From assembly GCA_013178295.1 (NCBI GenBank), contig JABLWW010000007.1, forward strand, positions 1 to 64,000: 64,000 nt of DNA, written 5' to 3'. The notes below the pieces were generated by a model. The model made no database searches, was not told the DNA's origin, and saw only the letters and a program-made list of their open reading frames with translations. Positions 1 through 64,000 of the stretch are shown piece by piece (position 1 is the stretch's first letter; each line of letters starts with the position of its first letter). Source of the DNA: Anaerolineae bacterium. GTDB lineage: Bacteria; Chloroflexota; Anaerolineae; Anaerolineales; Anaerolineaceae. A program made the position numbers and the translations under genes.

Positions 1-1
1 C

Positions 2-73
2 CATGACGCGGGCGAGCCAGCAGATAGTGATAAGTCGTTCATTGAGCGCATGGCAAAGGCGTATCCAGTGTAG
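2..73 (+). CDS. C-terminal end of an unidentified protein (5' partial)
   Basis: One frame is open from the window edge to a TAG at 71-73 and would encode an end reading HDAGEPADSDKSFIERMAKA then YPV. The composition (acidic, then a basic amphipathic end) looks protein-like. The piece is too short to identify, and it could be chance. The following 180 bases hold no convincing gene; the next start is at 256. Confidence 0.35.
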   Translation, partial: HDAGEPADSDKSFIERMAKAYPV

Positions 74-255
74 GCGTTCGTCAGTCGGCTTGCTCTCGGT
101 ACGGTACGGCGGCGGGCGGTTGTCAGTGCGGTGTCAGAGGGTAGGGTATGCACCTTTTCGTAATCTCTCTCGCGGGATAGCCTAGAGGGCGAACCGAAGC
201 CAGAATTCTGCCAGGAATAAGTTTAATCACCAGTGAACCAGGAGAAAATAGGTTT

Positions 256-567
256 ATGGACGAAAACGAAACTAATGAGTTGAATATTGAACGCGTGATG
301 CGCATGGTACAGGGAGAAACACTAAAACACATCAGGGATAGGATGATACTTGCCTTGCTATTTTGTGGCGTACCAGTTTCAAAGATAGTGGACATGATGG
401 TAGGCGACCGTGTACCAGTGGATGCTGACCCGTTCGTGAAGGACTGGCTACAGGTGTCGGGTATTCAGGATGGACATCTTGTTAGGGCGATAAACAAGGG
501 CGGCGGAGTTGGCTCCAAAATGACACAGCAGGCGGTCTACAAAATGCTATGGCAAATAAACGATTAG
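256..567 (+). CDS. Small tyrosine-recombinase-like protein without catalytic residues
   Basis: A 103-residue protein preceded by an AGGAG site at 239-243. It resembles the start of the catalytic domain of integrases: RDRMILALLFCGVPVSKIVDM corresponds to the usual 'RDRALLLLGFAGALRRSEL' block. A later LVRAINKGGGVGSKMTQQAVYKML resembles the 'R.V.R.G..G..LS.QAV..IV' block. The catalytic Arg of the first block is absent (VPVSKI in place of L-R-x-x-E), and the protein stops before the H-x-x-R and Tyr motifs. It is therefore a degenerate recombinase, or a small regulator derived from one. It overlaps the next gene by 19 bases, which suggests translational coupling. Identification is by motif memory only. 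Confidence 0.5.
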   Translation: MDENETNELNIERVMRMVQGETLKHIRDRMILALLFCGVPVSKIVDMMVGDRVPVDADPFVKDWLQVSGIQDGHLVRAINKGGGVGSKMTQQAVYKMLWQIND

Positions 568-974
568 TCTCACCAGAGCGTAGTTATTGGCGCGATGTAG
601 AACTATCAATCCGTCATAGGATGTACGGTTATGATACACCATGCACTGACATTGACCATTTATTGATAGAATACAGTGATTGCAAGCCGGTTGCGATTAT
701 TGAGCACAAAAGCGAACACGCAAAGCCAGTTATGCCGGGCAATCCGTCCATTTTGGCGATTGAGCGGCTGGCTGATGCGGCGAAACTGCCTTTTTTTGTG
801 GTGCGGTATTCGGGCGATTTTCGTTGGTGGTGGGTAATGTCGGTCAACGCAATAGCAAAGCGGATTTTGCCAAAGCGTGAGAAGATGACTGAAATCGAGT
901 ATGTTGAATTTTTGTACCGCTTGCGCGGCAAGCCAATGCCGAAAGAGGTAAGGAATAGTCTGTTGCCGTTCTGA
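549..974 (+). CDS. Hypothetical protein with a PD-(D/E)XK-like nuclease pattern
   Basis: A 141-residue protein, coupled to the upstream gene by a 19-base overlap. Residues about 35-57 read DIDHLLIEYSDCKPVAIIEHKSE. A conserved Asp, a hydrophobic strand and then E-x-K is the arrangement of PD-(D/E)XK nucleases such as the VRR-NUC and resolvase-like families. The following segment (SILAIERLADAAKLPFFVVRYS) resembles the helix-strand that completes such a fold. I know no specific family for it. Its place on an integrated element, beside recombinase genes, fits an accessory nuclease. The catalytic assignment is inference. Confidence 0.5.
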   Translation: MANKRLVSPERSYWRDVELSIRHRMYGYDTPCTDIDHLLIEYSDCKPVAIIEHKSEHAKPVMPGNPSILAIERLADAAKLPFFVVRYSGDFRWWWVMSVNAIAKRILPKREKMTEIEYVEFLYRLRGKPMPKEVRNSLLPF

Positions 975-1051
975 TGTGAGAACTGCTCAAAAGGTGTATG
1001 TAGAACACGCCAGGATAGGCTAGAATAAGCGATTTTCGTGATAGGTGTATC

Positions 1052-1081
1052 AAAAGACCTGGTGAGAAGCCAGGTCTTTTT
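1052..1081 (+). terminator. Rho-independent terminator
   Basis: AAAAGACCTGG (1052-1062) pairs with CCAGGTCTTTT (1070-1080) around a seven-base loop and runs into T residues. It ends the small rightward operon (256-974) and faces the leftward recombinase gene. The bases from here to 1183 hold nothing else evident. Confidence 0.85.
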
Positions 1082-1183
1082 TGTCTTTATGCGGGTGTGT
1101 CAATTGGTGATGATGTCTGATGCCATTCTAACATGAGCGGCGGAATGATAAAAATCACTTATGGTAATGTCCATTACAGAAAG

Positions 1184-2101
1184 TTATTTGAGATTATCAA
1201 TCGGGCTGGCTTTGCGGTGGGCTTCAAGCAAATCGGCGTCAAGCCACTGAACATATTTGCGCGTGGTGTCAATGTTTGAATGACCTAACAATGCTTGCAG
1301 GGAGACAATATCCATACCGCTTTTCAAGGCAAGAGTGGCAAATGACCTGCGTAAAGCGTGAGGGCTGAACGGTACACCTGCCTTTTTGGATAGTCTTGAC
1401 AAGAGCGAACTCAAGCCGTCAGCCGAAAATCGTTCACCTTGATTTGTCTGAATGGCGGGCGCATTAGGTGATTGATTAGAGCATGTCTGCCAGTATTTGA
1501 GTAGTACGCGGCGGGTTGTCGCACCAATGGCGGTTGTACGGTCTTTTCTGCCTTTGCCTTGCCGTACGCGGATAAAGCCTGTTTGCATATCAATATCTTC
1601 ACGATTGAGGTTGACAAATTCCTGGCGGCGCAAACCAGAGTCTATAAAAAGCAGGATGATTGCCTTTTCGCGCAAACTGCAAACAGAAAGCAGCTTTTTC
1701 ACCTGTTCGCCATTGAGGAATGGCAATCGCTTTTCTCTTACCTTTGGCATAGCAAAAATCACGGGTGAAGGTAAATAACCCTCTGAATGCCAAAAGCGAA
1801 CCAGTGTACGGATTGAACGGGCAATGCCATTGAGATACCAATCGGATTTACTGGCATACAGGGCAAGATACTCACGCACCAGGCGGGCGTTTAGCTCATG
1901 CGGAGCGGTAACACCTTGCGCTTCAAGCCAGTTGATAAACTTGCCTAAAATCTTTTGATAGTTTTTGAGTGTGGCATGTGTGCATTGCATGGCGACACGC
2001 GATAGAACAAAATCTGTCCATGCGTTTTTTAGCTCTACAGTGCTAATGTTAAAAAAACGTGTTTCGGAAGCTGCTGTTCTTTTTTTGTTTTGAGTGTGCA
2101 T
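1184..2101 (-). CDS. Tyrosine recombinase / integrase (XerC/D-like)
   Basis: Site-specific recombinase of about 305 residues, with all five catalytic positions visible. They are Arg in GLRRQEF, Lys in GKGRKDR, H-x-x-R in SPHALRRSF, His in LLGHSN and the nucleophile Tyr in TRKYVQW near the C terminus. The N-terminal half is the usual SAM-like core-binding domain. I chose the ATG at 2101, which has GGCGG six bases upstream. The frame stays open further, but those codons lie in the repeat zone and in the remnant of the interrupted SDR gene, so they are not integrase. It probably inserts and excises the element whose right end is here. It is transcribed away from the junction. Confidence 0.85.
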   Translation of the reverse strand: MHTQNKKRTAASETRFFNISTVELKNAWTDFVLSRVAMQCTHATLKNYQKILGKFINWLEAQGVTAPHELNARLVREYLALYASKSDWYLNGIARSIRTLVRFWHSEGYLPSPVIFAMPKVREKRLPFLNGEQVKKLLSVCSLREKAIILLFIDSGLRRQEFVNLNREDIDMQTGFIRVRQGKGRKDRTTAIGATTRRVLLKYWQTCSNQSPNAPAIQTNQGERFSADGLSSLLSRLSKKAGVPFSPHALRRSFATLALKSGMDIVSLQALLGHSNIDTTRKYVQWLDADLLEAHRKASPIDNLK

Positions 2102-2165
2102 ATATACCGCCATATATGGAATTATTACGGCATAAATGGCAGTATATCGCTGTATATGGTGTGGG
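2099..2165. repeat. AT-rich inverted/direct repeats at the element-gene junction
   Basis: This stretch holds the palindrome CCATATATGG (2110-2119) and several related motifs, such as GGCAGTATATCGCTGTATATGG at 2136-2157 written in + orientation. They lie between the integrase start and the point where SDR homology is lost. Such clustered short repeats are typical of recombinase core or arm sites, or of an integrase operator. No exact att core can be defined without the other end. Confidence 0.45.
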
Positions 2166-2492
2166 CTTTTTGCGCGCTGATGCAACCGCCTGCACAACAG
2201 CCTGGCCAGCTTCCAATCGGCTTGAGCGGATACGTTCCTTGCGCGCCCCTGTCCATCGTCCGGCACCGATATTTTCCCCAGCTAGATTGACAATCGCATA
2301 AGCCCCCTCTACCTCATTCTGCCAGCCCTGTGGTGTTCGCCCATCCCATTTCAAAACGCGCATCCCCGGCGGCAACGTCAGCTTTTGCGGCAAGCGGCTC
2401 AAAACCACCACCTCATACCCCTTTTGCAGAAGCAGCGCGCTCAAAGCTCTGCCAATCAGCCCGCTGCCTCCCGTAATAATTACCTTTTTCAT
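2161..2492 (-). pseudogene. Truncated SDR39U1 / TIGR01777 epimerase-like gene
   Basis: The start is ATG at 2492 with a strong GAGGAGGTG site. The product begins MKKVIITGGSGLIGRAL, the Rossmann dinucleotide-binding motif. It continues with the family blocks VLKWDG, AIVNLAGENIGAGRWT and RKERIRSSR. Similarity stops after about 110 residues, around 2163. The family normally continues for nearly 300 residues with an S-A-x-G-Y-Y-G active-site segment, which is absent. The frame then reads into the repeat zone and stops at 2049. The gene was evidently cut by insertion of the element to the left. Confidence 0.8.
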
Positions 2493-2643
2493 CAAACACC
2501 TCCTCTCAAAACATTCAGCAGATGACAATCATCAACACCCATACATGATTTAATCATAAAAAGCAAACCTTAACAAGTTCTTAATAAAGTCCTTTTTCCA
2601 AACAGTTGAATAGGCGTGCTATAATCAGCTTGTTGGAGCCAGC

Positions 2644-3147
2644 ATGAGCGAAACCGTTTTGGTGCTCAACACAAACTTTGAGCCTATCAACGTATGTAAT
2701 ATGCGAAGAGCAATCGGGCTGCTCCTCAGCGAAAAAGCATCCCTGGTGCTGGATGGCAGAGGAGAAATCAAATCCTGCAATCAATCCTTCCCTCGCCCCT
2801 CCATCATTCAACTACGCGCAATGGTACACCGCCCGCGGCCACGCGTCAAACTTACCCGACGGGAAATCTTCCGCCGCGACCACTACACCTGTCAGTACTG
2901 CGGCAAACACAGCCAAAATTTGACCATAGACCACGTTATCCCACGCCACCTCGGCGGGCAACATGTGTGGGAAAATGTGGTTACTGCCTGCTCAGCCTGC
3001 AACCACCGTAAAGGCGGACGCACCACCGCTGAGGCGGGAATGAAACCAATCAAACAACCCAAAGAACCCCCTCTTTCAGCCCGTTACCTCTTCGCTCATT
3101 ATCTGGAAGAAAATGCAGAATGGGAAACCTACCTGCTGGGCTGGTAA
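2644..3147 (+). CDS. HNH endonuclease family protein
   Basis: A 167-residue protein. Residues about 82-133 form an HNH nuclease fold. A zinc knuckle CQYC is followed by TIDHVIPRHLGGQHVWENVV, where the catalytic His-Asn elements lie, and then CSACNHRKGG, which supplies the second Cys pair. The N-terminal 70 residues (VLVLNTNFEPINVCNMRRAI) are the conserved extension of the small stand-alone HNH proteins common in Chloroflexota, cyanobacteria and actinobacteria, whose role is unknown. GGAG lies eight bases before the ATG. A TATAAT at 2620-2625 could be its -10 element. It sits alone and convergent with the next gene. Confidence 0.85.
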   Translation: MSETVLVLNTNFEPINVCNMRRAIGLLLSEKASLVLDGRGEIKSCNQSFPRPSIIQLRAMVHRPRPRVKLTRREIFRRDHYTCQYCGKHSQNLTIDHVIPRHLGGQHVWENVVTACSACNHRKGGRTTAEAGMKPIKQPKEPPLSARYLFAHYLEENAEWETYLLGW

Positions 3148-3174
3148 CCCTCTCTGTCACCTCTTGCACAAAAG

Positions 3175-3933
3175 CTATCCAAAGTCAAGCGGCAAAAAGT
3201 CCTGCGTCAGGCAAATGGGTTCGGGATAAATCTGGCGTGCTTCATCCAGTGCCTTCATCAAGGCGACATTCATCTGCGAGTAATGTATCAAATACAGCGC
3301 ACGTGTCTCTGCCCGCCGCGCAATTTCAGCTGCCTGTTGAGGGGATGTGTGCCCTATAGAAGCTCCAGCAGCCTCATGAATAAGAATATCAGCCCTGTAT
3401 GCCAGCCGTACAACCTCCTCACACGGCTCGGTATCGCAGGAATATGCCACCACCTTAGACTGAGGGATAAATTCAAAACGCAACCCCATCGTGGGGATAA
3501 GATGACGTACGGGAGAAGCTAAAATCCTCAAATCCTCCCGCTCGATAACAGGCATCATTTCTCCATCCGCGACAACGTGAAAAGAAACCGTATAGAAATT
3601 AGGCCAAGAGAGCAGCTCATACAAATCCAACATGGCTTGCACACGCCGAATCGTGTGTTCCAAGCCATAGATATCCAGCGGGCGTTTTCTGCCCAGCAGC
3701 CACATCCCCATAAGCAGCAGGGGAACACCAGACACATGGTCAGGGTGAAAGTGCGTCAGCACCAGGTCAGTCAGCGCATCAAAAGCCACACCAGCCCGAC
3801 GGAGTTTAAGAATTGGGTTGCTGGCAGTATCTACCAGAATGGTACGATCCCCCTGTGTAACCAGCAAGTGAGTATTATCCTGTACTTCATCGGGAACAGC
3901 AAAACCAGAGCCAAGAATCATCACCTTCGCCAT
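3175..3933 (-). CDS. MBL-fold metal-dependent hydrolase (RNase Z-like)
   Basis: A metallo-beta-lactamase-fold protein of 252 residues. The metal motif T-H-F-H-P-D-H (after LTDLVLTHFH) is visible about 60 residues in. Further ligands are in DILIHEAAG and the late LYLIHYS. The layout and the opening MILGSGFAVPDEVQDNTHLLV resemble the RNase Z/ElaC and AtsA-like branch. No specific substrate can be assigned. I chose the ATG at 3933 because GAGGGAG lies nine bases upstream; the open frame begins 11 codons earlier without such support. It is divergent from ppdK. Confidence 0.8.
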   Translation of the reverse strand: MAKVMILGSGFAVPDEVQDNTHLLVTQGDRTILVDTASNPILKLRRAGVAFDALTDLVLTHFHPDHVSGVPLLLMGMWLLGRKRPLDIYGLEHTIRRVQAMLDLYELLSWPNFYTVSFHVVADGEMMPVIEREDLRILASPVRHLIPTMGLRFEFIPQSKVVAYSCDTEPCEEVVRLAYRADILIHEAAGASIGHTSPQQAAEIARRAETRALYLIHYSQMNVALMKALDEARQIYPEPICLTQDFLPLDFG

Positions 3934-4112
3934 GCAACATACTCCCTCTAAGCAATGCTCTCTCACAATTGGGATAAGCCAACACCACTGACACTTTTAT
4001 TATATCCTTTTTAGCGTTTAAAAAATTCAAAAGAGACGTTTTTTGCAAGTCTATTCGCCTTGCATTCCTGTCGCCATGGATGCGATTGTTCATACAACTT
4101 GTCGTTTTCCGC

Positions 4113-4173
4113 CAATTGTTCCTACTTACTTTGTGGTACAATGATAAACTGTCGGGATATGTGCAATTGTTCC
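4113..4173 (+). promoter_or_regulatory. Upstream region of ppdK with a repeated CAATTGTTCC
   Basis: The 283-base gap between the divergent MBL gene and ppdK contains CAATTGTTCC twice, at 4113-4122 and 4164-4173, 51 bases apart. Each copy is followed by a possible -10 (TACAAT at 4137-4142; TATACT at 4174-4179). This could be a duplicated promoter or a pair of operator half-sites. I see no gene or structured leader in this gap. Confidence 0.3.
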
Positions 4174-4216
4174 CTATACTGGGATTATTAATATTTCATC
4201 TGAGGAGGACTATCTC

Positions 4217-6916
4217 GTGTCACACAAATGGGTTTATCTTTTTAACGAAGTGGATAAAGCCGAAGCCAAAGCTGGCGGCAATTGGGATGGCGTTCTTGCC
4301 CTGCTGGGCGGCAAAGGTGCCAACCTGGCAGAAATGACGCGCATCGGCGTGCCTGTTCCACCTTTCTTTACTGTAACTACCGAAGCCTGCAATGCATATC
4401 TGGCAGCTGGCGGCAAGTTTCCTGAAGGAATGTGGGATCAGGTTCTTGAAGCTCTGCATGTTGTCGAAAAGGCATCCGGTAAGAAATTTGGCGACCCCGC
4501 CAATCCATTGCTGGTCTCCTGCCGATCTGGAGCCAAGTTCTCAATGCCTGGTATGATGGATACTGTCTTAAATATCGGTCTCAATGATGAGACTGCCAAA
4601 GGCATGGTCAAGTTGACAGGCAACGAACGGTTCGTCTATGATTCCTACCGCCGCCTAATTCAGATGTTCGGCTCAGTTGTACTTGGTATTGCTGATGAGG
4701 CTTTCGAGGATGTTCTTGAAGCCTATAAACACGAAAAAGGAGCCAAAGTTGATACAGACCTTGATGCGGAAGCTCTAAAAGAGTTAACCGAGAAATTCAA
4801 AGCGGTAGTTAAAAGGGAAAAGGGGTTCGACTTCCCACAAGACCCCTTCAAACAGATGGAACTGGCTACTGAGGCTGTCTTCAAGTCATGGAACGGTAAA
4901 CGCGCCATTGACTATCGCCGCGCTACCAATATCCCCGATGATCTAGGCACCGCTGTCAACATCGTTACCATGGTCTTTGGCAATATGGGATGGGACTCGG
5001 GCACCGGCGTTGCCTTTACCCGCAACCCCTCGACTGGAGAAAAGAAACTGTATGGCGATTATTTGCTCAATGCACAGGGCGAAGATGTTGTTGCCGGTAT
5101 CCGTAATACCGAAAAGATAGATACCCTGGGCGAAAAGCTCCCCGAAGCCTACCAGCAATTCCTGGATATCTGCAAGAAACTGGAAAGCCACTACCGCGAT
5201 ATGCAGGACGTTGAGTTCACGATTGAACGCGGCAAGTTGTGGATGCTTCAGACCCGCAACGGCAAGCGCACAGCCCAAGCTGCCATCTCCATCGCCGTCC
5301 AAATGGCAAATGAAGGGTTGATCACCAAAGAGGAAGCCGTGAAACGCGTCAAGCCTTCAGATGTAGATGCATTGCTACACCCTCAATTTGACCCCGAAGC
5401 CAAAAAGAAAGCCCAAAAAGAGAACCGTCTGTATGCCACCGGCGTCAATGCCTCCCCTGGCGCAGCTGTTGGGCAGGTCTATTTTGATGCCGATACCGCC
5501 GAAAAGAAAGCCAAAGAAGAAAAGCAGGCTGTGATTATGGTGCGCCCCTTCACCAAACCGGATGATGTCCACGGTATGCTGGCAGCCAAGGGTATTCTGA
5601 CCAGTGAAGGCGGTGCTACTTCCCATGCTGCAGTCGTTGCCCGTCAGTTTGGCGTGCCCTGCGTTGTTGGCGCTTCGGCTGTTCGCATTGACCTCGAAAA
5701 GCGTCAGATGACCTCCAATGGTATCACTGTCAAGGAGGGCGAATGGATCTCAGTAGATGGCACCAGCGGCGAAGTGTTCGTAGGAAAAATTGATTTGCGT
5801 CAAGTCAATATCGAAGAACAGACTGACCTGATGACTCTCCTGAGCTGGGCTGATCAGTTTGCCCGCCTGCAGGTCTGGACCAACGCCGACTACCCCAAAG
5901 ACGCCCGTCGTGCCCGCAGCTATGGTGCGGTTGGTATCGGTCTTTGCCGAACCGAGCACATGTTCTTTGAAACCGAACGCCTGCCCATCGTCCAGCGCAT
6001 GATCCTGGCAGAAACCATCGAAGAGCGTGAGAAAGCGCTCAATGAACTGTTGCCCTATCAACGTTCTGACTTTGACGGCCTCTTTGAAGCGATGGACGGC
6101 TACCCGGTCATTATCCGCCTCATTGACCCGCCGCTGCATGAGTTTATGCCGGATGAGGAAAAGCTTTTTGAAGAAGTGATCACCATGCGCGTCAAAGGTG
6201 AAACCAAAGGGCTTGCAGAAAAAGAAAAACTGCTGGCAAACATCCGCTCAATGCACGAGTCGAACCCCATGATGGGACTGCGCGGCGTCCGCCTTTCCAT
6301 CTATATGCCTCAGATTGTCGAAATGCAGGTGCGCGCTATCTTTGAAGCTGCTGCCGATTGCACCCTGCGTGGCATCCACGTCAAACCCGAAGTCATGATC
6401 CCACTGACAGGTACCGTCAAAGAGCTGGAATGGATACAGCCCCGCCTCGAACGGATTGCCAAGGCTGTCATGGAAGAGAAGAAAGTTTCCTTCCCCTACA
6501 AATTCGGCACCATGATTGAGATACCCCGCGCGGCGCTGACCGCTGGCGAAATTGCCAAGCTGGCAGAGTTCTTCTCCTTTGGCACCAACGACCTCACCCA
6601 GATGACCTTTGGGTATAGCCGCGACGACGCTGAGCGTAACTTCCTTGTCCAGTATGTTGAAGAAGGTATCCTCCCCAAGAATCCCTTCCAGGAACTTGAC
6701 CGCGAGGGCGTCGGGCGTCTGATGCGTATGGCAGTTGAAGAGGGACGCCAAACCCGCCCCGACCTGGAAGTTGGCATCTGCGGAGAACACGGCGGCGACC
6801 CCAGTTCCATCGAGTTCTGCCACATGATTGGTAATAACTACGTGAGCTGCTCGCCCTTCCGCGTCCCCGTTGCCCGCTTGGCAGCCGCTCATGCCGCCTT
6901 GAAAGATAAGAAATAA
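4217..6916 (+). CDS. ppdK: Pyruvate, phosphate dikinase
   Basis: An 899-residue enzyme interconverting pyruvate, ATP and phosphate with PEP, AMP and PPi. It is full length for the family. The N-terminal ATP-grasp domain is followed by the swivelling phosphohistidine domain, with GGATSHAAVVARQFGVPC and the catalytic His at residue 470. The C-terminal TIM-barrel domain contains GLCRTEHMFFE and EVGICGEHGGDP, whose Cys is the usual proton donor. Translation starts at GTG (4217), with GAGGAGG at 4202-4208. In anaerobes PPDK can work in glycolysis with PPi or in gluconeogenesis. Its place before pdhABC fits a pyruvate node. It is monocistronic, as shown by the terminator immediately after. Confidence 0.97.
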   Translation: MSHKWVYLFNEVDKAEAKAGGNWDGVLALLGGKGANLAEMTRIGVPVPPFFTVTTEACNAYLAAGGKFPEGMWDQVLEALHVVEKASGKKFGDPANPLLVSCRSGAKFSMPGMMDTVLNIGLNDETAKGMVKLTGNERFVYDSYRRLIQMFGSVVLGIADEAFEDVLEAYKHEKGAKVDTDLDAEALKELTEKFKAVVKREKGFDFPQDPFKQMELATEAVFKSWNGKRAIDYRRATNIPDDLGTAVNIVTMVFGNMGWDSGTGVAFTRNPSTGEKKLYGDYLLNAQGEDVVAGIRNTEKIDTLGEKLPEAYQQFLDICKKLESHYRDMQDVEFTIERGKLWMLQTRNGKRTAQAAISIAVQMANEGLITKEEAVKRVKPSDVDALLHPQFDPEAKKKAQKENRLYATGVNASPGAAVGQVYFDADTAEKKAKEEKQAVIMVRPFTKPDDVHGMLAAKGILTSEGGATSHAAVVARQFGVPCVVGASAVRIDLEKRQMTSNGITVKEGEWISVDGTSGEVFVGKIDLRQVNIEEQTDLMTLLSWADQFARLQVWTNADYPKDARRARSYGAVGIGLCRTEHMFFETERLPIVQRMILAETIEEREKALNELLPYQRSDFDGLFEAMDGYPVIIRLIDPPLHEFMPDEEKLFEEVITMRVKGETKGLAEKEKLLANIRSMHESNPMMGLRGVRLSIYMPQIVEMQVRAIFEAAADCTLRGIHVKPEVMIPLTGTVKELEWIQPRLERIAKAVMEEKKVSFPYKFGTMIEIPRAALTAGEIAKLAEFFSFGTNDLTQMTFGYSRDDAERNFLVQYVEEGILPKNPFQELDREGVGRLMRMAVEEGRQTRPDLEVGICGEHGGDPSSIEFCHMIGNNYVSCSPFRVPVARLAAAHAALKDKK

Positions 6917-6935
6917 CCAGCACAACACCCCACAA

Positions 6936-6971
6936 AGACCCAGAGTATGCAACCCTCTGGGTCTTTTTTTT
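6936..6971 (+). terminator. Rho-independent terminator after ppdK
   Basis: AGACCCAGAG (6936-6945) pairs perfectly with CTCTGGGTCT (6955-6964) and is followed by a run of T. The bases from here to 7116 form an AT-rich promoter region for pdhA with several TACAAT-like boxes. Confidence 0.92.
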
Positions 6972-7116
6972 CAGCGTAGAACCTTTTCAAAATCTTATAG
7001 AAAACAAACACAAATACAGGTACAATGTACAATAATTACAAAAATTATCTGAATACGCTCCGCCCCACAGCATTTTGTACAAGTCGCAGACACATTGTCA
7101 GGAGGTTAACTTAGTT

Positions 7117-8076
7117 ATGGAAAAATCCGAATATCTGAAGCTCTTCCATGAGATGGTAGTCATCCGTCGTTTGGAAGAACGTGCAGCCGAGTTATACCAG
7201 CAAGGGAAAATCGGCGGCTTTCTTCATCTGTACATTGGTCAGGAAGCAGTTTGCACCGGACTGATCTCTGCCCGCCAGCCAGTCGACCGCGTCATCACCG
7301 CCTATCGAGACCATGGTGTTGCCATCAGTTGTGGGCTTTCAGCTCGCGAGGTGATGGCTGAATTGCTGGGCAAAGCGACCGGCTGTTCGAGAGGCAAAGG
7401 CGGATCAATGCACATGGCAGATGTCAGCAAAAACTTCTGGGGAGGACATGCCATCGTGGGAGCGCACCTTCCGATTGCCGTCGGGCTGGCGCTGGCAGAT
7501 GCATACAAAAGCCAGCCAGCTGTAACAATCTGTATGTTCGGCGATGGCGCCACTAATATAGGATATTTTCACGAGGCGCTAAATCTTTCCAAAGTCTGGA
7601 ATCTCCCCGTCTTGTGGGTGTGTGAGAATAATCAGTACGGTATGGGCACCGCTGTAGAACGCGCTTCAGCCGTTTCCGAAATACGCCAGAAAGCCTGCGG
7701 CTACCGTATGCCAAACGACAGCGTCAATGGCATGGATATCATCGAGGTCAGGGAAACAGCATTACGCGTCCTCGAGGAAATACGCAACGGCAGCGGTCCT
7801 CAATTGCTGGAAATCAACACGTATCGTTTTCGCGGGCACTCGATGGGCGACCCAGAACGTTACCGCAAACCCGAAGAGGTACGTAAATGGGAGGAAAACG
7901 ATCCCATCGGCATTTATCAACGCTATCTCATCGAACACAAAATTGCAACCGAGCAAGAACTGGATGAAGAAACCAGTCGTGCTGAAGCAGAGATTCAAGA
8001 CGCTGTCGAATTTGCCGAAGCCAGCCCAGAACCGGGCGCGGAAGAATTGTTTGCACACATCTACAGCGAGGCATGA
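7117..8076 (+). CDS. pdhA: Pyruvate dehydrogenase E1 component, alpha subunit
   Basis: A 319-residue thiamine-diphosphate-dependent E1 alpha subunit. The ThDP/Mg motif is visible as FGDGATNIGYFHEALN...CENNQYGMG. Also visible are the substrate-channel block GGSMHMADVSKNFWGGHAIVG and the phosphorylation-loop-like YRFRGHSMGDPERYR. The start is ATG 7117, with GGAGG at 7101-7105. The beta subunit and E2 follow at once, so this is one operon. Acetoin dehydrogenase E1 looks similar and cannot be excluded by sequence alone. The absence of acetoin-specific neighbours favours pyruvate. Confidence 0.9.
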   Translation: MEKSEYLKLFHEMVVIRRLEERAAELYQQGKIGGFLHLYIGQEAVCTGLISARQPVDRVITAYRDHGVAISCGLSAREVMAELLGKATGCSRGKGGSMHMADVSKNFWGGHAIVGAHLPIAVGLALADAYKSQPAVTICMFGDGATNIGYFHEALNLSKVWNLPVLWVCENNQYGMGTAVERASAVSEIRQKACGYRMPNDSVNGMDIIEVRETALRVLEEIRNGSGPQLLEINTYRFRGHSMGDPERYRKPEEVRKWEENDPIGIYQRYLIEHKIATEQELDEETSRAEAEIQDAVEFAEASPEPGAEELFAHIYSEA

Positions 8077-8090
8077 AAGGAGATACCACT

Positions 8091-9062
8091 ATGACCACCA
8101 TGACCATGCGTGAAGCAATCTCTCAGGCTTTGTGGGAAGAAATGGAACGCGACCCTGATGTCTTCATCCTGGGGGAAGAAGTCGGCGTTTGGGGCGGCAC
8201 GTATGCGGTTACCAAAGGCTTTTACGACCACTTTGGTGCTGATCGTGTCCGCGACACACCAATTGCTGAGGCTGTGATCGTTGGCGCTGCAATCGGTGCC
8301 GCCATGGCTGGCTTGCGCCCCGTAGCTGAACTGATGACCATCAACTTTGCATTTTCCGCCATGGATCACATTGTTAACGAGGCGGCAAAAATGCACTATA
8401 TGTTCGCCGGGCAAATGATTCTGCCGCTCGTCATCCGCACAGTCGGCGGGGGTGGACGTCAGCTCGCCGCCACACATTCGCAAACCCCCGATGCTGTCTT
8501 TGCTCACTTTCCAGGTCTCAAGGTAGTGGCACCGGGAACACCCGCCGATGCAAAAGGATTGCTCAAAGCCTCGATTCGCAGCAATGACCCGATCTTCTTC
8601 ATTGAACATGCCACGCTCTATCAGACACGGGGAGAGGTGCCCGAAGGTGATTACACCATACCCATTGGGAAATCCATCATTCAGCGGCAGGGAAAAGATG
8701 TAACCATTGTCACCTACAGCAAAATGCTGGAAGTTTCACAAAAAGCCGCTGACCAGCTGGCAAAAGAGGGTATCGAAGCAGAAATCATTGATTTGCGTAC
8801 TCTGCGCCCTCTAGACATGGAACCAGTCATTGCTTCTTTCAAGAAAACCAACCGCGCCGTCATCGTTGAAGAAGGCTGGCTTTCGTACGGAGTAGGCGCT
8901 GAAATCAGCGCCCGCATTTACGAAGAGGCTTTTGATTACGTGGACGCCCCCATCAAACGGGTAGCCCAAAAAGAAGTGCCGCTTCCTTATAACCGTACAC
9001 TCGAACAAATGGCATTACCGCAGGTCGCAGATGTCATCAATGCTGTCAAGGAGGTGTTATAA
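8091..9062 (+). CDS. pdhB: Pyruvate dehydrogenase E1 component, beta subunit
   Basis: A 323-residue E1 beta subunit. Family blocks visible are FILGEEVGVWGGTYAVTKGF, the DTPIAEAVIVGAAIGAAMAG segment next to ThDP, and the transketolase C-terminal part with IDLRTLRPLD and VIVEEGWLSYGVGAEI. The ATG at 8091 has AAAGGAG eight bases upstream. The open frame could begin 18 bases earlier, inside the end of pdhA, but that start lacks a site. It forms the alpha2beta2 E1 with the upstream product. Confidence 0.93.
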   Translation: MTTMTMREAISQALWEEMERDPDVFILGEEVGVWGGTYAVTKGFYDHFGADRVRDTPIAEAVIVGAAIGAAMAGLRPVAELMTINFAFSAMDHIVNEAAKMHYMFAGQMILPLVIRTVGGGGRQLAATHSQTPDAVFAHFPGLKVVAPGTPADAKGLLKASIRSNDPIFFIEHATLYQTRGEVPEGDYTIPIGKSIIQRQGKDVTIVTYSKMLEVSQKAADQLAKEGIEAEIIDLRTLRPLDMEPVIASFKKTNRAVIVEEGWLSYGVGAEISARIYEEAFDYVDAPIKRVAQKEVPLPYNRTLEQMALPQVADVINAVKEVL

Positions 9063-9063
9063 A

Positions 9064-10314
9064 ATGGCAGAAACCGTTACCATGCCCAAGCTCGGCTTTG
9101 ACATGGCGGAAGGCACACTTGTCCGCTGGGTAAAGTCTGTTGGTGAGTCAGTGCAAAAAGGAGATGTGCTTGCCGAAATCGAAACAGACAAAGCCACCGT
9201 TGAGGTTGAATCATCCTTCGGCGGGGTCATGGCACAACATCTGGTAGAGGAGGGAGCAATCGTGCCTGTGGGAGCAGCGATCGCCGTCATTACCGCCGAA
9301 GGAGAAGCTTATACACCTGTTGCACCCACCCCTTCTGAAAGTGCTCCGCCCGCAACACCAGATGAAGCCGCCATCCCATCACAGACAACTCTCCCCTCCC
9401 CCGAACCAGCTGCCACTGTGCCAGCTTCCCCTCTTGCAAAAAGAATGGCTCGCGAAAACCAGTTAGATATCCGCACCATCAAGGGAAGCGGACCAGGAGG
9501 GCGCGTTGTCCGCCGGGATATTGAACAATATCTGGTTGCCCGCTCGACTGCACCAGCAACCGTCCGAAAAGAATTAGCAGGCATATCAGCCCCGCCGCCA
9601 CCGATGGCTACGAGTATCTCTCAGCCGCCAGCCGATCAGATCATCACGCCCGATAAACTCCGCCGTGCCATCAGCCGCAGAATGCAGCAAGCAAAGCAGC
9701 AAATTCCCCATTTCTACATCACCCATGAATACGATGTCGAAGCACTCATGAATCTACGCAAGGAAATTAACCGCACGCTCCCAGACGAGCAAAAAGTATC
9801 GGTAAATGATTTCATCGTTAAAGCAACCGCCCTCTCCCTGCGCCAATTCCCAGCATTAAATGCTTCGCTATCAAACGATCAAATTATCCGCCATGGGCAT
9901 ATCCACATTGGCATTGCCGTTTCCTTGGAAAATGGGTTAATAACGGTGGTGTGCAGAGACGCCGATCAAAAACCGTTGCGCCTGATTTCGCAAGAAGTCA
10001 AAGAAATGGCTGCCAGAGCGCGAGAGGGTAAAGTGCGCCCGGAGGAAATCGAAGGCTCAACCTTTTCCATCAGCAATCTGGGGATGTACGATGTGGAACA
10101 TTTCATTGCTATCGTCAACCCGCCGGAAGCAGCCATTCTGGCAGTTGGCTCTGCACGCCAACAACCGGTTGTCGTCAATGGCGAGCTAAAAGTAGGCACA
10201 CGCCTGAAAGCAACCCTCTCCGCAGACCATCGCCTCACGGATGGGGCAGAAGCAGCAAAATTCTTACAAACGCTGGCATACTACATTGAAAACCCGCTCC
10301 AAATTCTGATTTAG
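9064..10314 (+). CDS. pdhC: Dihydrolipoamide acyltransferase (PDH E2)
   Basis: A 416-residue E2 core protein. One lipoyl domain covers residues 1-80, with EIETDKATVEVES and the lipoylated Lys43. A Pro/Ala-rich linker follows, then the peripheral subunit-binding domain (ASPLAKRMARENQLDIRTI, about 122-160), a second linker, and the catalytic domain from about 195. The catalytic domain ends with SADHRLTDGAEAAKFL, which holds the His-Asp active-site motif. The start has AAGGAGG upstream and lies one base after the pdhB stop. No E3 (lpd) gene follows; the next gene is convergent. E3 must be supplied from elsewhere. Confidence 0.94.
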   Translation: MAETVTMPKLGFDMAEGTLVRWVKSVGESVQKGDVLAEIETDKATVEVESSFGGVMAQHLVEEGAIVPVGAAIAVITAEGEAYTPVAPTPSESAPPATPDEAAIPSQTTLPSPEPAATVPASPLAKRMARENQLDIRTIKGSGPGGRVVRRDIEQYLVARSTAPATVRKELAGISAPPPPMATSISQPPADQIITPDKLRRAISRRMQQAKQQIPHFYITHEYDVEALMNLRKEINRTLPDEQKVSVNDFIVKATALSLRQFPALNASLSNDQIIRHGHIHIGIAVSLENGLITVVCRDADQKPLRLISQEVKEMAARAREGKVRPEEIEGSTFSISNLGMYDVEHFIAIVNPPEAAILAVGSARQQPVVVNGELKVGTRLKATLSADHRLTDGAEAAKFLQTLAYYIENPLQILI

Positions 10315-10328
10315 GCAACCGCAGCGGC

Positions 10329-12746
10329 TCAATTGCCGTACAGGTGCTGATAGATATACGCAAACTCAACAATCTGTTGAACATATCGGCGCGTTTCGGC
10401 ATAGCGAATGACCTCAAGAAACAGATCGGGATCATCGCCGGCAATATCGCTCCACTCTTGCATCTCCCTGCCTGCCCCGGCGTTATATGCGGCAAGAGCT
10501 TTGTAAACATTCCCGCCAAAAATGGTGCGCTGCTGTGCCAGATAATACACCCCCAGGCGAATGCTGACGTTCGGACGGTCAAGATCGTCTGCTGTGAAGT
10601 TTGCAGGGTAGCCCAGCTTACTCGCAATGTCTTGCCCGGTGGCAGGCATTATCTGCATGACCCCGCGCGCCCCGGCAACAGACCCCGCAAAGCCATCAAA
10701 AAAGCTCTCCTGACGAATGAGTGCGAAAAGCAGAAAAGGATGAAAGTTTTCGCGTTTCGCTGCATCCAACACCATGTCTTTATAGTACAAGCCAAAGCGT
10801 ATATGGTTAAAATATAGCGGCGCAGCCAGCAGACGGTTTTCTCCAACCTGAGCCAAATCAAGAATCTGCCGGCTCAGCAAAATTGCCTGACGGTAAAACC
10901 CAAGCTCAAGCACATGATTGAGCAGGCGGTAGCAATTTACCGGGTCGCCTTTAATTTCCTCACGCAATTGATCAAACAGGGCATCCGCCTCTCGATACAT
11001 CCCCAGCTCCCAGAGTGCATCTGCAGCCAGCACACGTCTGTCCGAGGCAAGAGCACCCAGCCCAGAAAGGTCTGTATTAGCTTCAAGCACAAATGTCGAA
11101 CGAAACCAGCTCTCTGCCTGTTTGCGTTCCTCATCCAAGTCAACCGTCAAGTTATATTTTTCGGTAAGACTGAATGGCTTTTTGCCTTCCAGAGCCTCCG
11201 CAGCCCGCTCGCTGTAATACCCCATCGGGTCTGCCTGAGCAGCTTTTTCCCAATATGAACGCGCATTGGCAATATCTCCCTGCGCATCCAGCGTTTTAGC
11301 AATCCAGTAATATGCTGCAGCAGAGTCGCCTGTCTCGGTAGCCAGCACCAGTGCACGCTGAAAGATGATTTGCGCCGGACCATATTCCATCAAGCGATAA
11401 CGGGTAACGCCCGCCAGAAACAGCCCCCGATAGCTTAACGAATCTGCCGGGTACTCTGTAATCATCCGCTCCCAAGTAGCGGCTGCGTCCGCCAGATTAC
11501 CAGCGCGTTCCAGCAAACGCCCTGCCTGATACAAAAACGAGCCAGCCTGATCGGCAGTGGGATACAAACTAACAAATTGTAAAAGTTCGTTGGCAGCGCT
11601 CTGATAGCGCTGCAAGTGAAACCACAATGTGAAGACCTTATCCTCCCAGGCATCAATCCAGAAACGATCCCCCGCATGATCCTGTATCAACGCGTTCCAC
11701 TCTACAATGGCACTCTCATAATCGCCAATTGCCTGATGAGCTAACCCTTTATAGTAATGGGCAGTACCATCATGCACCGGTGTAGCATCCAGATAGCGCT
11801 TAAACGCATCAATCGCCAGCCCATACTGTCGAGCAAAATAATTCACCAGCCCGCGGTCAATATCATCCACTGGCACGCCAGCCTCAACCAGCGCCACCAG
11901 CGCAGAATATGAGTCATACGCTTTGGGATAATTCTCAACCGCATCCATAAAACGGGCATAAGCTTGATCGGCTTCGCCCAACGCCAGATATATGCGCCCC
12001 ATAAGCAGGTCCATCTGGGCTTTGGTATAGTCATCTGTCGTATTCTGATAAATATCCATATACCTGCGTAAGGCATTCTCGTTATCCCCCAATGCCGCAT
12101 ACTGATTTGCAACCTTGATCTGCAGCCCAATCTGCGCTGCCCCACTGGCGACGAGTTTAGCCGCCTCATACGCTTCGATCGCTTTCTGCAAATCTCCCAT
12201 TGCAGCAAATTCATCCCCGCGTAGTTCAAGCACATAGGCATCCAGAACACCCGGCTTCAAGCTGGCATAATTTCCATACGCTTCAGCTGCCTGCTGGTGA
12301 TTCCCAAGCGCAGAAAAACACTGTCCCAAAAAGAACGCCGCATTGGCACGGTGACTGCTATCAGGATAATATTCGATCACAGTGATCAGCGCCTGCGTGG
12401 CTTCCTGATATTTCCTGAGCAGGTAATTTGCATGTCCCACTCCTACCAATGCAGCCGCCCTTGTCTCACTATCGGCAGCGCCCTCATAAGCGATCTGATA
12501 TTCCTGCAATGCCCTTTCATAATCCCCATAAAAAATATATCTGTCGGCTTGTTCAATCCGCACAGCAGGAAGAGGCGTGGGCAGCGGTGTAGGAGTAGCC
12601 GTTGGTTGCGGCGTAGGTGATTTAGATGAACCTTCAGGCGGAGAGGAAACACCCTCGCCTGCAAAGGGAGGCGCAATCGGGTTGGTAAACGTACAAGCAA
12701 AGGAAAAAACCAATAATGCTGTAAGCAAGCATACACGTCTTAACAT
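10329..12746 (-). CDS. TPR-repeat lytic transglycosylase lipoprotein (Slt70-like)
   Basis: An 805-residue exported protein. The N terminus is basic and hydrophobic and ends SFAC (Cys18), a weak lipobox. A Ser/Pro/Thr-rich spacer follows. Residues about 60-650 are a long run of TPR-like helical repeats, for example YERALQEYQIAYEGA and AAFFLGQCFSALGNHQQAAEAY. The C-terminal 130 residues are an SLT domain with catalytic Glu680 in ALIRQESFF, then GVMQIMPATGQ and ALAAYNAGAG. It probably cleaves peptidoglycan at the cell surface during growth or envelope remodelling. It is convergent with pdhC; only 14 bases separate the two stops. Confidence 0.88.
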   Translation of the reverse strand: MLRRVCLLTALLVFSFACTFTNPIAPPFAGEGVSSPPEGSSKSPTPQPTATPTPLPTPLPAVRIEQADRYIFYGDYERALQEYQIAYEGAADSETRAAALVGVGHANYLLRKYQEATQALITVIEYYPDSSHRANAAFFLGQCFSALGNHQQAAEAYGNYASLKPGVLDAYVLELRGDEFAAMGDLQKAIEAYEAAKLVASGAAQIGLQIKVANQYAALGDNENALRRYMDIYQNTTDDYTKAQMDLLMGRIYLALGEADQAYARFMDAVENYPKAYDSYSALVALVEAGVPVDDIDRGLVNYFARQYGLAIDAFKRYLDATPVHDGTAHYYKGLAHQAIGDYESAIVEWNALIQDHAGDRFWIDAWEDKVFTLWFHLQRYQSAANELLQFVSLYPTADQAGSFLYQAGRLLERAGNLADAAATWERMITEYPADSLSYRGLFLAGVTRYRLMEYGPAQIIFQRALVLATETGDSAAAYYWIAKTLDAQGDIANARSYWEKAAQADPMGYYSERAAEALEGKKPFSLTEKYNLTVDLDEERKQAESWFRSTFVLEANTDLSGLGALASDRRVLAADALWELGMYREADALFDQLREEIKGDPVNCYRLLNHVLELGFYRQAILLSRQILDLAQVGENRLLAAPLYFNHIRFGLYYKDMVLDAAKRENFHPFLLFALIRQESFFDGFAGSVAGARGVMQIMPATGQDIASKLGYPANFTADDLDRPNVSIRLGVYYLAQQRTIFGGNVYKALAAYNAGAGREMQEWSDIAGDDPDLFLEVIRYAETRRYVQQIVEFAYIYQHLYGN

Positions 12747-12893
12747 GACCCTCTTATATCGAAGGTTTCACAAAGTGTCAATACCCCAGCCCATGCCCCA
12801 TGTCCGCCAACATAATTATGAGGTCTCCACCCTTTGAGCAGGCTTATAAAGAGGACTATTCTACTACTTTGCACTAACATTCAGAAATTTTTA

Positions 12894-12923
12894 TTGACAA
12901 AACTGCATCTTGTTTGCTATAAT
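12894..12923 (+). promoter_or_regulatory. Consensus promoter of the ilv-leu operon
   Basis: A perfect TTGACA (12894-12899) lies 18 bases before a perfect TATAAT (12918-12923). Transcription would start near 12930, about a dozen bases before the leader-peptide ATG. Confidence 0.88.
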
Positions 12924-12942
12924 AATGAGCAATTATTACCTT

Positions 12943-13053
12943 ATGAACGCTTTTCTGCTCTCCCTTATTATTGTCCTTATTATTGTGGTTCTCGTTCTTG
13001 AGAGCCAAATACCGGTTGGGATGGCAGAAGCGGTCGCCAGAGGTAAAGTTTAG
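12943..13053 (+). CDS. ilvL: ilv operon leader peptide (Leu/Ile/Val-rich attenuator peptide)
   Basis: A 36-codon reading frame lies between the promoter and a terminator. Residues 5-19 read [15 protein letters not shown], so 14 of 15 are branched-chain amino acids. This is the signature of a transcription-attenuation leader. When charged Leu, Ile or Val tRNAs are scarce, the ribosome should stall in codons 5-19 (12955-12999). That would favour an alternative RNA structure that opens the downstream terminator. There is no strong ribosome binding site; the transcript would have a very short 5' end. The nine downstream genes make exactly these three amino acids. The peptide itself probably has no other role. 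Confidence 0.9.
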
Positions 13054-13108
13054 AGCAGTAATCCGTAAAATTGCAAAAAGCCACCCAACCAAAACGGGTG
13101 GCTTTTTT
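13018..13108 (+). terminator. ilv attenuator: candidate antiterminator arm and terminator
   Basis: The terminator stem is GCCACCC (13080-13086) with GGGTGGC (13096-13102), extended by A and T runs (13075-13079, 13103-13108). Inside the leader frame, GGGATGGC (13018-13025) can pair with GCCACCC with one bulged A, forming a competing antiterminator. Upstream, GGTTCTC (12987-12993) and GAGAGCC (13000-13006) form a further hairpin at the stall zone. The terminator is plain from the sequence. The switching is inferred. Confidence 0.85.
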
Positions 13109-13138
13109 GTATCTCATCAAATACCTAGGAGAAACACA

Positions 13139-14806
13139 ATGCGCTCAAACATCATTAAGACTGGAATCGAACGAGCACCACACCGCTCACTCCTTAAAGC
13201 CGTCGGCGTCAGCGACGCGGACATGTCCAAGCCTTTTGTTGCTATTGTCAATTCTTATACAGACATCATTCCCGGTCATGTCCATTTGCAGAGCTTTGCC
13301 AAAATTGTCAAAGACGCCGTCCGCGCCGCCGGTGGCGTCCCATTTGAATTCAACACCATTGGGGTGGATGACGGTATTGCGATGGGACATGCAGGGATGA
13401 AATTCTCACTCCCTTCACGGGAGCTTATTGCGGACAGCGTGGAAACCATGATCGAGGCGCATCAGTTTGATGGCATGGTCTGCATCCCAAACTGCGATAA
13501 GATCATTCCCGGCATGCTTATGGCAGCCATGCGCCTCAACATCCCTGCTATTTTTGTCTCGGGCGGCGCAATGCCCGCCGGACGGCTGGCGGATGGGCGC
13601 ATTGTGGATCTCATCTCCGTTTTTGAAGGTGTTGGCTCCTACAAAAGCGGCAAAATCAATGCAGAACAGCTTAAAGCCATTGAAGATGTAGCCTGTCCTG
13701 CCTGCGGATCGTGCTCAGGCTTGTTCACTGCCAACAGCATGAACTGTTTGATGGAAGCTCTGGGAATCGCCCTTCCATACAACGGCACAGCTTTGGCTCT
13801 TTCACCCGAACGTGAACAGATGGCTGCTCACGCTGGTAGCCTGATTATGGAATTAATAGCCAAACAAATCACTCCCCGTCAGATCATCACTCAGGAAGCG
13901 TTGGACGACGCATTTGCGCTTGATATGGCAATGGGCGGGTCAACCAATACCGTCTTGCACACTCTGGCAATTGCCAGTGAAGGAGGTATTTCCTATCCGC
14001 TTGAACGCATCAGCGCCATCGCACAGCGCATTCCCCATCTGTGCAAGGTCAGCCCGTCTGGTCAATGGCATATCGAAGACGTACATCGCGCCGGAGGTGT
14101 CCCAGCCATCTTGAATGAAATCCAGAGCGGTTGTGGTGCGCTGCACATGGATCGCCTCACCGTCAGCGGAAAAACCTTGAGTCAGTCCATTGCAGGTGCG
14201 CACATTAGGGATGAAGAGGTCATTCGCCGCTTCAACAATCCTCATTCCGCGCAGGGTGGGCTTGCCATCCTGTTCGGAAACTTGGCACCCTGCGGATCAG
14301 TTGTCAAAACAGGCGGCGTCAACCCCAACATGCGGCATTTTACGGGGCCAGCTCATATTTACGAATCACAGGATGAAGCCTTGTCAGGCATCCTGGCAGG
14401 TGAGATCAAAGCAGGTGAAGTTGTTGTCATTCGTTATGAAGGACCAAAAGGCGGTCCAGGGATGCAGGAGATGCTCAGCCCAACCAGCGCCATCATGGGA
14501 ATGGGACTGGGAGATGAGGTGGCACTGATCACTGATGGGCGCTTTTCGGGAGGAACGCGCGGCGCATGTGTAGGGCACGTATCCCCTGAAGCAGCAGCTG
14601 GTGGGCCTATTGCTGCCATCCGAAACGGCGACATCATCGAGATTGACCTCGAAAAACGCACGCTCAACGTACAGCTATCTGACCAGGAAATTCAATCCCG
14701 CTTGAAAGCATTACCTCCTTTCACCCCCAGAACACAAAGCCCCTGGCTCAGGCGGTACGCTCATTTCGTCACCAGCGCGGATACAGGCGCCGTGCTGAAG
14801 TATTGA
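13139..14806 (+). CDS. ilvD: Dihydroxy-acid dehydratase
   Basis: A 555-residue iron-sulfur dehydratase that makes the 2-keto acids of valine and isoleucine from the dihydroxy acids. Cluster ligands and conserved blocks are visible: [40 protein letters not shown], and GGRSGGTRG-like [23 protein letters not shown] near the C terminus. The ATG at 13139 has TAGGAG upstream. The open frame continues back through the attenuator, which is not coding. It is the first structural gene of the operon. Confidence 0.96.
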
Positions 14807-14845
14807 TTGTTATTATCAATAGTTTTATATGAGGAGTATAGAAAA

Positions 14846-16543
14846 ATGTTACGAACAGGCGCTCAGATCATTTGGGAAACTTTGATACGAGAAGGTGTCG
14901 AAATTGTCTTTGGCTTTCCCGGTGGTAACACAATACCGATTCACGATGCAATGCTTGAATACCCTATTCGCCATGTGCTTGGAAGACATGAACAGGGAAT
15001 AACCCACATGGCTGACGGCTATGCACGCGCCGGGCAAAAACTGGGGGTCGCGCTGGCAACTTCAGGACCGGGTGCGACAAACATGATCACAGGTATTGCA
15101 ACCGCAATGATGGACTCGTCTCCCATCCTATGCATCACAGGGCAAGTCATGAGCCGCTTTGTTGGCTATGACGCCTTCCAGGAAACCGACATGACTGGTG
15201 TCACACTTCCTATCACCAAGCATAATTACCTGGTTACCAACACACATGATATTGGCAGGGTGTTGCGTGAAGCCATCTTCATCGCTCGTAGCGGGCGCCC
15301 CGGCCCGGTGCTGGTAGATATCACCAAAGACGCCCAGCAGGCTAGCATTGACTGGACGCCAGACGACAGCCCTATTCAGCTGGCTGGCTACCGCCCTCAC
15401 CCTTCTCCAATGCCCGATAAAGTAGAACAGGCAATACAACTGATCAACGAAGCCAAAAGACCAGTCATTCTCGCCGGACACGGTGTTCTTCTCAGCAAAG
15501 CAATGCAAGAGTTGCGCATGTTTGCTGAAAAAGCACAAATTCCAGTCGCTGTTACCTTGTTAGGCATTGGTTCATTTCCGGCAAGTCATCCCCTCAACCT
15601 TGGGATGATGGGAATGCATGGCGAGGCATGGGTAAATAAAGCTATTCAACAGGCGGACCTGTTGCTTGCTTTTGGTATGCGCTTTGATGACCGCGCCACA
15701 GGCACCACCCACACCTACGCGCCGAAAGCAAAAAAGGTGCACATTGATATTGACTTAACCGAAATCAACAAGAATGTCAAAGTGGACATCGGACTGGTCG
15801 CTGATCTCAAAGAAACACTGCAGGCAATGCTGCCACACCTCAAGGAAAATAATCATGATGAATGGCTAAGTCTTATCAACGAGATGAAAGGGGAAAGTGC
15901 CGTGCGTGACATTCAGAATCTGCCCGACAATGGACATCTATACGCTGCCCATGTCATCAATGACATCTGGCGTATCACAAATGGCAAGGCGCTGGTCGTT
16001 ACCGACGTTGGACAGCATCAGATGTGGACTGCCCAATACTACCACCATGATGAACCATATAACCTGATTACATCAGGCGGGTTAGGAACAATGGGATTCG
16101 GGCTGCCCGCTGCCATTGGTGCTAAGTTTGCCTGCCCAGAAAAAGAGGTCTGGCTGGTCGCGGGCGATGGCGGTTTCCAGATGACACAGGCAGAGCTGTC
16201 TACAGCCGCGCAGGAGGGCATCAAAGTCAATGTCGCTATCATCAACAACGGATATCTCGGCATGGTGCGGCAATGGCAGGAGTTCTTTTACGACCGCCGC
16301 TATGCCGCCACTCCTATGCGCGGACCCGACTTTGTCAAGATAGCTGAAGCGCATGGGTTGCTAGGCATCCGAGTAACACAAAGAAGCGAAGTTGAAGCTG
16401 CTGTGCGCAAAGCCCAGCAAACCGAAGGAACAGTGGTCATTGATTTCCGTGTAGAAAAGGAGGATGCTGTTTACCCCATGGTGCCTGCCGGTGCTTCCCT
16501 AGACAACATGATCCGCCGCCCCATCCCAGAAGCATCCAAGTAG
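14846..16543 (+). CDS. ilvB: Acetolactate synthase, large subunit
   Basis: A 565-residue ThDP enzyme that condenses pyruvate with pyruvate or 2-ketobutyrate. The catalytic Glu49 lies in GRHEQG. The ThDP/Mg motif is VAGDGGFQMTQAELSTAAQEGIKV...NNGYLGMVRQWQ, where the W-Q segment is typical of true acetohydroxyacid synthases. GAGGAG precedes the ATG at 14846. It is paired with the regulatory subunit gene ilvN immediately downstream. Confidence 0.95.
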   Translation: MLRTGAQIIWETLIREGVEIVFGFPGGNTIPIHDAMLEYPIRHVLGRHEQGITHMADGYARAGQKLGVALATSGPGATNMITGIATAMMDSSPILCITGQVMSRFVGYDAFQETDMTGVTLPITKHNYLVTNTHDIGRVLREAIFIARSGRPGPVLVDITKDAQQASIDWTPDDSPIQLAGYRPHPSPMPDKVEQAIQLINEAKRPVILAGHGVLLSKAMQELRMFAEKAQIPVAVTLLGIGSFPASHPLNLGMMGMHGEAWVNKAIQQADLLLAFGMRFDDRATGTTHTYAPKAKKVHIDIDLTEINKNVKVDIGLVADLKETLQAMLPHLKENNHDEWLSLINEMKGESAVRDIQNLPDNGHLYAAHVINDIWRITNGKALVVTDVGQHQMWTAQYYHHDEPYNLITSGGLGTMGFGLPAAIGAKFACPEKEVWLVAGDGGFQMTQAELSTAAQEGIKVNVAIINNGYLGMVRQWQEFFYDRRYAATPMRGPDFVKIAEAHGLLGIRVTQRSEVEAAVRKAQQTEGTVVIDFRVEKEDAVYPMVPAGASLDNMIRRPIPEASK

Positions 16544-16608
16544 GAATTTATTGTCGTGCAAATGAAAAGCAATTTCCTCGTGTATTCAGCATCATAAGAG
16601 AGGTTGAC

Positions 16609-17136
16609 ATGCAACACACTTTAGTAACACTTGTGGAAGATAAACCTGGTACCCTGAATCGGGTAGCCTCACTTTTTCGCCGACGTGGTTTTAACATTGA
16701 ATCACTCACCGTTGGACATACCGATATACCCGGCGTCTCGCGCATGACCATTGTCATGGATTGCGACCAGGAGAGCGCCAAACGGCTTGCTGCATATTTG
16801 TACAAACTGATTAACGTCATTCAGGTCGAGGACCTGACCGCAAAACCGATGGTCAGCCGCGACCTGGCAATGATCAAGGTCAACACCTCTGCCGAGAACC
16901 GCGCAGAAATCATGCAGTATGTGGAAATATTCCGCGCTCACATCATTGATATCAGCAACACTTCGATCATTATCGAAATCACTGGTGATGAAGAAAAGAT
17001 CAATGGTTTTATTGACGTCCTGCGCCCTCTTGGAATTATTGAGATGGTACGCACTGGCATGGTTGCGATGGCGCGCGGTGCCACATCTCTGATTAGCAAC
17101 AACGGAAAGCTACTCAACGAACTGATTTCAGCGTAA
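16609..17136 (+). CDS. ilvN: Acetolactate synthase, small (regulatory) subunit
   Basis: A 175-residue protein with an N-terminal ACT domain (HTLVTLVEDKPGTLNRVASLFRRRGFNIESLTVG), which binds valine for feedback control. The C-terminal domain (MIKVNTSAENRAEIMQYVEIFRAHIIDIS) activates the large subunit. Length is normal for the IlvN/IlvH type. It sits 65 bases after ilvB, with AGAGG before the ATG. Confidence 0.95.
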   Translation: MQHTLVTLVEDKPGTLNRVASLFRRRGFNIESLTVGHTDIPGVSRMTIVMDCDQESAKRLAAYLYKLINVIQVEDLTAKPMVSRDLAMIKVNTSAENRAEIMQYVEIFRAHIIDISNTSIIIEITGDEEKINGFIDVLRPLGIIEMVRTGMVAMARGATSLISNNGKLLNELISA

Positions 17137-17174
17137 TATAATACATTTTTACATCACAAAGGAGAGAAATTATC

Positions 17175-18233
17175 ATGGCAAAATATATGTTTGGAGATGT
17201 TGAAGAAGAAGTTGTAACTAGAGATGAGTTTCCTCTTGAAAAAGCCCGCCAGGTGCTAAAAGATGAGACCATTGCCGTCCTCGGTTACGGTGTTCAGGGT
17301 CCAGCGCAAGCTTTGAACATGCGCGATAACGGCATCAACGTGATTGTGGGGCAAAAACCAGAAGATACCAGTTACTGGGAAAAAGCCATTCAGGATGGAT
17401 GGGTTCCGGGCAAAACCCTTTTCTCACTTCAGGAAGCCGCCGAGCGCGGCACTATCATCCAGTACCTGGTTTCGGACGCTGCCCAGATGATTATGTGGCC
17501 AGAGATCAAGCCTCGTCTCAAAAAGGGCGACGCTCTGTACTTTTCACATGGTTTCTCCATCGTGTACAAGGATCAAACCCATGTGATCCCCCCTGAATAT
17601 GTTGATGTCATCATGGTTGCCCCAAAAGGCTCTGGGCGCAGTGTGCGCGCCAACTTTCTGGCAGGCAGCGGTATCAACAGCAGTTACGCTGTCCATCAGG
17701 ATTATACCGGACGCGCTCTCGAAAGAACGCTCGCCTGTGGTATCGCCATCGGTTCAGGTTTTCTTTTCCCAACCACTTTTCAGCTTGAGGTGTACAGCGA
17801 CCTGACAGGCGAACGCGGTATACTAATGGGCGCATTGGCTGGCGTCATGGAAGCCCAATACAACGTCCTGCGCAAAAACGGACACTCCCCCAGCGAGGCT
17901 TTCAACGAAACAGTGGAAGAGCTCACCCAAAGTCTGATCCGCCTGGTGGCTGAAAACGGAATGGACTGGATGTACGCCAACTGTAGCGCAACCGCTCAGC
18001 GTGGGGCATTGGACTGGAAAGATGTATTCCGCGACGCAGTAGCACCCGTATTTGACCGGCTCTACGCCTCAGTGGCATCTGGAGAAGAAACTCGTATTGT
18101 CATTGAAGCCAACAGCAAACCAGACTATAAAGAACGCCTGGAAGCAGAATTAAAACAAATTCGCGAATCCGAAATGTGGCGTGCAGGAAAAACCGTTCGA
18201 TCCTTAAGACCAGAAAATTGGAGAAAATCATGA
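17175..18233 (+). CDS. ilvC: Ketol-acid reductoisomerase (fungal/mitochondrial-like sequence type)
   Basis: A 352-residue NADPH-dependent reductoisomerase. The nucleotide motif is [17 protein letters not shown]. Metal and substrate blocks follow in [33 protein letters not shown] and the C-terminal [17 protein letters not shown]. Several blocks ([45 protein letters not shown]) recall, from memory, the Ilv5 type of fungal mitochondria more than the common bacterial class I form. It is nevertheless embedded in a bacterial operon and overlaps leuA by four bases. Confidence 0.94.
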
Positions 18234-19951
18234 GCAATCAACCCAAAATCCGCATTTTTGACACAACCCTGAGAGATGGAGAACAATCTCCTGGCGCCTC
18301 AATGACTTCTGCCGAAAAACTCGAAGTCGCCCGCGCCCTGGCAAAAATGGGTGTAGATGTCATTGAAGCTGGATTTCCAATTGCCTCCCCCGATGACCTT
18401 GAAGCCGTCCGGCGCATTGCCAGCGAAGTCGGAAATCCCACCGATGGCTCCAAGGCGCCCATCATCTGCGGCTTGGCGCGCTCCACCAAAAAAGATATTG
18501 ATGCCTGCTGGAAAGCCGTCTCCCCCGCCCTCTATCCCCGTATTCATCTCTTCCTTGCCACATCCGATATCCACATGGAGCACAAGTTAAAGATGACCCG
18601 CCAGGAGGTCATTGAAAAGGTCAGGGAAATGGTAAGTTACGCGCGCAGCCTATGCCCGGATATCGAGTTTAGCCCAGAAGACGCCGGCCGCAGCGACCCT
18701 CAATTCCTTTACCAGGTTCTCGCCGAAGCAATCAAAGCCGGTGCAACAACGCTCAACATCCCAGATACTGTTGGCTACACAACCCCTGATGAATATGCCA
18801 AACTCATTGCTGGAATTATCCAGAACACCCCCGGCATCGAGAAGTGTATCGTCTCGACCCATTGCCATAATGATCTGGGGCTGGCTACCGCCAACACATT
18901 AGCGGGGCTGCAGGCTGGCGCACGGCAGGCTGAGGTATCCGTCAATGGCATCGGTGAAAGAGCTGGAAATGCCGCTCTGGAAGAGGTCGTCATGGCAATC
19001 CACACTCGTCCGCATTTTTACAACATGACCACTGGCATTGATACTACCCAGATCGCCCGCGTCAGCAAACTGGTAAGCAACTACACCGGCATCTCTGTGC
19101 AGCCCAACAAGGCAATCGTTGGGAGCAACGCTTTCAGTCATGAATCCGGCATTCACCAGGATGGCATTCTCAAAAATCAGCTCACCTATGAGATCATGCG
19201 TCCCGAGACCATTGGTCTTAAGCAAAGCCATCTGGTGCTTGGAAAACACTCGGGGCGTCATGCCCTCAAGAAACATCTCGAAGCACTCGGATACTCTCTT
19301 TCTGATGCCGAGCTGGGAAAACTGTTTGAACGCTTCAAAGTTCTGGCAGACAAGAAAAAAGGTATTACCGACATTGACCTCGAAGCGCTGGTTTCCGATG
19401 AACTCTACCAGCCGCGCGAATACTACACACTCGAAGGACTGCAGGTTGCCTGTGGCACCATGGGATTACCCACTGCCACCGTCCGCCTGCGTGGGCCCGA
19501 TAAAAATCTGCACGTTCACGCCGCCCTGGGCACCGGCCCGGTAGATGCCTCGTACAAAGCCATTGACGCCATCGTCAAAGTCCCCAACGTGCTGCTTGAG
19601 TTCGTGGTACATGCGCTCACAGAAGGGATTGACGCTTTGGGTGAGGTTACTGTCAGAATCAAAGCCATCGAAAAAGACCGCCCTGCTGAAGCGCCAGATG
19701 AATTTGAGCAATCCCGCACATTTGGCGGCTACGGCGCCGATTCGGACATCATCGTCGCCAGTGCAAAAGCGTATCTTTCAGCACTCAACAAACTGCTGGT
19801 AGCCACAGGAAAGTTAGAGGCAAAAAGTTCTTCCAAAGCCAAGAAAGAGGTTCCGCAGTTTGAAAGAACCCCCGAAGCCTTTCCGAAGATGAAAACTGTT
19901 CCTGAAGGCTGGAGTGATCCTCTCGATAAAAACTACGACAACGGATACTGA
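18230..19951 (+). CDS. leuA: 2-Isopropylmalate synthase
   Basis: A 573-residue first enzyme of leucine synthesis (2-ketoisovalerate plus acetyl-CoA). The HMGL-like barrel begins [18 protein letters not shown], with metal ligands in [17 protein letters not shown]. The C-terminal LeuA dimer domain (about 375-505), which binds leucine for feedback, is present. The last 60 residues are a charged extension. The start ATG overlaps the ilvC stop (ATGA), indicating translational coupling. The track frame starts earlier, inside ilvC, without support. Confidence 0.95.
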
Positions 19952-19958
19952 TACAAAA

Positions 19959-21416
19959 ATGCAAAAACCGACAACGCTATTCCACAAGATTTGGAACCGT
20001 CATTTGGTAGCCCAAGAACCCGGCAGCCCTGCCGTGTTATACATAGACCTTCACCTGCTTCACGAGGTAACTTCACCGCAGGCTTTTGAAACATTGCGTA
20101 CCCGGGGGCTAAAAGTGCGCCGCCCCGAGCGCTGCATTGCCGCAGTTGATCACTCGATCCCCACATTGTCCACAGACGGTAGCCCCCACGGACGCCTGGC
20201 ATATGCCGACGATCTGGGGCGCAAACAAATTCTGCAAATGGAAGAGAACTGTCGCCAGTTTGGTATCACATTGTTTGGCCTGGATAGCCCCAATCAGGGT
20301 ATTGTCCATGTCATCGGGCCAGAAATGGGCTACACACAGCCAGGGATGACCATCGTATGTGGCGATAGTCACACCGCCACACACGGCGCCTTTGGCGCCC
20401 TGGCTTTTGGCATCGGTACCAGCGAAGTCGCCCATGTTCTTGCCACACAATGTCTGTTGCAGCACCAGCCCAAAACCTGTCTTGTAAAACTTGACGGCAA
20501 GCTTCCTGAAGGCGTTACTGCAAAAGATATCATCCTAGCGCTGATCTCAAAAATCGGTGTAAGCGGTGGACAGGGCTACGTTTTTGAGTACGCTGGTAGT
20601 GCAGTCAAATCTCTTGGCATGGAAGGACGGATGACAATCTGTAACATGTCTATCGAGGCGGGCGCACGTGCCGGGATGATCGAACCGGACGACACCACAA
20701 TAGAATATCTTGCTCATGCTCCACATGCCCCAAAAGGCACAGCCTGGAACGAAGCTCTGGTTAGGTGGGGGCAGTATCACAGCGATGAAGGCGCCTTCTA
20801 TGACAAAACCGTCACCCTGGATGTTTCAACGCTCTCCCCTATGATTACATACGGCACAAACCCTGCAATGACCATCCCCATTGACGGGTACATTCCCACC
20901 CCACAAGAGCTGACCGACTCGGCGCAAAGGGCTTCGCTGGAAAAATCTCTTGAGTACATGGGCTTGCGGCCCGGAGAACAGCTTTTGGGGAAACCAATTG
21001 ATGTGGTTTTCATCGGAAGCTGCACCAACGGCCGTTTATCCGATTTACGTATGGCTGCCAGCGTGTTCAAAGGGCGCAAAGTAGCTCCAGGTGTAAGGGT
21101 TCTGGTTGTGCCAGGTTCACAGCAAGTTAAAACCCTGGCACAAATCGAGGGGCTTGACCGCATCTTTCTTGAAGCCGGGGCGGAATGGCGTGAGCCAGGG
21201 TGCAGTATGTGTCTGGCAATGAATGGCGATCAGCTTGAACCCGGGCAGTATGCCGTCAGCACCAGCAACCGCAACTTTGAAGGGCGGCAGGGTAAAGGCG
21301 GGCGCACCTTTCTTGCCAGCCCGCTTACTGCCGCCGCAGCAGCTGTCAATGGAAAGATATCTGACGTAAGAAAACTAACCACCTTCCAGGAATATGTACA
21401 ATGGCTCAATTCTTAA
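19959..21416 (+). CDS. leuC: 3-Isopropylmalate dehydratase, large subunit
   Basis: A 485-residue aconitase-family subunit holding the 4Fe-4S cluster. Conserved blocks include [42 protein letters not shown] and [15 protein letters not shown], which supplies two of the cluster cysteines, plus [16 protein letters not shown]. The chosen ATG at 19959 lies seven bases after the leuA stop. There is no clear ribosome binding site, so expression probably depends on coupling. Confidence 0.95.
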
Positions 21417-21979
21417 CCCTGACATCACCCATTGCATATCTGCCCATCGATGACATTGACACCGATCAAATTATTCCCGCCAGCTATCTGAAGATCACCA
21501 ACAAGGAAGGCGTGGCAGCCGGTCTCTTTGCAGGCTGGCGTTATCACCCTGACGGAACACCAAAAGAGGATTTTGTGATTAACCAGGCGCAGAATGCCCA
21601 GATTCTGGTGGTTGGAAAAAACTTTGGCTGCGGTTCTTCGCGTGAACATGCCGCGTGGGCTTTAACAGGCTTTGGCCTCAAAGCCGTTGTCGCTCTGTCC
21701 TTCGCTGACATTTTTTACAACAACGCCCTCAAGAATGGCCTGTTGCCCGTCAAAATTGACGCTGATACCTACCAGAAAATTGGCAGACTGTATCAGGTCA
21801 ACCCCAAAACCACAATTACAATTGACCTTGAAAACCAAACCCTTTCCCTTGAAGATCACCACAGCATACATTTTGAGATAGACCCCTTTTCAAAGACTTG
21901 TCTGCTCAAAGGTGTTGATGAGCTAGGGTATCTTTTATCACTTGAGGATAAAATCGCAGCCTTTGAAAGCAAGCTTTAA
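21401..21979 (+). CDS. leuD: 3-Isopropylmalate dehydratase, small subunit
   Basis: A 192-residue swivelling domain partner of Leu[16 protein letters not shown] and [17 protein letters not shown] are the hallmark blocks. It overlaps the end of leuC by 16 bases in another frame, which suggests balanced co-translation of the two subunits. Confidence 0.95.
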
Positions 21980-22011
21980 CCAATAAATTTAATAAAAGAC
22001 AAGGAGATTGC

Positions 22012-23079
22012 ATGGAAGCACGCATCGCATTATTGCCCGGCGACGGCATTGGGCCTGAAGTCATGAGCGCAGCTGTGCGCATCCTCAAAATGGTTGCCGA
22101 ACATCGCGGACACAAACTGCACTTTGAAGAATATCTGATTGGCGGCTGTTCTATTGACACTTTTGGCGTTGCGCTGACCGAAGAAGCTCTCAACGCATGC
22201 AAAAAAGCTGATGCTGTCCTGTTGGGGGCGGTCGGTGGACCCAAATGGGATAACCCTGCCGCATCTGTCCGCCCAGAGCAAGGGCTGCTTATGCTGCGCA
22301 AAGAGCTTGGAGTATACGCCAACCTGCGCCCTGTGCGCGTTCACCCGGCGCTGGTTCATGCCTCCCCGCTCAAACCCCAACAGTTGCAAGGGGTAGATAT
22401 GATTGTCGTGCGCGAATTGACTGGCGGGCTGTATTTTGGCAAGCCCAGACTTCGCGAAAAAACTCCGCAAGGCGAAAGGGCAATAGACACTCTAGAATAC
22501 TACGACTTCGAAGTCGAAAGAGTCGTTGACCTGGCGTTCAGGCTGGCAGCAACACGTCGCAAAATGGTTACCTCTGTAGATAAAGCCAACGTCCTGGAAA
22601 GCTCCCGTCTCTGGCGTCAGGTTGCCCAGCGCGTTGGCGAAAGATACCCGCAGGTTTCTCTCAGTCACATGCTGGTAGATACCGCTTCGATGCGGCTTAT
22701 TAGCAGCCCCGCCAGCTTTGACGTAATTGTCACAGAAAATATGTTTGGCGACATCCTCACAGACGAAGCTTCTGTTCTGGCAGGCTCCATGGGGATGCTC
22801 CCCTCGGCGTCATTGGGCAATAGCAACCTAGGGTTGTATGAGCCCATCCACGGCTCCGCACCCGATATTGCTGGCAAAGACATTGCCAACCCTGTAGGAA
22901 TGATATTAAGCGTTGCAATGATGCTGCGCTATTCTCTCAAACTTGAGGAGGAAGCCTCTCTGATTGAAAAAGCCGTTGACCAGGTAATCTCTTCTCAGCA
23001 ATTGACTGCTGATCTAGGTGGATCGCTCACCACTCGCCAAATGGCAGATGTTGTTTTAGAATATATTAGCAAAACATAA
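22012..23079 (+). CDS. leuB: 3-Isopropylmalate dehydrogenase
   Basis: A 355-residue NAD-dependent decarboxylating dehydrogenase. The N terminus is RIALLPGDGIGPEVM. The substrate block is ELTGGLYFGKPR. The metal and cofactor signature reads VTENMFGDILTDEASVLAGSMGMLPSASLG, followed by EPIHGSAPDIAGK. AAGGAG precedes the ATG. Confidence 0.95.
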   Translation: MEARIALLPGDGIGPEVMSAAVRILKMVAEHRGHKLHFEEYLIGGCSIDTFGVALTEEALNACKKADAVLLGAVGGPKWDNPAASVRPEQGLLMLRKELGVYANLRPVRVHPALVHASPLKPQQLQGVDMIVVRELTGGLYFGKPRLREKTPQGERAIDTLEYYDFEVERVVDLAFRLAATRRKMVTSVDKANVLESSRLWRQVAQRVGERYPQVSLSHMLVDTASMRLISSPASFDVIVTENMFGDILTDEASVLAGSMGMLPSASLGNSNLGLYEPIHGSAPDIAGKDIANPVGMILSVAMMLRYSLKLEEEASLIEKAVDQVISSQQLTADLGGSLTTRQMADVVLEYISKT

Positions 23080-23106
23080 TTCTTTTGACCATGAGGAGAA
23101 CCTTTT

Positions 23107-24030
23107 ATGAGCGACGATGGAAAATATATCTGGATCAATGGCGAGCTTGTCGAACTTGAAAAAGCGACCATTCATTTTTTATCCTCCACACTGCACTATG
23201 GCGTAGGAGCATTTGAGGGCATCCGCTGCTATGACACAGAGTGCGGGCCGGCAGTCTTTCGCCTTAAAGAACATATAAAACGGCTGATTGATTCAGCCTT
23301 GATCATGGGGTATCGAGAGTTTCCCTATACAGTCGCAGAACTTTGCGAAGCGACCAAAAAGACGATCGCCGCCAATGGTTTCACTTCCTGCTATATCCGC
23401 CCTCTGGTTTACCATGATGGGACATGCAAATCGCTCAATTTGGACAACGGAAAACCATCTGTGGGCATTGCCACCTGGTATTGGGGAAACTACCTTGGCG
23501 AAGATGCTATGGAAAAAGGCATCCGCGCCAACGTGTCTTCATTCACTCGCCATCATCCCAATGTGATGATGACCAAAGCCAAAATCAGCGGCAATTATGT
23601 TAACAGCGTGCTGGCAAGAACAGAATCTGCCCGGCTTGGTTTTGGCGAAGCCATCATGCTTGACCCGCAGGGATATGTGGCAGAATGCACAGGGGAAAAC
23701 ATCTTTGTCGTGCGCAACGGTAACATCTACACACCACCCACAGCTACCATCCTCGAAGGGATCACCCGTGACTCCATTCTCACCATCGCTAGAGAGCTTG
23801 GATATACCGTTACCGAGCAGCCCGTTTCGCGCGACCAGCTTTACAGCGCCGACGAAGTATTCATGTGCGGCACTGCCGCCGAGTGTGTTGCAGTTACAGA
23901 AATTGACTTCCGCACAATTGGCAGCGGTAGAATGGGAAATATCACACGCAATATCCAAAAGACATATATGGATGTCGTGCAAGGCAGACACCCCCTCTCA
24001 AAAGGCTGGCTGGATTATGTTCACAGTTAA
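23107..24030 (+). CDS. ilvE: Branched-chain amino acid aminotransferase
   Basis: A 307-residue class IV PLP aminotransferase that makes Leu, Ile and Val from their keto acids. Visible blocks are HYGVGAFEGIRCY, the PLP Lys in MMTKAKISGNYVNS, and EAIMLDPQGYVAECTGENIFVV with LEGITRDSIL. It closes the operon. The next promoter (24038) begins only a few bases after the stop. Confidence 0.95.
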   Translation: MSDDGKYIWINGELVELEKATIHFLSSTLHYGVGAFEGIRCYDTECGPAVFRLKEHIKRLIDSALIMGYREFPYTVAELCEATKKTIAANGFTSCYIRPLVYHDGTCKSLNLDNGKPSVGIATWYWGNYLGEDAMEKGIRANVSSFTRHHPNVMMTKAKISGNYVNSVLARTESARLGFGEAIMLDPQGYVAECTGENIFVVRNGNIYTPPTATILEGITRDSILTIARELGYTVTEQPVSRDQLYSADEVFMCGTAAECVAVTEIDFRTIGSGRMGNITRNIQKTYMDVVQGRHPLSKGWLDYVHS

Positions 24031-24037
24031 CTTTTAA

Positions 24038-24065
24038 TTGACAAAATAAAACTTTCGATTAAAAT
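24038..24065 (+). promoter_or_regulatory. Promoter of the tyrosine-leader/lyase unit
   Basis: TTGACA (24038-24043) and TAAAAT (24060-24065) are separated by 16 bases. A transcript would start near 24072, about ten bases before the leader-peptide ATG. This is the same arrangement as at the ilv leader. Confidence 0.72.
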
Positions 24066-24081
24066 TGCCCTCATCCTGACC

Positions 24082-24186
24082 ATGAAACAGCTATTCCCAT
24101 ATTATCGTTATTACCATTATTATTACAGCTGCTTCCATAGTGGCGCAGTGCTTTGTATGGGACGGCAGGAAATTACCAAAATCTAA
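24082..24186 (+). CDS. Tyrosine-rich leader peptide (candidate attenuator)
   Basis: A 34-codon frame. Residues 7-15 read YYRYYHYYY, so seven of nine are Tyr, followed by SCFHSG. It lies between a promoter and a terminator, just as at the ilv leader. By analogy the ribosome would stall in 24100-24126 when Tyr-tRNA is uncharged, and so control read-through into the downstream PLP lyase. A TnaC-like mechanism sensing free amino acid is the alternative. The peptide was read directly from the bases; the regulation is inferred. Confidence 0.85.
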   Translation: MKQLFPYYRYYHYYYSCFHSGAVLCMGRQEITKI

Positions 24187-24238
24187 AAGCAAATCTATAC
24201 CCAAAAATAAAAAGCCACCCAACAAAGGGTGGCTTTTT
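24159..24238 (+). terminator. Tyr-leader attenuator: candidate antiterminator arm and terminator
   Basis: The terminator stem is GCCACCC (24214-24220) with GGGTGGC (24227-24233), flanked by A and T runs. GGGACGGC (24159-24166), inside the leader frame, can pair with GCCACCC through a small internal loop. The terminator stem, its flanks and the GGGA-x-GGC element are nearly the same as in the ilv leader, so the two controls probably share an origin. Confidence 0.85.
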
Positions 24239-24276
24239 GTATATAAAAACCATCAACAAGAAAGGTACTATCAATC

Positions 24277-25719
24277 ATGAACGTCATTCTCTCTACTGGA
24301 AAATCCATCCCCCTGGAAATGCACAAGGTTCGAATCATCCAGAAAACCACTTTACCGCCCCTTGTGCAGAGAAAAAAAGCCATCGCTGAAGCCGGATACA
24401 ATACATTTTTGCTGCGCACCAATGATGTATTCCTCGATATGCTCACCGACAGTGGCACCAACGCTATGAGCGATAACCAGCTATCTGCAATGATGATTGC
24501 CGATGACGCCTATGCCGGTAGTGAGAGCTTCTACAGACTTTCCGAAACGGTGAAAGAGGTTTTCGGGCTGTCATACGCCATGCCTGTACATCAGGGGCGG
24601 GCAGCAGAACACCTTCTGGCAAAAGCTTTTGTCAAACCCGGCACTATTGTATTGATGAACTATCACTTCACCACCAGCCGCGCCCACGTGGAGCTTGCTG
24701 GCGGCAAGGTCATCGAAATCTTTCACGATGACGCATTGCAAACCAGAAGCGATAACCCTTTCAAGGGCAATTTAGACCTCAGCAAATTTCAGGAAGCCAT
24801 TGACACCCACGGGGCAGAAAATATTGCCTATGTGCGTATGGAAGCCACAACGAACTTAATTGGCGGACAGCCATTCTCGTTGGGTAACCTGCGCGCTGTC
24901 AAGCAATTAGCTGAAAAGTATAGCATCCCTGTTGTGTTTGACGGCAGTCTGATCGCTGAAAATGCATACTTCATCAAAACCCGCGAAAAAGAATACGCCG
25001 AGAAATCCATTCACGAGATCATTCTGGAAATGATGCAACTGGTGGATATCTTATACCTTTCGGCAAGAAAATGCGCCGGTGCGCGCGGCGGGCTAATTGC
25101 CACAAACCACAAAAATCTTTATGATCAGCTACTGCCCTGGCTGCCGGTCTATGAAGGCTTTGCCACCTACGGCGGCATGTCCACAAAAGAGATCGAGGCG
25201 ATGCGCGTTGGCTTGACCGAAATGCTCAACATAGATGTTGCCAGCAGCGCGGTTGACTTCGTTAGATATTTTGTGGAGAAGCTCGAAGAAAGCGGCGTTC
25301 CGGTCGTTACCCCTGCCGGAGGGCTGGCTTGCCACATTGACGCTCAGCGCTTTCTTCCTCACCTGCCACAATCGGCATACCCCGCTGGCGCCCTGGCAGC
25401 CGCGTTTTACCTCGTTTCAGGCATCAGAGGCATGGAACGGGGCACCATTTCCACCGACCGCGACGCCGATGGAAAAGAAATCTTTGCCGATTTGGAACTG
25501 CTCCGGCTTGCTCTGCCGCGCCGTGTGTATACCATGTCTCACGTCGAATACGCCGTTGACCGCCTGTCGTGGTTACACAAACATCGCAAATTGATCGGCG
25601 GGCTGAGATTTGTCGAAGAACCGCCAGTATTGCGATTCTTCTTCGGCAAGTTGCAGCCAGACAACGGCTGGGAAGACAAGCTGTATCAGGCTTACCTCAA
25701 AGACTTCGGCGCCATTTAG
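24277..25719 (+). CDS. Beta-eliminating lyase: tyrosine phenol-lyase/tryptophanase family
   Basis: A 480-residue PLP enzyme. Family blocks are clear: TDSGTNAMSDNQLSAMM, DAYAGSESFYRLSETV, HQGRAAEHLL, LNIGGQP-like NLIGGQPFSL, and the late LALPRRVYT. The PLP Lys is likely Lys265 in LSARKCAG. SGIRGMERG carries Arg388 where tyrosine phenol-lyase has its phenol-side Arg and tryptophanase has a hydrophobic residue, which favours Tyr as substrate. However, the segment FDGSLIAENAYF has Leu where both families usually have Arg (D-A-T-R). The enzyme is therefore divergent and its reaction unproven. The upstream Tyr leader supports a tyrosine link. These comparisons are from memory. Confidence 0.8.
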   Translation: MNVILSTGKSIPLEMHKVRIIQKTTLPPLVQRKKAIAEAGYNTFLLRTNDVFLDMLTDSGTNAMSDNQLSAMMIADDAYAGSESFYRLSETVKEVFGLSYAMPVHQGRAAEHLLAKAFVKPGTIVLMNYHFTTSRAHVELAGGKVIEIFHDDALQTRSDNPFKGNLDLSKFQEAIDTHGAENIAYVRMEATTNLIGGQPFSLGNLRAVKQLAEKYSIPVVFDGSLIAENAYFIKTREKEYAEKSIHEIILEMMQLVDILYLSARKCAGARGGLIATNHKNLYDQLLPWLPVYEGFATYGGMSTKEIEAMRVGLTEMLNIDVASSAVDFVRYFVEKLEESGVPVVTPAGGLACHIDAQRFLPHLPQSAYPAGALAAAFYLVSGIRGMERGTISTDRDADGKEIFADLELLRLALPRRVYTMSHVEYAVDRLSWLHKHRKLIGGLRFVEEPPVLRFFFGKLQPDNGWEDKLYQAYLKDFGAI

Positions 25720-25732
25720 ACACCCGCCACGC

Positions 25733-25787
25733 ACCTCAAGGATTTGCCCATTTATGCAAAACCATGATGCGCGCAAATCCTTGAGGT
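25733..25787 (+). terminator. Long inverted repeat after the lyase gene (terminator-like)
   Basis: ACCTCAAGGATTTGC (25733-25747) and GCAAATCCTTGAGGT (25773-25787) form a perfect 15-bp stem with a 25-base loop, followed only by TTTC. It probably ends or protects the lyase transcript, although the T run is weak. Confidence 0.6.
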
Positions 25788-25811
25788 TTCATAAAGAAAG
25801 TCCCTCCTTTA

Positions 25812-25841
25812 TTGCCAAATCAACTTTGTACACGCTATAAT
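25812..25841 (+). promoter_or_regulatory. Promoter of the nitroreductase gene
   Basis: TTGCCA (25812-25817), an 18-base spacer, then a perfect TATAAT (25836-25841). The start codon is 25 bases downstream, with ATGGAGG as ribosome binding site. Confidence 0.65.
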
Positions 25842-25866
25842 TAACGGCATAAAATGGAGGATTCGT

Positions 25867-26439
25867 ATGTTAAAAGACCTGATTTGTAAAAACAGAAGTT
25901 ATCGTCGCTTTTACCAAGATTTTCCAATCAGCATGGAAACACTACGAGAAATGGTTAACTGCGCGCGTCTATCCCCATCAGCCAGAAACCTGCAACCGCT
26001 CAAATATTATCTATCCTGCACCCCTGATACCAACGCAAAAATATTCCCCTATCTCGCCTGGGCGGCATATCTCACCGATTGGGAAGGACCACAAGAAGGC
26101 GAGCGACCTTCCGCTTACATCATTGTTCTTGGAGATAAAAACCTGGCACAGTCTTTTGGCATTGATCATGGCATAGCCGTTCAGAGTATGCTACTATATG
26201 CCGTTGAACAGGGTTACGGGGGCTGTATTATTGCCTCCATCCAGAACAAAGACGGACTGCGCCAGACCCTTCACCTGCCAGAGCAGTATGAGATCCTTTT
26301 TGTCCTGGCGCTGGGCAAGCCCAAAGAGGAAGTAGTGATCGAGACAATGCCCGCCTCTGGAGACTACAAATACTGGCGCGACGAACAGGGAGTGCATCAC
26401 GTCCCCAAACGCTCCTTAGATGAGCTAATCATTAGTTAA
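25867..26439 (+). CDS. Nitroreductase family protein
   Basis: A 190-residue flavoprotein of the nitroreductase fold. The N-terminal KNRSYRRFYQDFPISMETLREMVNCARLSPSARNLQPLKYY is the FMN-phosphate binding R-S-x-R block and S-x-x-N-x-Q-P segment. The later GIAVQSMLLYAVEQGYGGCII is the second conserved region, and LFVLALGKPKEE ends the core. The physiological substrate is unknown; it is likely an NAD(P)H-dependent oxidoreductase. The next gene starts ten bases after the stop, so the two are probably co-transcribed. Confidence 0.85.
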   Translation: MLKDLICKNRSYRRFYQDFPISMETLREMVNCARLSPSARNLQPLKYYLSCTPDTNAKIFPYLAWAAYLTDWEGPQEGERPSAYIIVLGDKNLAQSFGIDHGIAVQSMLLYAVEQGYGGCIIASIQNKDGLRQTLHLPEQYEILFVLALGKPKEEVVIETMPASGDYKYWRDEQGVHHVPKRSLDELIIS

Positions 26440-26448
26440 GAAAGCTTC

Positions 26449-27090
26449 ATGAGACAGATCGAAGAGTACCTCAATACCGAACAATTACAAATCTGGCGCT
26501 CACTGGATAATCCATACAAAATCCAGGCTTTTCTCGACCAGATACCATATTCCACAGACGATTTCAATCGCTGTCCATTACGAGTCATACAGGATCAATG
26601 CGCCAACTGCTTTGACGGTGCGCTTCTCGCTGCTGCTGCCCTCCGCTGTCTGGGATTTCCCCCCTTCATCCTTGACATGCTGCCCGAGCCGGACACAGAC
26701 GATGATCACATTCTGGCAATCTACAAAGTCAACGGCTGCTATGGTGCAGTGGCAAAATCCAACTTCGCCTGTCTGCGCTTCCGTGAACCAGTGTATCGCT
26801 CATTGCGCGAACTGGTTATGTCTTACTTTGACTGGTTTTACAATTCCAGCGGGCAGAAGACCCTGCGCGCATATAACCGCCCCCTGCACCTTGCCATGTT
26901 CGATAGATACGAATGGGTAACGAATGACGAATGCGTCGGCCTTATCGAGCAGCGTCTTTACCAGCTAAAACCAATTCCGATCATCTCTGTCGAAATGGCA
27001 CAACATCTTTACCCAATGGACGATCTCACCTACAGGGCTGGCATGTTAGGCGTCAACCCTGAAGGGCTTTACAGACCATCAAAAAGTTAA
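26449..27090 (+). CDS. Transglutaminase-like fold protein, function unknown
   Basis: A 213-residue soluble protein. QCANCFDGALLAAAALRCLG (around Cys54) resembles the nucleophile helix of transglutaminase/protease-like proteins. DDDHILAIYKVNGCYGAVAKSN (His87) resembles the His strand followed by a polar third position. No signal peptide or membrane segment is visible. It would be a Cys protease or acyltransferase if active. I do not recognise a named family. It is probably co-expressed with the nitroreductase just upstream. Confidence 0.5.
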   Translation: MRQIEEYLNTEQLQIWRSLDNPYKIQAFLDQIPYSTDDFNRCPLRVIQDQCANCFDGALLAAAALRCLGFPPFILDMLPEPDTDDDHILAIYKVNGCYGAVAKSNFACLRFREPVYRSLRELVMSYFDWFYNSSGQKTLRAYNRPLHLAMFDRYEWVTNDECVGLIEQRLYQLKPIPIISVEMAQHLYPMDDLTYRAGMLGVNPEGLYRPSKS

Positions 27091-27163
27091 AATACAAAAC
27101 ACATTGCTCTCAATATGTCCTCTCGACAAAACTACCAGTATATATCATGTGTGAGGTGCAATT

Positions 27164-27976
27164 ATGTTTGGCTTTTTAGAACAATTTAGCCCCATCATTC
27201 AAGCGCTCTTTGGCACATTATTCACTTGGGGATTAACCGCTAGCGGGGCCGCCGTCGTTTTTTTTACAAAAAGCGTTAATCGCAAAGTGCTTATCAGCAT
27301 GTTGGGGTTTGCCGCCGGTGTGATGATTGCCGCCAGTTATTGGTCTCTCCTTGCCCCTGCAATTGAAATGTCGCTGGAAATCGGCATACCAGCCTGGTTG
27401 CCAGCAGTCACTGGGTTTTTATTAGGCGGTGCATTCCTGTATGGCGCCGACAAATTGATCCCCCACCTGCACCTGGGGTTGCCCATAAAAGAGGCGGAGG
27501 GCATCAAGACAAGCTGGCAGCGCAGCATTCTGTTGGTCATTGCCATTACCATGCACAACTTCCCCGAGGGACTTGCCGTCGGGGTGGCATTTGGCGCTGT
27601 AGCAGCCGGTTTGCCATCTGCCGAACTGGCTGGCGCGGTGGCGCTGGCAATCGGCATTGGCTTGCAAAACTTCCCTGAAGGAATCGCCGTTTCTATGCCA
27701 CTGCGCGGAGAAGGGTTATCGCGTTCCAGAAGTTTCTTCTATGGACAATTATCTGGGGTAGTGGAACCTATCGCGGGTGTCATCGGCGCTTCTGCTGTTT
27801 TTCTAATGCGCCCTATTCTCCCCTATGCTCTCAGTTTCGCCGCTGGCGCCATGATCTATGTTGTAATTGAGGAACTGATTCCCGAGGCACAGCGCGGCGA
27901 GAATACCGATATTGCCACACTGGGCGCAATGCTTGGCTTCTCTATTATGATGTTTTTGGACGTTGCACTTGGATAA
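27164..27976 (+). CDS. ZIP family divalent metal transporter
   Basis: A 270-residue membrane protein with about eight hydrophobic segments. Both ZIP signatures are present: [14 protein letters not shown] in TM4 and [16 protein letters not shown] in TM5, with the metal-site His, Asn, Pro, Glu residues, then a late [10 protein letters not shown]. Such proteins import zinc or related ions. The His-rich cytoplasmic loop of eukaryotic ZIPs is missing, as in the bacterial GufA-like branch. Confidence 0.9.
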
Positions 27977-28092
27977 ACTGCCTGGTTGAATTAGGTATAA
28001 TCAGAACAGTTGAAACAAAAGACACATCTAATACGTAGATAATGACGTGATGAACTTGCATCTTTTTGTTGTTCAATAAGGAGAAAAATAAA

Positions 28093-29148
28093 ATGAGTAT
28101 TGCAACATTAGTTGGCGGGCTTGCCACACTAGCTTGGATAGCAGCCATTGCAGTGGCTGTTGTTGTTGTGCTTCGCGCCTCGCGCGGCAGACCCATCAAG
28201 GCAGGTGGCACAATCATTGTGGTTGTAATCATCGGCGCGATCTTGCTCACTTCCATCAGCTCCGGGCTGGTTTTCATTGCTCCCCAAGAGCGCGGTGTGG
28301 TCATTTCTGCTGTCTCCCCCAAAGGCTATCGCGAAACCGCCCTTGAGCCCGGTCTGCGCTGGATTATCCCCTTCGCTGAGTCGGTTGTGCGTTATCCTAT
28401 CTCAAAGCAAACATACACCATGTCCATCGCCAGTTCTGAGGGGCAGATCCAGGGTGACGATTCCATCGCAGCACGTACTGCAGACGGGCAGCAAGTTTAT
28501 GTTGACGCTTCGGTCATCTTCAGCGTTAACCCATCCCAAGTCATCCAGGTACATATTACCTGGCAAGACCGTTACGCTAATGATCTGGTGCGCGCCCAGG
28601 CACGCGGGGCAATCCGCGATGTCATCTCACAATACCGCGTCGAAGAGGTCAACACCACCAAGCGTACTGAAATAACCAATCTGATTACCCAGTCACTGGC
28701 AGAGGCATTAGCCCAAAACGGCCTTATCCTGGATGATTTCGTCTTGCGCAACATCACCTTCTCCCCCGAATACGCTGCCTCCGTAGAGCAAAAACAGATC
28801 GCCGAGCAGCAAGCACAACAGGCAAAATTCGTTGTAGAGCAGAAAAAACAAGAAGCCGAGCAAGCCCGTCAGACCGCTCAGGGTCTGGCAGATGCAGCCG
28901 TAATCAAAGCCAAGGGCGATGCTGACGCACGCATTATCCAGGCAAAGGCAGAAGCTGAAGCCTTGCGGCAGATTGCCGCCGCGCTGAAAGAAAACCCCGA
29001 CCTGCTCACCTATCAGTACATCACCAAGCTTTCACCCAACATTCAGGCAATGCTTCTTCCCAGCAATGCCCCCTTCCTCTTCCCATTGCCTGAAATGCAA
29101 TCGCAAATCACCGTTCCTGAATCTCTACCCACTCCAGCAACACCATAG
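28093..29148 (+). CDS. SPFH/prohibitin-like membrane protein
   Basis: A 351-residue protein. Two hydrophobic segments at the N terminus are followed by a band-7 domain (SGLVFIAPQERGVVISAVSPKGYRETALEPGLRW). A coiled coil of about residues 230-300 follows, rich in Glu, Gln, Lys and Ala (EQKQIAEQQAQQAKFVVEQ). The order and the YQYITKLSPNIQAMLLPSN end are typical of prohibitin-like scaffolds, which form membrane rings. AAGGAG precedes the ATG at 28093. It is monocistronic, with a strong terminator behind it. Confidence 0.88.
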   Translation: MSIATLVGGLATLAWIAAIAVAVVVVLRASRGRPIKAGGTIIVVVIIGAILLTSISSGLVFIAPQERGVVISAVSPKGYRETALEPGLRWIIPFAESVVRYPISKQTYTMSIASSEGQIQGDDSIAARTADGQQVYVDASVIFSVNPSQVIQVHITWQDRYANDLVRAQARGAIRDVISQYRVEEVNTTKRTEITNLITQSLAEALAQNGLILDDFVLRNITFSPEYAASVEQKQIAEQQAQQAKFVVEQKKQEAEQARQTAQGLADAAVIKAKGDADARIIQAKAEAEALRQIAAALKENPDLLTYQYITKLSPNIQAMLLPSNAPFLFPLPEMQSQITVPESLPTPATP

Positions 29149-29169
29149 AGCATAAATAATAGCAAAACC

Positions 29170-29214
29170 GTACAAAAAACCGCTGCATGTGTCCACATCA
29201 GCGGTTTTTTGTAC
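29170..29214. terminator. Bidirectional-type terminator hairpin
   Basis: GTACAAAAAACCGCTG (29170-29185) and CAGCGGTTTTTTGTAC (29199-29214) are perfect complements with a 13-base loop and A/T tracts on both sides. It ends the SPFH gene. Confidence 0.93.
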
Positions 29215-29257
29215 ACTCTGGCAAATACAGCCGCAAAATGCCGTTAGAAATCGCTGG

Positions 29258-29263
29258 TATAAT
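29258..29263 (+). promoter_or_regulatory. Extended -10 element of selD, probably giving a leaderless mRNA
   Basis: TGGTATAAT places the -10 box (29258-29263) only seven bases before the selD ATG, with no ribosome binding site between them. Transcription would begin at or next to the start codon. Confidence 0.65.
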
Positions 29264-29270
29264 TTTACTC

Positions 29271-30332
29271 ATGAGCGAAATGGTTACTTCAGGTAAACAA
29301 ATACGCCTGACAACGCTGTCCAGCTGCGCTGGTTGAGCTTCCAAGCTGAGCGCGGAAGCGCTGGCGCACGTGTTGCAGCCAGTAAAGGACACCTTTCAGG
29401 CTACCCATTATCCAGACCTGCTGGTAGGGCTGGATAGTGCTGATGACGCTGCTGTGTGGCGTCTGGACAACCAGCGCGCCGTTGTATTGACCACCGACTT
29501 TTTCACCCCCGTAGTGGACGATCCATACGATTACGGTAGCATCGCCGCCGCCAACAGCCTCTCAGATATCTACGCGATGGGAGGGAAGCCCTTCCTGGCG
29601 CTCAATATCGCCGCCATGCCCCCTAACCTGCCAGCAGAGATTACCAGCCAAATCATCCGCGGCGGCGCTGAAAAAGCCCGCCAGGCAGGCGTCATCATTG
29701 CTGGTGGGCACACTGTGCAGGATAAAGAGCCCAAATACGGACTGGCAGTGTTAGGATTTGTACACCCGGACCATATCCTTACCAAGGGCGGCGCTAAACC
29801 AGGCGATTTCCTAGCACTAACCAAACCGCTCGGTTTTGGTGTTACCACCACCGCTCTCAAGCGCGAGAAAGCCAGCGACGAAGATATCGCCGAAGTGATA
29901 CGCTGGATGACTGAGCTGAACAACAAAGCCAGCCAAATCGCCGTTGCCTGCGAACTTAAAGCTGCGACTGACATCACCGGATACAGCTTTCTTGGGCACG
30001 CTTGGGAAATGGCACATGCCAGTCGGGTGGGCTTGCGCATTGAATTTGATAAAATTCCTTTCGTGAGTTGCGCCCAAAAATATGCACAGGCATGGACGTT
30101 TCCCGGCGGCGCTTCAGATAACCGTCTGCATTTTAGCCAGCATGTAACCTTTTCTCCAAAGATTGATGAGGCTTCGCAAATGCTTCTGTTCGACCCACAA
30201 ACCAGCGGCGGGCTATTGCTTTCCATACCAGCACAAAAACTGGCAATCTTCCAGAAGCAGGCTGCCACGCTCCAACAACCTGTCTGGATTGTCGGTCAGG
30301 TCATCGAGGGCAACTCCATTCTGGTAGAATGA
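29271..30332 (+). CDS. selD: Selenide, water dikinase, itself a selenoprotein (in-frame UGA)
   Basis: SelD makes selenophosphate from selenide and ATP. The full gene starts at ATG 29271 and reads through a TGA at 29334-29336 as Sec22. The surrounding residues are LTTLSSCAG-Sec-ASKLSAEALAHVL, exactly where the family has its catalytic Cys or Sec. Reading from the next start after the TGA (29370) would lose the catalytic N terminus. The rest is canonical: GLDSADDAAVW, LTTDFFTPVVDDPYDYG, IIAGGHTVQDKEPKYGLAV, DPQTSGGLLLSI. Total length is 353 residues, which is normal for the family. This implies a selenocysteine insertion system (selA, selB, selC) elsewhere in the genome. Confidence 0.95.
29345..29365 (+). 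promoter_or_regulatory. Candidate bacterial SECIS hairpin in selD
   Basis: AGCGC (29349-29353) and GCGCT (29358-29362) form a perfect stem with a GGAA loop, extended by three pairs below with one bulge. It begins 8-12 bases after the UGA, the distance used by known bacterial SECIS elements that recruit SelB. Confidence 0.6.
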
Positions 30333-30356
30333 TCCCCCTGACGCATCCCAAACATG

Positions 30357-30362
30357 TAAAAT
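30357..30362 (+). promoter_or_regulatory. -10 element of uvrC, probably giving a leaderless mRNA
   Basis: TAAAAT lies seven bases before the uvrC ATG, the same spacing as at selD, and no ribosome binding site is present. Confidence 0.5.
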
Positions 30363-30369
30363 CATAAAT

Positions 30370-32235
30370 ATGCAGGAACTCTCAGAGCACCTTCAGGGTA
30401 TTCTCAAAACCCTGCCCAGTAAGCCAGGCTGCTACATTATGAAAAACGCCGCTGGCGAAGTCATCTATGTCGGCAAGGCTGTCAACCTACGTAACCGGGT
30501 GCGCTCTTACTTCCATGCCTCTACAGAACTCAACATAAAAACCCTTCAACTTGTTCAGCGGATCGCAGACATTGAGTGGATTATCGTTGGGTCAGAGTTG
30601 GAAGCCCTGATCCTTGAGATGAACCTGATCAAAAAGCACCGCCCGCGTTACAACATTCGCCTCAAGGATGACAAAAGATACCCATATATCAAAGTGCACT
30701 GGGCAATGCCCTATCCTAAAATCACCGTAACCCGTCAGATGGAAAATGACGGCTCGCGCTATTTTGGCCCCTACACCAGCGTCTGGGCTGTTCATCAAAC
30801 GCTGGATGTCTTGCGACGCATTTTCCCCTACCTGACCTGCGATCGCCAGATTACCGGAAAAGATGCTCGCGCCTGTCTATACTACGATATCAAGCTTTGC
30901 TCAGGCCCCTGTATTGGTGCTATTGACCAACTTCGCTATCGGCAGATCATTGATGACTTTTGTCAATTTTTGCAGGGGCATACTGAGCCGATCGTGTCGC
31001 GGTTGCGGCAGGAGATGGAGCAGGCAGCCGAGGAATTGCGTTTTGAGCAAGCCGCTGTCATCCGCGACCGCATTCAGGCAATTGACCGTGTGGTGGAAAA
31101 GCAAAAAGTTATTTCCAGCGAAGAAATGAATTCGGACGTCATCGCCATGGCGCGCAGCAATGGCGAGGCTTGTGTGCAAATCTTTTTTATCCGCAGTGGT
31201 AAACTAGTGGGACGCGAATACTTCATTCTCGAAGGCACCGAACAGGAAGCGGATGGCGAGATCATCACCCACTTCATTACCCAGTTTTACAATCAGGCAA
31301 CCAATGTACCTGAACAACTGCTCCTCCCGCAGGAAATTGAGGAGGCGCGCATCATCCGCGAATGGCTGCGCACAAGACGCAACTGTCAGAAAGTCGAATT
31401 GAGCGTCCCCAGAGAAGGCACCCCCAGCGAGCTTATTCAGATGGCGGCTGAAAACGCCCGCGAAACGCTGCGCGCCCTGCGGGCGCAGTGGGATAGCGAC
31501 ACCAATCGTCAGTCACAGGCGCTGGCTGAACTACAGCAAGCTATGGCATTACCACAGCCGCCCAACCGTATCGAATGTTTTGACATTTCCAACACCCAGG
31601 GCACTGCCGCGGTTGCCAGTATGGTCGTTTTCGAGCAGGGTGTCCCCAGCAAAAAATACTACCGCCGCTTCAACATCCAGACTGTTTGCGGTCCGGATGA
31701 CTTCGCCAGCATGGAAGAAGTCCTCACACGCCGCTTTCGCCGCTGGCAAAGCGCCCAGGAAGCCAGCAAACTGGGCAAACCGCCCGATCCCTCTTTTGCG
31801 CTCCTCCCCGATTTGCTGATTGTAGATGGGGGTAAAGGACAACTTGGGCGCGCCGTTAGTGTGCTTGAACAATTTGGCTTGGGCGATAAGGTTCCTGTCG
31901 CAGGCTTAGCTAAACAGCAGGAAGAGCTCTTCTTGCCAGGCAGAAGCGATCCTCTGGTTCTCCCGCGTCATTCACAGGGGTTATACCTTCTCCAACGCAT
32001 CCGTGATGAAGCCCATCGTTTTGCCATCACCGCACACCGCAATAAAAGGACAAAACTTGGTATGGCATCTCGTCTTGAACAGGTGCCAGGCATCGGACCG
32101 GCACGCCGCCGTGAGCTGCTCCGGCGCTTTGGCTCTATCGAAGGCATACAAAATGCCAGCATAGACCAGCTGATGCAAATCAAAGGGATTACGGAAACAT
32201 TGGCTTATGAGTTAAAACACCTTTTGGAAGATTAG
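30370..32235 (+). CDS. uvrC: Excinuclease ABC subunit C
   Basis: A 621-residue dual-incision nuclease of nucleotide excision repair. The N-terminal GIY-YIG domain is KPGCYIMKNAAGEVIYVGKAVNLRNRV. A UvrB-binding UVR motif lies near EQAAEELRFEQAAVIRDRIQ. The C-terminal RNase H-like domain contains IECFDISNTQGTAAVASMVVFEQG and LLIVDGGKGQLG. A helix-hairpin-helix pair (VPGIGPARRRELLRRFGS...IKGITETLA) ends the protein. It is full length. Confidence 0.97.
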   Translation: MQELSEHLQGILKTLPSKPGCYIMKNAAGEVIYVGKAVNLRNRVRSYFHASTELNIKTLQLVQRIADIEWIIVGSELEALILEMNLIKKHRPRYNIRLKDDKRYPYIKVHWAMPYPKITVTRQMENDGSRYFGPYTSVWAVHQTLDVLRRIFPYLTCDRQITGKDARACLYYDIKLCSGPCIGAIDQLRYRQIIDDFCQFLQGHTEPIVSRLRQEMEQAAEELRFEQAAVIRDRIQAIDRVVEKQKVISSEEMNSDVIAMARSNGEACVQIFFIRSGKLVGREYFILEGTEQEADGEIITHFITQFYNQATNVPEQLLLPQEIEEARIIREWLRTRRNCQKVELSVPREGTPSELIQMAAENARETLRALRAQWDSDTNRQSQALAELQQAMALPQPPNRIECFDISNTQGTAAVASMVVFEQGVPSKKYYRRFNIQTVCGPDDFASMEEVLTRRFRRWQSAQEASKLGKPPDPSFALLPDLLIVDGGKGQLGRAVSVLEQFGLGDKVPVAGLAKQQEELFLPGRSDPLVLPRHSQGLYLLQRIRDEAHRFAITAHRNKRTKLGMASRLEQVPGIGPARRRELLRRFGSIEGIQNASIDQLMQIKGITETLAYELKHLLED

Positions 32236-32356
32236 ATTCTTTTTACATTCGTTACTCAAACGACACCTCCTGGCATAATCCCCCTAATTGCTACCTGTAA
32301 TGTGATTGTCCGTACACAAAATAAATGATACACTATTGACAAACGCGGAGGTTCAA

Positions 32357-32770
32357 ATGAAATCCATAGGTTACATTATCGCTATTATCATTGCCGTTTT
32401 TGCCTGCGTTGGCGGTGCGGCGCTTTCCATTTTTGGCTTTCTGTATATTCTTGGTTCAGGCAGCCAATCTGGCAGCGCCAGCTGGTTGCCAACAGGCATT
32501 CTCCTGCTCATTATTGGCATCATCCTGCTGATTGTGGCCGCCGTGTTGGCATTCCTTATCTTCCGCCGTGCGAAAAAAGACAAAGAAAGCGAAGGCAAAG
32601 TTACCTACAAGGTCGAACTGCCCGGCAGCGTTTCGCTAAGCCAAATCAAATGCCAATCCTGCGGTGGTGTCCTCTCTTCAGATAACATCACCATGGTGGC
32701 TGGTGCGCCGGTCGTCAACTGCCCTTATTGCCACACAACCTACCAGCTCAGCGAAGAACCTAAGTGGTAA
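32357..32770 (+). CDS. Small membrane protein with C-terminal zinc ribbon
   Basis: A 137-residue protein with two hydrophobic helices (about 5-33 and 43-70). A charged stretch follows, then a rubredoxin-like zinc ribbon with Cys99-x-x-Cys102 (CQSCGG) and Cys122-x-x-Cys125 (CPYC). The ATG at 32357 has GCGGAGG seven bases upstream. The stop is 29 bases before the start of the next gene, which suggests one transcript. It may be an anchor or partner of the DUF2207-like protein. No function is known to me. Confidence 0.65.
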   Translation: MKSIGYIIAIIIAVFACVGGAALSIFGFLYILGSGSQSGSASWLPTGILLLIIGIILLIVAAVLAFLIFRRAKKDKESEGKVTYKVELPGSVSLSQIKCQSCGGVLSSDNITMVAGAPVVNCPYCHTTYQLSEEPKW

Positions 32771-32799
32771 AAACCTTCTCCCCCCTGGAAGGAGACCTT

Positions 32800-34515
32800 A
32801 TGAAAAACAAAATCATCAGCTGTATTTTGCTTGCTCTGTTGCTATTCTTCAACTTTAGCGCCGCTTCGGCTCAAACCTACCGCTTTGAGCTGACAAAGTC
32901 AGTAGTCAACTTTTTTGTCAACAGCGACGGCAGCGCCTCTATCGAATATTACCTGACTTTCAAAAATGACCCGGGTGCTTCTCCCCTTGACGCAGTAGAT
33001 ATTGGGTTGCCCAATTCCAGCTACGAAATGGGTAGTATTACCGCAGATATTGACGGGGTGCCCCTCAACAGCATTGAGACCTCTCCTTACGTATCGCCAG
33101 GGATTGCTGTTAATCTCGGCGCGGCTTCCATACCGCCTGGAAAAACTGCCACCGTGCATGTCTTCATTGGGCGGGTTACCCGCATCCTCCACCCCAGCGA
33201 AGAAGAAGAAGCTGAAAGCTACGCCAGCTTTCAGTTTTCGCCTACCTGGTTCGGCTCTGAATATGTGCGCGGCAAAACGGATATGACGGTTACCCTCTTT
33301 CTCCCGGCAGGGATGAATGAAACGGAACCGCGCTATTACCCACCGAAAAACTGGCCTGGATCAGGTGTGCCGGAGGGTGGCTTTGACGAACAGGGGCGCG
33401 TCTTTTACCGCTGGCAATCCAGCGAAGCCAATGGTTCCACCCAATATACTTTCGGCGCAGGGTTTCCGGCGCGTCTCGTTCCACCCGAAACGATCGTTGC
33501 CCCACCTCAAACAGGCCCCTTTGATTTCATCATCAGCGCGCTTAGCCTGGTATTTGAAAATCTGTGCTGTTTTGGCTTTGGCGCTCTTTTTGTGATCCCA
33601 TGGATTTGGGGCATCTATCAAGGCACAATCGGCGCTCAAAGGCGAAAACTAAAATACCTGCCGCCCAAAATCTCCGTAGAAGGACATGGCATCAAACGCG
33701 GTTTGACTGCCGTCGAAGCTGCCATCCTTATGGAACAGCCTATGGATAAAATCATGACCATGATCCTGTTTTCAGTCATCAAAAAAGGCGCTGCTACCGT
33801 TGTCAGCAAAGAGCCGCTCAAGCTTGAAATCGCCAAACCGCTACCCGAAGGGCTGCATAATTACGAAAAGGAATTTCTTGAGGCATTTGAGACTGACCAA
33901 CAAACTGCACAGCGTAGCAAACTTCAGGAAATGATGATCAATCTGGTCAAGAGCGTAACTGAAAAGATGAAAGGCTTTAGCCGCAAAGAGACGGTTGAAT
34001 ACTATAAAAGCATCACGGAAAAAGCCTGGCAGTACGTCCAAGCCGCTGATACACCCGAGGTCAAGACGCAAAAATATGACGAGGTTATGGACTGGACAAT
34101 GTTGGACAAAGAGTACAGCGGGCGCACACGCGAGACTTTTGGAAGCGGCCCAGTGTACGTCCCAATGTGGTGGGGGCGCTACGACCCGGTCTTTCGTTCC
34201 TCCTCTTTCGGTAGCGGCCAAGCCACCGCTACGGCTGGACCTTCTGCAGGAGGGCGTCCCTCAGCCGGACAAACCTTCTCAATGCCCAGCCTGCCCGGTT
34301 CCGATTTTGCCGCTTCGGTCATTAACAGCACACAGACTTTCTCTGCGGGTGTGTTAGGCAACCTTGCCGCGTTCACTGGAGGGGTTACCAACAAAACCAA
34401 CCCTATCCCGGTGAGCAAATCTTCGGGATACCGCGGCGGTGGCGGCGGGCGCAGCTGCGCCTGTGCCTGTGCCTGTGCCGGTTGCGCCTGCGCTTGCGCT
34501 GGCGGTGGCAGATAG
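32800..34515 (+). CDS. DUF2207-like membrane protein with a Cys-Ala repeat tail (candidate modified substrate)
   Basis: A 571-residue protein. The signal peptide is about residues 1-25 (SCILLALLLFFNFSAASAQ). An extracytoplasmic beta-rich domain follows to about 235. One strong membrane helix lies near 240-272, then a cytoplasmic part with helical segments and a Ser/Gly-rich linker. The end is unusual: after GGGGGRS the last 19 residues are CACACACAGCACACAGGGR, with seven Cys alternating with Ala. By topology this tail is cytoplasmic. The next three genes encode radical SAM-type proteins and a methyltransferase, so I infer the tail is their substrate. The DUF2207 assignment is by resemblance of architecture. 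GGAAGGAG precedes the ATG. Confidence 0.75.
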   Translation: MKNKIISCILLALLLFFNFSAASAQTYRFELTKSVVNFFVNSDGSASIEYYLTFKNDPGASPLDAVDIGLPNSSYEMGSITADIDGVPLNSIETSPYVSPGIAVNLGAASIPPGKTATVHVFIGRVTRILHPSEEEEAESYASFQFSPTWFGSEYVRGKTDMTVTLFLPAGMNETEPRYYPPKNWPGSGVPEGGFDEQGRVFYRWQSSEANGSTQYTFGAGFPARLVPPETIVAPPQTGPFDFIISALSLVFENLCCFGFGALFVIPWIWGIYQGTIGAQRRKLKYLPPKISVEGHGIKRGLTAVEAAILMEQPMDKIMTMILFSVIKKGAATVVSKEPLKLEIAKPLPEGLHNYEKEFLEAFETDQQTAQRSKLQEMMINLVKSVTEKMKGFSRKETVEYYKSITEKAWQYVQAADTPEVKTQKYDEVMDWTMLDKEYSGRTRETFGSGPVYVPMWWGRYDPVFRSSSFGSGQATATAGPSAGGRPSAGQTFSMPSLPGSDFAASVINSTQTFSAGVLGNLAAFTGGVTNKTNPIPVSKSSGYRGGGGGRSCACACACAGCACACAGGGR

Positions 34516-34536
34516 TTATTCCAAAAAATCAGCCAC

Positions 34537-35907
34537 ATGGGAACCAGCTTTCTCAAACGCGTTTTTTACACCCCTCCGCCGCCACCAGCAGCGGGTCTCT
34601 ACCACTACCAACTCAACATCAATGGCGGCAAGAGCCGCGTTCACCTGCGCATTGAGGCTGATGGATACGGGCTTCTGATCATCAATGCCAACCACATCTT
34701 CCATCTTAACCCTACAGCGGCTTACACCGCATATCTCCACTTGCAACATCTGCCCGCCTCCCACATTGTCAACGCGATCAGGCGCTACTATCAAGTCTCA
34801 GCACAACAAGCGCGTCAGCATTTGGAGGCATTTCTTCCACAACTTGAATCCATCCTTGACCCCAATGGACCCTGTCCAGTGTGCGATCTCGACCTGGAAA
34901 CGCTTGCCCCCTTCTCGGCAAATCCTTCAGCGCCTTACCGCATGGATTTGGCAATCACCTACCGCTGCAACAATAATTGCGCCCATTGCTACAACGCCCG
35001 CCCGCGCAATGGAGAAGAGCTAAGCACAGCCAAATGGAAAAACATTCTGGACCGTCTCTGGGATTTAAGCATCCCCCACATTGTTTTCACCGGCGGAGAA
35101 CCCACGTTGCGCCCAGACCTGCCAGAACTTATTACCCACGCTGAACAATTAGGGCAAATTACCGGCATCAACACCAATGGGCGTATGCTGAAACAACCAG
35201 CCTATGTGCAAAAACTTGTCGAAGCGGGGCTTGATCATGTACAAATCACGCTTGAATCCCATAACCCCGCCATTCACGATCACATGGTGGCTGCGCCCGG
35301 CGCATGGGAAGACACGGTAAAAGGCATCCAAAATGCCCTATCCAACCGCCTGTTTGTGATGACCAACACGACCCTTCTGCAGGAAAACAGCCGCTATCTC
35401 GCCGAAACGCTGCACTTTTTGGCTGATCTGGGTGTCCCTACAGTTGGATTGAATGCTCTGATATACGCTGGGCAGGGAGCAAACGTTGGAACAGGGCTAC
35501 CTGAAAGTCAATTGCCACCACTGCTCAACCTGGCGCGCCGCATCACTGAAGAAAACCATCAAAAACTTATCTGGTATACCCCAACCCAGTACTGCCATTT
35601 TGACCCTATTCAGATGGAACTCGGTGTAAAAGGCTGCACCGCCGCTCTCTATAACATGTGCATCGAGCCAGACGGCAGTGTCATCCCCTGCCAGTCCTAT
35701 TACCAGTCGCTCGGGAAGATCCTTGACCAAGATTGGGAATCCATTTGGAATCATGAACTTGCCCGCGCTTTACGTCAGCGCAGCAATCTCCCGGTAGATT
35801 GTCAACTGTGTGCCTATGTGAAGGAATGCGGCGGTGGCTGTCCGCTGGCGCGCCAGAACGCAACCTATCCTGTTCCTATCCCCATCCACCCTCATTTTGC
35901 CAAATAA
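34537..35907 (+). CDS. Radical SAM/SPASM enzyme with N-terminal PqqD-like recognition domain
   Basis: A 456-residue protein. Residues about 20-108 resemble the PqqD/RRE peptide-binding fold (IEADGYGLLIINANHIFHLN, then TAAYTAYLHLQHLPASHIV). A C-P-V-C pair lies at 113-116. The radical SAM core starts with Cys144-x3-Cys148-x2-Cys151 (TYRCNNNCAHCY) and includes FTGGEPTLRPDL. The C terminus is a SPASM domain with seven Cys at 367, 375, 385, 422, 425, 431 and 435, which would hold auxiliary clusters. Such enzymes crosslink or otherwise modify Cys-rich peptides. Its gene lies 21 bases after the Cys-tail protein. The chemistry is unknown. Confidence 0.85.
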   Translation: MGTSFLKRVFYTPPPPPAAGLYHYQLNINGGKSRVHLRIEADGYGLLIINANHIFHLNPTAAYTAYLHLQHLPASHIVNAIRRYYQVSAQQARQHLEAFLPQLESILDPNGPCPVCDLDLETLAPFSANPSAPYRMDLAITYRCNNNCAHCYNARPRNGEELSTAKWKNILDRLWDLSIPHIVFTGGEPTLRPDLPELITHAEQLGQITGINTNGRMLKQPAYVQKLVEAGLDHVQITLESHNPAIHDHMVAAPGAWEDTVKGIQNALSNRLFVMTNTTLLQENSRYLAETLHFLADLGVPTVGLNALIYAGQGANVGTGLPESQLPPLLNLARRITEENHQKLIWYTPTQYCHFDPIQMELGVKGCTAALYNMCIEPDGSVIPCQSYYQSLGKILDQDWESIWNHELARALRQRSNLPVDCQLCAYVKECGGGCPLARQNATYPVPIPIHPHFAK

Positions 35908-35922
35908 AGAGGAAGGTGCAAC

Positions 35923-37071
35923 ATGAACCTGATCGAAAAACTAAGGCAATTTCTGACCCCCGTTCACCCACTGCCCCCTGGTATGTTTCACTACCAGTCG
36001 CCGCCAGACTCACCCCGTCCTTACCGCCTGCATCTGCGCCTGGAGCCTGATGGTCAGGGGGTACTCATTGTCAATGCTAGTACTGTACTTCACCTGAACC
36101 AGACCGCGGCAGAGTATGCATATCACCTGATCAAACAGACACCCGACGAAGATGTGGCAAAAAGCATGGTAAAACGCTACCGCGTGCGCAAGGAACAGGC
36201 TCTCAATGATTACCATGACCTGACGGACCGTCTCAACTCGCTCATCGAAACACCCGACCTTGACCCCGAAACCTTTTTGGGCATCGAACGCCACGAGCTG
36301 TATGACACCCAGCTATCAGCACCCTACCGCCTGGACTGCGCCCTCACCTACAAGGTGCCAGACAGTACAGCGCACCCTCTCGCTCCTATGGATCGCGTCA
36401 AGCGCGAACTGCTGACAGAGGAATGGAAAACCATTCTGGAAAAAGCCTGGCAGGCAGGTATTCCCCACATCATTTTCACCGGCGGTGAACCGACATTGCG
36501 TCCCGACCTGCCGGAACTTATCGCCCACGCCGAGCAGCTTGGGCAGGTAACCGGTCTCTTAACAGACGGCTTACGCCTGACAGAACCCAAATACCTGCAT
36601 CAGTTGCTGCAAGAAGGGCTGGATCATGCAATGCTTCTGCTTGACCCCTCGAATGAGCAATCTTGGGAAGCGCTGCGTGACCTGCTGGCGGAAGATATCC
36701 ACACGACCGTGCATCTTACCATCACCCAAGCCATCACCCCCAGCTTGCCCAAACTGTTAGATCGCATGTCACAAATGGGAGCGACGCATCTTTCGCTTAG
36801 CGCGGAAACCCCTGCCCTCAAAGACGACCTCAAAGCAGCCAGCCAGGCAGCCGCCGAGCGTTTCCTCACACTTGTCTCAGACCTGCCTGTGCCGTACTCC
36901 CGCTTCAACCCAGTCACAATAGAAGAGGAAGAAGAGACACTCCCTGATGGCAGCGGAAAAGCCTGGTTGTATGTTGAGCCGGATGGGGACGTGCTGCCCG
37001 CTCAGGGCGCCTATGAACCACTGGGCAACCTGCTAAACGATAGCTGGGAGAAGATCTGGCAGAAAAAATGA
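35923..37071 (+). CDS. Cysteine-less radical SAM paralogue (probable pseudoenzyme) with PqqD-like domain
   Basis: A 382-residue protein clearly related to the preceding gene. It shares the N-terminal VLIVNASTVLHLNQTAAEYA block and the identical FTGGEPTLRPDLPELI. All three cluster cysteines are replaced: TYKVPDSTAHPL stands where the partner has TYRCNNNCAHCY (Val145, Thr149, Pro152). The SPASM region is cut short and its Cys are gone (YVEPDGDVLPAQGAY). One Cys remains in the whole protein. It cannot bind the 4Fe-4S cluster in the usual way, so I infer a recognition or scaffold subunit. GAGGAAGG precedes the ATG. Confidence 0.85.
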   Translation: MNLIEKLRQFLTPVHPLPPGMFHYQSPPDSPRPYRLHLRLEPDGQGVLIVNASTVLHLNQTAAEYAYHLIKQTPDEDVAKSMVKRYRVRKEQALNDYHDLTDRLNSLIETPDLDPETFLGIERHELYDTQLSAPYRLDCALTYKVPDSTAHPLAPMDRVKRELLTEEWKTILEKAWQAGIPHIIFTGGEPTLRPDLPELIAHAEQLGQVTGLLTDGLRLTEPKYLHQLLQEGLDHAMLLLDPSNEQSWEALRDLLAEDIHTTVHLTITQAITPSLPKLLDRMSQMGATHLSLSAETPALKDDLKAASQAAAERFLTLVSDLPVPYSRFNPVTIEEEEETLPDGSGKAWLYVEPDGDVLPAQGAYEPLGNLLNDSWEKIWQKK

Positions 37072-37823
37072 CGCTCAATCCGCAGGAATGGCATGAGCGC
37101 TACAGCTTACAGGCAACCTGGACCAGCAATCTTCGGCGTCATCTGCTCCCCAAGTTCAAACCAGAACATCGCCAGCGTATATTGGAGGTGGGGTGTGGCA
37201 GCGGCGCAGTGCTGTCAGACATCATATCCCTGACATCCAAAAGTCAGATATGTGGCCTGGATATTGACCTGTCTGTGCTCAAACTGGCAAAGATTTACTG
37301 CTCCGGTGCAGCATTTACCTGCGGCAACGCACTGCACCTGCCTTATCCTTCAAACAGCTTTGATTTATGCTACACGCATTTCTTTCTGCTATGGGTGAAT
37401 GCACCTCTGGCTGCGCTGGAGGAAATGTGCCGCGTGACTCGGCATGATGGTTATGTCGTCGCTTTCGCCGAACCGGACTATGGCGGTCGTATAGATTATC
37501 CTCCCAGCCTTGAGGAAATGGGAAGATTACAGCGCCAAGCACTGCTTGCTCAAGGCGCCAACCCCGACATAGGACGTCAACTTGCCGGTTTGTTTCATAA
37601 AGCCGGTCTCAAAGATATTCACTATGGCATATTAAGCGGGCAGTGGAGCAAACCGCCCGCGCCTGAGGAGCGCGCCTCCGAATGGAAATTTCTTCAACAT
37701 GACCTCAAAGGTCTGCTCTCCCCCGAAAGGCTGAAGGAACTGCATACCCAAGAGACGCTTGCCTGGCAGCATGGCGAACGCGTCCTCTTTGTACCCACAT
37801 TTTACGCCTGGGGGCAAAAATAA
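37068..37823 (+). CDS. Class I SAM-dependent methyltransferase
   Basis: A 251-residue Rossmann-fold methyltransferase. Motif I is ILEVGCGSGAVLSDI, followed by GLDIDLSVL (motif II acidic residue), then AFTCGNALHLPYPSNSFDLCY and a late EEMCRVTRHDGYVVAFAEPDYGG. The ATG overlaps the previous stop (ATGA), so it is translationally coupled to the radical SAM paralogue. It probably acts in the same pathway, on the same substrate or on a cofactor. The substrate cannot be read from sequence. Confidence 0.85.
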   Translation: MTLNPQEWHERYSLQATWTSNLRRHLLPKFKPEHRQRILEVGCGSGAVLSDIISLTSKSQICGLDIDLSVLKLAKIYCSGAAFTCGNALHLPYPSNSFDLCYTHFFLLWVNAPLAALEEMCRVTRHDGYVVAFAEPDYGGRIDYPPSLEEMGRLQRQALLAQGANPDIGRQLAGLFHKAGLKDIHYGILSGQWSKPPAPEERASEWKFLQHDLKGLLSPERLKELHTQETLAWQHGERVLFVPTFYAWGQK

Positions 37824-37839
37824 ACACAACGCCAAATAT

Positions 37840-37867
37840 TTGCAAAATCGAAGAACTGCGGTATAAT
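37840..37867 (+). promoter_or_regulatory. Promoter of tRNA-Pro
   Basis: TTGCAA (37840-37845), a 16-base spacer, and TATAAT (37862-37867), ten bases before the tRNA 5' end. Confidence 0.7.
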
Positions 37868-37877
37868 TGACTTTATT

Positions 37878-37956
<79 letters not shown>

Positions 37957-37983
37957 TAGACTACATACATACCTAAAGTCCAC

Positions 37984-38046
37984 AAGCAAGCGGTCTCTGG
38001 TTGTCATTTCTCCAGGAGAAACACATGACCAGAGACCTCTTGCTTT
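37984..38046. repeat. Long nested inverted repeat between tRNA-Pro and the phage remnant
   Basis: AAGCAAG and GGTCTCTGGT (37984-38001) pair with ACCAGAGACC and CTTGCTTT (38028-38046) around an inner TTTCTCC/GGAGAAA pair. It may terminate the leftward phage genes or the tRNA transcript. Part of it also forms the left copy of a flanking repeat (37985-38030, compare 41335-41377). Confidence 0.65.
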
Positions 38047-38057
38047 CTCAATAGCGG

Positions 38058-38567
38058 CTACCGTTTCGTCAGCACATACGTCCCTTGATTGGTGACAGCC
38101 ACAAGCAAGATCGCCCGTGCCACTTGGCGGTTCTCGTCTATCTGCTTTGCTTTGCCCCCCAGCCGTCTGCCCGTTCTTACTGAGTATGTGCCTGCGATCT
38201 GCTTAATCCGCACCCATTCATAGAGCGGCTGCCCCGGCTCGGTAATCGAAAGCGGCGGCGTGTGCGGCTTTGTCCCATATTCCACTGCCTGCGCGTATGG
38301 TAGCCCGCGCCCAGCGCCAACTTCTACGGATATTGCCTCTTTGGTTACCTGCACCTCGCTGGAAGACACGCTTCCCCGCAAATCGCCGGTAGCCACGCTG
38401 TCGTTATCGGTCAGGTTCTGCTTAATTTGATCTTCCAGCAATTTGCCGGCTTGTGCCATTGCATCGCGAATGGGAAAATAAACATCCTCTCGCAAATCAC
38501 CGCTTTGCTCAATTAATTCTATAATTTTCTCCAAGCCCTCAATTACCAAATCTTTTTTGGTTGACAT
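38058..38567 (-). CDS. HK97 gp10-like phage head-tail/tail protein
   Basis: A 169-residue protein. SVEVGAGRGLPYAQAVEYGTKPHTPPLS is the typical gp10 block (Y-A-x-x-V-E-x-G-T-x-P-H-x-P-P). An N-terminal helix (IRDAMAQAGKLLEDQIKQNL) precedes it. The family acts as a tail-completion or head-tail joining protein. It ends in ARAILLVAVTNQGTYVLTKR and may be slightly altered at the C terminus. It is the last gene of the phage fragment. Confidence 0.7.
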   Translation of the reverse strand: MSTKKDLVIEGLEKIIELIEQSGDLREDVYFPIRDAMAQAGKLLEDQIKQNLTDNDSVATGDLRGSVSSSEVQVTKEAISVEVGAGRGLPYAQAVEYGTKPHTPPLSITEPGQPLYEWVRIKQIAGTYSVRTGRRLGGKAKQIDENRQVARAILLVAVTNQGTYVLTKR

Positions 38568-38599
38568 ATTGAAATTGCCTCTTATCTATGCTAAAATAA

Positions 38600-38766
38600 C
38601 ATTGCGCTTGGGGTGTAGTCGCCCAGAGCACGCCTTGAGAAGACCGGGATGGTGGGCGCTCCGGCAAGCGTAACGATAAGGTAAAAACTCCGGTGGTGTA
38701 ATTCACGCAGGAAAGCATACCCGCAAGGGAGGTGTAACCCTAGCGTAAGGTTACCCGGAGTTTTTA
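38600..38766 (+). ncRNA. Structured RNA candidate between phage genes (HEARO/omega-RNA-like?)
   Basis: The 196-base gap between two leftward phage genes is GC-rich and strongly structured on the + strand. AAAAACTCCGG (38683-38693) pairs with CCGGAGTTTTT (38755-38765). It encloses CCC-GCAA-GGG and a GTAACC/GGTTAC hairpin. A 5' part has AGACCGGG, GCTCCGGCAAGC and GATAAGG, which recalls, from memory, omega/HEARO RNAs of IscB-IsrB elements. No nuclease gene is beside it. A plain terminator with flanking repeats is the simpler alternative. Confidence 0.4.
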
Positions 38767-39999
38767 TTTTTGCGTTGTTAAATACGATGTCAGCAAAAAA
38801 GGATTCTCGTCCATCTTAACAACTACCTTTAGATAAAAATTTCTCCCACTTGGTGACTTCCGTCTTAAGTCCAAATAGTAATCTCGCAACTCACCACGAT
38901 CTTTGAAAAAAGTTGGAGATAGTAAAGCCTGTTCAATATTTTCAATAAATCCTTTTACTTCTGGATGTCCAAACTGAGCATGGCGCAGGCGCTCACCAGT
39001 CACCCGTACACCTCCAATTTCAGTATAAGTCTGTATATCCGTAACTTCTTCAATGCTATTTCTCCGGTTGTCCCTCAGCGGATGATCCGCTGGTAGATAC
39101 TTCACCTGCTCCAGCGTCACCGGCGCAACCGCACAGCGGCAATGCGGATGTCGCGGCGGCAATCCGTCCCCAAACTTCGGATCGAGATAAAACGGCTCAC
39201 CCAGTCGCACCGTCTTGTTATGCAATTCCCTGCACTTCGGGCAAGCACCTGTCTGCCCGTCTAGCCAGCGCATTCCGCGCACCACGCCGCTTTCCTGATA
39301 GCCTAACTTCGCACCCTGTGCATGCGCACGGATTACCTCTGTGCGAGCAATCCGCGTCGCCCGCCACTCCGGGAAAATGGTCTGCTCCGCATCATTCCGC
39401 AGGTCGGCAATTTCATCTCGAATCTGATACATTGTCTTTCCCTCGCTCAAACCGCCGGTAACAATCTGCGCGATGCCCGTCTGCACATCCGGCAAGATAC
39501 CCGTGACCAGCTTGCTCGCGTTCTCCCGCGCCCATGCCAGTGCCACCGGTTGGATGTAATCCCAAGAGAGTTTCACTTGCAATTGACGTCCCGCTGTCTG
39601 CGCTCCCGCTTGCAAAGCGTTCAATAAAACGGAAGTCAAAATCTCAGCCAGCCTCTCGCTCCACATCCGCCACCACACCTGATCGTTCAACCGCGCCAAA
39701 ATAAACCCCGGCAGCGGTTCATCCTTCGTCATCTTCTCAACATCCGTCAGGTCTTCGAGAAATTCAGCAAACCAGCGCATCAATGCCTGACGCAGCTCTT
39801 CTTCAGCCCGCTCCAGTGCGCTCTGCACCCGGTTCGCCGCATATTCGGGATGATACGGCTCGACCTGTTTCTCCAACTCATGGGTAACGAAAGGGCTGCG
39901 CTTTCCCGACCTCCCGCGCGGGAAAAAGGCACTTCTGCAAACCGCCGTTAAGAAAAGCGTCGAACACTTCAGCGGCTTCATCCGCCGTCCGGCAAACAT
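38764..39999 (-). CDS. Phage MuF/SPP1 gp7-like head protein fused to a PBECR-type nuclease toxin domain
   Basis: A 411-residue protein. The middle holds the MuF head-morphogenesis domain (RIARTEVIRAHAQGAKLGYQESG, then GACPKCRELHN and HPHCRCAVAPV, with a Cys/His metal site). The last 70 residues (about 341-411) change character: AQFGHPEVKGFIENIEQALLSP, then YLKVVVKMDENPFLLTSYLTTQK. This resembles the phage barnase-EndoU-colicin-RelE (PBECR) nuclease domains often fused to MuF. The start is uncertain. ATG 39999 has GAGG upstream but makes the gene overlap portal by 122 bases. Confidence 0.75.
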   Translation of the reverse strand: MFAGRRMKPLKCSTLFLTAVCRSAFFPRGRSGKRSPFVTHELEKQVEPYHPEYAANRVQSALERAEEELRQALMRWFAEFLEDLTDVEKMTKDEPLPGFILARLNDQVWWRMWSERLAEILTSVLLNALQAGAQTAGRQLQVKLSWDYIQPVALAWARENASKLVTGILPDVQTGIAQIVTGGLSEGKTMYQIRDEIADLRNDAEQTIFPEWRATRIARTEVIRAHAQGAKLGYQESGVVRGMRWLDGQTGACPKCRELHNKTVRLGEPFYLDPKFGDGLPPRHPHCRCAVAPVTLEQVKYLPADHPLRDNRRNSIEEVTDIQTYTEIGGVRVTGERLRHAQFGHPEVKGFIENIEQALLSPTFFKDRGELRDYYLDLRRKSPSGRNFYLKVVVKMDENPFLLTSYLTTQK

Positions 40000-41284
40000 T
40001 CAGCCTCGCCCGAACCTCATTCTGCAAATCCAGCGGTAGAACCTCACTCACGAACTGCTCACGCGTCTTCCCCTTGAACAACGCCACCGCATTCTGACGC
40101 CAGCGGTGCAGCTCGTACTTTGCCGCTCGCTCAAACAAAGATGAATACTGCGCAGGCAGCCCGACCATCGGCGTACTCAACGCTCCTCCCCGAAACTCCA
40201 TCGGCACGCCCAGCCGCTCCTGCACATACGCCGGGCTGTATACCCCCATCGAGAGATATACCTGGTCAATCTGCGCCCGCCTCAATTCATCCTCCGGCGG
40301 CTCCAGCCCGATCCATTTGAATTCCAAATCCGCACGTTTGAAATAATCCCGGATAATCCTATCGAACAATGCCTTGAGATACCCTGTGATTGGGCCAATC
40401 ATTGAGCGGTACTGTGCGTTCTCCATCCCCTGCACATAACCAGACCCGCCCAGACCGGCAGACGGCACAAGTCCAAACTCTGCCGGGTTATTCCCAAACG
40501 CCCAGCAGATCACCTGCATCAGCCACTTATCTACTTCGATCTTATCTGCATCCCCCTGCTGCGGCTGGAAGATTGACTGCGCGCCGTTGCCAGGTACGAA
40601 CAGGATTTTGCTTGCCCGGTGAATATCCCCCTTTGCCAGAGCTTCAAAGTAATCCTGGAAGACGCTCAGCTGTTCCGTTGTCCACTCTGGCGAGACGCTC
40701 ACCAGCACGCCCGGAATGTTTCCCTCCGTAAACCATCCCAAACGCACGGCGTCATGGTGGATCGCTGTATTGATTGCCATCAATGCCCACTCGATTGGGC
40801 TTTCCCCGTATGGCGTATGCGACTTAGCATTGAGCGGCGCATAAATCAGCCGATCCGCCGCGTAATGCGTCACTGGCGCCCCGTATAGCACCTGTAAATA
40901 TGCCGGCTGCGGCGGTCGTGGAATGCGTCCGCGCAAATCCAGCAATGGACGGATCGTTGCCCCATCTACCAGATCAAGAGACACCAGCCGGCCATCCTGC
41001 ATATCTGGGTAGATGGTTACTGCATCAATCGTCAACAGCGTTTCCAGCAACTGATTTACCCATGAATCAAAATCATTTATTCCGTCCGGTTGCTCGAAAA
41101 AGCGCACCACCGGCTCGGTAACCACCTGATAACCATCCACCCCGTCGCCTTTGGAAACAATATCCCATTCCAGCCCGCGCACCGTGCGCTTGATCAACTC
41201 GATATTCAAGCGTATCTCTTTACTCGACTGCGCCAGCGCCCGCAACATTGAAAACGGCAGCACGCCAAAACCGGCACGCGGCAC
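39878..41284 (-). pseudogene. Phage portal protein, 5'-truncated
   Basis: A 468-residue frame from a GTG. Blocks such as MLRALAQSSKEIRLNIELIKRTVRGLEWDI, YGESPIEWALMAINTAIHHD and WAFGNNPAEFGLVPSAGLGGSGY are those of tailed-phage portal proteins, which form the DNA entry ring. The frame stays open upstream of the GTG and reads ESNLITVPRAGFG, a family-like segment. It therefore lost its normal start at a junction near 41310-41340. The C terminus overlaps the MuF frame by 122 bases. Probably not expressed from its own signal. Confidence 0.75.
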
Positions 41285-41473
41285 AGTGATTAAATTGGAT
41301 TCCCGACTGATACCTGAACAACTTGAAAACTGATAGCAAACGGTCTGTTAGCATTTTCGCTTGAGAAAAACATGACCCTTCAAAATTTTATGTGATTGAA
41401 TATGCCCTCCCCAATTTCATGGTAGAATAATTCAAACAAGAAAATCCTATTTCAACTGCAAAAGGAGAAGAAA

Positions 41474-42274
41474 ATGAAACGCTTTATCTTTCTTAGCCTG
41501 CTTGTCATGCTTATCGTGTCCCTTCTCACCGCCTGTGGTGGTGGAAAACCGGCAAACAAGCTGGAAGAAATCAAGCAGAAAGGCGAAATGGTCGTCGGCA
41601 CCTCCCCCGACTATCCGCCGTTTGAATATGTCGACTCGGCTGGCGCAATCACTGGTTTTGACATTGAGCTGATTAACGAGATTGCCAAACGCATGGGCGT
41701 CAAGGTCAAGATCGTGGATATGCCCTTTGATAGCCTGATTGCGGCAGTGCAGGAAGGCAAGATTGATCTCTCCATCTCTGCCTTCAACTACACCGAAGAG
41801 CGCGACAAAAATGTGGACTTCACCGACGCCTATTACTATGCCAAAGATCGCTTTCTAGTGCGGGAGGACTTCTCCGAAAACATCACCAAAGCTGAAGACT
41901 TTGCCAAATACAAGATTGGCGTTGGCACTGGCACCACCCAGGAAGGCTGGCTGCAGGAAAACCTGGTAGATACCGGTCTGATGCCTGCTGAAGCCCTTTA
42001 CCACTATGACCGCGCCGAACAGGCAGCCTTGGACGTTAAATCCGGACGCATTGATGTTTATATGGGAGACAACGCCGTCGTGGATGCCCTTGCCAAACAG
42101 CTGGGCGGAATGAAGGTGGCATTTGAAGCCGAACTGTCCAGCGGGCCTGTGATGATGGTCATACCCGAAGGCGCCAAGGAGTTACAGGCAGAAATCAACA
42201 AGCATATCAAAGCCCTGCTCGAAGAGGGTTTTGTAGATAAGTTAGCAGTCAAGTATATTGGCGGCGGTGGGTAA
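41474..42274 (+). CDS. Polar amino acid ABC transporter, substrate-binding lipoprotein
   Basis: A 266-residue lipoprotein. The signal sequence ends LLTACGGG with Cys21 for lipid attachment. The SBP family 3 fold shows GTSPDYPPFEYVD, GFDIELINEIAKRMG, AVQEGKIDLSISAFNYTEER and the hinge segment YKIGVGTGTTQEGWL. It binds an amino acid outside the cell and delivers it to the permeases encoded downstream. AAAGGAG precedes the ATG. The exact amino acid is unknown. Confidence 0.92.
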   Translation: MKRFIFLSLLVMLIVSLLTACGGGKPANKLEEIKQKGEMVVGTSPDYPPFEYVDSAGAITGFDIELINEIAKRMGVKVKIVDMPFDSLIAAVQEGKIDLSISAFNYTEERDKNVDFTDAYYYAKDRFLVREDFSENITKAEDFAKYKIGVGTGTTQEGWLQENLVDTGLMPAEALYHYDRAEQAALDVKSGRIDVYMGDNAVVDALAKQLGGMKVAFEAELSSGPVMMVIPEGAKELQAEINKHIKALLEEGFVDKLAVKYIGGGG

Positions 42275-42307
42275 CTTTCACCCATACAACCTGGACAAAA
42301 AATCTCT

Positions 42308-42377
42308 CTAAGGGATGAGCAAAGGGCACATGCAAAGAAAATATCAAGATTTCTTCATGTGCCCCTTGTATCCTTAG
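42308..42377 (+). terminator. Long hairpin between the binding-protein and permease genes
   Basis: CTAAGG...GGGCACATG (42308-42332) pairs with CATGTGCCC...CTTAG (42356-42377) with a few mismatches. The structure probably limits read-through or protects the upstream message, so that binding protein is made in excess over permease. There is no strong T run, which argues against a full stop. Confidence 0.55.
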
Positions 42378-42393
42378 TGATTCCGCCAAAAAC

Positions 42394-43050
42394 ATGCTTT
42401 CACAGATACCTACATACATTCTCAGCGGGATGGCTATCACCATAGCGGTAACGCTGGTAGCTCTTCCAATGGGGTTTGTTCTCGGGCTGACATTTGCGCT
42501 ATTGCGGGTTTACGGCGGAAAGTTCCTCTCTGCCATCATGGCAGCGTATAGTACCATCATGCGCGGCGTTCCGCCTCTGGTGTTGCTCTTTGTCCTATAC
42601 TTTATCATCTCCGGCGTCATCAATTTGACGCCCTTTTGGGCAGGCTCGCTGGCGCTAGGGGTTGTCAGCAGCGGGTATCAGCTTGAAATCATTCGCGGTG
42701 CACTATGTTCAGTGGGCAGCACTCAAATGACCGCTGCCCGCGCCATTGGGATGAGCAGAGCAAAAGCCGTCCGCTATATCATCCTGCCCCAGGCATTGCG
42801 TCTGATTATTCCATCCTGGTCAAATGAAGCCTCCGTTGTCCTCAAAGATTCTTCTCTTGTATCAGCGCTAGGCGTCGCCGAAATCACACGCAAATCTCAA
42901 CTCATTGGCGCAAGCACATATAAGTTTCTCCTTGCCTTTCTAACAGCAGCACTCATCTACTTCATCCTCGTTTTCTTAACCAACCGGCTTTTGGATTACG
43001 TTGAACGAAAAACCCGCATTCCGGGCTTCTCACACCACAGCACTTTGTGA
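42394..43050 (+). CDS. Amino acid ABC transporter permease (first subunit)
   Basis: A 218-residue inner-membrane protein of the HisM/GlnP family with about five helices. The EAA-like loop for ATPase contact is visible in [30 protein letters not shown]. It follows the SBP gene after a hairpin and has no strong ribosome binding site. It probably forms a heterodimer with the second permease encoded after the ATPase. Confidence 0.9.
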   Translation: MLSQIPTYILSGMAITIAVTLVALPMGFVLGLTFALLRVYGGKFLSAIMAAYSTIMRGVPPLVLLFVLYFIISGVINLTPFWAGSLALGVVSSGYQLEIIRGALCSVGSTQMTAARAIGMSRAKAVRYIILPQALRLIIPSWSNEASVVLKDSSLVSALGVAEITRKSQLIGASTYKFLLAFLTAALIYFILVFLTNRLLDYVERKTRIPGFSHHSTL

Positions 43051-43067
43051 GATAAGGAGATCCATAA

Positions 43068-43853
43068 GTGGACAAATACATCCTTGAAATCCAGAACATC
43101 TCCAAACGATACGGTGGAAATGTCATCTTGAAAGACATCTCACTTAACGTTCGCGAGGGTGATACGGTCGTCATTATCGGTCCAAGCGGGACAGGAAAAA
43201 GCACCTTACTACGCTGCATCAACCTGTTAACCCGCATTGATACAGGAAAGATATTGCTTGACGGCAAAGACATCACTACCAAGAACGTCAGCGAGGATGA
43301 AGTGCGTCAACATGTGGGAATGGTATTTCAGAATTTCCTGCTTTTCAATCACCTGACAGCCCTCGATAACGTCATGATTGGGCTGACTAAGGTGCGCAAG
43401 ATGCCCGCTAATCAGGCAAAAGAGAAAGCCATGCAAGAATTAAGGCGCGTCGGGTTGGCGGATCGCGCCTCCCATTACCCCGGACAACTCTCCGGCGGAC
43501 AGCAGCAGAGAGTTGCCATTGCTAGAGCTCTGGCAATGGACCCGCGCGTGATGCTGTTCGATGAACCCACCTCTGCCCTCGACCCGGAGCTCATCGGCGA
43601 GGTGCTGGAGGTCATGCGCAAACTGGCTGAAGAAGGCATGACCATGTTATGTGTGACCCATGAGATGGGCTTTGCACGCGAAGTTGCAGACCGTATCATC
43701 TTTATGGAGCACGGCGTCATCGTGGAAGAGGGTCCGCCAGCGGAACTGTTCTACCGCCCAAAATTTGAGCGCACACGAGAATTCCTCTGGAAGATTACCG
43801 AACTATACGGCAAACATAAGGACGAAGAAAAACCGGGCGATACATCAACATGA
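43068..43853 (+). CDS. Amino acid ABC transporter ATP-binding protein (GlnQ/HisP-like)
   Basis: A 261-residue ATPase. Walker A is GPSGTGKST, the signature is [19 protein letters not shown], Walker B is [13 protein letters not shown] and the switch His is in [16 protein letters not shown]. It starts at GTG (43068) with AAGGAG upstream. It overlaps the second permease gene by four bases and energises import by the two permeases. Confidence 0.94.
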
Positions 43854-44539
43854 GCGAATGGTTCACCTTATTCAGCAACAGCCTGCCCGAATTCTGGAAA
43901 GGCACGCTGATCACCCTGCTGCTGACCTCTACAGGACTGGGAATAGGCTTTCTTCTTGGCATACCCGCCGCGGTGATCCGCATCTACGGCAGCAAATATC
44001 TCCGCTGGCTGGCAATTGGATACATCGAATTGTTTCGCGGCACACCCGCCCTGGTGCAACTATTTGTCATCTACTACGGCTTGCCAGACATGGGCATCAC
44101 TCTCGACCGCATCCCGGCAGCCATTATTGCTTTAGGACTCAACAGCGGCGCTTATCAGGCAGAGTACTTCCGCAGTGCTATCCAGGCAATTGGACACGAC
44201 CAGATGATGGCAGCCCGGGCAATCGGAATGAGCCGTATCAAAGCCATTTGGAATATTATCCTTCCGCAGGCAATGCGCTTGGTGATTCCTGCATGGTCAA
44301 ACGAGCCGGTCTCCCTCCTCAAAACAACCGCCATCGCTTTCCTCATCGCTGTGCCCGACCTGATGACCAAAGCCAAAATGGTTGCTACCCGCACCTATGA
44401 CCCCATTGGAGCATATCTTGCCGTTGCCGTAATCTATCTTATCCTGGTCGTTATCCTCACGGCAATTTTAGAATACATCTCCAGGAAGAGTAGAATCCCA
44501 GGATTCGACTTGGAGATCGAAGCCCAGCGATCAACATAA
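43850..44539 (+). CDS. Amino acid ABC transporter permease (second subunit)
   Basis: A 229-residue membrane protein of the same family as the first permease, with the matching loop [32 protein letters not shown]. The start overlaps the ATPase stop (ATGA). The order SBP-permease-ATPase-permease makes this a two-permease importer. A CTCCTG/CAGGAG hairpin (44545-44571) after the stop may end the operon. Confidence 0.92.
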
Positions 44540-44617
44540 AACTACTCCTGCGGGGAAAACCATTTCAGGAGACATACCGACAGCCCCGTCACACCAACCC
44601 ATTGCACCTGGTGTAGG

Positions 44618-45820
44618 TCAAGCAATCCAATAATAATTCACCCAGCCCAAAAAATATAGCGTCTGCAGCGCAAAAAACGCTGCCAGAACTAGCCAGCGCC
44701 AAAACCCCCGTTCCAGCCTTTCAGCTAACAGGATAAATATCGGAAACACAACCACCAAAAACCGCGACGCGGAAAAAAACGTGCCTGTCGCTACCGGCGC
44801 TATCAGCATCAACAACGCATACATGTGCATTCCGCCCGCAGATATCCTCCGAAAACCCCAAAGCAAAAGAAGCGCAAACAGCACCCACAAAAACACATCC
44901 ATTTTGTATACATCTGCAACCGGGGTCGAAAAAACTTCTTGCAAATTCGCCCACAATCCCCCGCCCCTCTCCCACGCCTTTTGCGCCATAACTGGCGCCC
45001 AGTAACTCCCCGAGATTTTATAAAGCCCAAGGAAATGCAGCACGGCTGATAAGGGCACCAGCAACACCCACGCTAAATCCAGACGAATTTGGCGAAACCT
45101 CCACGCACGTCCCGCAAAATATATCCATAACAGGGGGACAACAATCAATATCCCCTGTGGACGGGTAACCGTTGCCATGGCTGCCAGACCGCAGGCTATG
45201 ACCCACTTTGCGCGCAGCCCTGCCAAAACAACAGCCACCGATAACAGCAAGAACAGGCTTTCTGTGTAAAAGCAGGAGAAGAAAAAGGCAGTGGGAAAAA
45301 CAAAAAGAAACTCCAGAGAGCGCCGCGCCAGCGCCTCATCTTTCTTAACCTGCTCAACCAGAAGATAAAAGAGCCAACCGCCCGCTAAAAATGAAAAATT
45401 TGAAATCAATAAACCAATCAGAAGATATACACTGCGCGAGACCCATGCATTTGGTAACAACCAGGCAATACCTTTGATGAGATACGGATAAAACGGGTAA
45501 AATGCCACATTACTCAAATATTTTGCCAGGTCAGAAGGAGCACTGTATCCACCTTCAATAATGGAAAGATACCATTTTGCATCCCAGCGGCACCACATGT
45601 CGATCAAAAAATGTGGGGAAAGAAACCATCCTTGTTCAATGTACTTATCAAAAGAGGGATGTGGAACAAAATAAAAAGAAAACCAGCCAATTAATAGCCA
45701 AACCAGCCGCGTAACAACAAACGGGCACAACACTACCTCAAAGAACGTCGCTACGCGAAAAAGCCGGGCGTTCTCCTTAAGAAAAGCCCACCGATCCTTA
45801 AGACTAAAAACAAGGGGCAT
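44618..45820 (-). CDS. PIG-V-like membrane mannosyltransferase
   Basis: A 400-residue protein with about ten hydrophobic segments. The catalytic loop WCRWDAKWYLSIIEGGY carries the D-x-x-W-Y pattern of GT-C enzymes. NVAFYPFYPYLI, FPTAFFFSCFYTESLFLLLS and VTRPQGILI are blocks I associate with the PIG-V mannosyltransferase family. It probably transfers a sugar from a lipid-linked donor to a cell-surface acceptor. It is convergent with the ABC operon and alone on its strand. Confidence 0.75.
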   Translation of the reverse strand: MPLVFSLKDRWAFLKENARLFRVATFFEVVLCPFVVTRLVWLLIGWFSFYFVPHPSFDKYIEQGWFLSPHFLIDMWCRWDAKWYLSIIEGGYSAPSDLAKYLSNVAFYPFYPYLIKGIAWLLPNAWVSRSVYLLIGLLISNFSFLAGGWLFYLLVEQVKKDEALARRSLEFLFVFPTAFFFSCFYTESLFLLLSVAVVLAGLRAKWVIACGLAAMATVTRPQGILIVVPLLWIYFAGRAWRFRQIRLDLAWVLLVPLSAVLHFLGLYKISGSYWAPVMAQKAWERGGGLWANLQEVFSTPVADVYKMDVFLWVLFALLLLWGFRRISAGGMHMYALLMLIAPVATGTFFSASRFLVVVFPIFILLAERLERGFWRWLVLAAFFALQTLYFLGWVNYYWIA

Positions 45821-45940
45821 GAAAAAAGTATACCATGCAAAAACCTTTTTTTGACTTTTAGATGCTTTTATGCTATTCTTCTATACTAGAATCACGCTTT
45901 TACGCACCCCATATCTATCTTATTTTTCTGGAAGGTATGC

Positions 45941-46825
45941 ATGCAGCTTCAACACGAACGTATCTCTGAAAACGTTTATTGGTTTCAATCTGAAATTTAC
46001 GCCCAGGTTACCGCCGGGGTAGTTACAGGACCACAATGGGCAGCCATTATTGACACTCTGGCAACACCCGAAGAAACACTTGAAATGCGCACGTACATCG
46101 AAGAACAGCTAAATGTGCCAGTGCATTACATCATCAACACCCACAGCCACGCTGATCATGCGTGGGGAAATTGCTTTTTTCCAGGAGCAACGCTGATCGC
46201 CCATGCGCTCTGTCGAAAACTGTTTGAGGAAAAAGGGCAAAGCGCTTTGGAACTCGCACGTCAGCAAAACCCCATCTTTAAGCAGGTAAAGCTGGTTTTG
46301 CCTCATCTTACCTTTACCCAGGGACAACTTTCACTGCGTATTGGCAAAAAGAATCTTATCCTGTTGCCTACACCAGGTCACAGTCACGACTCAATCTCTG
46401 TGCTTGTGGAGGAAGACCGCATCCTGTTCGCTGGCGACGCCTTCCTGCCTCTCCCTTACTTCGTAGATGGGGATATTGATCAACTAGCAAGTTCCATCAA
46501 GAATATTGGCAAAATGGGGCTCGAAAACATTGTGCAGGGCCACGGAGATATCATCCTGCGCGGTGAAATTGAAGACGCCGTAAAAGAAAACCTGGCATAC
46601 CTCTCGGCACTCCGCAAAGCGGTACGCAATGCCCTGCGGCGAAAAAACCCCATTGAATTTCTCAACAGTGTGGATATCGAAAGCTGCAAGAAAAGCCGGG
46701 TAGCCCTAGGCGGTTTGGCAGCCGAACTGCACAAAAGAAACTTGGCCGCCCTCTACAAAAAAATGGCAGCATCGCCTGAAAGCCAGTCAGAAGACACTCC
46801 CGACAGCAACGACAGGACCATCTAA
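45941..46825 (+). CDS. MBL-fold hydrolase (glyoxalase II/beta-lactamase-like)
   Basis: A 294-residue metallo-beta-lactamase-fold protein. INTHSHADHAWGN carries the H-x-H-x-D-H metal site. Further ligands are in LPTPGHSHDSISVL (His), LFAGDAFLPL (Asp) and VQGHGDII (His). The C-terminal 80 residues are a charged helical extension (AVRNALRRKNPIEFLNSVDIE). The substrate is unknown. It is convergent with plsY; the stops are 13 bases apart. Confidence 0.82.
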   Translation: MQLQHERISENVYWFQSEIYAQVTAGVVTGPQWAAIIDTLATPEETLEMRTYIEEQLNVPVHYIINTHSHADHAWGNCFFPGATLIAHALCRKLFEEKGQSALELARQQNPIFKQVKLVLPHLTFTQGQLSLRIGKKNLILLPTPGHSHDSISVLVEEDRILFAGDAFLPLPYFVDGDIDQLASSIKNIGKMGLENIVQGHGDIILRGEIEDAVKENLAYLSALRKAVRNALRRKNPIEFLNSVDIESCKKSRVALGGLAAELHKRNLAALYKKMAASPESQSEDTPDSNDRTI

Positions 46826-46838
46826 AACCCGGCAGACA

Positions 46839-47534
46839 TCAGGAGTTTTCCTTGATGGACTCGAGAGGTTTTCGCTCCAACCGAACTTTTTTCAAACGCG
46901 CTCGCAAGCCCACAAGGCGCTCGGTGCCATTCATCAAGCGCATGATATTGGGTCGCAGCGCCCAAATTAAGAGCACCTGAGCGCCAACCCCATACACGAC
47001 ATACGCCCACGGCGAAGCGCCCGTAATTGCCCGCACGATGAAAATCACCGTTGCCAAAAAAGCCACGCTCATTGTGGTAAGGGAAGCATATCCGACAAAA
47101 ATAAAAATCGCCGCCGAAAGCGGGAAAATGATCAACCCGCTTAACGGGTAAAGCGCAATTGCACCACCAAAACAGGAAGCGCCGCCTGCTCCACCCCGCA
47201 AACACACCCTGCCGCTCGCATCCCGCTCAAGCAGAAAAATCGAATAGTTATGTCCAATAATCACAAACAGCGCCGCCAGCACCTGCATCCACGCGTTTCC
47301 TGGCATAATCCACGAGACAATCCAGCCAGAAGAAACCCCTTTGACAATGTCCAAAGCCCCTGTCATCACTCCCGCAAACCATCCCGCAGCGCGCATGGCA
47401 TTTGTCCCCCCTGTTCTACCGCTTTCGATCATGCGCACATCTTTTCCATTGGCTATCTTAACCACAATCAATCCCGATGGTATCGCACCGATTAAATATG
47501 CCAATACAATTATCGCGATTGCTTTTACGATCAT
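46839..47534 (-). CDS. plsY: Glycerol-3-phosphate acyltransferase PlsY
   Basis: A 231-residue membrane acyltransferase using acyl-phosphate to make lysophosphatidic acid, the first step of phospholipid synthesis. Hallmarks are YLIGAIPSGLIVVK, GRTGGTNAMRAAG (the second motif) and an intact G-H-N segment (VIIGHNYSIFL). The start at 47534 directly follows AGAGGAAAAGG. The open frame extends 13 codons further without a site. The Gly/Cys-rich loop at RVCLRGGAGGASCFG is the third motif region. Confidence 0.85.
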   Translation of the reverse strand: MIVKAIAIIVLAYLIGAIPSGLIVVKIANGKDVRMIESGRTGGTNAMRAAGWFAGVMTGALDIVKGVSSGWIVSWIMPGNAWMQVLAALFVIIGHNYSIFLLERDASGRVCLRGGAGGASCFGGAIALYPLSGLIIFPLSAAIFIFVGYASLTTMSVAFLATVIFIVRAITGASPWAYVVYGVGAQVLLIWALRPNIMRLMNGTERLVGLRARLKKVRLERKPLESIKENS

Positions 47535-47597
47535 CCTTTTCCTCTTCCTCAAAAAGAAATATGAGACACTCATTATAACCCAAAGCGCTTCTCGGCG

Positions 47598-48002
47598 TTA
47601 CGCATACTCAAAAACCAGCAAGACTTCCTTATAACCTTTTTCACAAATATCAAAAGCCCGAACCTTCCATTCCACCCCATTATAAGACCAGATCAGCGAA
47701 ACAACGCCAGGATAATAAAAGTGAGCAATATCCGTATCTGAGGGCACCTCAGGTCCTTTGGGATGCGAATGGTAAATGCCGACCAAGTCCATTTGTCTTT
47801 CCTCAAGATAAAGAAAGGCTTTTAATTGTTCGGCAGGTTCCATCTCAAAGCGAGTTGCGCTGTGCAGCATATTGGTTACGGGCAATACCGTCTCGACCAC
47901 ATCTCCTCTCCCACCCAACAAACCGCAGGCCTCCTCCGGCAAAGAACGAATGACGTGTTCTTTCATCTCCTTTAAGGTTGAAGCGCTTAACTTCAATCCC
48001 AT
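47598..48002 (-). CDS. JAMM/MPN metalloprotease-like protein (M67 family)
   Basis: A 134-residue protein. The JAMM zinc motif is visible as GIYHSHPKGPEVPSDTD (H-x-H then S-x-x-D), with an early Glu in SLPEEACGLLGG. Stand-alone bacterial members remove small ubiquitin-like sulfur carriers or act in cysteine and cofactor synthesis. No partner gene is visible here. The ATG at 48002 lies four bases after the upstream stop, so it is co-transcribed with the membrane protein gene. Confidence 0.82.
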   Translation of the reverse strand: MGLKLSASTLKEMKEHVIRSLPEEACGLLGGRGDVVETVLPVTNMLHSATRFEMEPAEQLKAFLYLEERQMDLVGIYHSHPKGPEVPSDTDIAHFYYPGVVSLIWSYNGVEWKVRAFDICEKGYKEVLLVFEYA

Positions 48003-48006
48003 ACGA

Positions 48007-48831
48007 TCACTTTGCCAAAAACTGGAAGAGAAGCCCAAGTGCTGCAAAAAACATCCAGCTAATTAAAGCCTCAAACACAACCCTGCGCGCAGTTTTTCCT
48101 TCCTCCAACAAACACGCCGCGCTGGTAAGGGAATATGCTGCACCCAGCAGCAGCAGCCCATAAGTCAGGGGCAGCACCGGTAAATACTGTAAGCCGATCG
48201 CAAGCTGTGAAACCACGACGGCAACCGCAATCCCCCAATCAATCTTCCAAACACCCGAAAGGCGCAAAAAAATAGCCCGCACAGAAGCCAGCGCCACCGT
48301 AGGAATCAAAAGGGGTAGCAGCACATACAGACGAACCCCTTCAGCACGCAAAGCAATCGCAAGGTAAAGATACAATGCAAAAGAAACGGCTGTGAGCCCA
48401 ACAATAGCCAGGGGAGAATAAATATCAGAGAAGTCATAGACAACATATTCCGCCACCAAAACAAAAACAAGAAGCAAACTTCCCAAACCAAAAACAACCC
48501 ACCAGCCGGGGCCCACGGCAATCGCGCTTAAGGGAAAACCGATTGCCCAGGCTGTCAAAGCAGGCAAAAACCAGTGTTGAAAAGAGCGGTGTTTGCCCCA
48601 GCTGGGATGTGCGCGCAATAACCACTCCATCCCCACAGCAGCCATTGCGGCAAGCAAAAAGGAGACCAAACGCACAAACCCAAAACGAAAAGTAAAAACT
48701 GCCCCTGCCACTGGCAAGGCTATCCCACTCTCCGGAATACTGACATAGGGGGTCAAGGCATAGGTAAGCAGAATAACGGCTGCCAATATGCTTAACTGGC
48801 TGATGTCAGGCAAATAGCGCGGCTTTATCAC
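48007..48831 (-). CDS. Polytopic membrane protein, function unknown
   Basis: A 274-residue protein with about eight predicted hydrophobic helices and few charged residues (for example ILAAVILLTYALTPYVSI, VVFGLGSLLLVFVLVAEYVV). No catalytic motif is visible. It resembles uncharacterised membrane proteins of Anaerolineae in style. It is expressed together with the M67 gene. Confidence 0.6.
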   Translation of the reverse strand: MIKPRYLPDISQLSILAAVILLTYALTPYVSIPESGIALPVAGAVFTFRFGFVRLVSFLLAAMAAVGMEWLLRAHPSWGKHRSFQHWFLPALTAWAIGFPLSAIAVGPGWWVVFGLGSLLLVFVLVAEYVVYDFSDIYSPLAIVGLTAVSFALYLYLAIALRAEGVRLYVLLPLLIPTVALASVRAIFLRLSGVWKIDWGIAVAVVVSQLAIGLQYLPVLPLTYGLLLLGAAYSLTSAACLLEEGKTARRVVFEALISWMFFAALGLLFQFLAK

Positions 48832-48875
48832 AACCCCATTTTACCACTGGCAGGTGTGGTAAAATATCCTGCGGT

Positions 48876-49883
48876 ATGGAAAGCAAACAACCAGCAAATT
48901 CAACAAACATTGCCCCACCCAGGCTAATCCCAACGATCATTTCAGGCTTTAACGTTGTAGCCAATCATGTGTATCTGATCCTGTTTCCGGTAGCCCTGGA
49001 TCTGTTTCTGTGGCTGGGACCGCGCGCCAGGATAAAAACGCTGCTTCAACCATTTGTTAACGACATTATCCGCTCTCTTGCGGAAGTAAGCGCGCCGGAA
49101 CTCTCTGATCTTATCAAAATGGTAGAAACCGTCTGGCAAATAACGCTTGAACGTTACAACATTTTCACTGCCCTGCGTACCTACCCCATAGGCATTCCCA
49201 GCCTGTTTGCTTCAGTAGGATCACTAAAAACTCCTATAGGGGACGCCAGCATCTTTGAAATGCCTTCCATCACCAGCGCTATCGCTACCTGGATTCTCAT
49301 GGGGCTGACTGGTATTATGTTTGGAAGCATTTACTTCAATGAAATTGCGCGTTCTGCCAGCAAAAGAGAAAAGATGGACTCGATTGCCTCAATTGGAAAG
49401 AAATACCTGCAAGTAGTCTTTTTTACCCTTGCGCTCATCTTTCTATTGTTGATAATTTCCATACCGATCAGCTTTCTTCTCACCATTGCAGCCATGATTA
49501 ACCCACTCCTCTCACAAATCATCCTGGTAGTTATCACCGTGTCGATCCTGTGGCTGATATTCCCATTGGTGTTTTCTGTGCATGGCATTTTTGTATTCGA
49601 GCAAAACATCTTGATCTCCACGCTCAACAGTGTTCGCTTGGTTCGTTTCTTTCTCCCGGGCACAGGGCTTTTTGTGCTAACCGTACTGTTCGTTTCGCGC
49701 ATCATGGACATGCTTTGGCGTACAGCGCCAGAAACCTCTTGGATGGCACTGGTAGGCATATTTGGTCATGCGTTTATCAATACCAGCTTGATTGCTGCCA
49801 GTTTTGTATACTACCTGAGCGGCATGAGATGGATGGAGCATCAAGTCCAAAATTTTGCAATGGCAAATCAGGCAAAAGTGTGA
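48876..49883 (+). CDS. Polytopic membrane protein, function unknown
   Basis: A 335-residue protein with an N-terminal cytoplasmic segment and about six hydrophobic helices. It has an amphipathic region at 60-105 and [17 protein letters not shown] in a cytoplasmic loop. I recognise no family. A TAAAAT box (48860-48865) ten bases before the ATG suggests a very short or absent leader. It lies 42 bases before gyrB and may be co-transcribed with it. Confidence 0.6.
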
Positions 49884-49910
49884 GAAATTATCTCTTATCA
49901 CCCAAATTAG

Positions 49911-51854
<1,944 letters not shown>

Positions 51855-51945
51855 ACAATTTATTAACGTTTTCCCAAAACCTTGCAACTGCAATGCTTGT
51901 GTGTTAAAATCTAGCCTGTAAGCCGTTATTCGTTTTAGAGTGCAT

Positions 51946-51972
51946 CGAAAAGTGGGAGCCCCCCACTTTTCG
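51946..51972 (+). promoter_or_regulatory. Hairpin in the nusA leader
   Basis: CGAAAAGTGGG (51946-51956) pairs perfectly with CCCACTTTTCG (51962-51972) around a five-base loop, 38 bases before nusA. A possible promoter lies upstream (TTGCAA near 51882, TAAAAT at 51905-51910). Similar GTGGG/CCCAC hairpins precede rimP-nusA operons in other bacteria, to my memory. Here it could be a gyrB terminator or a nusA control element. Confidence 0.6.
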
Positions 51973-52009
51973 TGCGTATAAAGCCAGACTGTTGGAAATA
52001 GGTTTTGCT

Positions 52010-53932
52010 ATGAAGAATGAATTTGTTCTTGCATTCAATGAGGTGCTGGAAGAAAAACAACTGCCCAAGGAGATCATCCTCCAGGCATTGGAATCTGCCA
52101 TGGTGCACGCCTATCGCAAAGCGGTCAACGCCTCAAACGCCCAGCTAATTGAGTCAAAAATTGACCCGGAAACGGGCAAAGTCACCATCTTTGCCGAAAA
52201 AGAGGTCGTAGAATCCGTACAGGACGAACGCACGGAAGTCTCGCTGGAAGAAGCCAGAAAAACACGCCCTGATGCCGAACTTGGAATGACCATCGTCGTA
52301 GAAAGTACACCGGCAGATTTTGGCCGGGTAGCCGCCCAAACGGCTCGTCAGGTCATTCAACAACGCATTCGGGATGCCGAACGTCAGGCGCAAATAAATT
52401 ATTATGAGAAACAATTGGGAGAAATTGTCAGCGGTATCGTGCAGGCTGTCAATTCACAGGGATTGACCATCGGCTTAGAGATGCGCGCCGAGGGCTTTAT
52501 GGCTCGCAAGGACATGATCCCCGGTGAAAGATTCCATGTCCACGATCGCGTACGTGCCCTAGTAGCCGAAGTAAAGGATACCCCTCGCGGGCCACAGATT
52601 GTTCTCTCGCGCACCCACCGCGACTTTCTTCGCCGCCTGCTGGAAAACGAAGTGCCGGAAATTTACCACGGCATTGTAGAAATTCGTTCTATCGCCAGAG
52701 AACCAGGCGAGCGCGCCAAAGTTGCCGTGTCCACTTCTCAAACAGGCATTGACCCCGTGGGGGCATGTGTTGGTATTCGCGGTGTGCGTATCCAGGCAAT
52801 TGTGCACGAACTGCACAGCGAAAAAATAGATGTGATTGAATGGAACCCCGACGCTGCCGTCTTCATCATGAAGGCTATTAGCCCTGCGCGCGTTACGGGT
52901 GTCTACCTGAATGAAAAAGCTCCTGGCGGCAAAACAGCTACCGTTGTTGTCCCTGAAGACCAGCTCAGTCTGGCAATCGGCAGAGATGGGCAGAACGCTC
53001 GCCTTGCGGCAAAGCTGACTAACTGGCGCATTGATATTAAGAGCCTCAGCGAGGCAGCCAGCGATGCCCTTCGCAAGCTTCAACAAGAACCGGCTATGAA
53101 GGACATCATCCAGATCAGCGATGAGAACATTGCAGATATCGAAAATATGCTGGCAAAGAAGGCTGAGGGGCGTCCCCTAACCCCGGAAGAATATGACAGC
53201 ATTGCCAAATTTGTTGATCGCATCGAAAAACGCACCCTCATGCAGATGGAGCCACAAAAGGATCAGCTGTCACCCGAACATAAGGAGTTGCGCGATACCA
53301 TACCTGCAGAAGCGTTCGAACTCAACATCCTGGATAGCAGTTTGCCCGAACATGTAGCCTATATCTTGCAGGAAGCTGGTTTTGCTTCAGTCGGAGACTT
53401 GCTGATGAAGATGAAATCTGATCCCGACGCCGTCTTCCGTCTGCAAGGTATTGGACCCAAGGCAATGACCGAAATTAAGCGCCTGGTAGAGTTCTACGAG
53501 GCTCTGAAGACAGTGCCAGAAGCGCAACCTCCCGCTCCTGTAGAGGAGGAAGCTGAAACCCTCCCAGCTGCTGAAGCAGCACCGGTTGAGACTGGCGCGG
53601 TCTTGGAAACTGCCCAACCCGCCAGTGAAGCGGCTCTTGAGGTAGATGAGGAACAACCAGCCACAGACACAGGCGAAGAGGCTGCCGCAGAACCCGTGTC
53701 TGGCATTGAAGAAATCCCCGAGCCATCCTTTGACGAGTTGTTCAACCTCAAACCGGAAATCATGATTTCAGACGACTTTGAAGAAGAGGAAGAGGAAGAC
53801 AGCTCGAAAGTCAAATCCGGAAAGCAAAAGAAAAAGAAAAAGCAGAAAGAGGTAACCTACGACCCGGAAAGAGATTTGCTGATTGTGCGTAAAAAACACA
53901 AGCGTAGCGACGGTTGGGATTGGGAAGAGTAA
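52010..53932 (+). CDS. nusA: Transcription termination/antitermination factor NusA
   Basis: A 640-residue RNA polymerase-associated factor. The order is an N-terminal NusA domain, an S1 domain ([26 protein letters not shown]) and two KH domains ([48 protein letters not shown]). A helix-hairpin-helix repeat follows ([12 protein letters not shown]...[18 protein letters not shown]). The last 120 residues are an acidic then Lys-rich low-complexity tail, longer than in E. coli. ATG 52010 is preferred to the earlier in-frame TTG. rimP, usually just upstream, is absent. Confidence 0.95.
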
Positions 53933-53954
53933 TTTTTTGACACGGAGAGCTGGC

Positions 53955-54251
53955 ATGAGCGCAAAGACCACAAAAAGGGTCAAACACATTCCTCAGCGAA
54001 CCTGTGTGGGCTGCAAACAAGTGCTGGCAAAGCGCACATTGATACGTATTGTATGCACACCCCAAGGTGTGCGCATTGATCCAACAGGAAAAACCGCTGG
54101 CAGAGGAGCCTATCTGCACAACAGCCGAAGCTGCTGGGAGCAGGGTCTTAAAGGTGCTTTGGCACACTCCCTAAAAATTCAGTTAACCAGTGATGATATT
54201 GATTACCTAAAGTCTTATTTAGCAACCCTTCCTGAGAATTCGCCTGAATAA
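53955..54251 (+). CDS. ylxR: YlxR/RnpM family RNA-binding protein
   Basis: A 98-residue protein. HIPQRTCVGCKQVLAKRTLIRIV and DPTGKTAGRGAYLHNSRSCWEQ are the two signature blocks of the YlxR family, which lies between nusA and infB in many bacteria. Family members bind RNA and in some species modulate RNase P. GGAGAG precedes the ATG at 53955; the open frame extends back into nusA. Confidence 0.92.
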   Translation: MSAKTTKRVKHIPQRTCVGCKQVLAKRTLIRIVCTPQGVRIDPTGKTAGRGAYLHNSRSCWEQGLKGALAHSLKIQLTSDDIDYLKSYLATLPENSPE

Positions 54252-54284
54252 GACCTCTTGGGTTACAAATTCAGGAGGTATGAT

Positions 54285-56060
54285 ATGGGTGAAAAACAAG
54301 ATAAAGTGATTGAATTACCAGCTAGTATAACCGTTCGTGAACTGGCACAAAGTGTTGAAGCCAGTCCTATTCAGGTTATTAAAATCCTCATGTCCAATGG
54401 GGTCATGGCAAATATCAATCAAATGATTGATTACGACACGGCAGCGGTAGTAGCTTCCGAGTTGGGTTTTGAAGTTAAGTTATACATCCCCGAAGAAGAA
54501 CCTCAAGAAACAGGGGAGGTACCCCTCTGGCGACAATTGATCGCTAGTGAGAACCCCAAAAAATTGGTGCAGCGCCCTCCAGTTGTTACCATTCTTGGGC
54601 ACGTAGATCATGGCAAAACCACCCTGCTAGATGCGATTCGCCACACCGATGTGGCTAGCGGCGAGGTAGGGGGTATTACACAGCATATCGGCGCTTATCA
54701 GGTAGAACACAAGGGAAAGTTAATCACTTTTCTAGACACGCCCGGGCATGCGGCATTCACTGCCATGCGCGCCCGGGGCGCGCAGGGCGCTGATATTGTC
54801 ATTCTGGTCGTCGCAGCCAACGATGGCGTGATGCCACAGACACGCGAAGCAATTGCCCATGCCCGCGCGGCGCGTGTGCCGATCATTGTCGCCCTCAACA
54901 AAATTGACCGCCCCGATGCAAACCCAGACTATGTCAAACGCCAGCTGGCGGAAAACGGTTTGGTTCCCGACGATTGGGATGGCGATACGCTGGTTGTGCC
55001 AGTATCCGCTAAACAAAAACAGGGGTTAGATGACCTGCTTGAAGCCATTCTCCTTGTTGCTGAGAATACCTCCATTCAGGCAAACCCAGAGGGCAAGGTA
55101 TTCGGCACCGTCATTGAAGCTGAGCTGGATAAAAGCAAAGGTGTTGTCGCCTCGTTGCTGGTGCAGAATGGTACCCTGCAGGATGGGGATGTTGTGGTGG
55201 CTGGCAAAGCATGCGGCCGTATCCGCGCCATGTTTGATTTCCGCGGGAAAAAGATTCGCAAAGCGGGTCCTTCTACCCCTGTGCGTATCATAGGTCTCAG
55301 CGATGTCCCTGAGGCTGGGGATATTTTCCAGGTCTACCCGTCCGAAAAAGAAGCCCGCTGCATTGTTGAAGAAAGAAAACAACAACAGCGTGCTGTTGCA
55401 GCCCCAAGGGCTACTCTTGAAGAAATCTTTGAGCGTTTTCAATCTGGTGAAACACGCGAACTTCCCCTTATTATCAAAGCAGATGTACAGGGTTCCCTGG
55501 AGCCCATCAACAAATCCCTGATGGAATTAAATCAGGGAGACATCAAAATCAACATCCTGCACACCGAAACGGGAAATATCACCGAGAGCGACGTGATGCT
55601 GGCAGCCGCCTCGAAAGCGATTGTGATTGGTTTCAACGTGCAGGCAGATACAGCCGCCAGGCGGCTGGCAGAAGCTGAAGGAGTCTCCATCAGACTGTAC
55701 AACATCATTTATCGGTTGATCGAAGATGTCGAAAAAGCGCTAAAAGGGATGCTGGAACCTGAATACAAAGAAACAACCCTTGGTCTTGCCGAAGTCTTGC
55801 AAATTTTTCGTATCTCCAAAGTCGGCATGATCGCTGGTTGCAAGGTGATACAAGGCACCTTGCAACGTAATGGATACGCGCGACTAAAACGCAATAATGA
55901 AGTTATATATGAGGGTGAGTTTTCATCCCTAAAACACGAAAAAGACGATGTCCGTGAAGTGCGGCAGGGATTTGAGTGCGGGTTGTCCCTTAAAGGCTTT
56001 AGCCAATATGAGATCGGCGACATTATCGAATGCTACATAAAAGAACGCATCTCGCAATAA
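54285..56060 (+). CDS. infB: Translation initiation factor IF-2 (short form)
   Basis: A 591-residue GTPase that places initiator tRNA on the 30S subunit. The N-terminal IF2N motif ([26 protein letters not shown]) is near the start. It is followed by the G domain, with G1 GHVDHGKTT at about 105-112, DTPGHAAF and NKID, and then two beta-barrel domains and the C-terminal fMet-tRNA site. The long variable N-terminal region of enterobacterial IF2 is missing. The start at 54285 has AGGAGG nine bases upstream. Confidence 0.96.
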
Positions 56061-56086
56061 GCAACAGAACGTAAAAAAGTATAAGA

Positions 56087-56467
56087 ATGCCAACCAAAAT
56101 TCGCCTTCAAAAAATAGCTGACCGGCTGCGCGAAGAGCTGTCGGAAATGCTTGTCAAAGAGGTGAGTGACCCCCGTCTAAGCGGGGTCTCCATCACCGAT
56201 GTACGCGTCGATCGAGAGCTTTCATTCGCAGATATCTATGTCTCCGCAGTAGAAGGGTCTGCTCGCGCCAAAGATATCCTTGAGGGACTAAACCATGCCT
56301 CTGGCTTCTTGCGGCGCGCTCTCGCCGATCGGGTAGAATTAAGAGTTTTTCCCCGCCTACGCTTTCACTGGGACCCAACACCTGAACGATCTGACCATAT
56401 CGAGCGTCTTCTGGCACAGATACGTCAGTCATCATCACCAACGGAGAGCCAGCCCAATGAGGAATAA
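56087..56467 (+). CDS. rbfA: Ribosome-binding factor A
   Basis: A 126-residue KH-like 30S maturation factor. RLQKIADRLREELSEMLVKEVSDPRLSGVSITDVRVDRELSFADIYV is the standard N-terminal half; LRFHWDPTPERSDHIERLL closes the domain. It overlaps the next gene by 11 bases. Confidence 0.93.
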   Translation: MPTKIRLQKIADRLREELSEMLVKEVSDPRLSGVSITDVRVDRELSFADIYVSAVEGSARAKDILEGLNHASGFLRRALADRVELRVFPRLRFHWDPTPERSDHIERLLAQIRQSSSPTESQPNEE

Positions 56468-57431
56468 GTCAATCGTTCGAGAGATAGGCAAGAAACTCGA
56501 AGAGGCAAACAATATCCTCATCACATCCCATATCCGCCCCGATTGGGATGCTGTTGGTTCCGTGCTTGGGTTAGGTCTGGCCCTCCAGGAAAATGGGAAA
56601 AAAGTTCAGATGGTGCTTGCAGACAGGCTACCAGAGAAGTTTCAATACCTGCCAGGCAGCGAGCAAATCAAAACACCAGACAGCAATGATTATGATCTTT
56701 CCATTGTTTTGGATTGCTCCGATTTCCTGCGCGTGGGGGATGCCCTCCAAGAAGAACAGCCCGATGTTAATATTGACCATCACATCACCAATCTGAAATT
56801 TGCACGCCTAAACCTGGTTGAACCACGATCGGCTGCCACTTCAATGATGCTGACAGAGTGTTTCCCCTTTTGGGGATTAGACATCAGTCAACCAGTAGCA
56901 ACTGCCCTGATGAGTGGCATTCTGGGAGATACACTTGGATTTCGCACCTCGAATACCTCACCAAAAGTTCTCAGGCTTTGCGCTTCATTGATGGAGAAAG
57001 GCGCCAACCTGGCAAAATTGTATGAATTCATCTTGATACAAAACTCGTTCGAGGCAGCCAACTATTGGGGAATGGGGCTGCAGAAAATCCAACGCAATGG
57101 CAAAATCGTATGGACTACGCTTACCCTCGAAGACCGCAAAAAGGCGCTCTACCCCGGCAACGACGATGCCGATTTAATCAATATTCTCTCAGCCATTAAC
57201 CACTATGAAATTGCCATTGTGTTCATTGAACAAAAAACGGGACGCATCAAAGTCAGCTGGAGAGCAAAGCCCGGCTGGAACGTTGCAAAAGTCGCGTTGA
57301 AATTTGGAGGTGGCGGTCATCCAGCTGCCGCCGGTGCCGAAATTGCTGGCACGCTGGAAGAAGTTCAACAACAAGTGCTGCAAATGACCAATGAGCTGCT
57401 CACGTCAGAAAATTATTCGAGTTATAATTAG
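56457..57431 (+). CDS. nrnA: DHH-family phosphoesterase (bifunctional oligoribonuclease/pAp phosphatase)
   Basis: A 324-residue DHH/DHHA1 protein. Motifs are SHIRPDWDAVGSVLGLG, a later VLDCSD and the eponymous NIDHHITN. A C-terminal DHHA1 domain has the glycine-rich KFGGGGHPAAAGAEI. The family degrades short RNA oligomers and 3'-phosphoadenosine-5'-phosphate. It is commonly found between rbfA and truB, as here. The start overlaps the rbfA end. Confidence 0.92.
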   Translation: MRNKSIVREIGKKLEEANNILITSHIRPDWDAVGSVLGLGLALQENGKKVQMVLADRLPEKFQYLPGSEQIKTPDSNDYDLSIVLDCSDFLRVGDALQEEQPDVNIDHHITNLKFARLNLVEPRSAATSMMLTECFPFWGLDISQPVATALMSGILGDTLGFRTSNTSPKVLRLCASLMEKGANLAKLYEFILIQNSFEAANYWGMGLQKIQRNGKIVWTTLTLEDRKKALYPGNDDADLINILSAINHYEIAIVFIEQKTGRIKVSWRAKPGWNVAKVALKFGGGGHPAAAGAEIAGTLEEVQQQVLQMTNELLTSENYSSYN

Positions 57432-57494
57432 CATTATGGGAGAAAAATAAATTACAACAAGGGGGCAGTTTGGCTGCCCAACAAGAGGCTTAGG

Positions 57495-58409
57495 ATGGAA
57501 AATCAAAATAGTAATTTCGACGTTAAAAATGCAATTTCTGGTGTACTGGTCGTGGATAAACCGGTAGGGTTGACATCTCATGACGTCGTACAGATTATCC
57601 GCAAGGGAACAAACATACGCCGCGCCGGTCACACAGGCACACTTGACCCGCGTGCTTCAGGTGTTCTGGTTGTCCTGATTGGACCCGCCGTGCGCTTGAG
57701 CGAATACGTCTCCGCTTCCGACAAGCGCTATCAGGCAATTCTGCGGCTGGGCACAAGCACCGATACATACGATGCAGAAGGACAGGTTACCAGCAGTTCG
57801 GCGGTCAATATTACCGAAAAAGAATTTGAGGAAGCTCTCAAGAAATTCGTTGGAGAAATTGAACAAGTCCCTCCTCCTTACTCTGCTGTTAAAGTAAAGG
57901 GACGCAAGGCTTATGACATGGCACGCGAAGGCGAGGAAGTGGATCTGCAACCGCGTAAAATCCATGTTTACAGTCTCGACCTGCTTGAATGGGCACCGCC
58001 CGAAGCGGTTATTGACGTGTACTGCTCATCTGGAACCTATGTCCGTTCTCTTGCCCACGACCTCGGCGAAGCGCTTGGCTGCGGCGCCCATCTGATTGGC
58101 TTACGGCGCACCAAAAGCGGGCGTTTTACGTTGCGAGATGCCGTCCCTCTGCGCAAACTGCGTGAGACCTTCGATACCGGCACATGGTACCACTACCTGA
58201 TACCCGCAGCCGAGGCGTTGTCAGACTGGCCCGCAATCGAATTGAGCCATGAGGAAGTCGAAGCAGTGCGTCATGGGCACCGCGTCTCACGCACGGGCGA
58301 AAAAGGCGCAATGGTGCGCGGCATTAGTGAACAAGGAGAACTGGTCGCTCTGATGCAATTCGACCCGGAAACGAATGAATATCAGCCCAAAAAAGTATTT
58401 TTCTCCTGA
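57495..58409 (+). CDS. truB: tRNA pseudouridine(55) synthase
   Basis: A 304-residue enzyme. SGVLVVDKPVGLTSHDVVQIIR and GHTGTLDPRASGVLVVLIGPAVRLSEY include the catalytic Asp. YSAVKVKGRKAYDMAREGEEVDL is the second conserved block, and CSSGTYVRSLAHDLGEALGCGAHL the third. A PUA-like C terminus follows. The 63 bases before it contain GGGCAG/CTGCCC (57463-57479), a small hairpin near the ribosome binding site. Confidence 0.95.
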   Translation: MENQNSNFDVKNAISGVLVVDKPVGLTSHDVVQIIRKGTNIRRAGHTGTLDPRASGVLVVLIGPAVRLSEYVSASDKRYQAILRLGTSTDTYDAEGQVTSSSAVNITEKEFEEALKKFVGEIEQVPPPYSAVKVKGRKAYDMAREGEEVDLQPRKIHVYSLDLLEWAPPEAVIDVYCSSGTYVRSLAHDLGEALGCGAHLIGLRRTKSGRFTLRDAVPLRKLRETFDTGTWYHYLIPAAEALSDWPAIELSHEEVEAVRHGHRVSRTGEKGAMVRGISEQGELVALMQFDPETNEYQPKKVFFS

Positions 58410-58467
58410 AAACTAATGCTCTCGGCAAGACCAAAAAGCCTTTCCGAGCCTTTCTTCTCACCGCCCA

Positions 58468-59418
58468 ATGCTGCACCTGTGTTCTCTGGATAATCTGCAC
58501 TTGACAAATGCTTGGGTCACCATTGGTTCCTTCGATGGTGTCCATATTGGGCATCGGTCAATTATCCAGGATATGGTCAGGGAAGCTCATACGCAAAACG
58601 CGCCAGCTGTTGTTATCACCTTTTTTCCCCACCCTTCCGTTGTGCTGCGTAACAATCTCTCTCTGGGCTATCTGACCATGCCAGATGAGCGCGCCGAACT
58701 TCTGGCAGAGTTGGGAATTGACTATGTGATTACACTTGAATTCACCCCTGCTCTCGCCAACCTTACCGCAACTGAATTTTTTCTCATGCTATCCCAAGGC
58801 ATTCATCTGAAGCAACTTTGGGTAGGGCATGACTTTACATTGGGAAAGAATCGCGAAGGCAATGTAGCCAGGTTAAAGGAATTAGGCAGCCAGATGGGCT
58901 TTTCGGTACATGTAGTTTCCCCGCTGATGCACGCCGGGCATCCGGTTTCATCCAGCCGCATCCGCACTTTGCTGGCTGAGGGTAATGTTGAACAGGCAGC
59001 CCGCATGTTAGGATATTTCTACGCCCTCAGCGGCACTGTAGTCATAGGCGACCAGCGCGGGCACACACTTGGCTTCCCAACAGCCAATTTACAACCCCCG
59101 CCGCAACGTCTGATTCCGGCTTATGGAATTTACGCCTGCTGGGCAAACGTCGCTGGCCAGCAATACCGCAGTGTAACCAATATTGGCGTACGTCCGACTT
59201 TTGAACCTTCACTGAATACACCGCGCGTAGAAACTTTCATCCTCGATTTTAATCAAAACATTTACAACCAGCCGCTGAAAATCCAGTTTGTCAAGTTCCT
59301 CCGTCCTGAGCAACGCTATCCAAGCCAGCAGGCGTTGATTGAACAGATTAACCTAGACATAGAACAATCTCGTGAGGTGCTCAAACATGCCCCCTCAACG
59401 TCAAGTATACCTGCTTAA
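58468..59418 (+). CDS. ribF: Bifunctional riboflavin kinase/FAD synthetase
   Basis: A 316-residue protein. The N-terminal nucleotidyltransferase half begins TIGSFDGVHIGHRSII and contains VGHDFTLGKNREG and SSSRIRTLLAEGNVEQAARMLG. The C-terminal kinase half has GDQRGHTLGFPTANLQPP, then GVRPTFEPSLNTPRVETFIL. It makes FMN and FAD, which the flavin-dependent ThyX encoded next requires. It overlaps thyX by 32 bases. Confidence 0.95.
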   Translation: MLHLCSLDNLHLTNAWVTIGSFDGVHIGHRSIIQDMVREAHTQNAPAVVITFFPHPSVVLRNNLSLGYLTMPDERAELLAELGIDYVITLEFTPALANLTATEFFLMLSQGIHLKQLWVGHDFTLGKNREGNVARLKELGSQMGFSVHVVSPLMHAGHPVSSSRIRTLLAEGNVEQAARMLGYFYALSGTVVIGDQRGHTLGFPTANLQPPPQRLIPAYGIYACWANVAGQQYRSVTNIGVRPTFEPSLNTPRVETFILDFNQNIYNQPLKIQFVKFLRPEQRYPSQQALIEQINLDIEQSREVLKHAPSTSSIPA

Positions 59419-60811
59419 GCCCCAGGAACTCCCTCCCGAAACCATCGCAGTTACCTTTGCAAAAACTTCTCGCTCTCCCGAATCTTTCAGCCAAATTGCC
59501 GCCGAACTCACCGATCAAAAATCCGCCCAGTTTCACGAAAAATGGGTAGTTGGCTATGGACATTCTTCTGTTGCTGAACATGCAGTGCTGCACATTGCGG
59601 TCGAAAATATATCCCGCCTGGCGATTGAAACCGTCGAATCCAATCGGTTGGCTTCGTTTACAGAAAAATCCACCCGCTATCAAAAATGGGAGCAGGATAG
59701 CTTTTACACTCCCAGCGAAATCAAAAATCATCCGCTTGTAAGCCTTTATCAGAAAACCTGCCGGCATCTGCTGACAACTTACGCCCAGGCGTTGAATATT
59801 ATCAAAGACCAGGTAGCAAAAGAGATGCCACGCCATGAAAATGAGAAGGATTCTGACTGGGAACGCCGTCTGCGGTCGGAGTACATTGACGTTTGCCGTT
59901 ACCTGCTCCCAGCTGCATCTCTGGCAAACGTGGGAATAACCATCAACGCCAGAGCGCTGGAACACATGCTGTGTAAGATGCTCTCAAGCCCGCTGGAAGA
60001 GGTAAGGACGCTGGGCGAGGAAATCAAAAAAGTTAGCCTGGCTGAAGTGCCCACCCTGGTCAAATATGCCAATCCCTCCCCTTACATGATTAACACCCGC
60101 AATAGCTTTACAACTGAATATCCCATCAAAACTAAAGCCTCACAGGAAGAGGAAGATTGGTGCAGTCTTGTCTCTTATGACAGCCAAAACGAAGAACACA
60201 TATTGGCAGCTGTTCTATATCGGTTTGGTAGCCGTAGTTATGCAGATACTCTTGCAACAGTACGCGGGCTTTCAGCGCAACAGCGCCAGGATATCGCGCA
60301 AAAAATGTTGGGAGAACTGCAAGATCATGACATCCCCCTGCGCGAACTGGAGCACTCCTGTTACACTTTTGATGTTGTCCTAGATCAAGGCGCTTATTTC
60401 GAGCTAAAACGTCACCGCATGATGACACAAACTCCCCAACCGCTCACCGTTGAGCTGGGATATTCCATACCCAAACGGATCATTTCTGCCGGGTTTGAAG
60501 AGGAATATCGCCGTGCAATGGATATGTCAAAGGAGACTTACTACCAATTAGCAGAGTATAATCCTTATATCGCCTCATATATCGTGCCCAATGCGTTTAA
60601 ACGCCGTGTTCTCCTCACCATGAACCTTCGTACTGCTTTTCACCTCATCGCACTTCGCACTGCTCCAAATGCACACTTTGCCATGCGTCGCATTGCACAG
60701 CGCATGGCGGAAGAAATCCAACGTGCCACTCCGCTCCTGGGAACGTATATCAAACGCTGCACCGATGAAACATGGGAGGACATCCAGAACCGGTATTTTC
60801 ACCAGATATAG
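59387..60811 (+). CDS. thyX: FAD-dependent thymidylate synthase, two-half (tandem) form
   Basis: A 474-residue protein, about twice the usual ThyX length, made of two ThyX-like halves. Half 1 (about 1-250) has GYGHSSVAEHAV and VESNRLASFTEKSTRYQ. This matches the usual R-H-R-x-x-S-x-N-E-x-S-x-R-Y, but with S-N-R in place of R-H-R. Half 2 (about 265-474) keeps RHRMMTQ (Arg342-His343-Arg344) but lacks the E-x-S-x-R-Y part. Together the halves could rebuild one set of sites. GAGGTG precedes the ATG at 59387. Confidence 0.85.
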   Translation: MPPQRQVYLLKPQELPPETIAVTFAKTSRSPESFSQIAAELTDQKSAQFHEKWVVGYGHSSVAEHAVLHIAVENISRLAIETVESNRLASFTEKSTRYQKWEQDSFYTPSEIKNHPLVSLYQKTCRHLLTTYAQALNIIKDQVAKEMPRHENEKDSDWERRLRSEYIDVCRYLLPAASLANVGITINARALEHMLCKMLSSPLEEVRTLGEEIKKVSLAEVPTLVKYANPSPYMINTRNSFTTEYPIKTKASQEEEDWCSLVSYDSQNEEHILAAVLYRFGSRSYADTLATVRGLSAQQRQDIAQKMLGELQDHDIPLRELEHSCYTFDVVLDQGAYFELKRHRMMTQTPQPLTVELGYSIPKRIISAGFEEEYRRAMDMSKETYYQLAEYNPYIASYIVPNAFKRRVLLTMNLRTAFHLIALRTAPNAHFAMRRIAQRMAEEIQRATPLLGTYIKRCTDETWEDIQNRYFHQI

Positions 60812-60829
60812 TCAAACAAGGAGCATACG

Positions 60830-61858
60830 ATGTCCTTTGTCAAGTTCTTTGTCAAAATCTTTTGGAACCATCAGGAAAAGCGCCTGCGCGCCATTTGCCG
60901 TCTTCTGTTGCAGCTTCTGCTGATGACAATTATTTCTGCTGTGCTCAGCATCTTGCTGGCAGCCATTCTGCGTTTCGACCCGCGCTTATACGCCAGCACG
61001 CCAGAAACTCCAAGCTTTGCCCTCTTTATGATTATCAGCACCTTGATCACCCTGATCGCCTTTACCAGCAGTATCTGGCTGGCTGGCAAGTGGTTTGACC
61101 GAAGGCAATTCAAAGCCTTCGGTTTTCATTTCAACTCCAGTTACTTCACCGATTTCGCTTTTGGGCTGGCTTTGGGCGCGGTTCTAATGACAATTATCTT
61201 CCTGATTGAATGGGCAAGCGGGTGGATCACCATCCGCGGCACAATGCACAGTTCCTATCCCGATCAACCGTTCGCAACAGGTCTACTGCAAACCGTCATT
61301 CTTTTTATCAGCGTCGGCATTTACGAAGAACTCTACTCGAGGGGATATATGCTGCGCAACTTGGCTGAGGGGCTAAATCTTCGCTTTATCGGCGCTCGCA
61401 ATGCCTTGATCTTAGCATGGGTAATATCATCCGCCATATTCGGCGCTTTGCATGCGGGCAACCCCAATGCCAGCTGGATCAGCACCCTGAATCTCGTCGT
61501 CGCCGGTTTGTTTTTAGGTCTGGGTTTTGTCCTGACAGGTGAACTGGCAATACCCATTGGGCTACACATCACCTGGAACTTTTTTCAGGGAAATGTTTTT
61601 GGCTTTCCCGTGAGCGGAACAACCCCTATTGTTTCCTTTATCGCCATCAACCAAAAAGGCAATGATCTGATTACCGGGGGGGCTTTTGGACCCGAGGCTG
61701 GGCTGATCGGTTTGTTTGCCATAGGCATTGGGAGTGTATTAACAGTTCTATGGGTAAAGTATCGCTACGGTCAGATACGGCTAAAGACTGAACTGGCACA
61801 ATATCTTACAACAGACAAAAAGGAGCTTGAAAATGAAACGCTTGCTGTCGGGGAATGA
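60830..61858 (+). CDS. CPBP-family intramembrane metalloprotease
   Basis: A 342-residue membrane protein with about eight helices. Motif 1 is YEELYSRGYML (E-E-x-x-x-R). Motif 2 is FGALHAGNPN and motif 3 is LHITWNFFQGNVFG, giving the Glu/His active site of CAAX-protease and bacteriocin-processing (CPBP) proteins. The biological substrate is unknown. It overlaps iorA by 26 bases in a different frame. Confidence 0.88.
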   Translation: MSFVKFFVKIFWNHQEKRLRAICRLLLQLLLMTIISAVLSILLAAILRFDPRLYASTPETPSFALFMIISTLITLIAFTSSIWLAGKWFDRRQFKAFGFHFNSSYFTDFAFGLALGAVLMTIIFLIEWASGWITIRGTMHSSYPDQPFATGLLQTVILFISVGIYEELYSRGYMLRNLAEGLNLRFIGARNALILAWVISSAIFGALHAGNPNASWISTLNLVVAGLFLGLGFVLTGELAIPIGLHITWNFFQGNVFGFPVSGTTPIVSFIAINQKGNDLITGGAFGPEAGLIGLFAIGIGSVLTVLWVKYRYGQIRLKTELAQYLTTDKKELENETLAVGE

Positions 61859-63686
61859 GGCTGTTGCACATGGCGCCTGGGTAGCCGGGGTTGCTGTGGC
61901 TTCCGCCTACCCAGGAACACCCAGCACAGAGATACTGGAACACTTTGCCAGGTTTCCGGGTGTCTATGCTGAATGGGCGCCCAACGAAAAAGTGGCACTG
62001 GATGTGGCAATCGGTGCTGCCTACGCCGGGCGGCGCGCTCTTGCCACCATGAAACACGTTGGCGTCAATGTTGCAGCAGATGCATTGTTTTATGCCGCCA
62101 TGAGCGGCATTGAAGCGGGCCTGGTGCTTGTATCCGCCGATGACCCGGCCATGCACTCTTCACAAAATGAGCAGGACAATCGCCAGTATGCAAAGTTTGC
62201 TCGTATCCCATGTCTGGAACCATCAGACAGCCAGCAAGCAAAAGACTTGACCATTGCCGCTTACGACCTCAGCGAGCAATTCGATACCCCCGTGTTATTA
62301 CGGATGACCACGCGGTTATGCCACACCAGCACGCTTGTCGAAGTAAGCGAAACGCGTCTTCCGCCGCCAGGACCAAAACCTTATCCGCGCAACTACGAAA
62401 AGTATGTAGATATCCCCGCTAATGCGCGCAAACGCCATCTGGTCATTGAGCAGCGTATTCGCGACCTGTGCGAACATGCTGAAACCTTCCCTTTCAACAC
62501 TGTTGAGATGAAATCAAACCGCCTCGGTATTGTTACTGCGGGTGTTGCAGCACAATACGCCCGCGAGGTCTTCCCTGAAGCTAGTATCCTGCATCTGGGA
62601 ATGAGCTATCCCCTGCCAAGAAAGCTGATCAAGGAATTTGCCAAAAAAGTCGAAAAACTTATCGTTCTGGAAGAGCTTGACCCCTTTATCGAGAGTGAAC
62701 TACGTCTGATGGGTATCGATCTGTTTGAAGGCGTCGACTCACTCAGCGATACCCGTATGCCAAACGCAAAATCCATTTTCCCAATCACAGGGGAATTAGA
62801 CCCCGGTATTGTGCGTTTCTGCGCCGAGAAAGCAGGGCTATTAGAGCCACCTACCACCCACCGCCCTGCAGCAGTTGATCTTAATCTGCCGGTGCGCCCA
62901 CCTGTTCTCTGTCCGGGATGCCCGCACCGCAGTACATTTTATCTTCTCAACAAACTGAAAGTACCTGTCAACGGTGATATCGGCTGTTATTCACTAGGCG
63001 TCATTGCACCTCTCAACGCCATCCACACCATCGGTGCGATGGGTTCCAGCATCGCTGTAGCTCACGGCGCCGCTGTTGCAGGAGATAGCGAACGTCATGT
63101 AGCTGTTATCGGCGACTCCACCTTTTTCCACACCGGTGTGCCCGCCCTGATGAATGTGGCATACAACCAGAGCAACGTTATCACCATCATCATGGACAAT
63201 CGCGTTACCGGAATGACCGGACACCAGGAAAACCCGGGGACTGGTAAAACCCTGCAGGGCAAGGAAACTTGTGAAGTGGATATTGAAGCATTGGTACGTT
63301 CCATTGGCATTGACCTGGTCAAAACCGTGTCCGCCTATGACGTTGCCGCCATTGAGAAAACTCTCAAAGAGTGGATGAAACTGGATAAGCCCGCTGTGCT
63401 GATTACAAAAGAGGAATGCGCCCTGCTTCCCTCTGCTCGCCAGAGGTATTATCCCTTAGAGGTCAACACCGAGATCTGCAACGGATGCACCATCTGCTTC
63501 CGCATTGGCTGCCCTGCCATTTCAAAGTCCGAACAGCTTCATGAAGTCTACAAACGCCCGCTGGCAAAAATTGATCCCTCTCTCTGTACCGGCTGCGAGA
63601 TCTGCGCGCAGGTCTGTCCCCGCAATGCCATCCTCTTCCGTCAACAGGCAAAGGAAAAACGCGAACAAGCTGAGGTAAAGAAATGA
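61833..63686 (+). CDS. iorA: Indolepyruvate:ferredoxin oxidoreductase, alpha subunit
   Basis: A 617-residue ThDP/iron-sulfur enzyme that oxidatively decarboxylates aryl pyruvates from aromatic amino acids to aryl-acetyl-CoA, with ferredoxin as acceptor. The N-terminal pyrimidine-binding domain has SAYPGTPSTEILE. The ThDP domain has CPGCPHRSTFYLL and VIGDSTFFHTGVPALMN. The C terminus has two ferredoxin clusters (CNGCTICFRIGCPAI; CTGCEICAQVCPRNAI). ATG 61833 has AAGGAG upstream. The beta subunit overlaps its end. Confidence 0.95.
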   Translation: MKRLLSGNEAVAHGAWVAGVAVASAYPGTPSTEILEHFARFPGVYAEWAPNEKVALDVAIGAAYAGRRALATMKHVGVNVAADALFYAAMSGIEAGLVLVSADDPAMHSSQNEQDNRQYAKFARIPCLEPSDSQQAKDLTIAAYDLSEQFDTPVLLRMTTRLCHTSTLVEVSETRLPPPGPKPYPRNYEKYVDIPANARKRHLVIEQRIRDLCEHAETFPFNTVEMKSNRLGIVTAGVAAQYAREVFPEASILHLGMSYPLPRKLIKEFAKKVEKLIVLEELDPFIESELRLMGIDLFEGVDSLSDTRMPNAKSIFPITGELDPGIVRFCAEKAGLLEPPTTHRPAAVDLNLPVRPPVLCPGCPHRSTFYLLNKLKVPVNGDIGCYSLGVIAPLNAIHTIGAMGSSIAVAHGAAVAGDSERHVAVIGDSTFFHTGVPALMNVAYNQSNVITIIMDNRVTGMTGHQENPGTGKTLQGKETCEVDIEALVRSIGIDLVKTVSAYDVAAIEKTLKEWMKLDKPAVLITKEECALLPSARQRYYPLEVNTEICNGCTICFRIGCPAISKSEQLHEVYKRPLAKIDPSLCTGCEICAQVCPRNAILFRQQAKEKREQAEVKK

Positions 63687-64000
63687 ACCCGATAAAATTT
63701 GATCCCAAAGCAGCTCCTGTCAATTTTCTCCTCACTGGTGTAGGCGGCCAGGGTACCATTTTGGCAAGCAACGTGATCGCCGAGGTCGGTATCGGTGCAG
63801 GACTGGATGCCAAACAGGCAGAGGTTCACGGCATGTCACAACGCGGCGGCAGCGTTACCTCACAGGTGCGATGGGCACCCAAGGTATTTTCACCCTTGAT
63901 TGCTAAAGGCGACAGCGATATCCTCATTGCCTTTGAGAAGCTGGAAGCCGTCCGTTTTATTGACTACATCAAACCTGGAGGGCTTGCCCTGATTAACGAC
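63683..64000 (+). CDS. iorB: Indolepyruvate:ferredoxin oxidoreductase, beta subunit (3' partial)
   Basis: The start ATG overlaps the iorA stop (ATGA). The 106 residues present read NFLLTGVGGQGTILASNVIAE, then QAEVHGMSQRGGSVTSQVRW, the gamma-type domain of 2-oxoacid:ferredoxin oxidoreductases. The frame runs off the window. It forms the alpha2beta2 enzyme with IorA. Confidence 0.95.
   Translation, partial: MNPIKFDPKAAPVNFLLTGVGGQGTILASNVIAEVGIGAGLDAKQAEVHGMSQRGGSVTSQVRWAPKVFSPLIAKGDSDILIAFEKLEAVRFIDYIKPGGLALIND

Follow-up and report, generated by a model that had tools for sequence, protein, structure and literature searches.

We have found, in a five-gene cassette of an Anaerolineae bacterium, a membrane protein (B) ending in a fixed Cys-Ala tail and, encoded next to it, a radical SAM enzyme (C) that probably modifies this cytoplasmic tail in place, with B staying a resident membrane protein; we give this reading a probability of about 0.75. 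Because a fixed Cys-Ala tail occurs nearly always together with an enzyme resembling those that crosslink peptides, the tail is probably rebuilt where it stands, rather than made into a released peptide. The preliminary description of this DNA had named the tail as the substrate of the adjacent enzyme, and this proposal is supported from two sides: among the 75 credible tail loci listed from a database-wide scan, one tail without the enzyme was found (locus L186, genome G363), and the clade of the enzyme tracks the type of the tail.

The cassette is located in the window, by which we mean the whole stretch of 64,000 nucleotides analysed; it opens contig 19 of a genome of 3.95 Mb. The five genes are consecutive on the same strand with short gaps or overlap, as had been described: intervals of 29, 21, and 15 bases separate A from B, B from C, and C from D, respectively, and 4 bases are shared by D and E (Table 1). 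A tRNA-Pro gene is found 54 bases downstream. The order A-B-C-D-E is repeated in most loci of relatives, the others having insertions, splits, or cut-off genes; extra genes are inserted between C and D in L058, L061, and L117. The reported absence of a separate small precursor gene was borne out by a check of small frames at positions 32200-38000, where five ATG-starting frames with at least four Cys were found, none with a regular Cys repeat.

Table 1. Genes and parts of genes in the cassette at positions 32357-37823 of the window
Feature	Position	Strand	Description
A	32357-32770	+	137 aa small membrane protein with C-terminal zinc-ribbon-like CQSC...CPYC; conserved upstream neighbour
B	32800-34515	+	571 aa tail-bearing membrane protein, ends GGGGGRSCACACACAGCACACAGGGR
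Cys-Ala tail CACACACAGCACACAGGGR of B	34456-34512	+	residues 553-571; proposed modification site
C	34537-35907	+	456 aa RRE (PqqD-like) + radical SAM + SPASM enzyme; proposed tail maturase
RRE/PqqD-like winged-helix domain of C	34594-34857	+	residues 20-107; PF05402 at 47-104 and structure model
CNNNCAHC = CX3CX2C [4Fe-4S] cluster motif of C	34966-34989	+	
D	35923-37071	+	382 aa pseudo-radical SAM paralogue, cluster cysteines absent; TGGEPT retained
E	37068-37823	+	251 aa SAM methyltransferase (Methyltransf_11)

The assignment of C as a radical SAM/SPASM enzyme with an N-terminal PqqD/RRE-like domain was confirmed by its Pfam matches (PqqD, 1.3e-5; Radical_SAM, 1.2e-28; SPASM, 8.5e-9), and the CX3CX2C motif is present in all 49 aligned orthologues. 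Its structure model (mean pLDDT 87.9, pTM 0.87) has six best matches in the PDB that comprise SkfB, SuiB, and the sactipeptide enzyme 5why, which we take to be CteB. Enzymes of Firmicutes lack the last SPASM cysteines, and the nearest named enzymes to C belong to Chloroflexota, including that of Ornatilinea apprima (Anaerolineaceae), a cultured species that has the cassette (L155). Identification of C with one of the named NCBIfam maturases (NirJ2, AhbD, PqqE, GeoRSP, mycofactocin, etc.) was rejected on the basis of scores below cut-off: the top score was 137 of 500 bits, the best 25 matches listed were all under their cut-offs, and relatives of C likewise scored below the curated values.

The other genes of the cassette are less constant companions, and neither the methyltransferase nor the pseudo-enzyme is present in every locus. 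D matches Radical_SAM at 1e-12, with PqqD (0.0014) and SPASM (0.016) below cut-offs. It had been called cysteine-less, which is right for the cluster motif and wrong for the whole protein, as one Cys is present; among 41 D proteins CX3CX2C occurs in none and TGGE[PA]T in 35. By its label the TIGR04347 pseudo-SAM/SPASM protein is a pseudo-type radical SAM relative as D is, and D scores 45.9 bits against this model, for which the cut-off is 525. In the enzyme tree mentioned below, cluster-less paralogues form two separate groups, i.e., D and the group of L118, L157, L238, L073, and L080. The methyltransferase assignment of E holds (Methyltransf_11, 4.4e-18), and E was found in 33 of the 42 order-level loci and 8 of the 17 archaeal loci of the neighbour survey, and is not among the recurring genes of Firmicutes. 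A was found in 32 of the 42 order-level loci; its zinc ribbon is recognizable by eye, and the corresponding Pfam match is weak (E 0.02-0.03, below cut-off).

The structure model of B (mean pLDDT 83.5, pTM 0.46) predicts a signal peptide, a beta-rich ectodomain (residues 29-223), a long transmembrane helix (240-281), a cytosolic domain (about 300-460), and a disordered tail. In 22 tail proteins from 21 loci we could see two hydrophobic segments, the first of them signal-like, and positive charges were more numerous after the second segment than before it in 16 of the 22, with 2 ties and 4 reversed cases; on this charge balance (16 versus 4) the tail is on balance cytosolic, and a tail facing the cytosol is what we predict for B. 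We propose that a flexible Gly/Ser linker precedes the alternating Cys/Ala run in this cytosolic part. Short tail-bearing frames, e.g., in L112 and L171, look like broken genes, and otherwise the tail is found on large membrane proteins.

DUF2207 proteins have a signal peptide, an outside domain, a transmembrane segment, and a Gly-rich C-terminal stretch, and the wording "DUF2207-like" used for B remains apt for this architectural resemblance; unlike members of that family, however, B has no profile match. The Pfam search of B gave no match to any family at E<=0.1, the PF09972 (DUF2207) profile had 0 matches anywhere in the genome, and we therefore rejected the identification of B as DUF2207. 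NCBIfam models matched B at E 0.08, far under cut-off, and a profile search of the PDB with the B alignment gave nothing at E<=0.01. The ectodomain has a weak resemblance to the beta-domains of ribophorin I and M1 aminopeptidase. One Firmicutes tail protein matched PF09972 at 0.0051, below cut-off. An example of a DUF2207 (PF09972) protein, as named in the excerpted text of PMC10457818, is SMU.243 of S. mutans.

The tail was searched for with a fixed codon pattern, CACACAGGG, which is blind to gene calls. Among 47 tail proteins of relatives there are five distinct strings of the last 19 residues, 41 proteins sharing one string, and all 47 DNAs differ; the 41 identical tails are encoded by 41 different DNAs, with a mean pairwise difference of 11.0 of 57 nt; 20 sites vary, 19 of them third codon positions and the remaining one a first position. 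Selection thus acts on the tail protein, not on the tail DNA. An origin by chance or by a repeat at the DNA level was rejected on these differences and on the reversed tail pattern, a control that gave 0 matches in sets of 61, 298, 18, and 200 genomes (sets that partly overlap). Homologues of B keep the same ending despite a diverged linker ahead of it, and in 43 aligned B proteins the identity to the B of the window averages 0.95 in the tail versus 0.32-0.62 in six other stretches; the loci for this alignment and for the 41-tail comparison were found via C, independently of the tail pattern. In a further alignment, with a mean column identity of 27% over 34 B proteins from bacteria and archaea, the tail accounts for 12 of the 14 invariant columns, nine of them being fixed by construction because the 33 relatives were picked by the tail pattern.

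If the Cys residues served simply as an unmodified thiolate stretch for binding a metal or cluster, with C acting elsewhere on B or on another target, the CxCxC alternation, which suits thiolate-metal clusters, the predicted disorder of the tail, and the zinc-ribbon-like motifs in A and in some Firmicutes tail proteins would all find a place. We consider this explanation unlikely: where loci were found via C, no part of B is as conserved as the tail, and not just Cys but also Ala, for which metal binding alone has no need, is nearly fixed, the 11 distinct order-level tails having Ala next to each of their Cys (78 of 78). Tails from elsewhere can have Val in this place, and rarely Phe or Thr; in all tail groups Ala is the commonest residue preceding Cys.

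Co-occurrence of the tail with the enzyme was examined at several phylogenetic depths. Among 61 relatives, with the genome of the window counted in, C was found in 49 at E<=1e-30 and the tail in 47, once per genome; all 47 have C, and the tail is absent in all 12 relatives without C. In the two C-positive relatives without the tail, the contig ends inside B (G041) or the enzyme is a distant one (G049, 2.9e-32). At the class level the tail was found in 39 of 298 genomes and C at E<=1e-100 in 43, including all 39, and at E<=1e-15 a B query stripped of its tail matched these 39 genomes and none besides. Of the four genomes with C alone, three (G066, G186, and G215) have it at a contig end; in the fourth, G065 (85% complete), C is well inside a 108-kb contig, with no tail and with no B in the 4.6 kb upstream, and in G158, a genome of the same family, B is unlinked from C. 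G318 has an additional tail-less 900-aa frame with the N-terminal domain of B.

The same association was found in independent lineages. Among 200 Lachnospiraceae genomes, 16 have the enzyme (E<=1e-40; all at <=1.2e-134), and a tail gene adjoins it in 16 of 16: 13 tails were found by the exact pattern, and the three remaining enzyme genomes have a variant adjoining the enzyme, CACACACASSGRAGC, with SSGR for GGGR, so that all 16 match. The search of the other 184 genomes, which covered the exact pattern, found no tail. The body of B matched 17 Lachnospiraceae genomes, namely the 16 with the enzyme and G450, which has no enzyme and whose distant B-like protein (24% identity) is without any tail; this lack of a tail where the enzyme is missing speaks against simple metal binding as well. 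In a methanogen order the enzyme was found in 24 of 147 genomes (E<=1e-130) with CACACACACACAGGGR directly upstream in 24 of 24, and weak enzyme matches of about 1e-33 (in G572 and a second one in G582) have no tail gene. Fisher tests of tail/enzyme co-occurrence gave p values of 5e-11, 1e-44, and 6e-18, which ignore phylogeny and are descriptive because related genomes are not independent.

We also scanned GTDB by the tail alone and took the best 80 loci out of 118 stretches. Five (L122, L123, L134, L144, and L164) were dropped because the match was not at the end of a plausible protein, and 75 among the matches listed are credible; of these listed loci 72 have the enzyme or a fragment of it, two have the paralogue alone as far as seen, and one has none. 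An enzyme-type frame is inside the locus in 60 of the 75 listed, and the adjacency count that the preliminary description had called for gave the enzyme or paralogue as same-strand neighbour within 300 bp in 58 of the 75. Among those 60 listed loci, 53 have the cluster motif, five have end-cut fragments (L140, L143, L146, L166, and L167), and L118 and L181 have the cluster-less paralogue alone within the stretch examined; a weaker enzyme fragment at a contig end in L178 and L191 brings the fragment loci to seven among the matches listed. For the other 13 listed loci a whole-genome search placed the enzyme no more than about 3.5 kb from the tail, on one contig with it, in 10 and on another contig in two, and the one with none is L186/G363, a metagenome-assembled genome of 1.7 Mb with a credible tail and no enzyme at E<=1e-60, the sole such case among the matches listed. 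The idea thus survived the search for tails without the enzyme, as almost all of the credible tail loci listed have one. Established unlinked pairs are few (G158 and G362), and where other pairs lie on different contigs, a break in the assembly may be the cause.

The titles among the GTDB matches listed include, on the archaeal side, Heimdallarchaeota, Hodarchaeota, Sigynarchaeota, Bathyarchaeota, Thermoproteota, Thermoplasmatota, and Methanocella; on the Firmicutes side, Lachnospiraceae, Oscillospiraceae, and Acholeplasmatales; and, for other bacteria, Aminicenantes, Zixiibacteriota, Krumholzibacteriia, Pirellulales, and Armatimonadetes. In Gemmiger formicilis ATCC 27749 the tail is present with the enzyme about 1 kb off on the same contig. 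Sorting tails are in general short, fixed, and C-terminal, with Gly and Arg, a form that the B tail resembles, and its cysteines might accordingly be lipidated or act as a sorting or anchoring signal for other machinery, the enzyme being linked via co-inheritance. We hold this to be very improbable, since the same enzyme family accompanies the tail in both Bacteria and Archaea, including the unlinked cases of G158 and G362, and since B and C are the sole genes found in most loci of each of the three groups surveyed.

This survey of neighbours compared frames of 90 aa or more (blastp, 1e-8) in 42 Chloroflexota, 31 Firmicutes, and 17 archaeal loci; in the Firmicutes loci the tail protein and the enzyme alone recur in most. 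Two flanking genes, by eye of DNA ligase and rRNA-methyltransferase type, were found in 20 and 18 of the 42 Chloroflexota loci and probably reflect shared gene order. The survey bears on whether B is an outsized, membrane-bound precursor of a RiPP pathway from which the modified tail is cut off and released. The combination of RRE, radical SAM, and SPASM domains expected for sactipeptide or ranthipeptide maturation is found in C, and the C-terminal repetitive Cys core followed by GGG(R) would agree with such a pathway. A small precursor with leader and core is replaced here by a tail on large membrane proteins, however, and neither a release protease nor an exporter was found by eye in most of the surveyed loci: no protease-like gene recurs in the 42, 31, or 17 loci, and an ABC-type ATPase recurs in 5 of the 31 Firmicutes loci. 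With the core predicted to be cytosolic and with a single tail in each of the 47 relatives that have it, we regard release as decidedly improbable.

The enzyme clade gave another line of evidence. The C query matched 77 genomes of the class, and the 34 beyond the 43 have weaker matches alone. Among six loci of this weaker type examined, five have beside the enzyme a B-like protein with a CHSAC-repeat tail, and in the sixth, L233, no CHSA tail was seen. In an enzyme tree of 101 chosen rows, made by a quick method with SH-aLRT support alone, the six weaker-type rows, a sister clade, form one branch at 100 and 22 Firmicutes-type rows form another at 100. The tail type (CA versus CHSA) follows the enzyme clade, which again disfavours a tail that merely binds metal.

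For modification in place we suggest the following scheme, in which we infer that C physically binds B, that it modifies the tail and by what chemistry, what A, D, and E do, and what the modified tail is for. The core would be a two-gene system of tail protein and maturase, enlarged here to five genes. B would sit in the membrane with its beta-domain outside and a cytosolic part ending in the Gly/Ser linker and the Cys/Ala run; the RRE domain of C would hold B, and the radical SAM and SPASM clusters of C would chemically rebuild the Cys-Ala run in place. The likeliest product would be a set of thioether crosslinks from Cys to Ala arranged as a ladder (sactionine- or ranthi-type, with about 2 Da lost per link), a chemistry to which we give somewhat less than even odds; the seven Cys and seven Ala of the window tail would fit one-to-one Cys-Ala thioethers. 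B would be neither cleaved nor exported and would remain resident with its modified tail, which may have a redox, metal, or structural function. D, as a catalytically dead copy of C, would probably help to bind the repetitive substrate or serve as a scaffold for it; E may methylate either B or what C produces, and A may join B at the membrane. More tentatively, in a system spread over Bacteria and Archaea (Asgard, Bathyarchaeota, and methanogens) the enzyme might turn the whole tail into a polythioether or metal-bearing rod, a permanent appendage of a membrane protein and not a natural product, with enzyme clades matched to CA and CHSA tails and with pseudo-enzymes that have maybe arisen twice. 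Counter-points to modification in place are the exceptions L186/G363, G065, L118, L181, and L233, the missing last SPASM cysteines in Firmicutes, the tied and reversed charge cases, the residues that stand in for Ala outside the order-level tails, and the possibility that B and C go together simply because linked genes are inherited together.

Sactipeptide and SCIFF maturases (SkfB, 6efn; CteB, 5why; AlbA) have the same RRE, radical SAM, and SPASM layout and fold as C, and their cysteine-rich substrates are encoded next door, as here; their substrates are small leader-bearing peptides, whereas the proposed target of C is the end of a large membrane protein. SuiB (5v1q, 5v1s, and 5v1t), which makes a C-C crosslink within a small peptide, matches C in structure over nearly the whole length. 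TvgB, in the excerpted text of PMC9062424, is a radical SAM enzyme that acts repeatedly on a short repeated motif (a TVGG-repeat peptide), like the substrate proposed for C; according to the same excerpts it differs in its short precursor peptide, accompanied by peptidase/transporters, and in its C-C bonds on Val (PMC9062424), and no Cys-Ala core appears there.

The chemistry is probably of a known kind, and the new element would be what it acts on in two domains of life, a tail on a membrane protein that stays resident. No model of Pfam or NCBIfam names B or the tail proteins above cut-off, the enzyme matches general domains alone, and in the full-text literature, with few subscription journals covered, we found no description of the tail or of a DUF2207/radical SAM pair. 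If our reading is true, RRE/radical SAM peptide chemistry is not confined to small peptide products and also shapes a conserved structural element of membrane proteins, in organisms ranging from Firmicutes (such as the above-mentioned Gemmiger strain) to Asgard archaea. As for mobile elements, C had no match in a plasmid collection at E<=1e-30, and the tail pattern gave four matches in a viral collection.

The cluster-less partner D, a paralogue of the RRE/radical SAM/SPASM enzyme C that is without the CX3CX2C motif for the [4Fe-4S] cluster, is not the only protein of its sort. A second group of cluster-less radical SAM paralogues was found in cassettes of the same kind at five loci (L118, L157, L238, L073 and L080), and because this group branches separately in the tree, its position suggests more than one origin of the dead enzyme partner, unless the separate branching is a long-branch effect. 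One genome, G250, which is 97% complete, carries a D orthologue (L243), despite which a search of the same genome for C, for the membrane protein B and for its Cys-Ala tail found none of the three; this speaks against D working only with C.

The composition of the cassette also varies among genomes. At L238, L126 and L129 a single intact enzyme is encoded per locus, yet two tail proteins are present, and at several loci C and D are separated by an insertion encoding a conserved protein (see the table). A second tail family (L234–L237 and L239) consists of B-like membrane proteins that have CHSAC repeats at the C-terminus and are encoded next to a sister radical SAM enzyme. In the Firmicutes enzymes of the alignment A1 the SPASM domain is without its C-terminal CGGGCP cysteines, and the auxiliary cluster content of these enzymes may therefore differ. 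The N-terminal domain of B is contained, without a Cys-Ala tail, in a 900-aa open frame of G318 (L247), whose C-terminal end resembles, as judged by eye, a formylglycine-generating-enzyme domain.

Features in the window and in variant loci
Feature	Location	Remarks
SelD (selenide water dikinase-like) gene	window 29220-30332	in-frame TGA; AIRS domains
tRNA-Pro and phage head genes	window 37878-41284	phage genes on minus strand
Inserted ~340-aa protein, C/D interval	L061 7655-8689	
Inserted ~340-aa protein, C/D interval	L063 1313-2356	
Inserted ~340-aa protein, C/D interval	L117 4213-5229	

Beside the cassette, the phage head genes (HK97-gp10-like, Mu F-like and portal) lie past the tRNA-Pro gene that adjoins it, at a distance of about 100 bases or less, and the segment is possibly a prophage, or a remnant of one, integrated at this tRNA gene. 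The SelD gene reads CAGUASK when its TGA is taken as U, and this TGA falls where the active-site Cys/Sec is expected; SelD of the window is therefore probably itself a selenoprotein.
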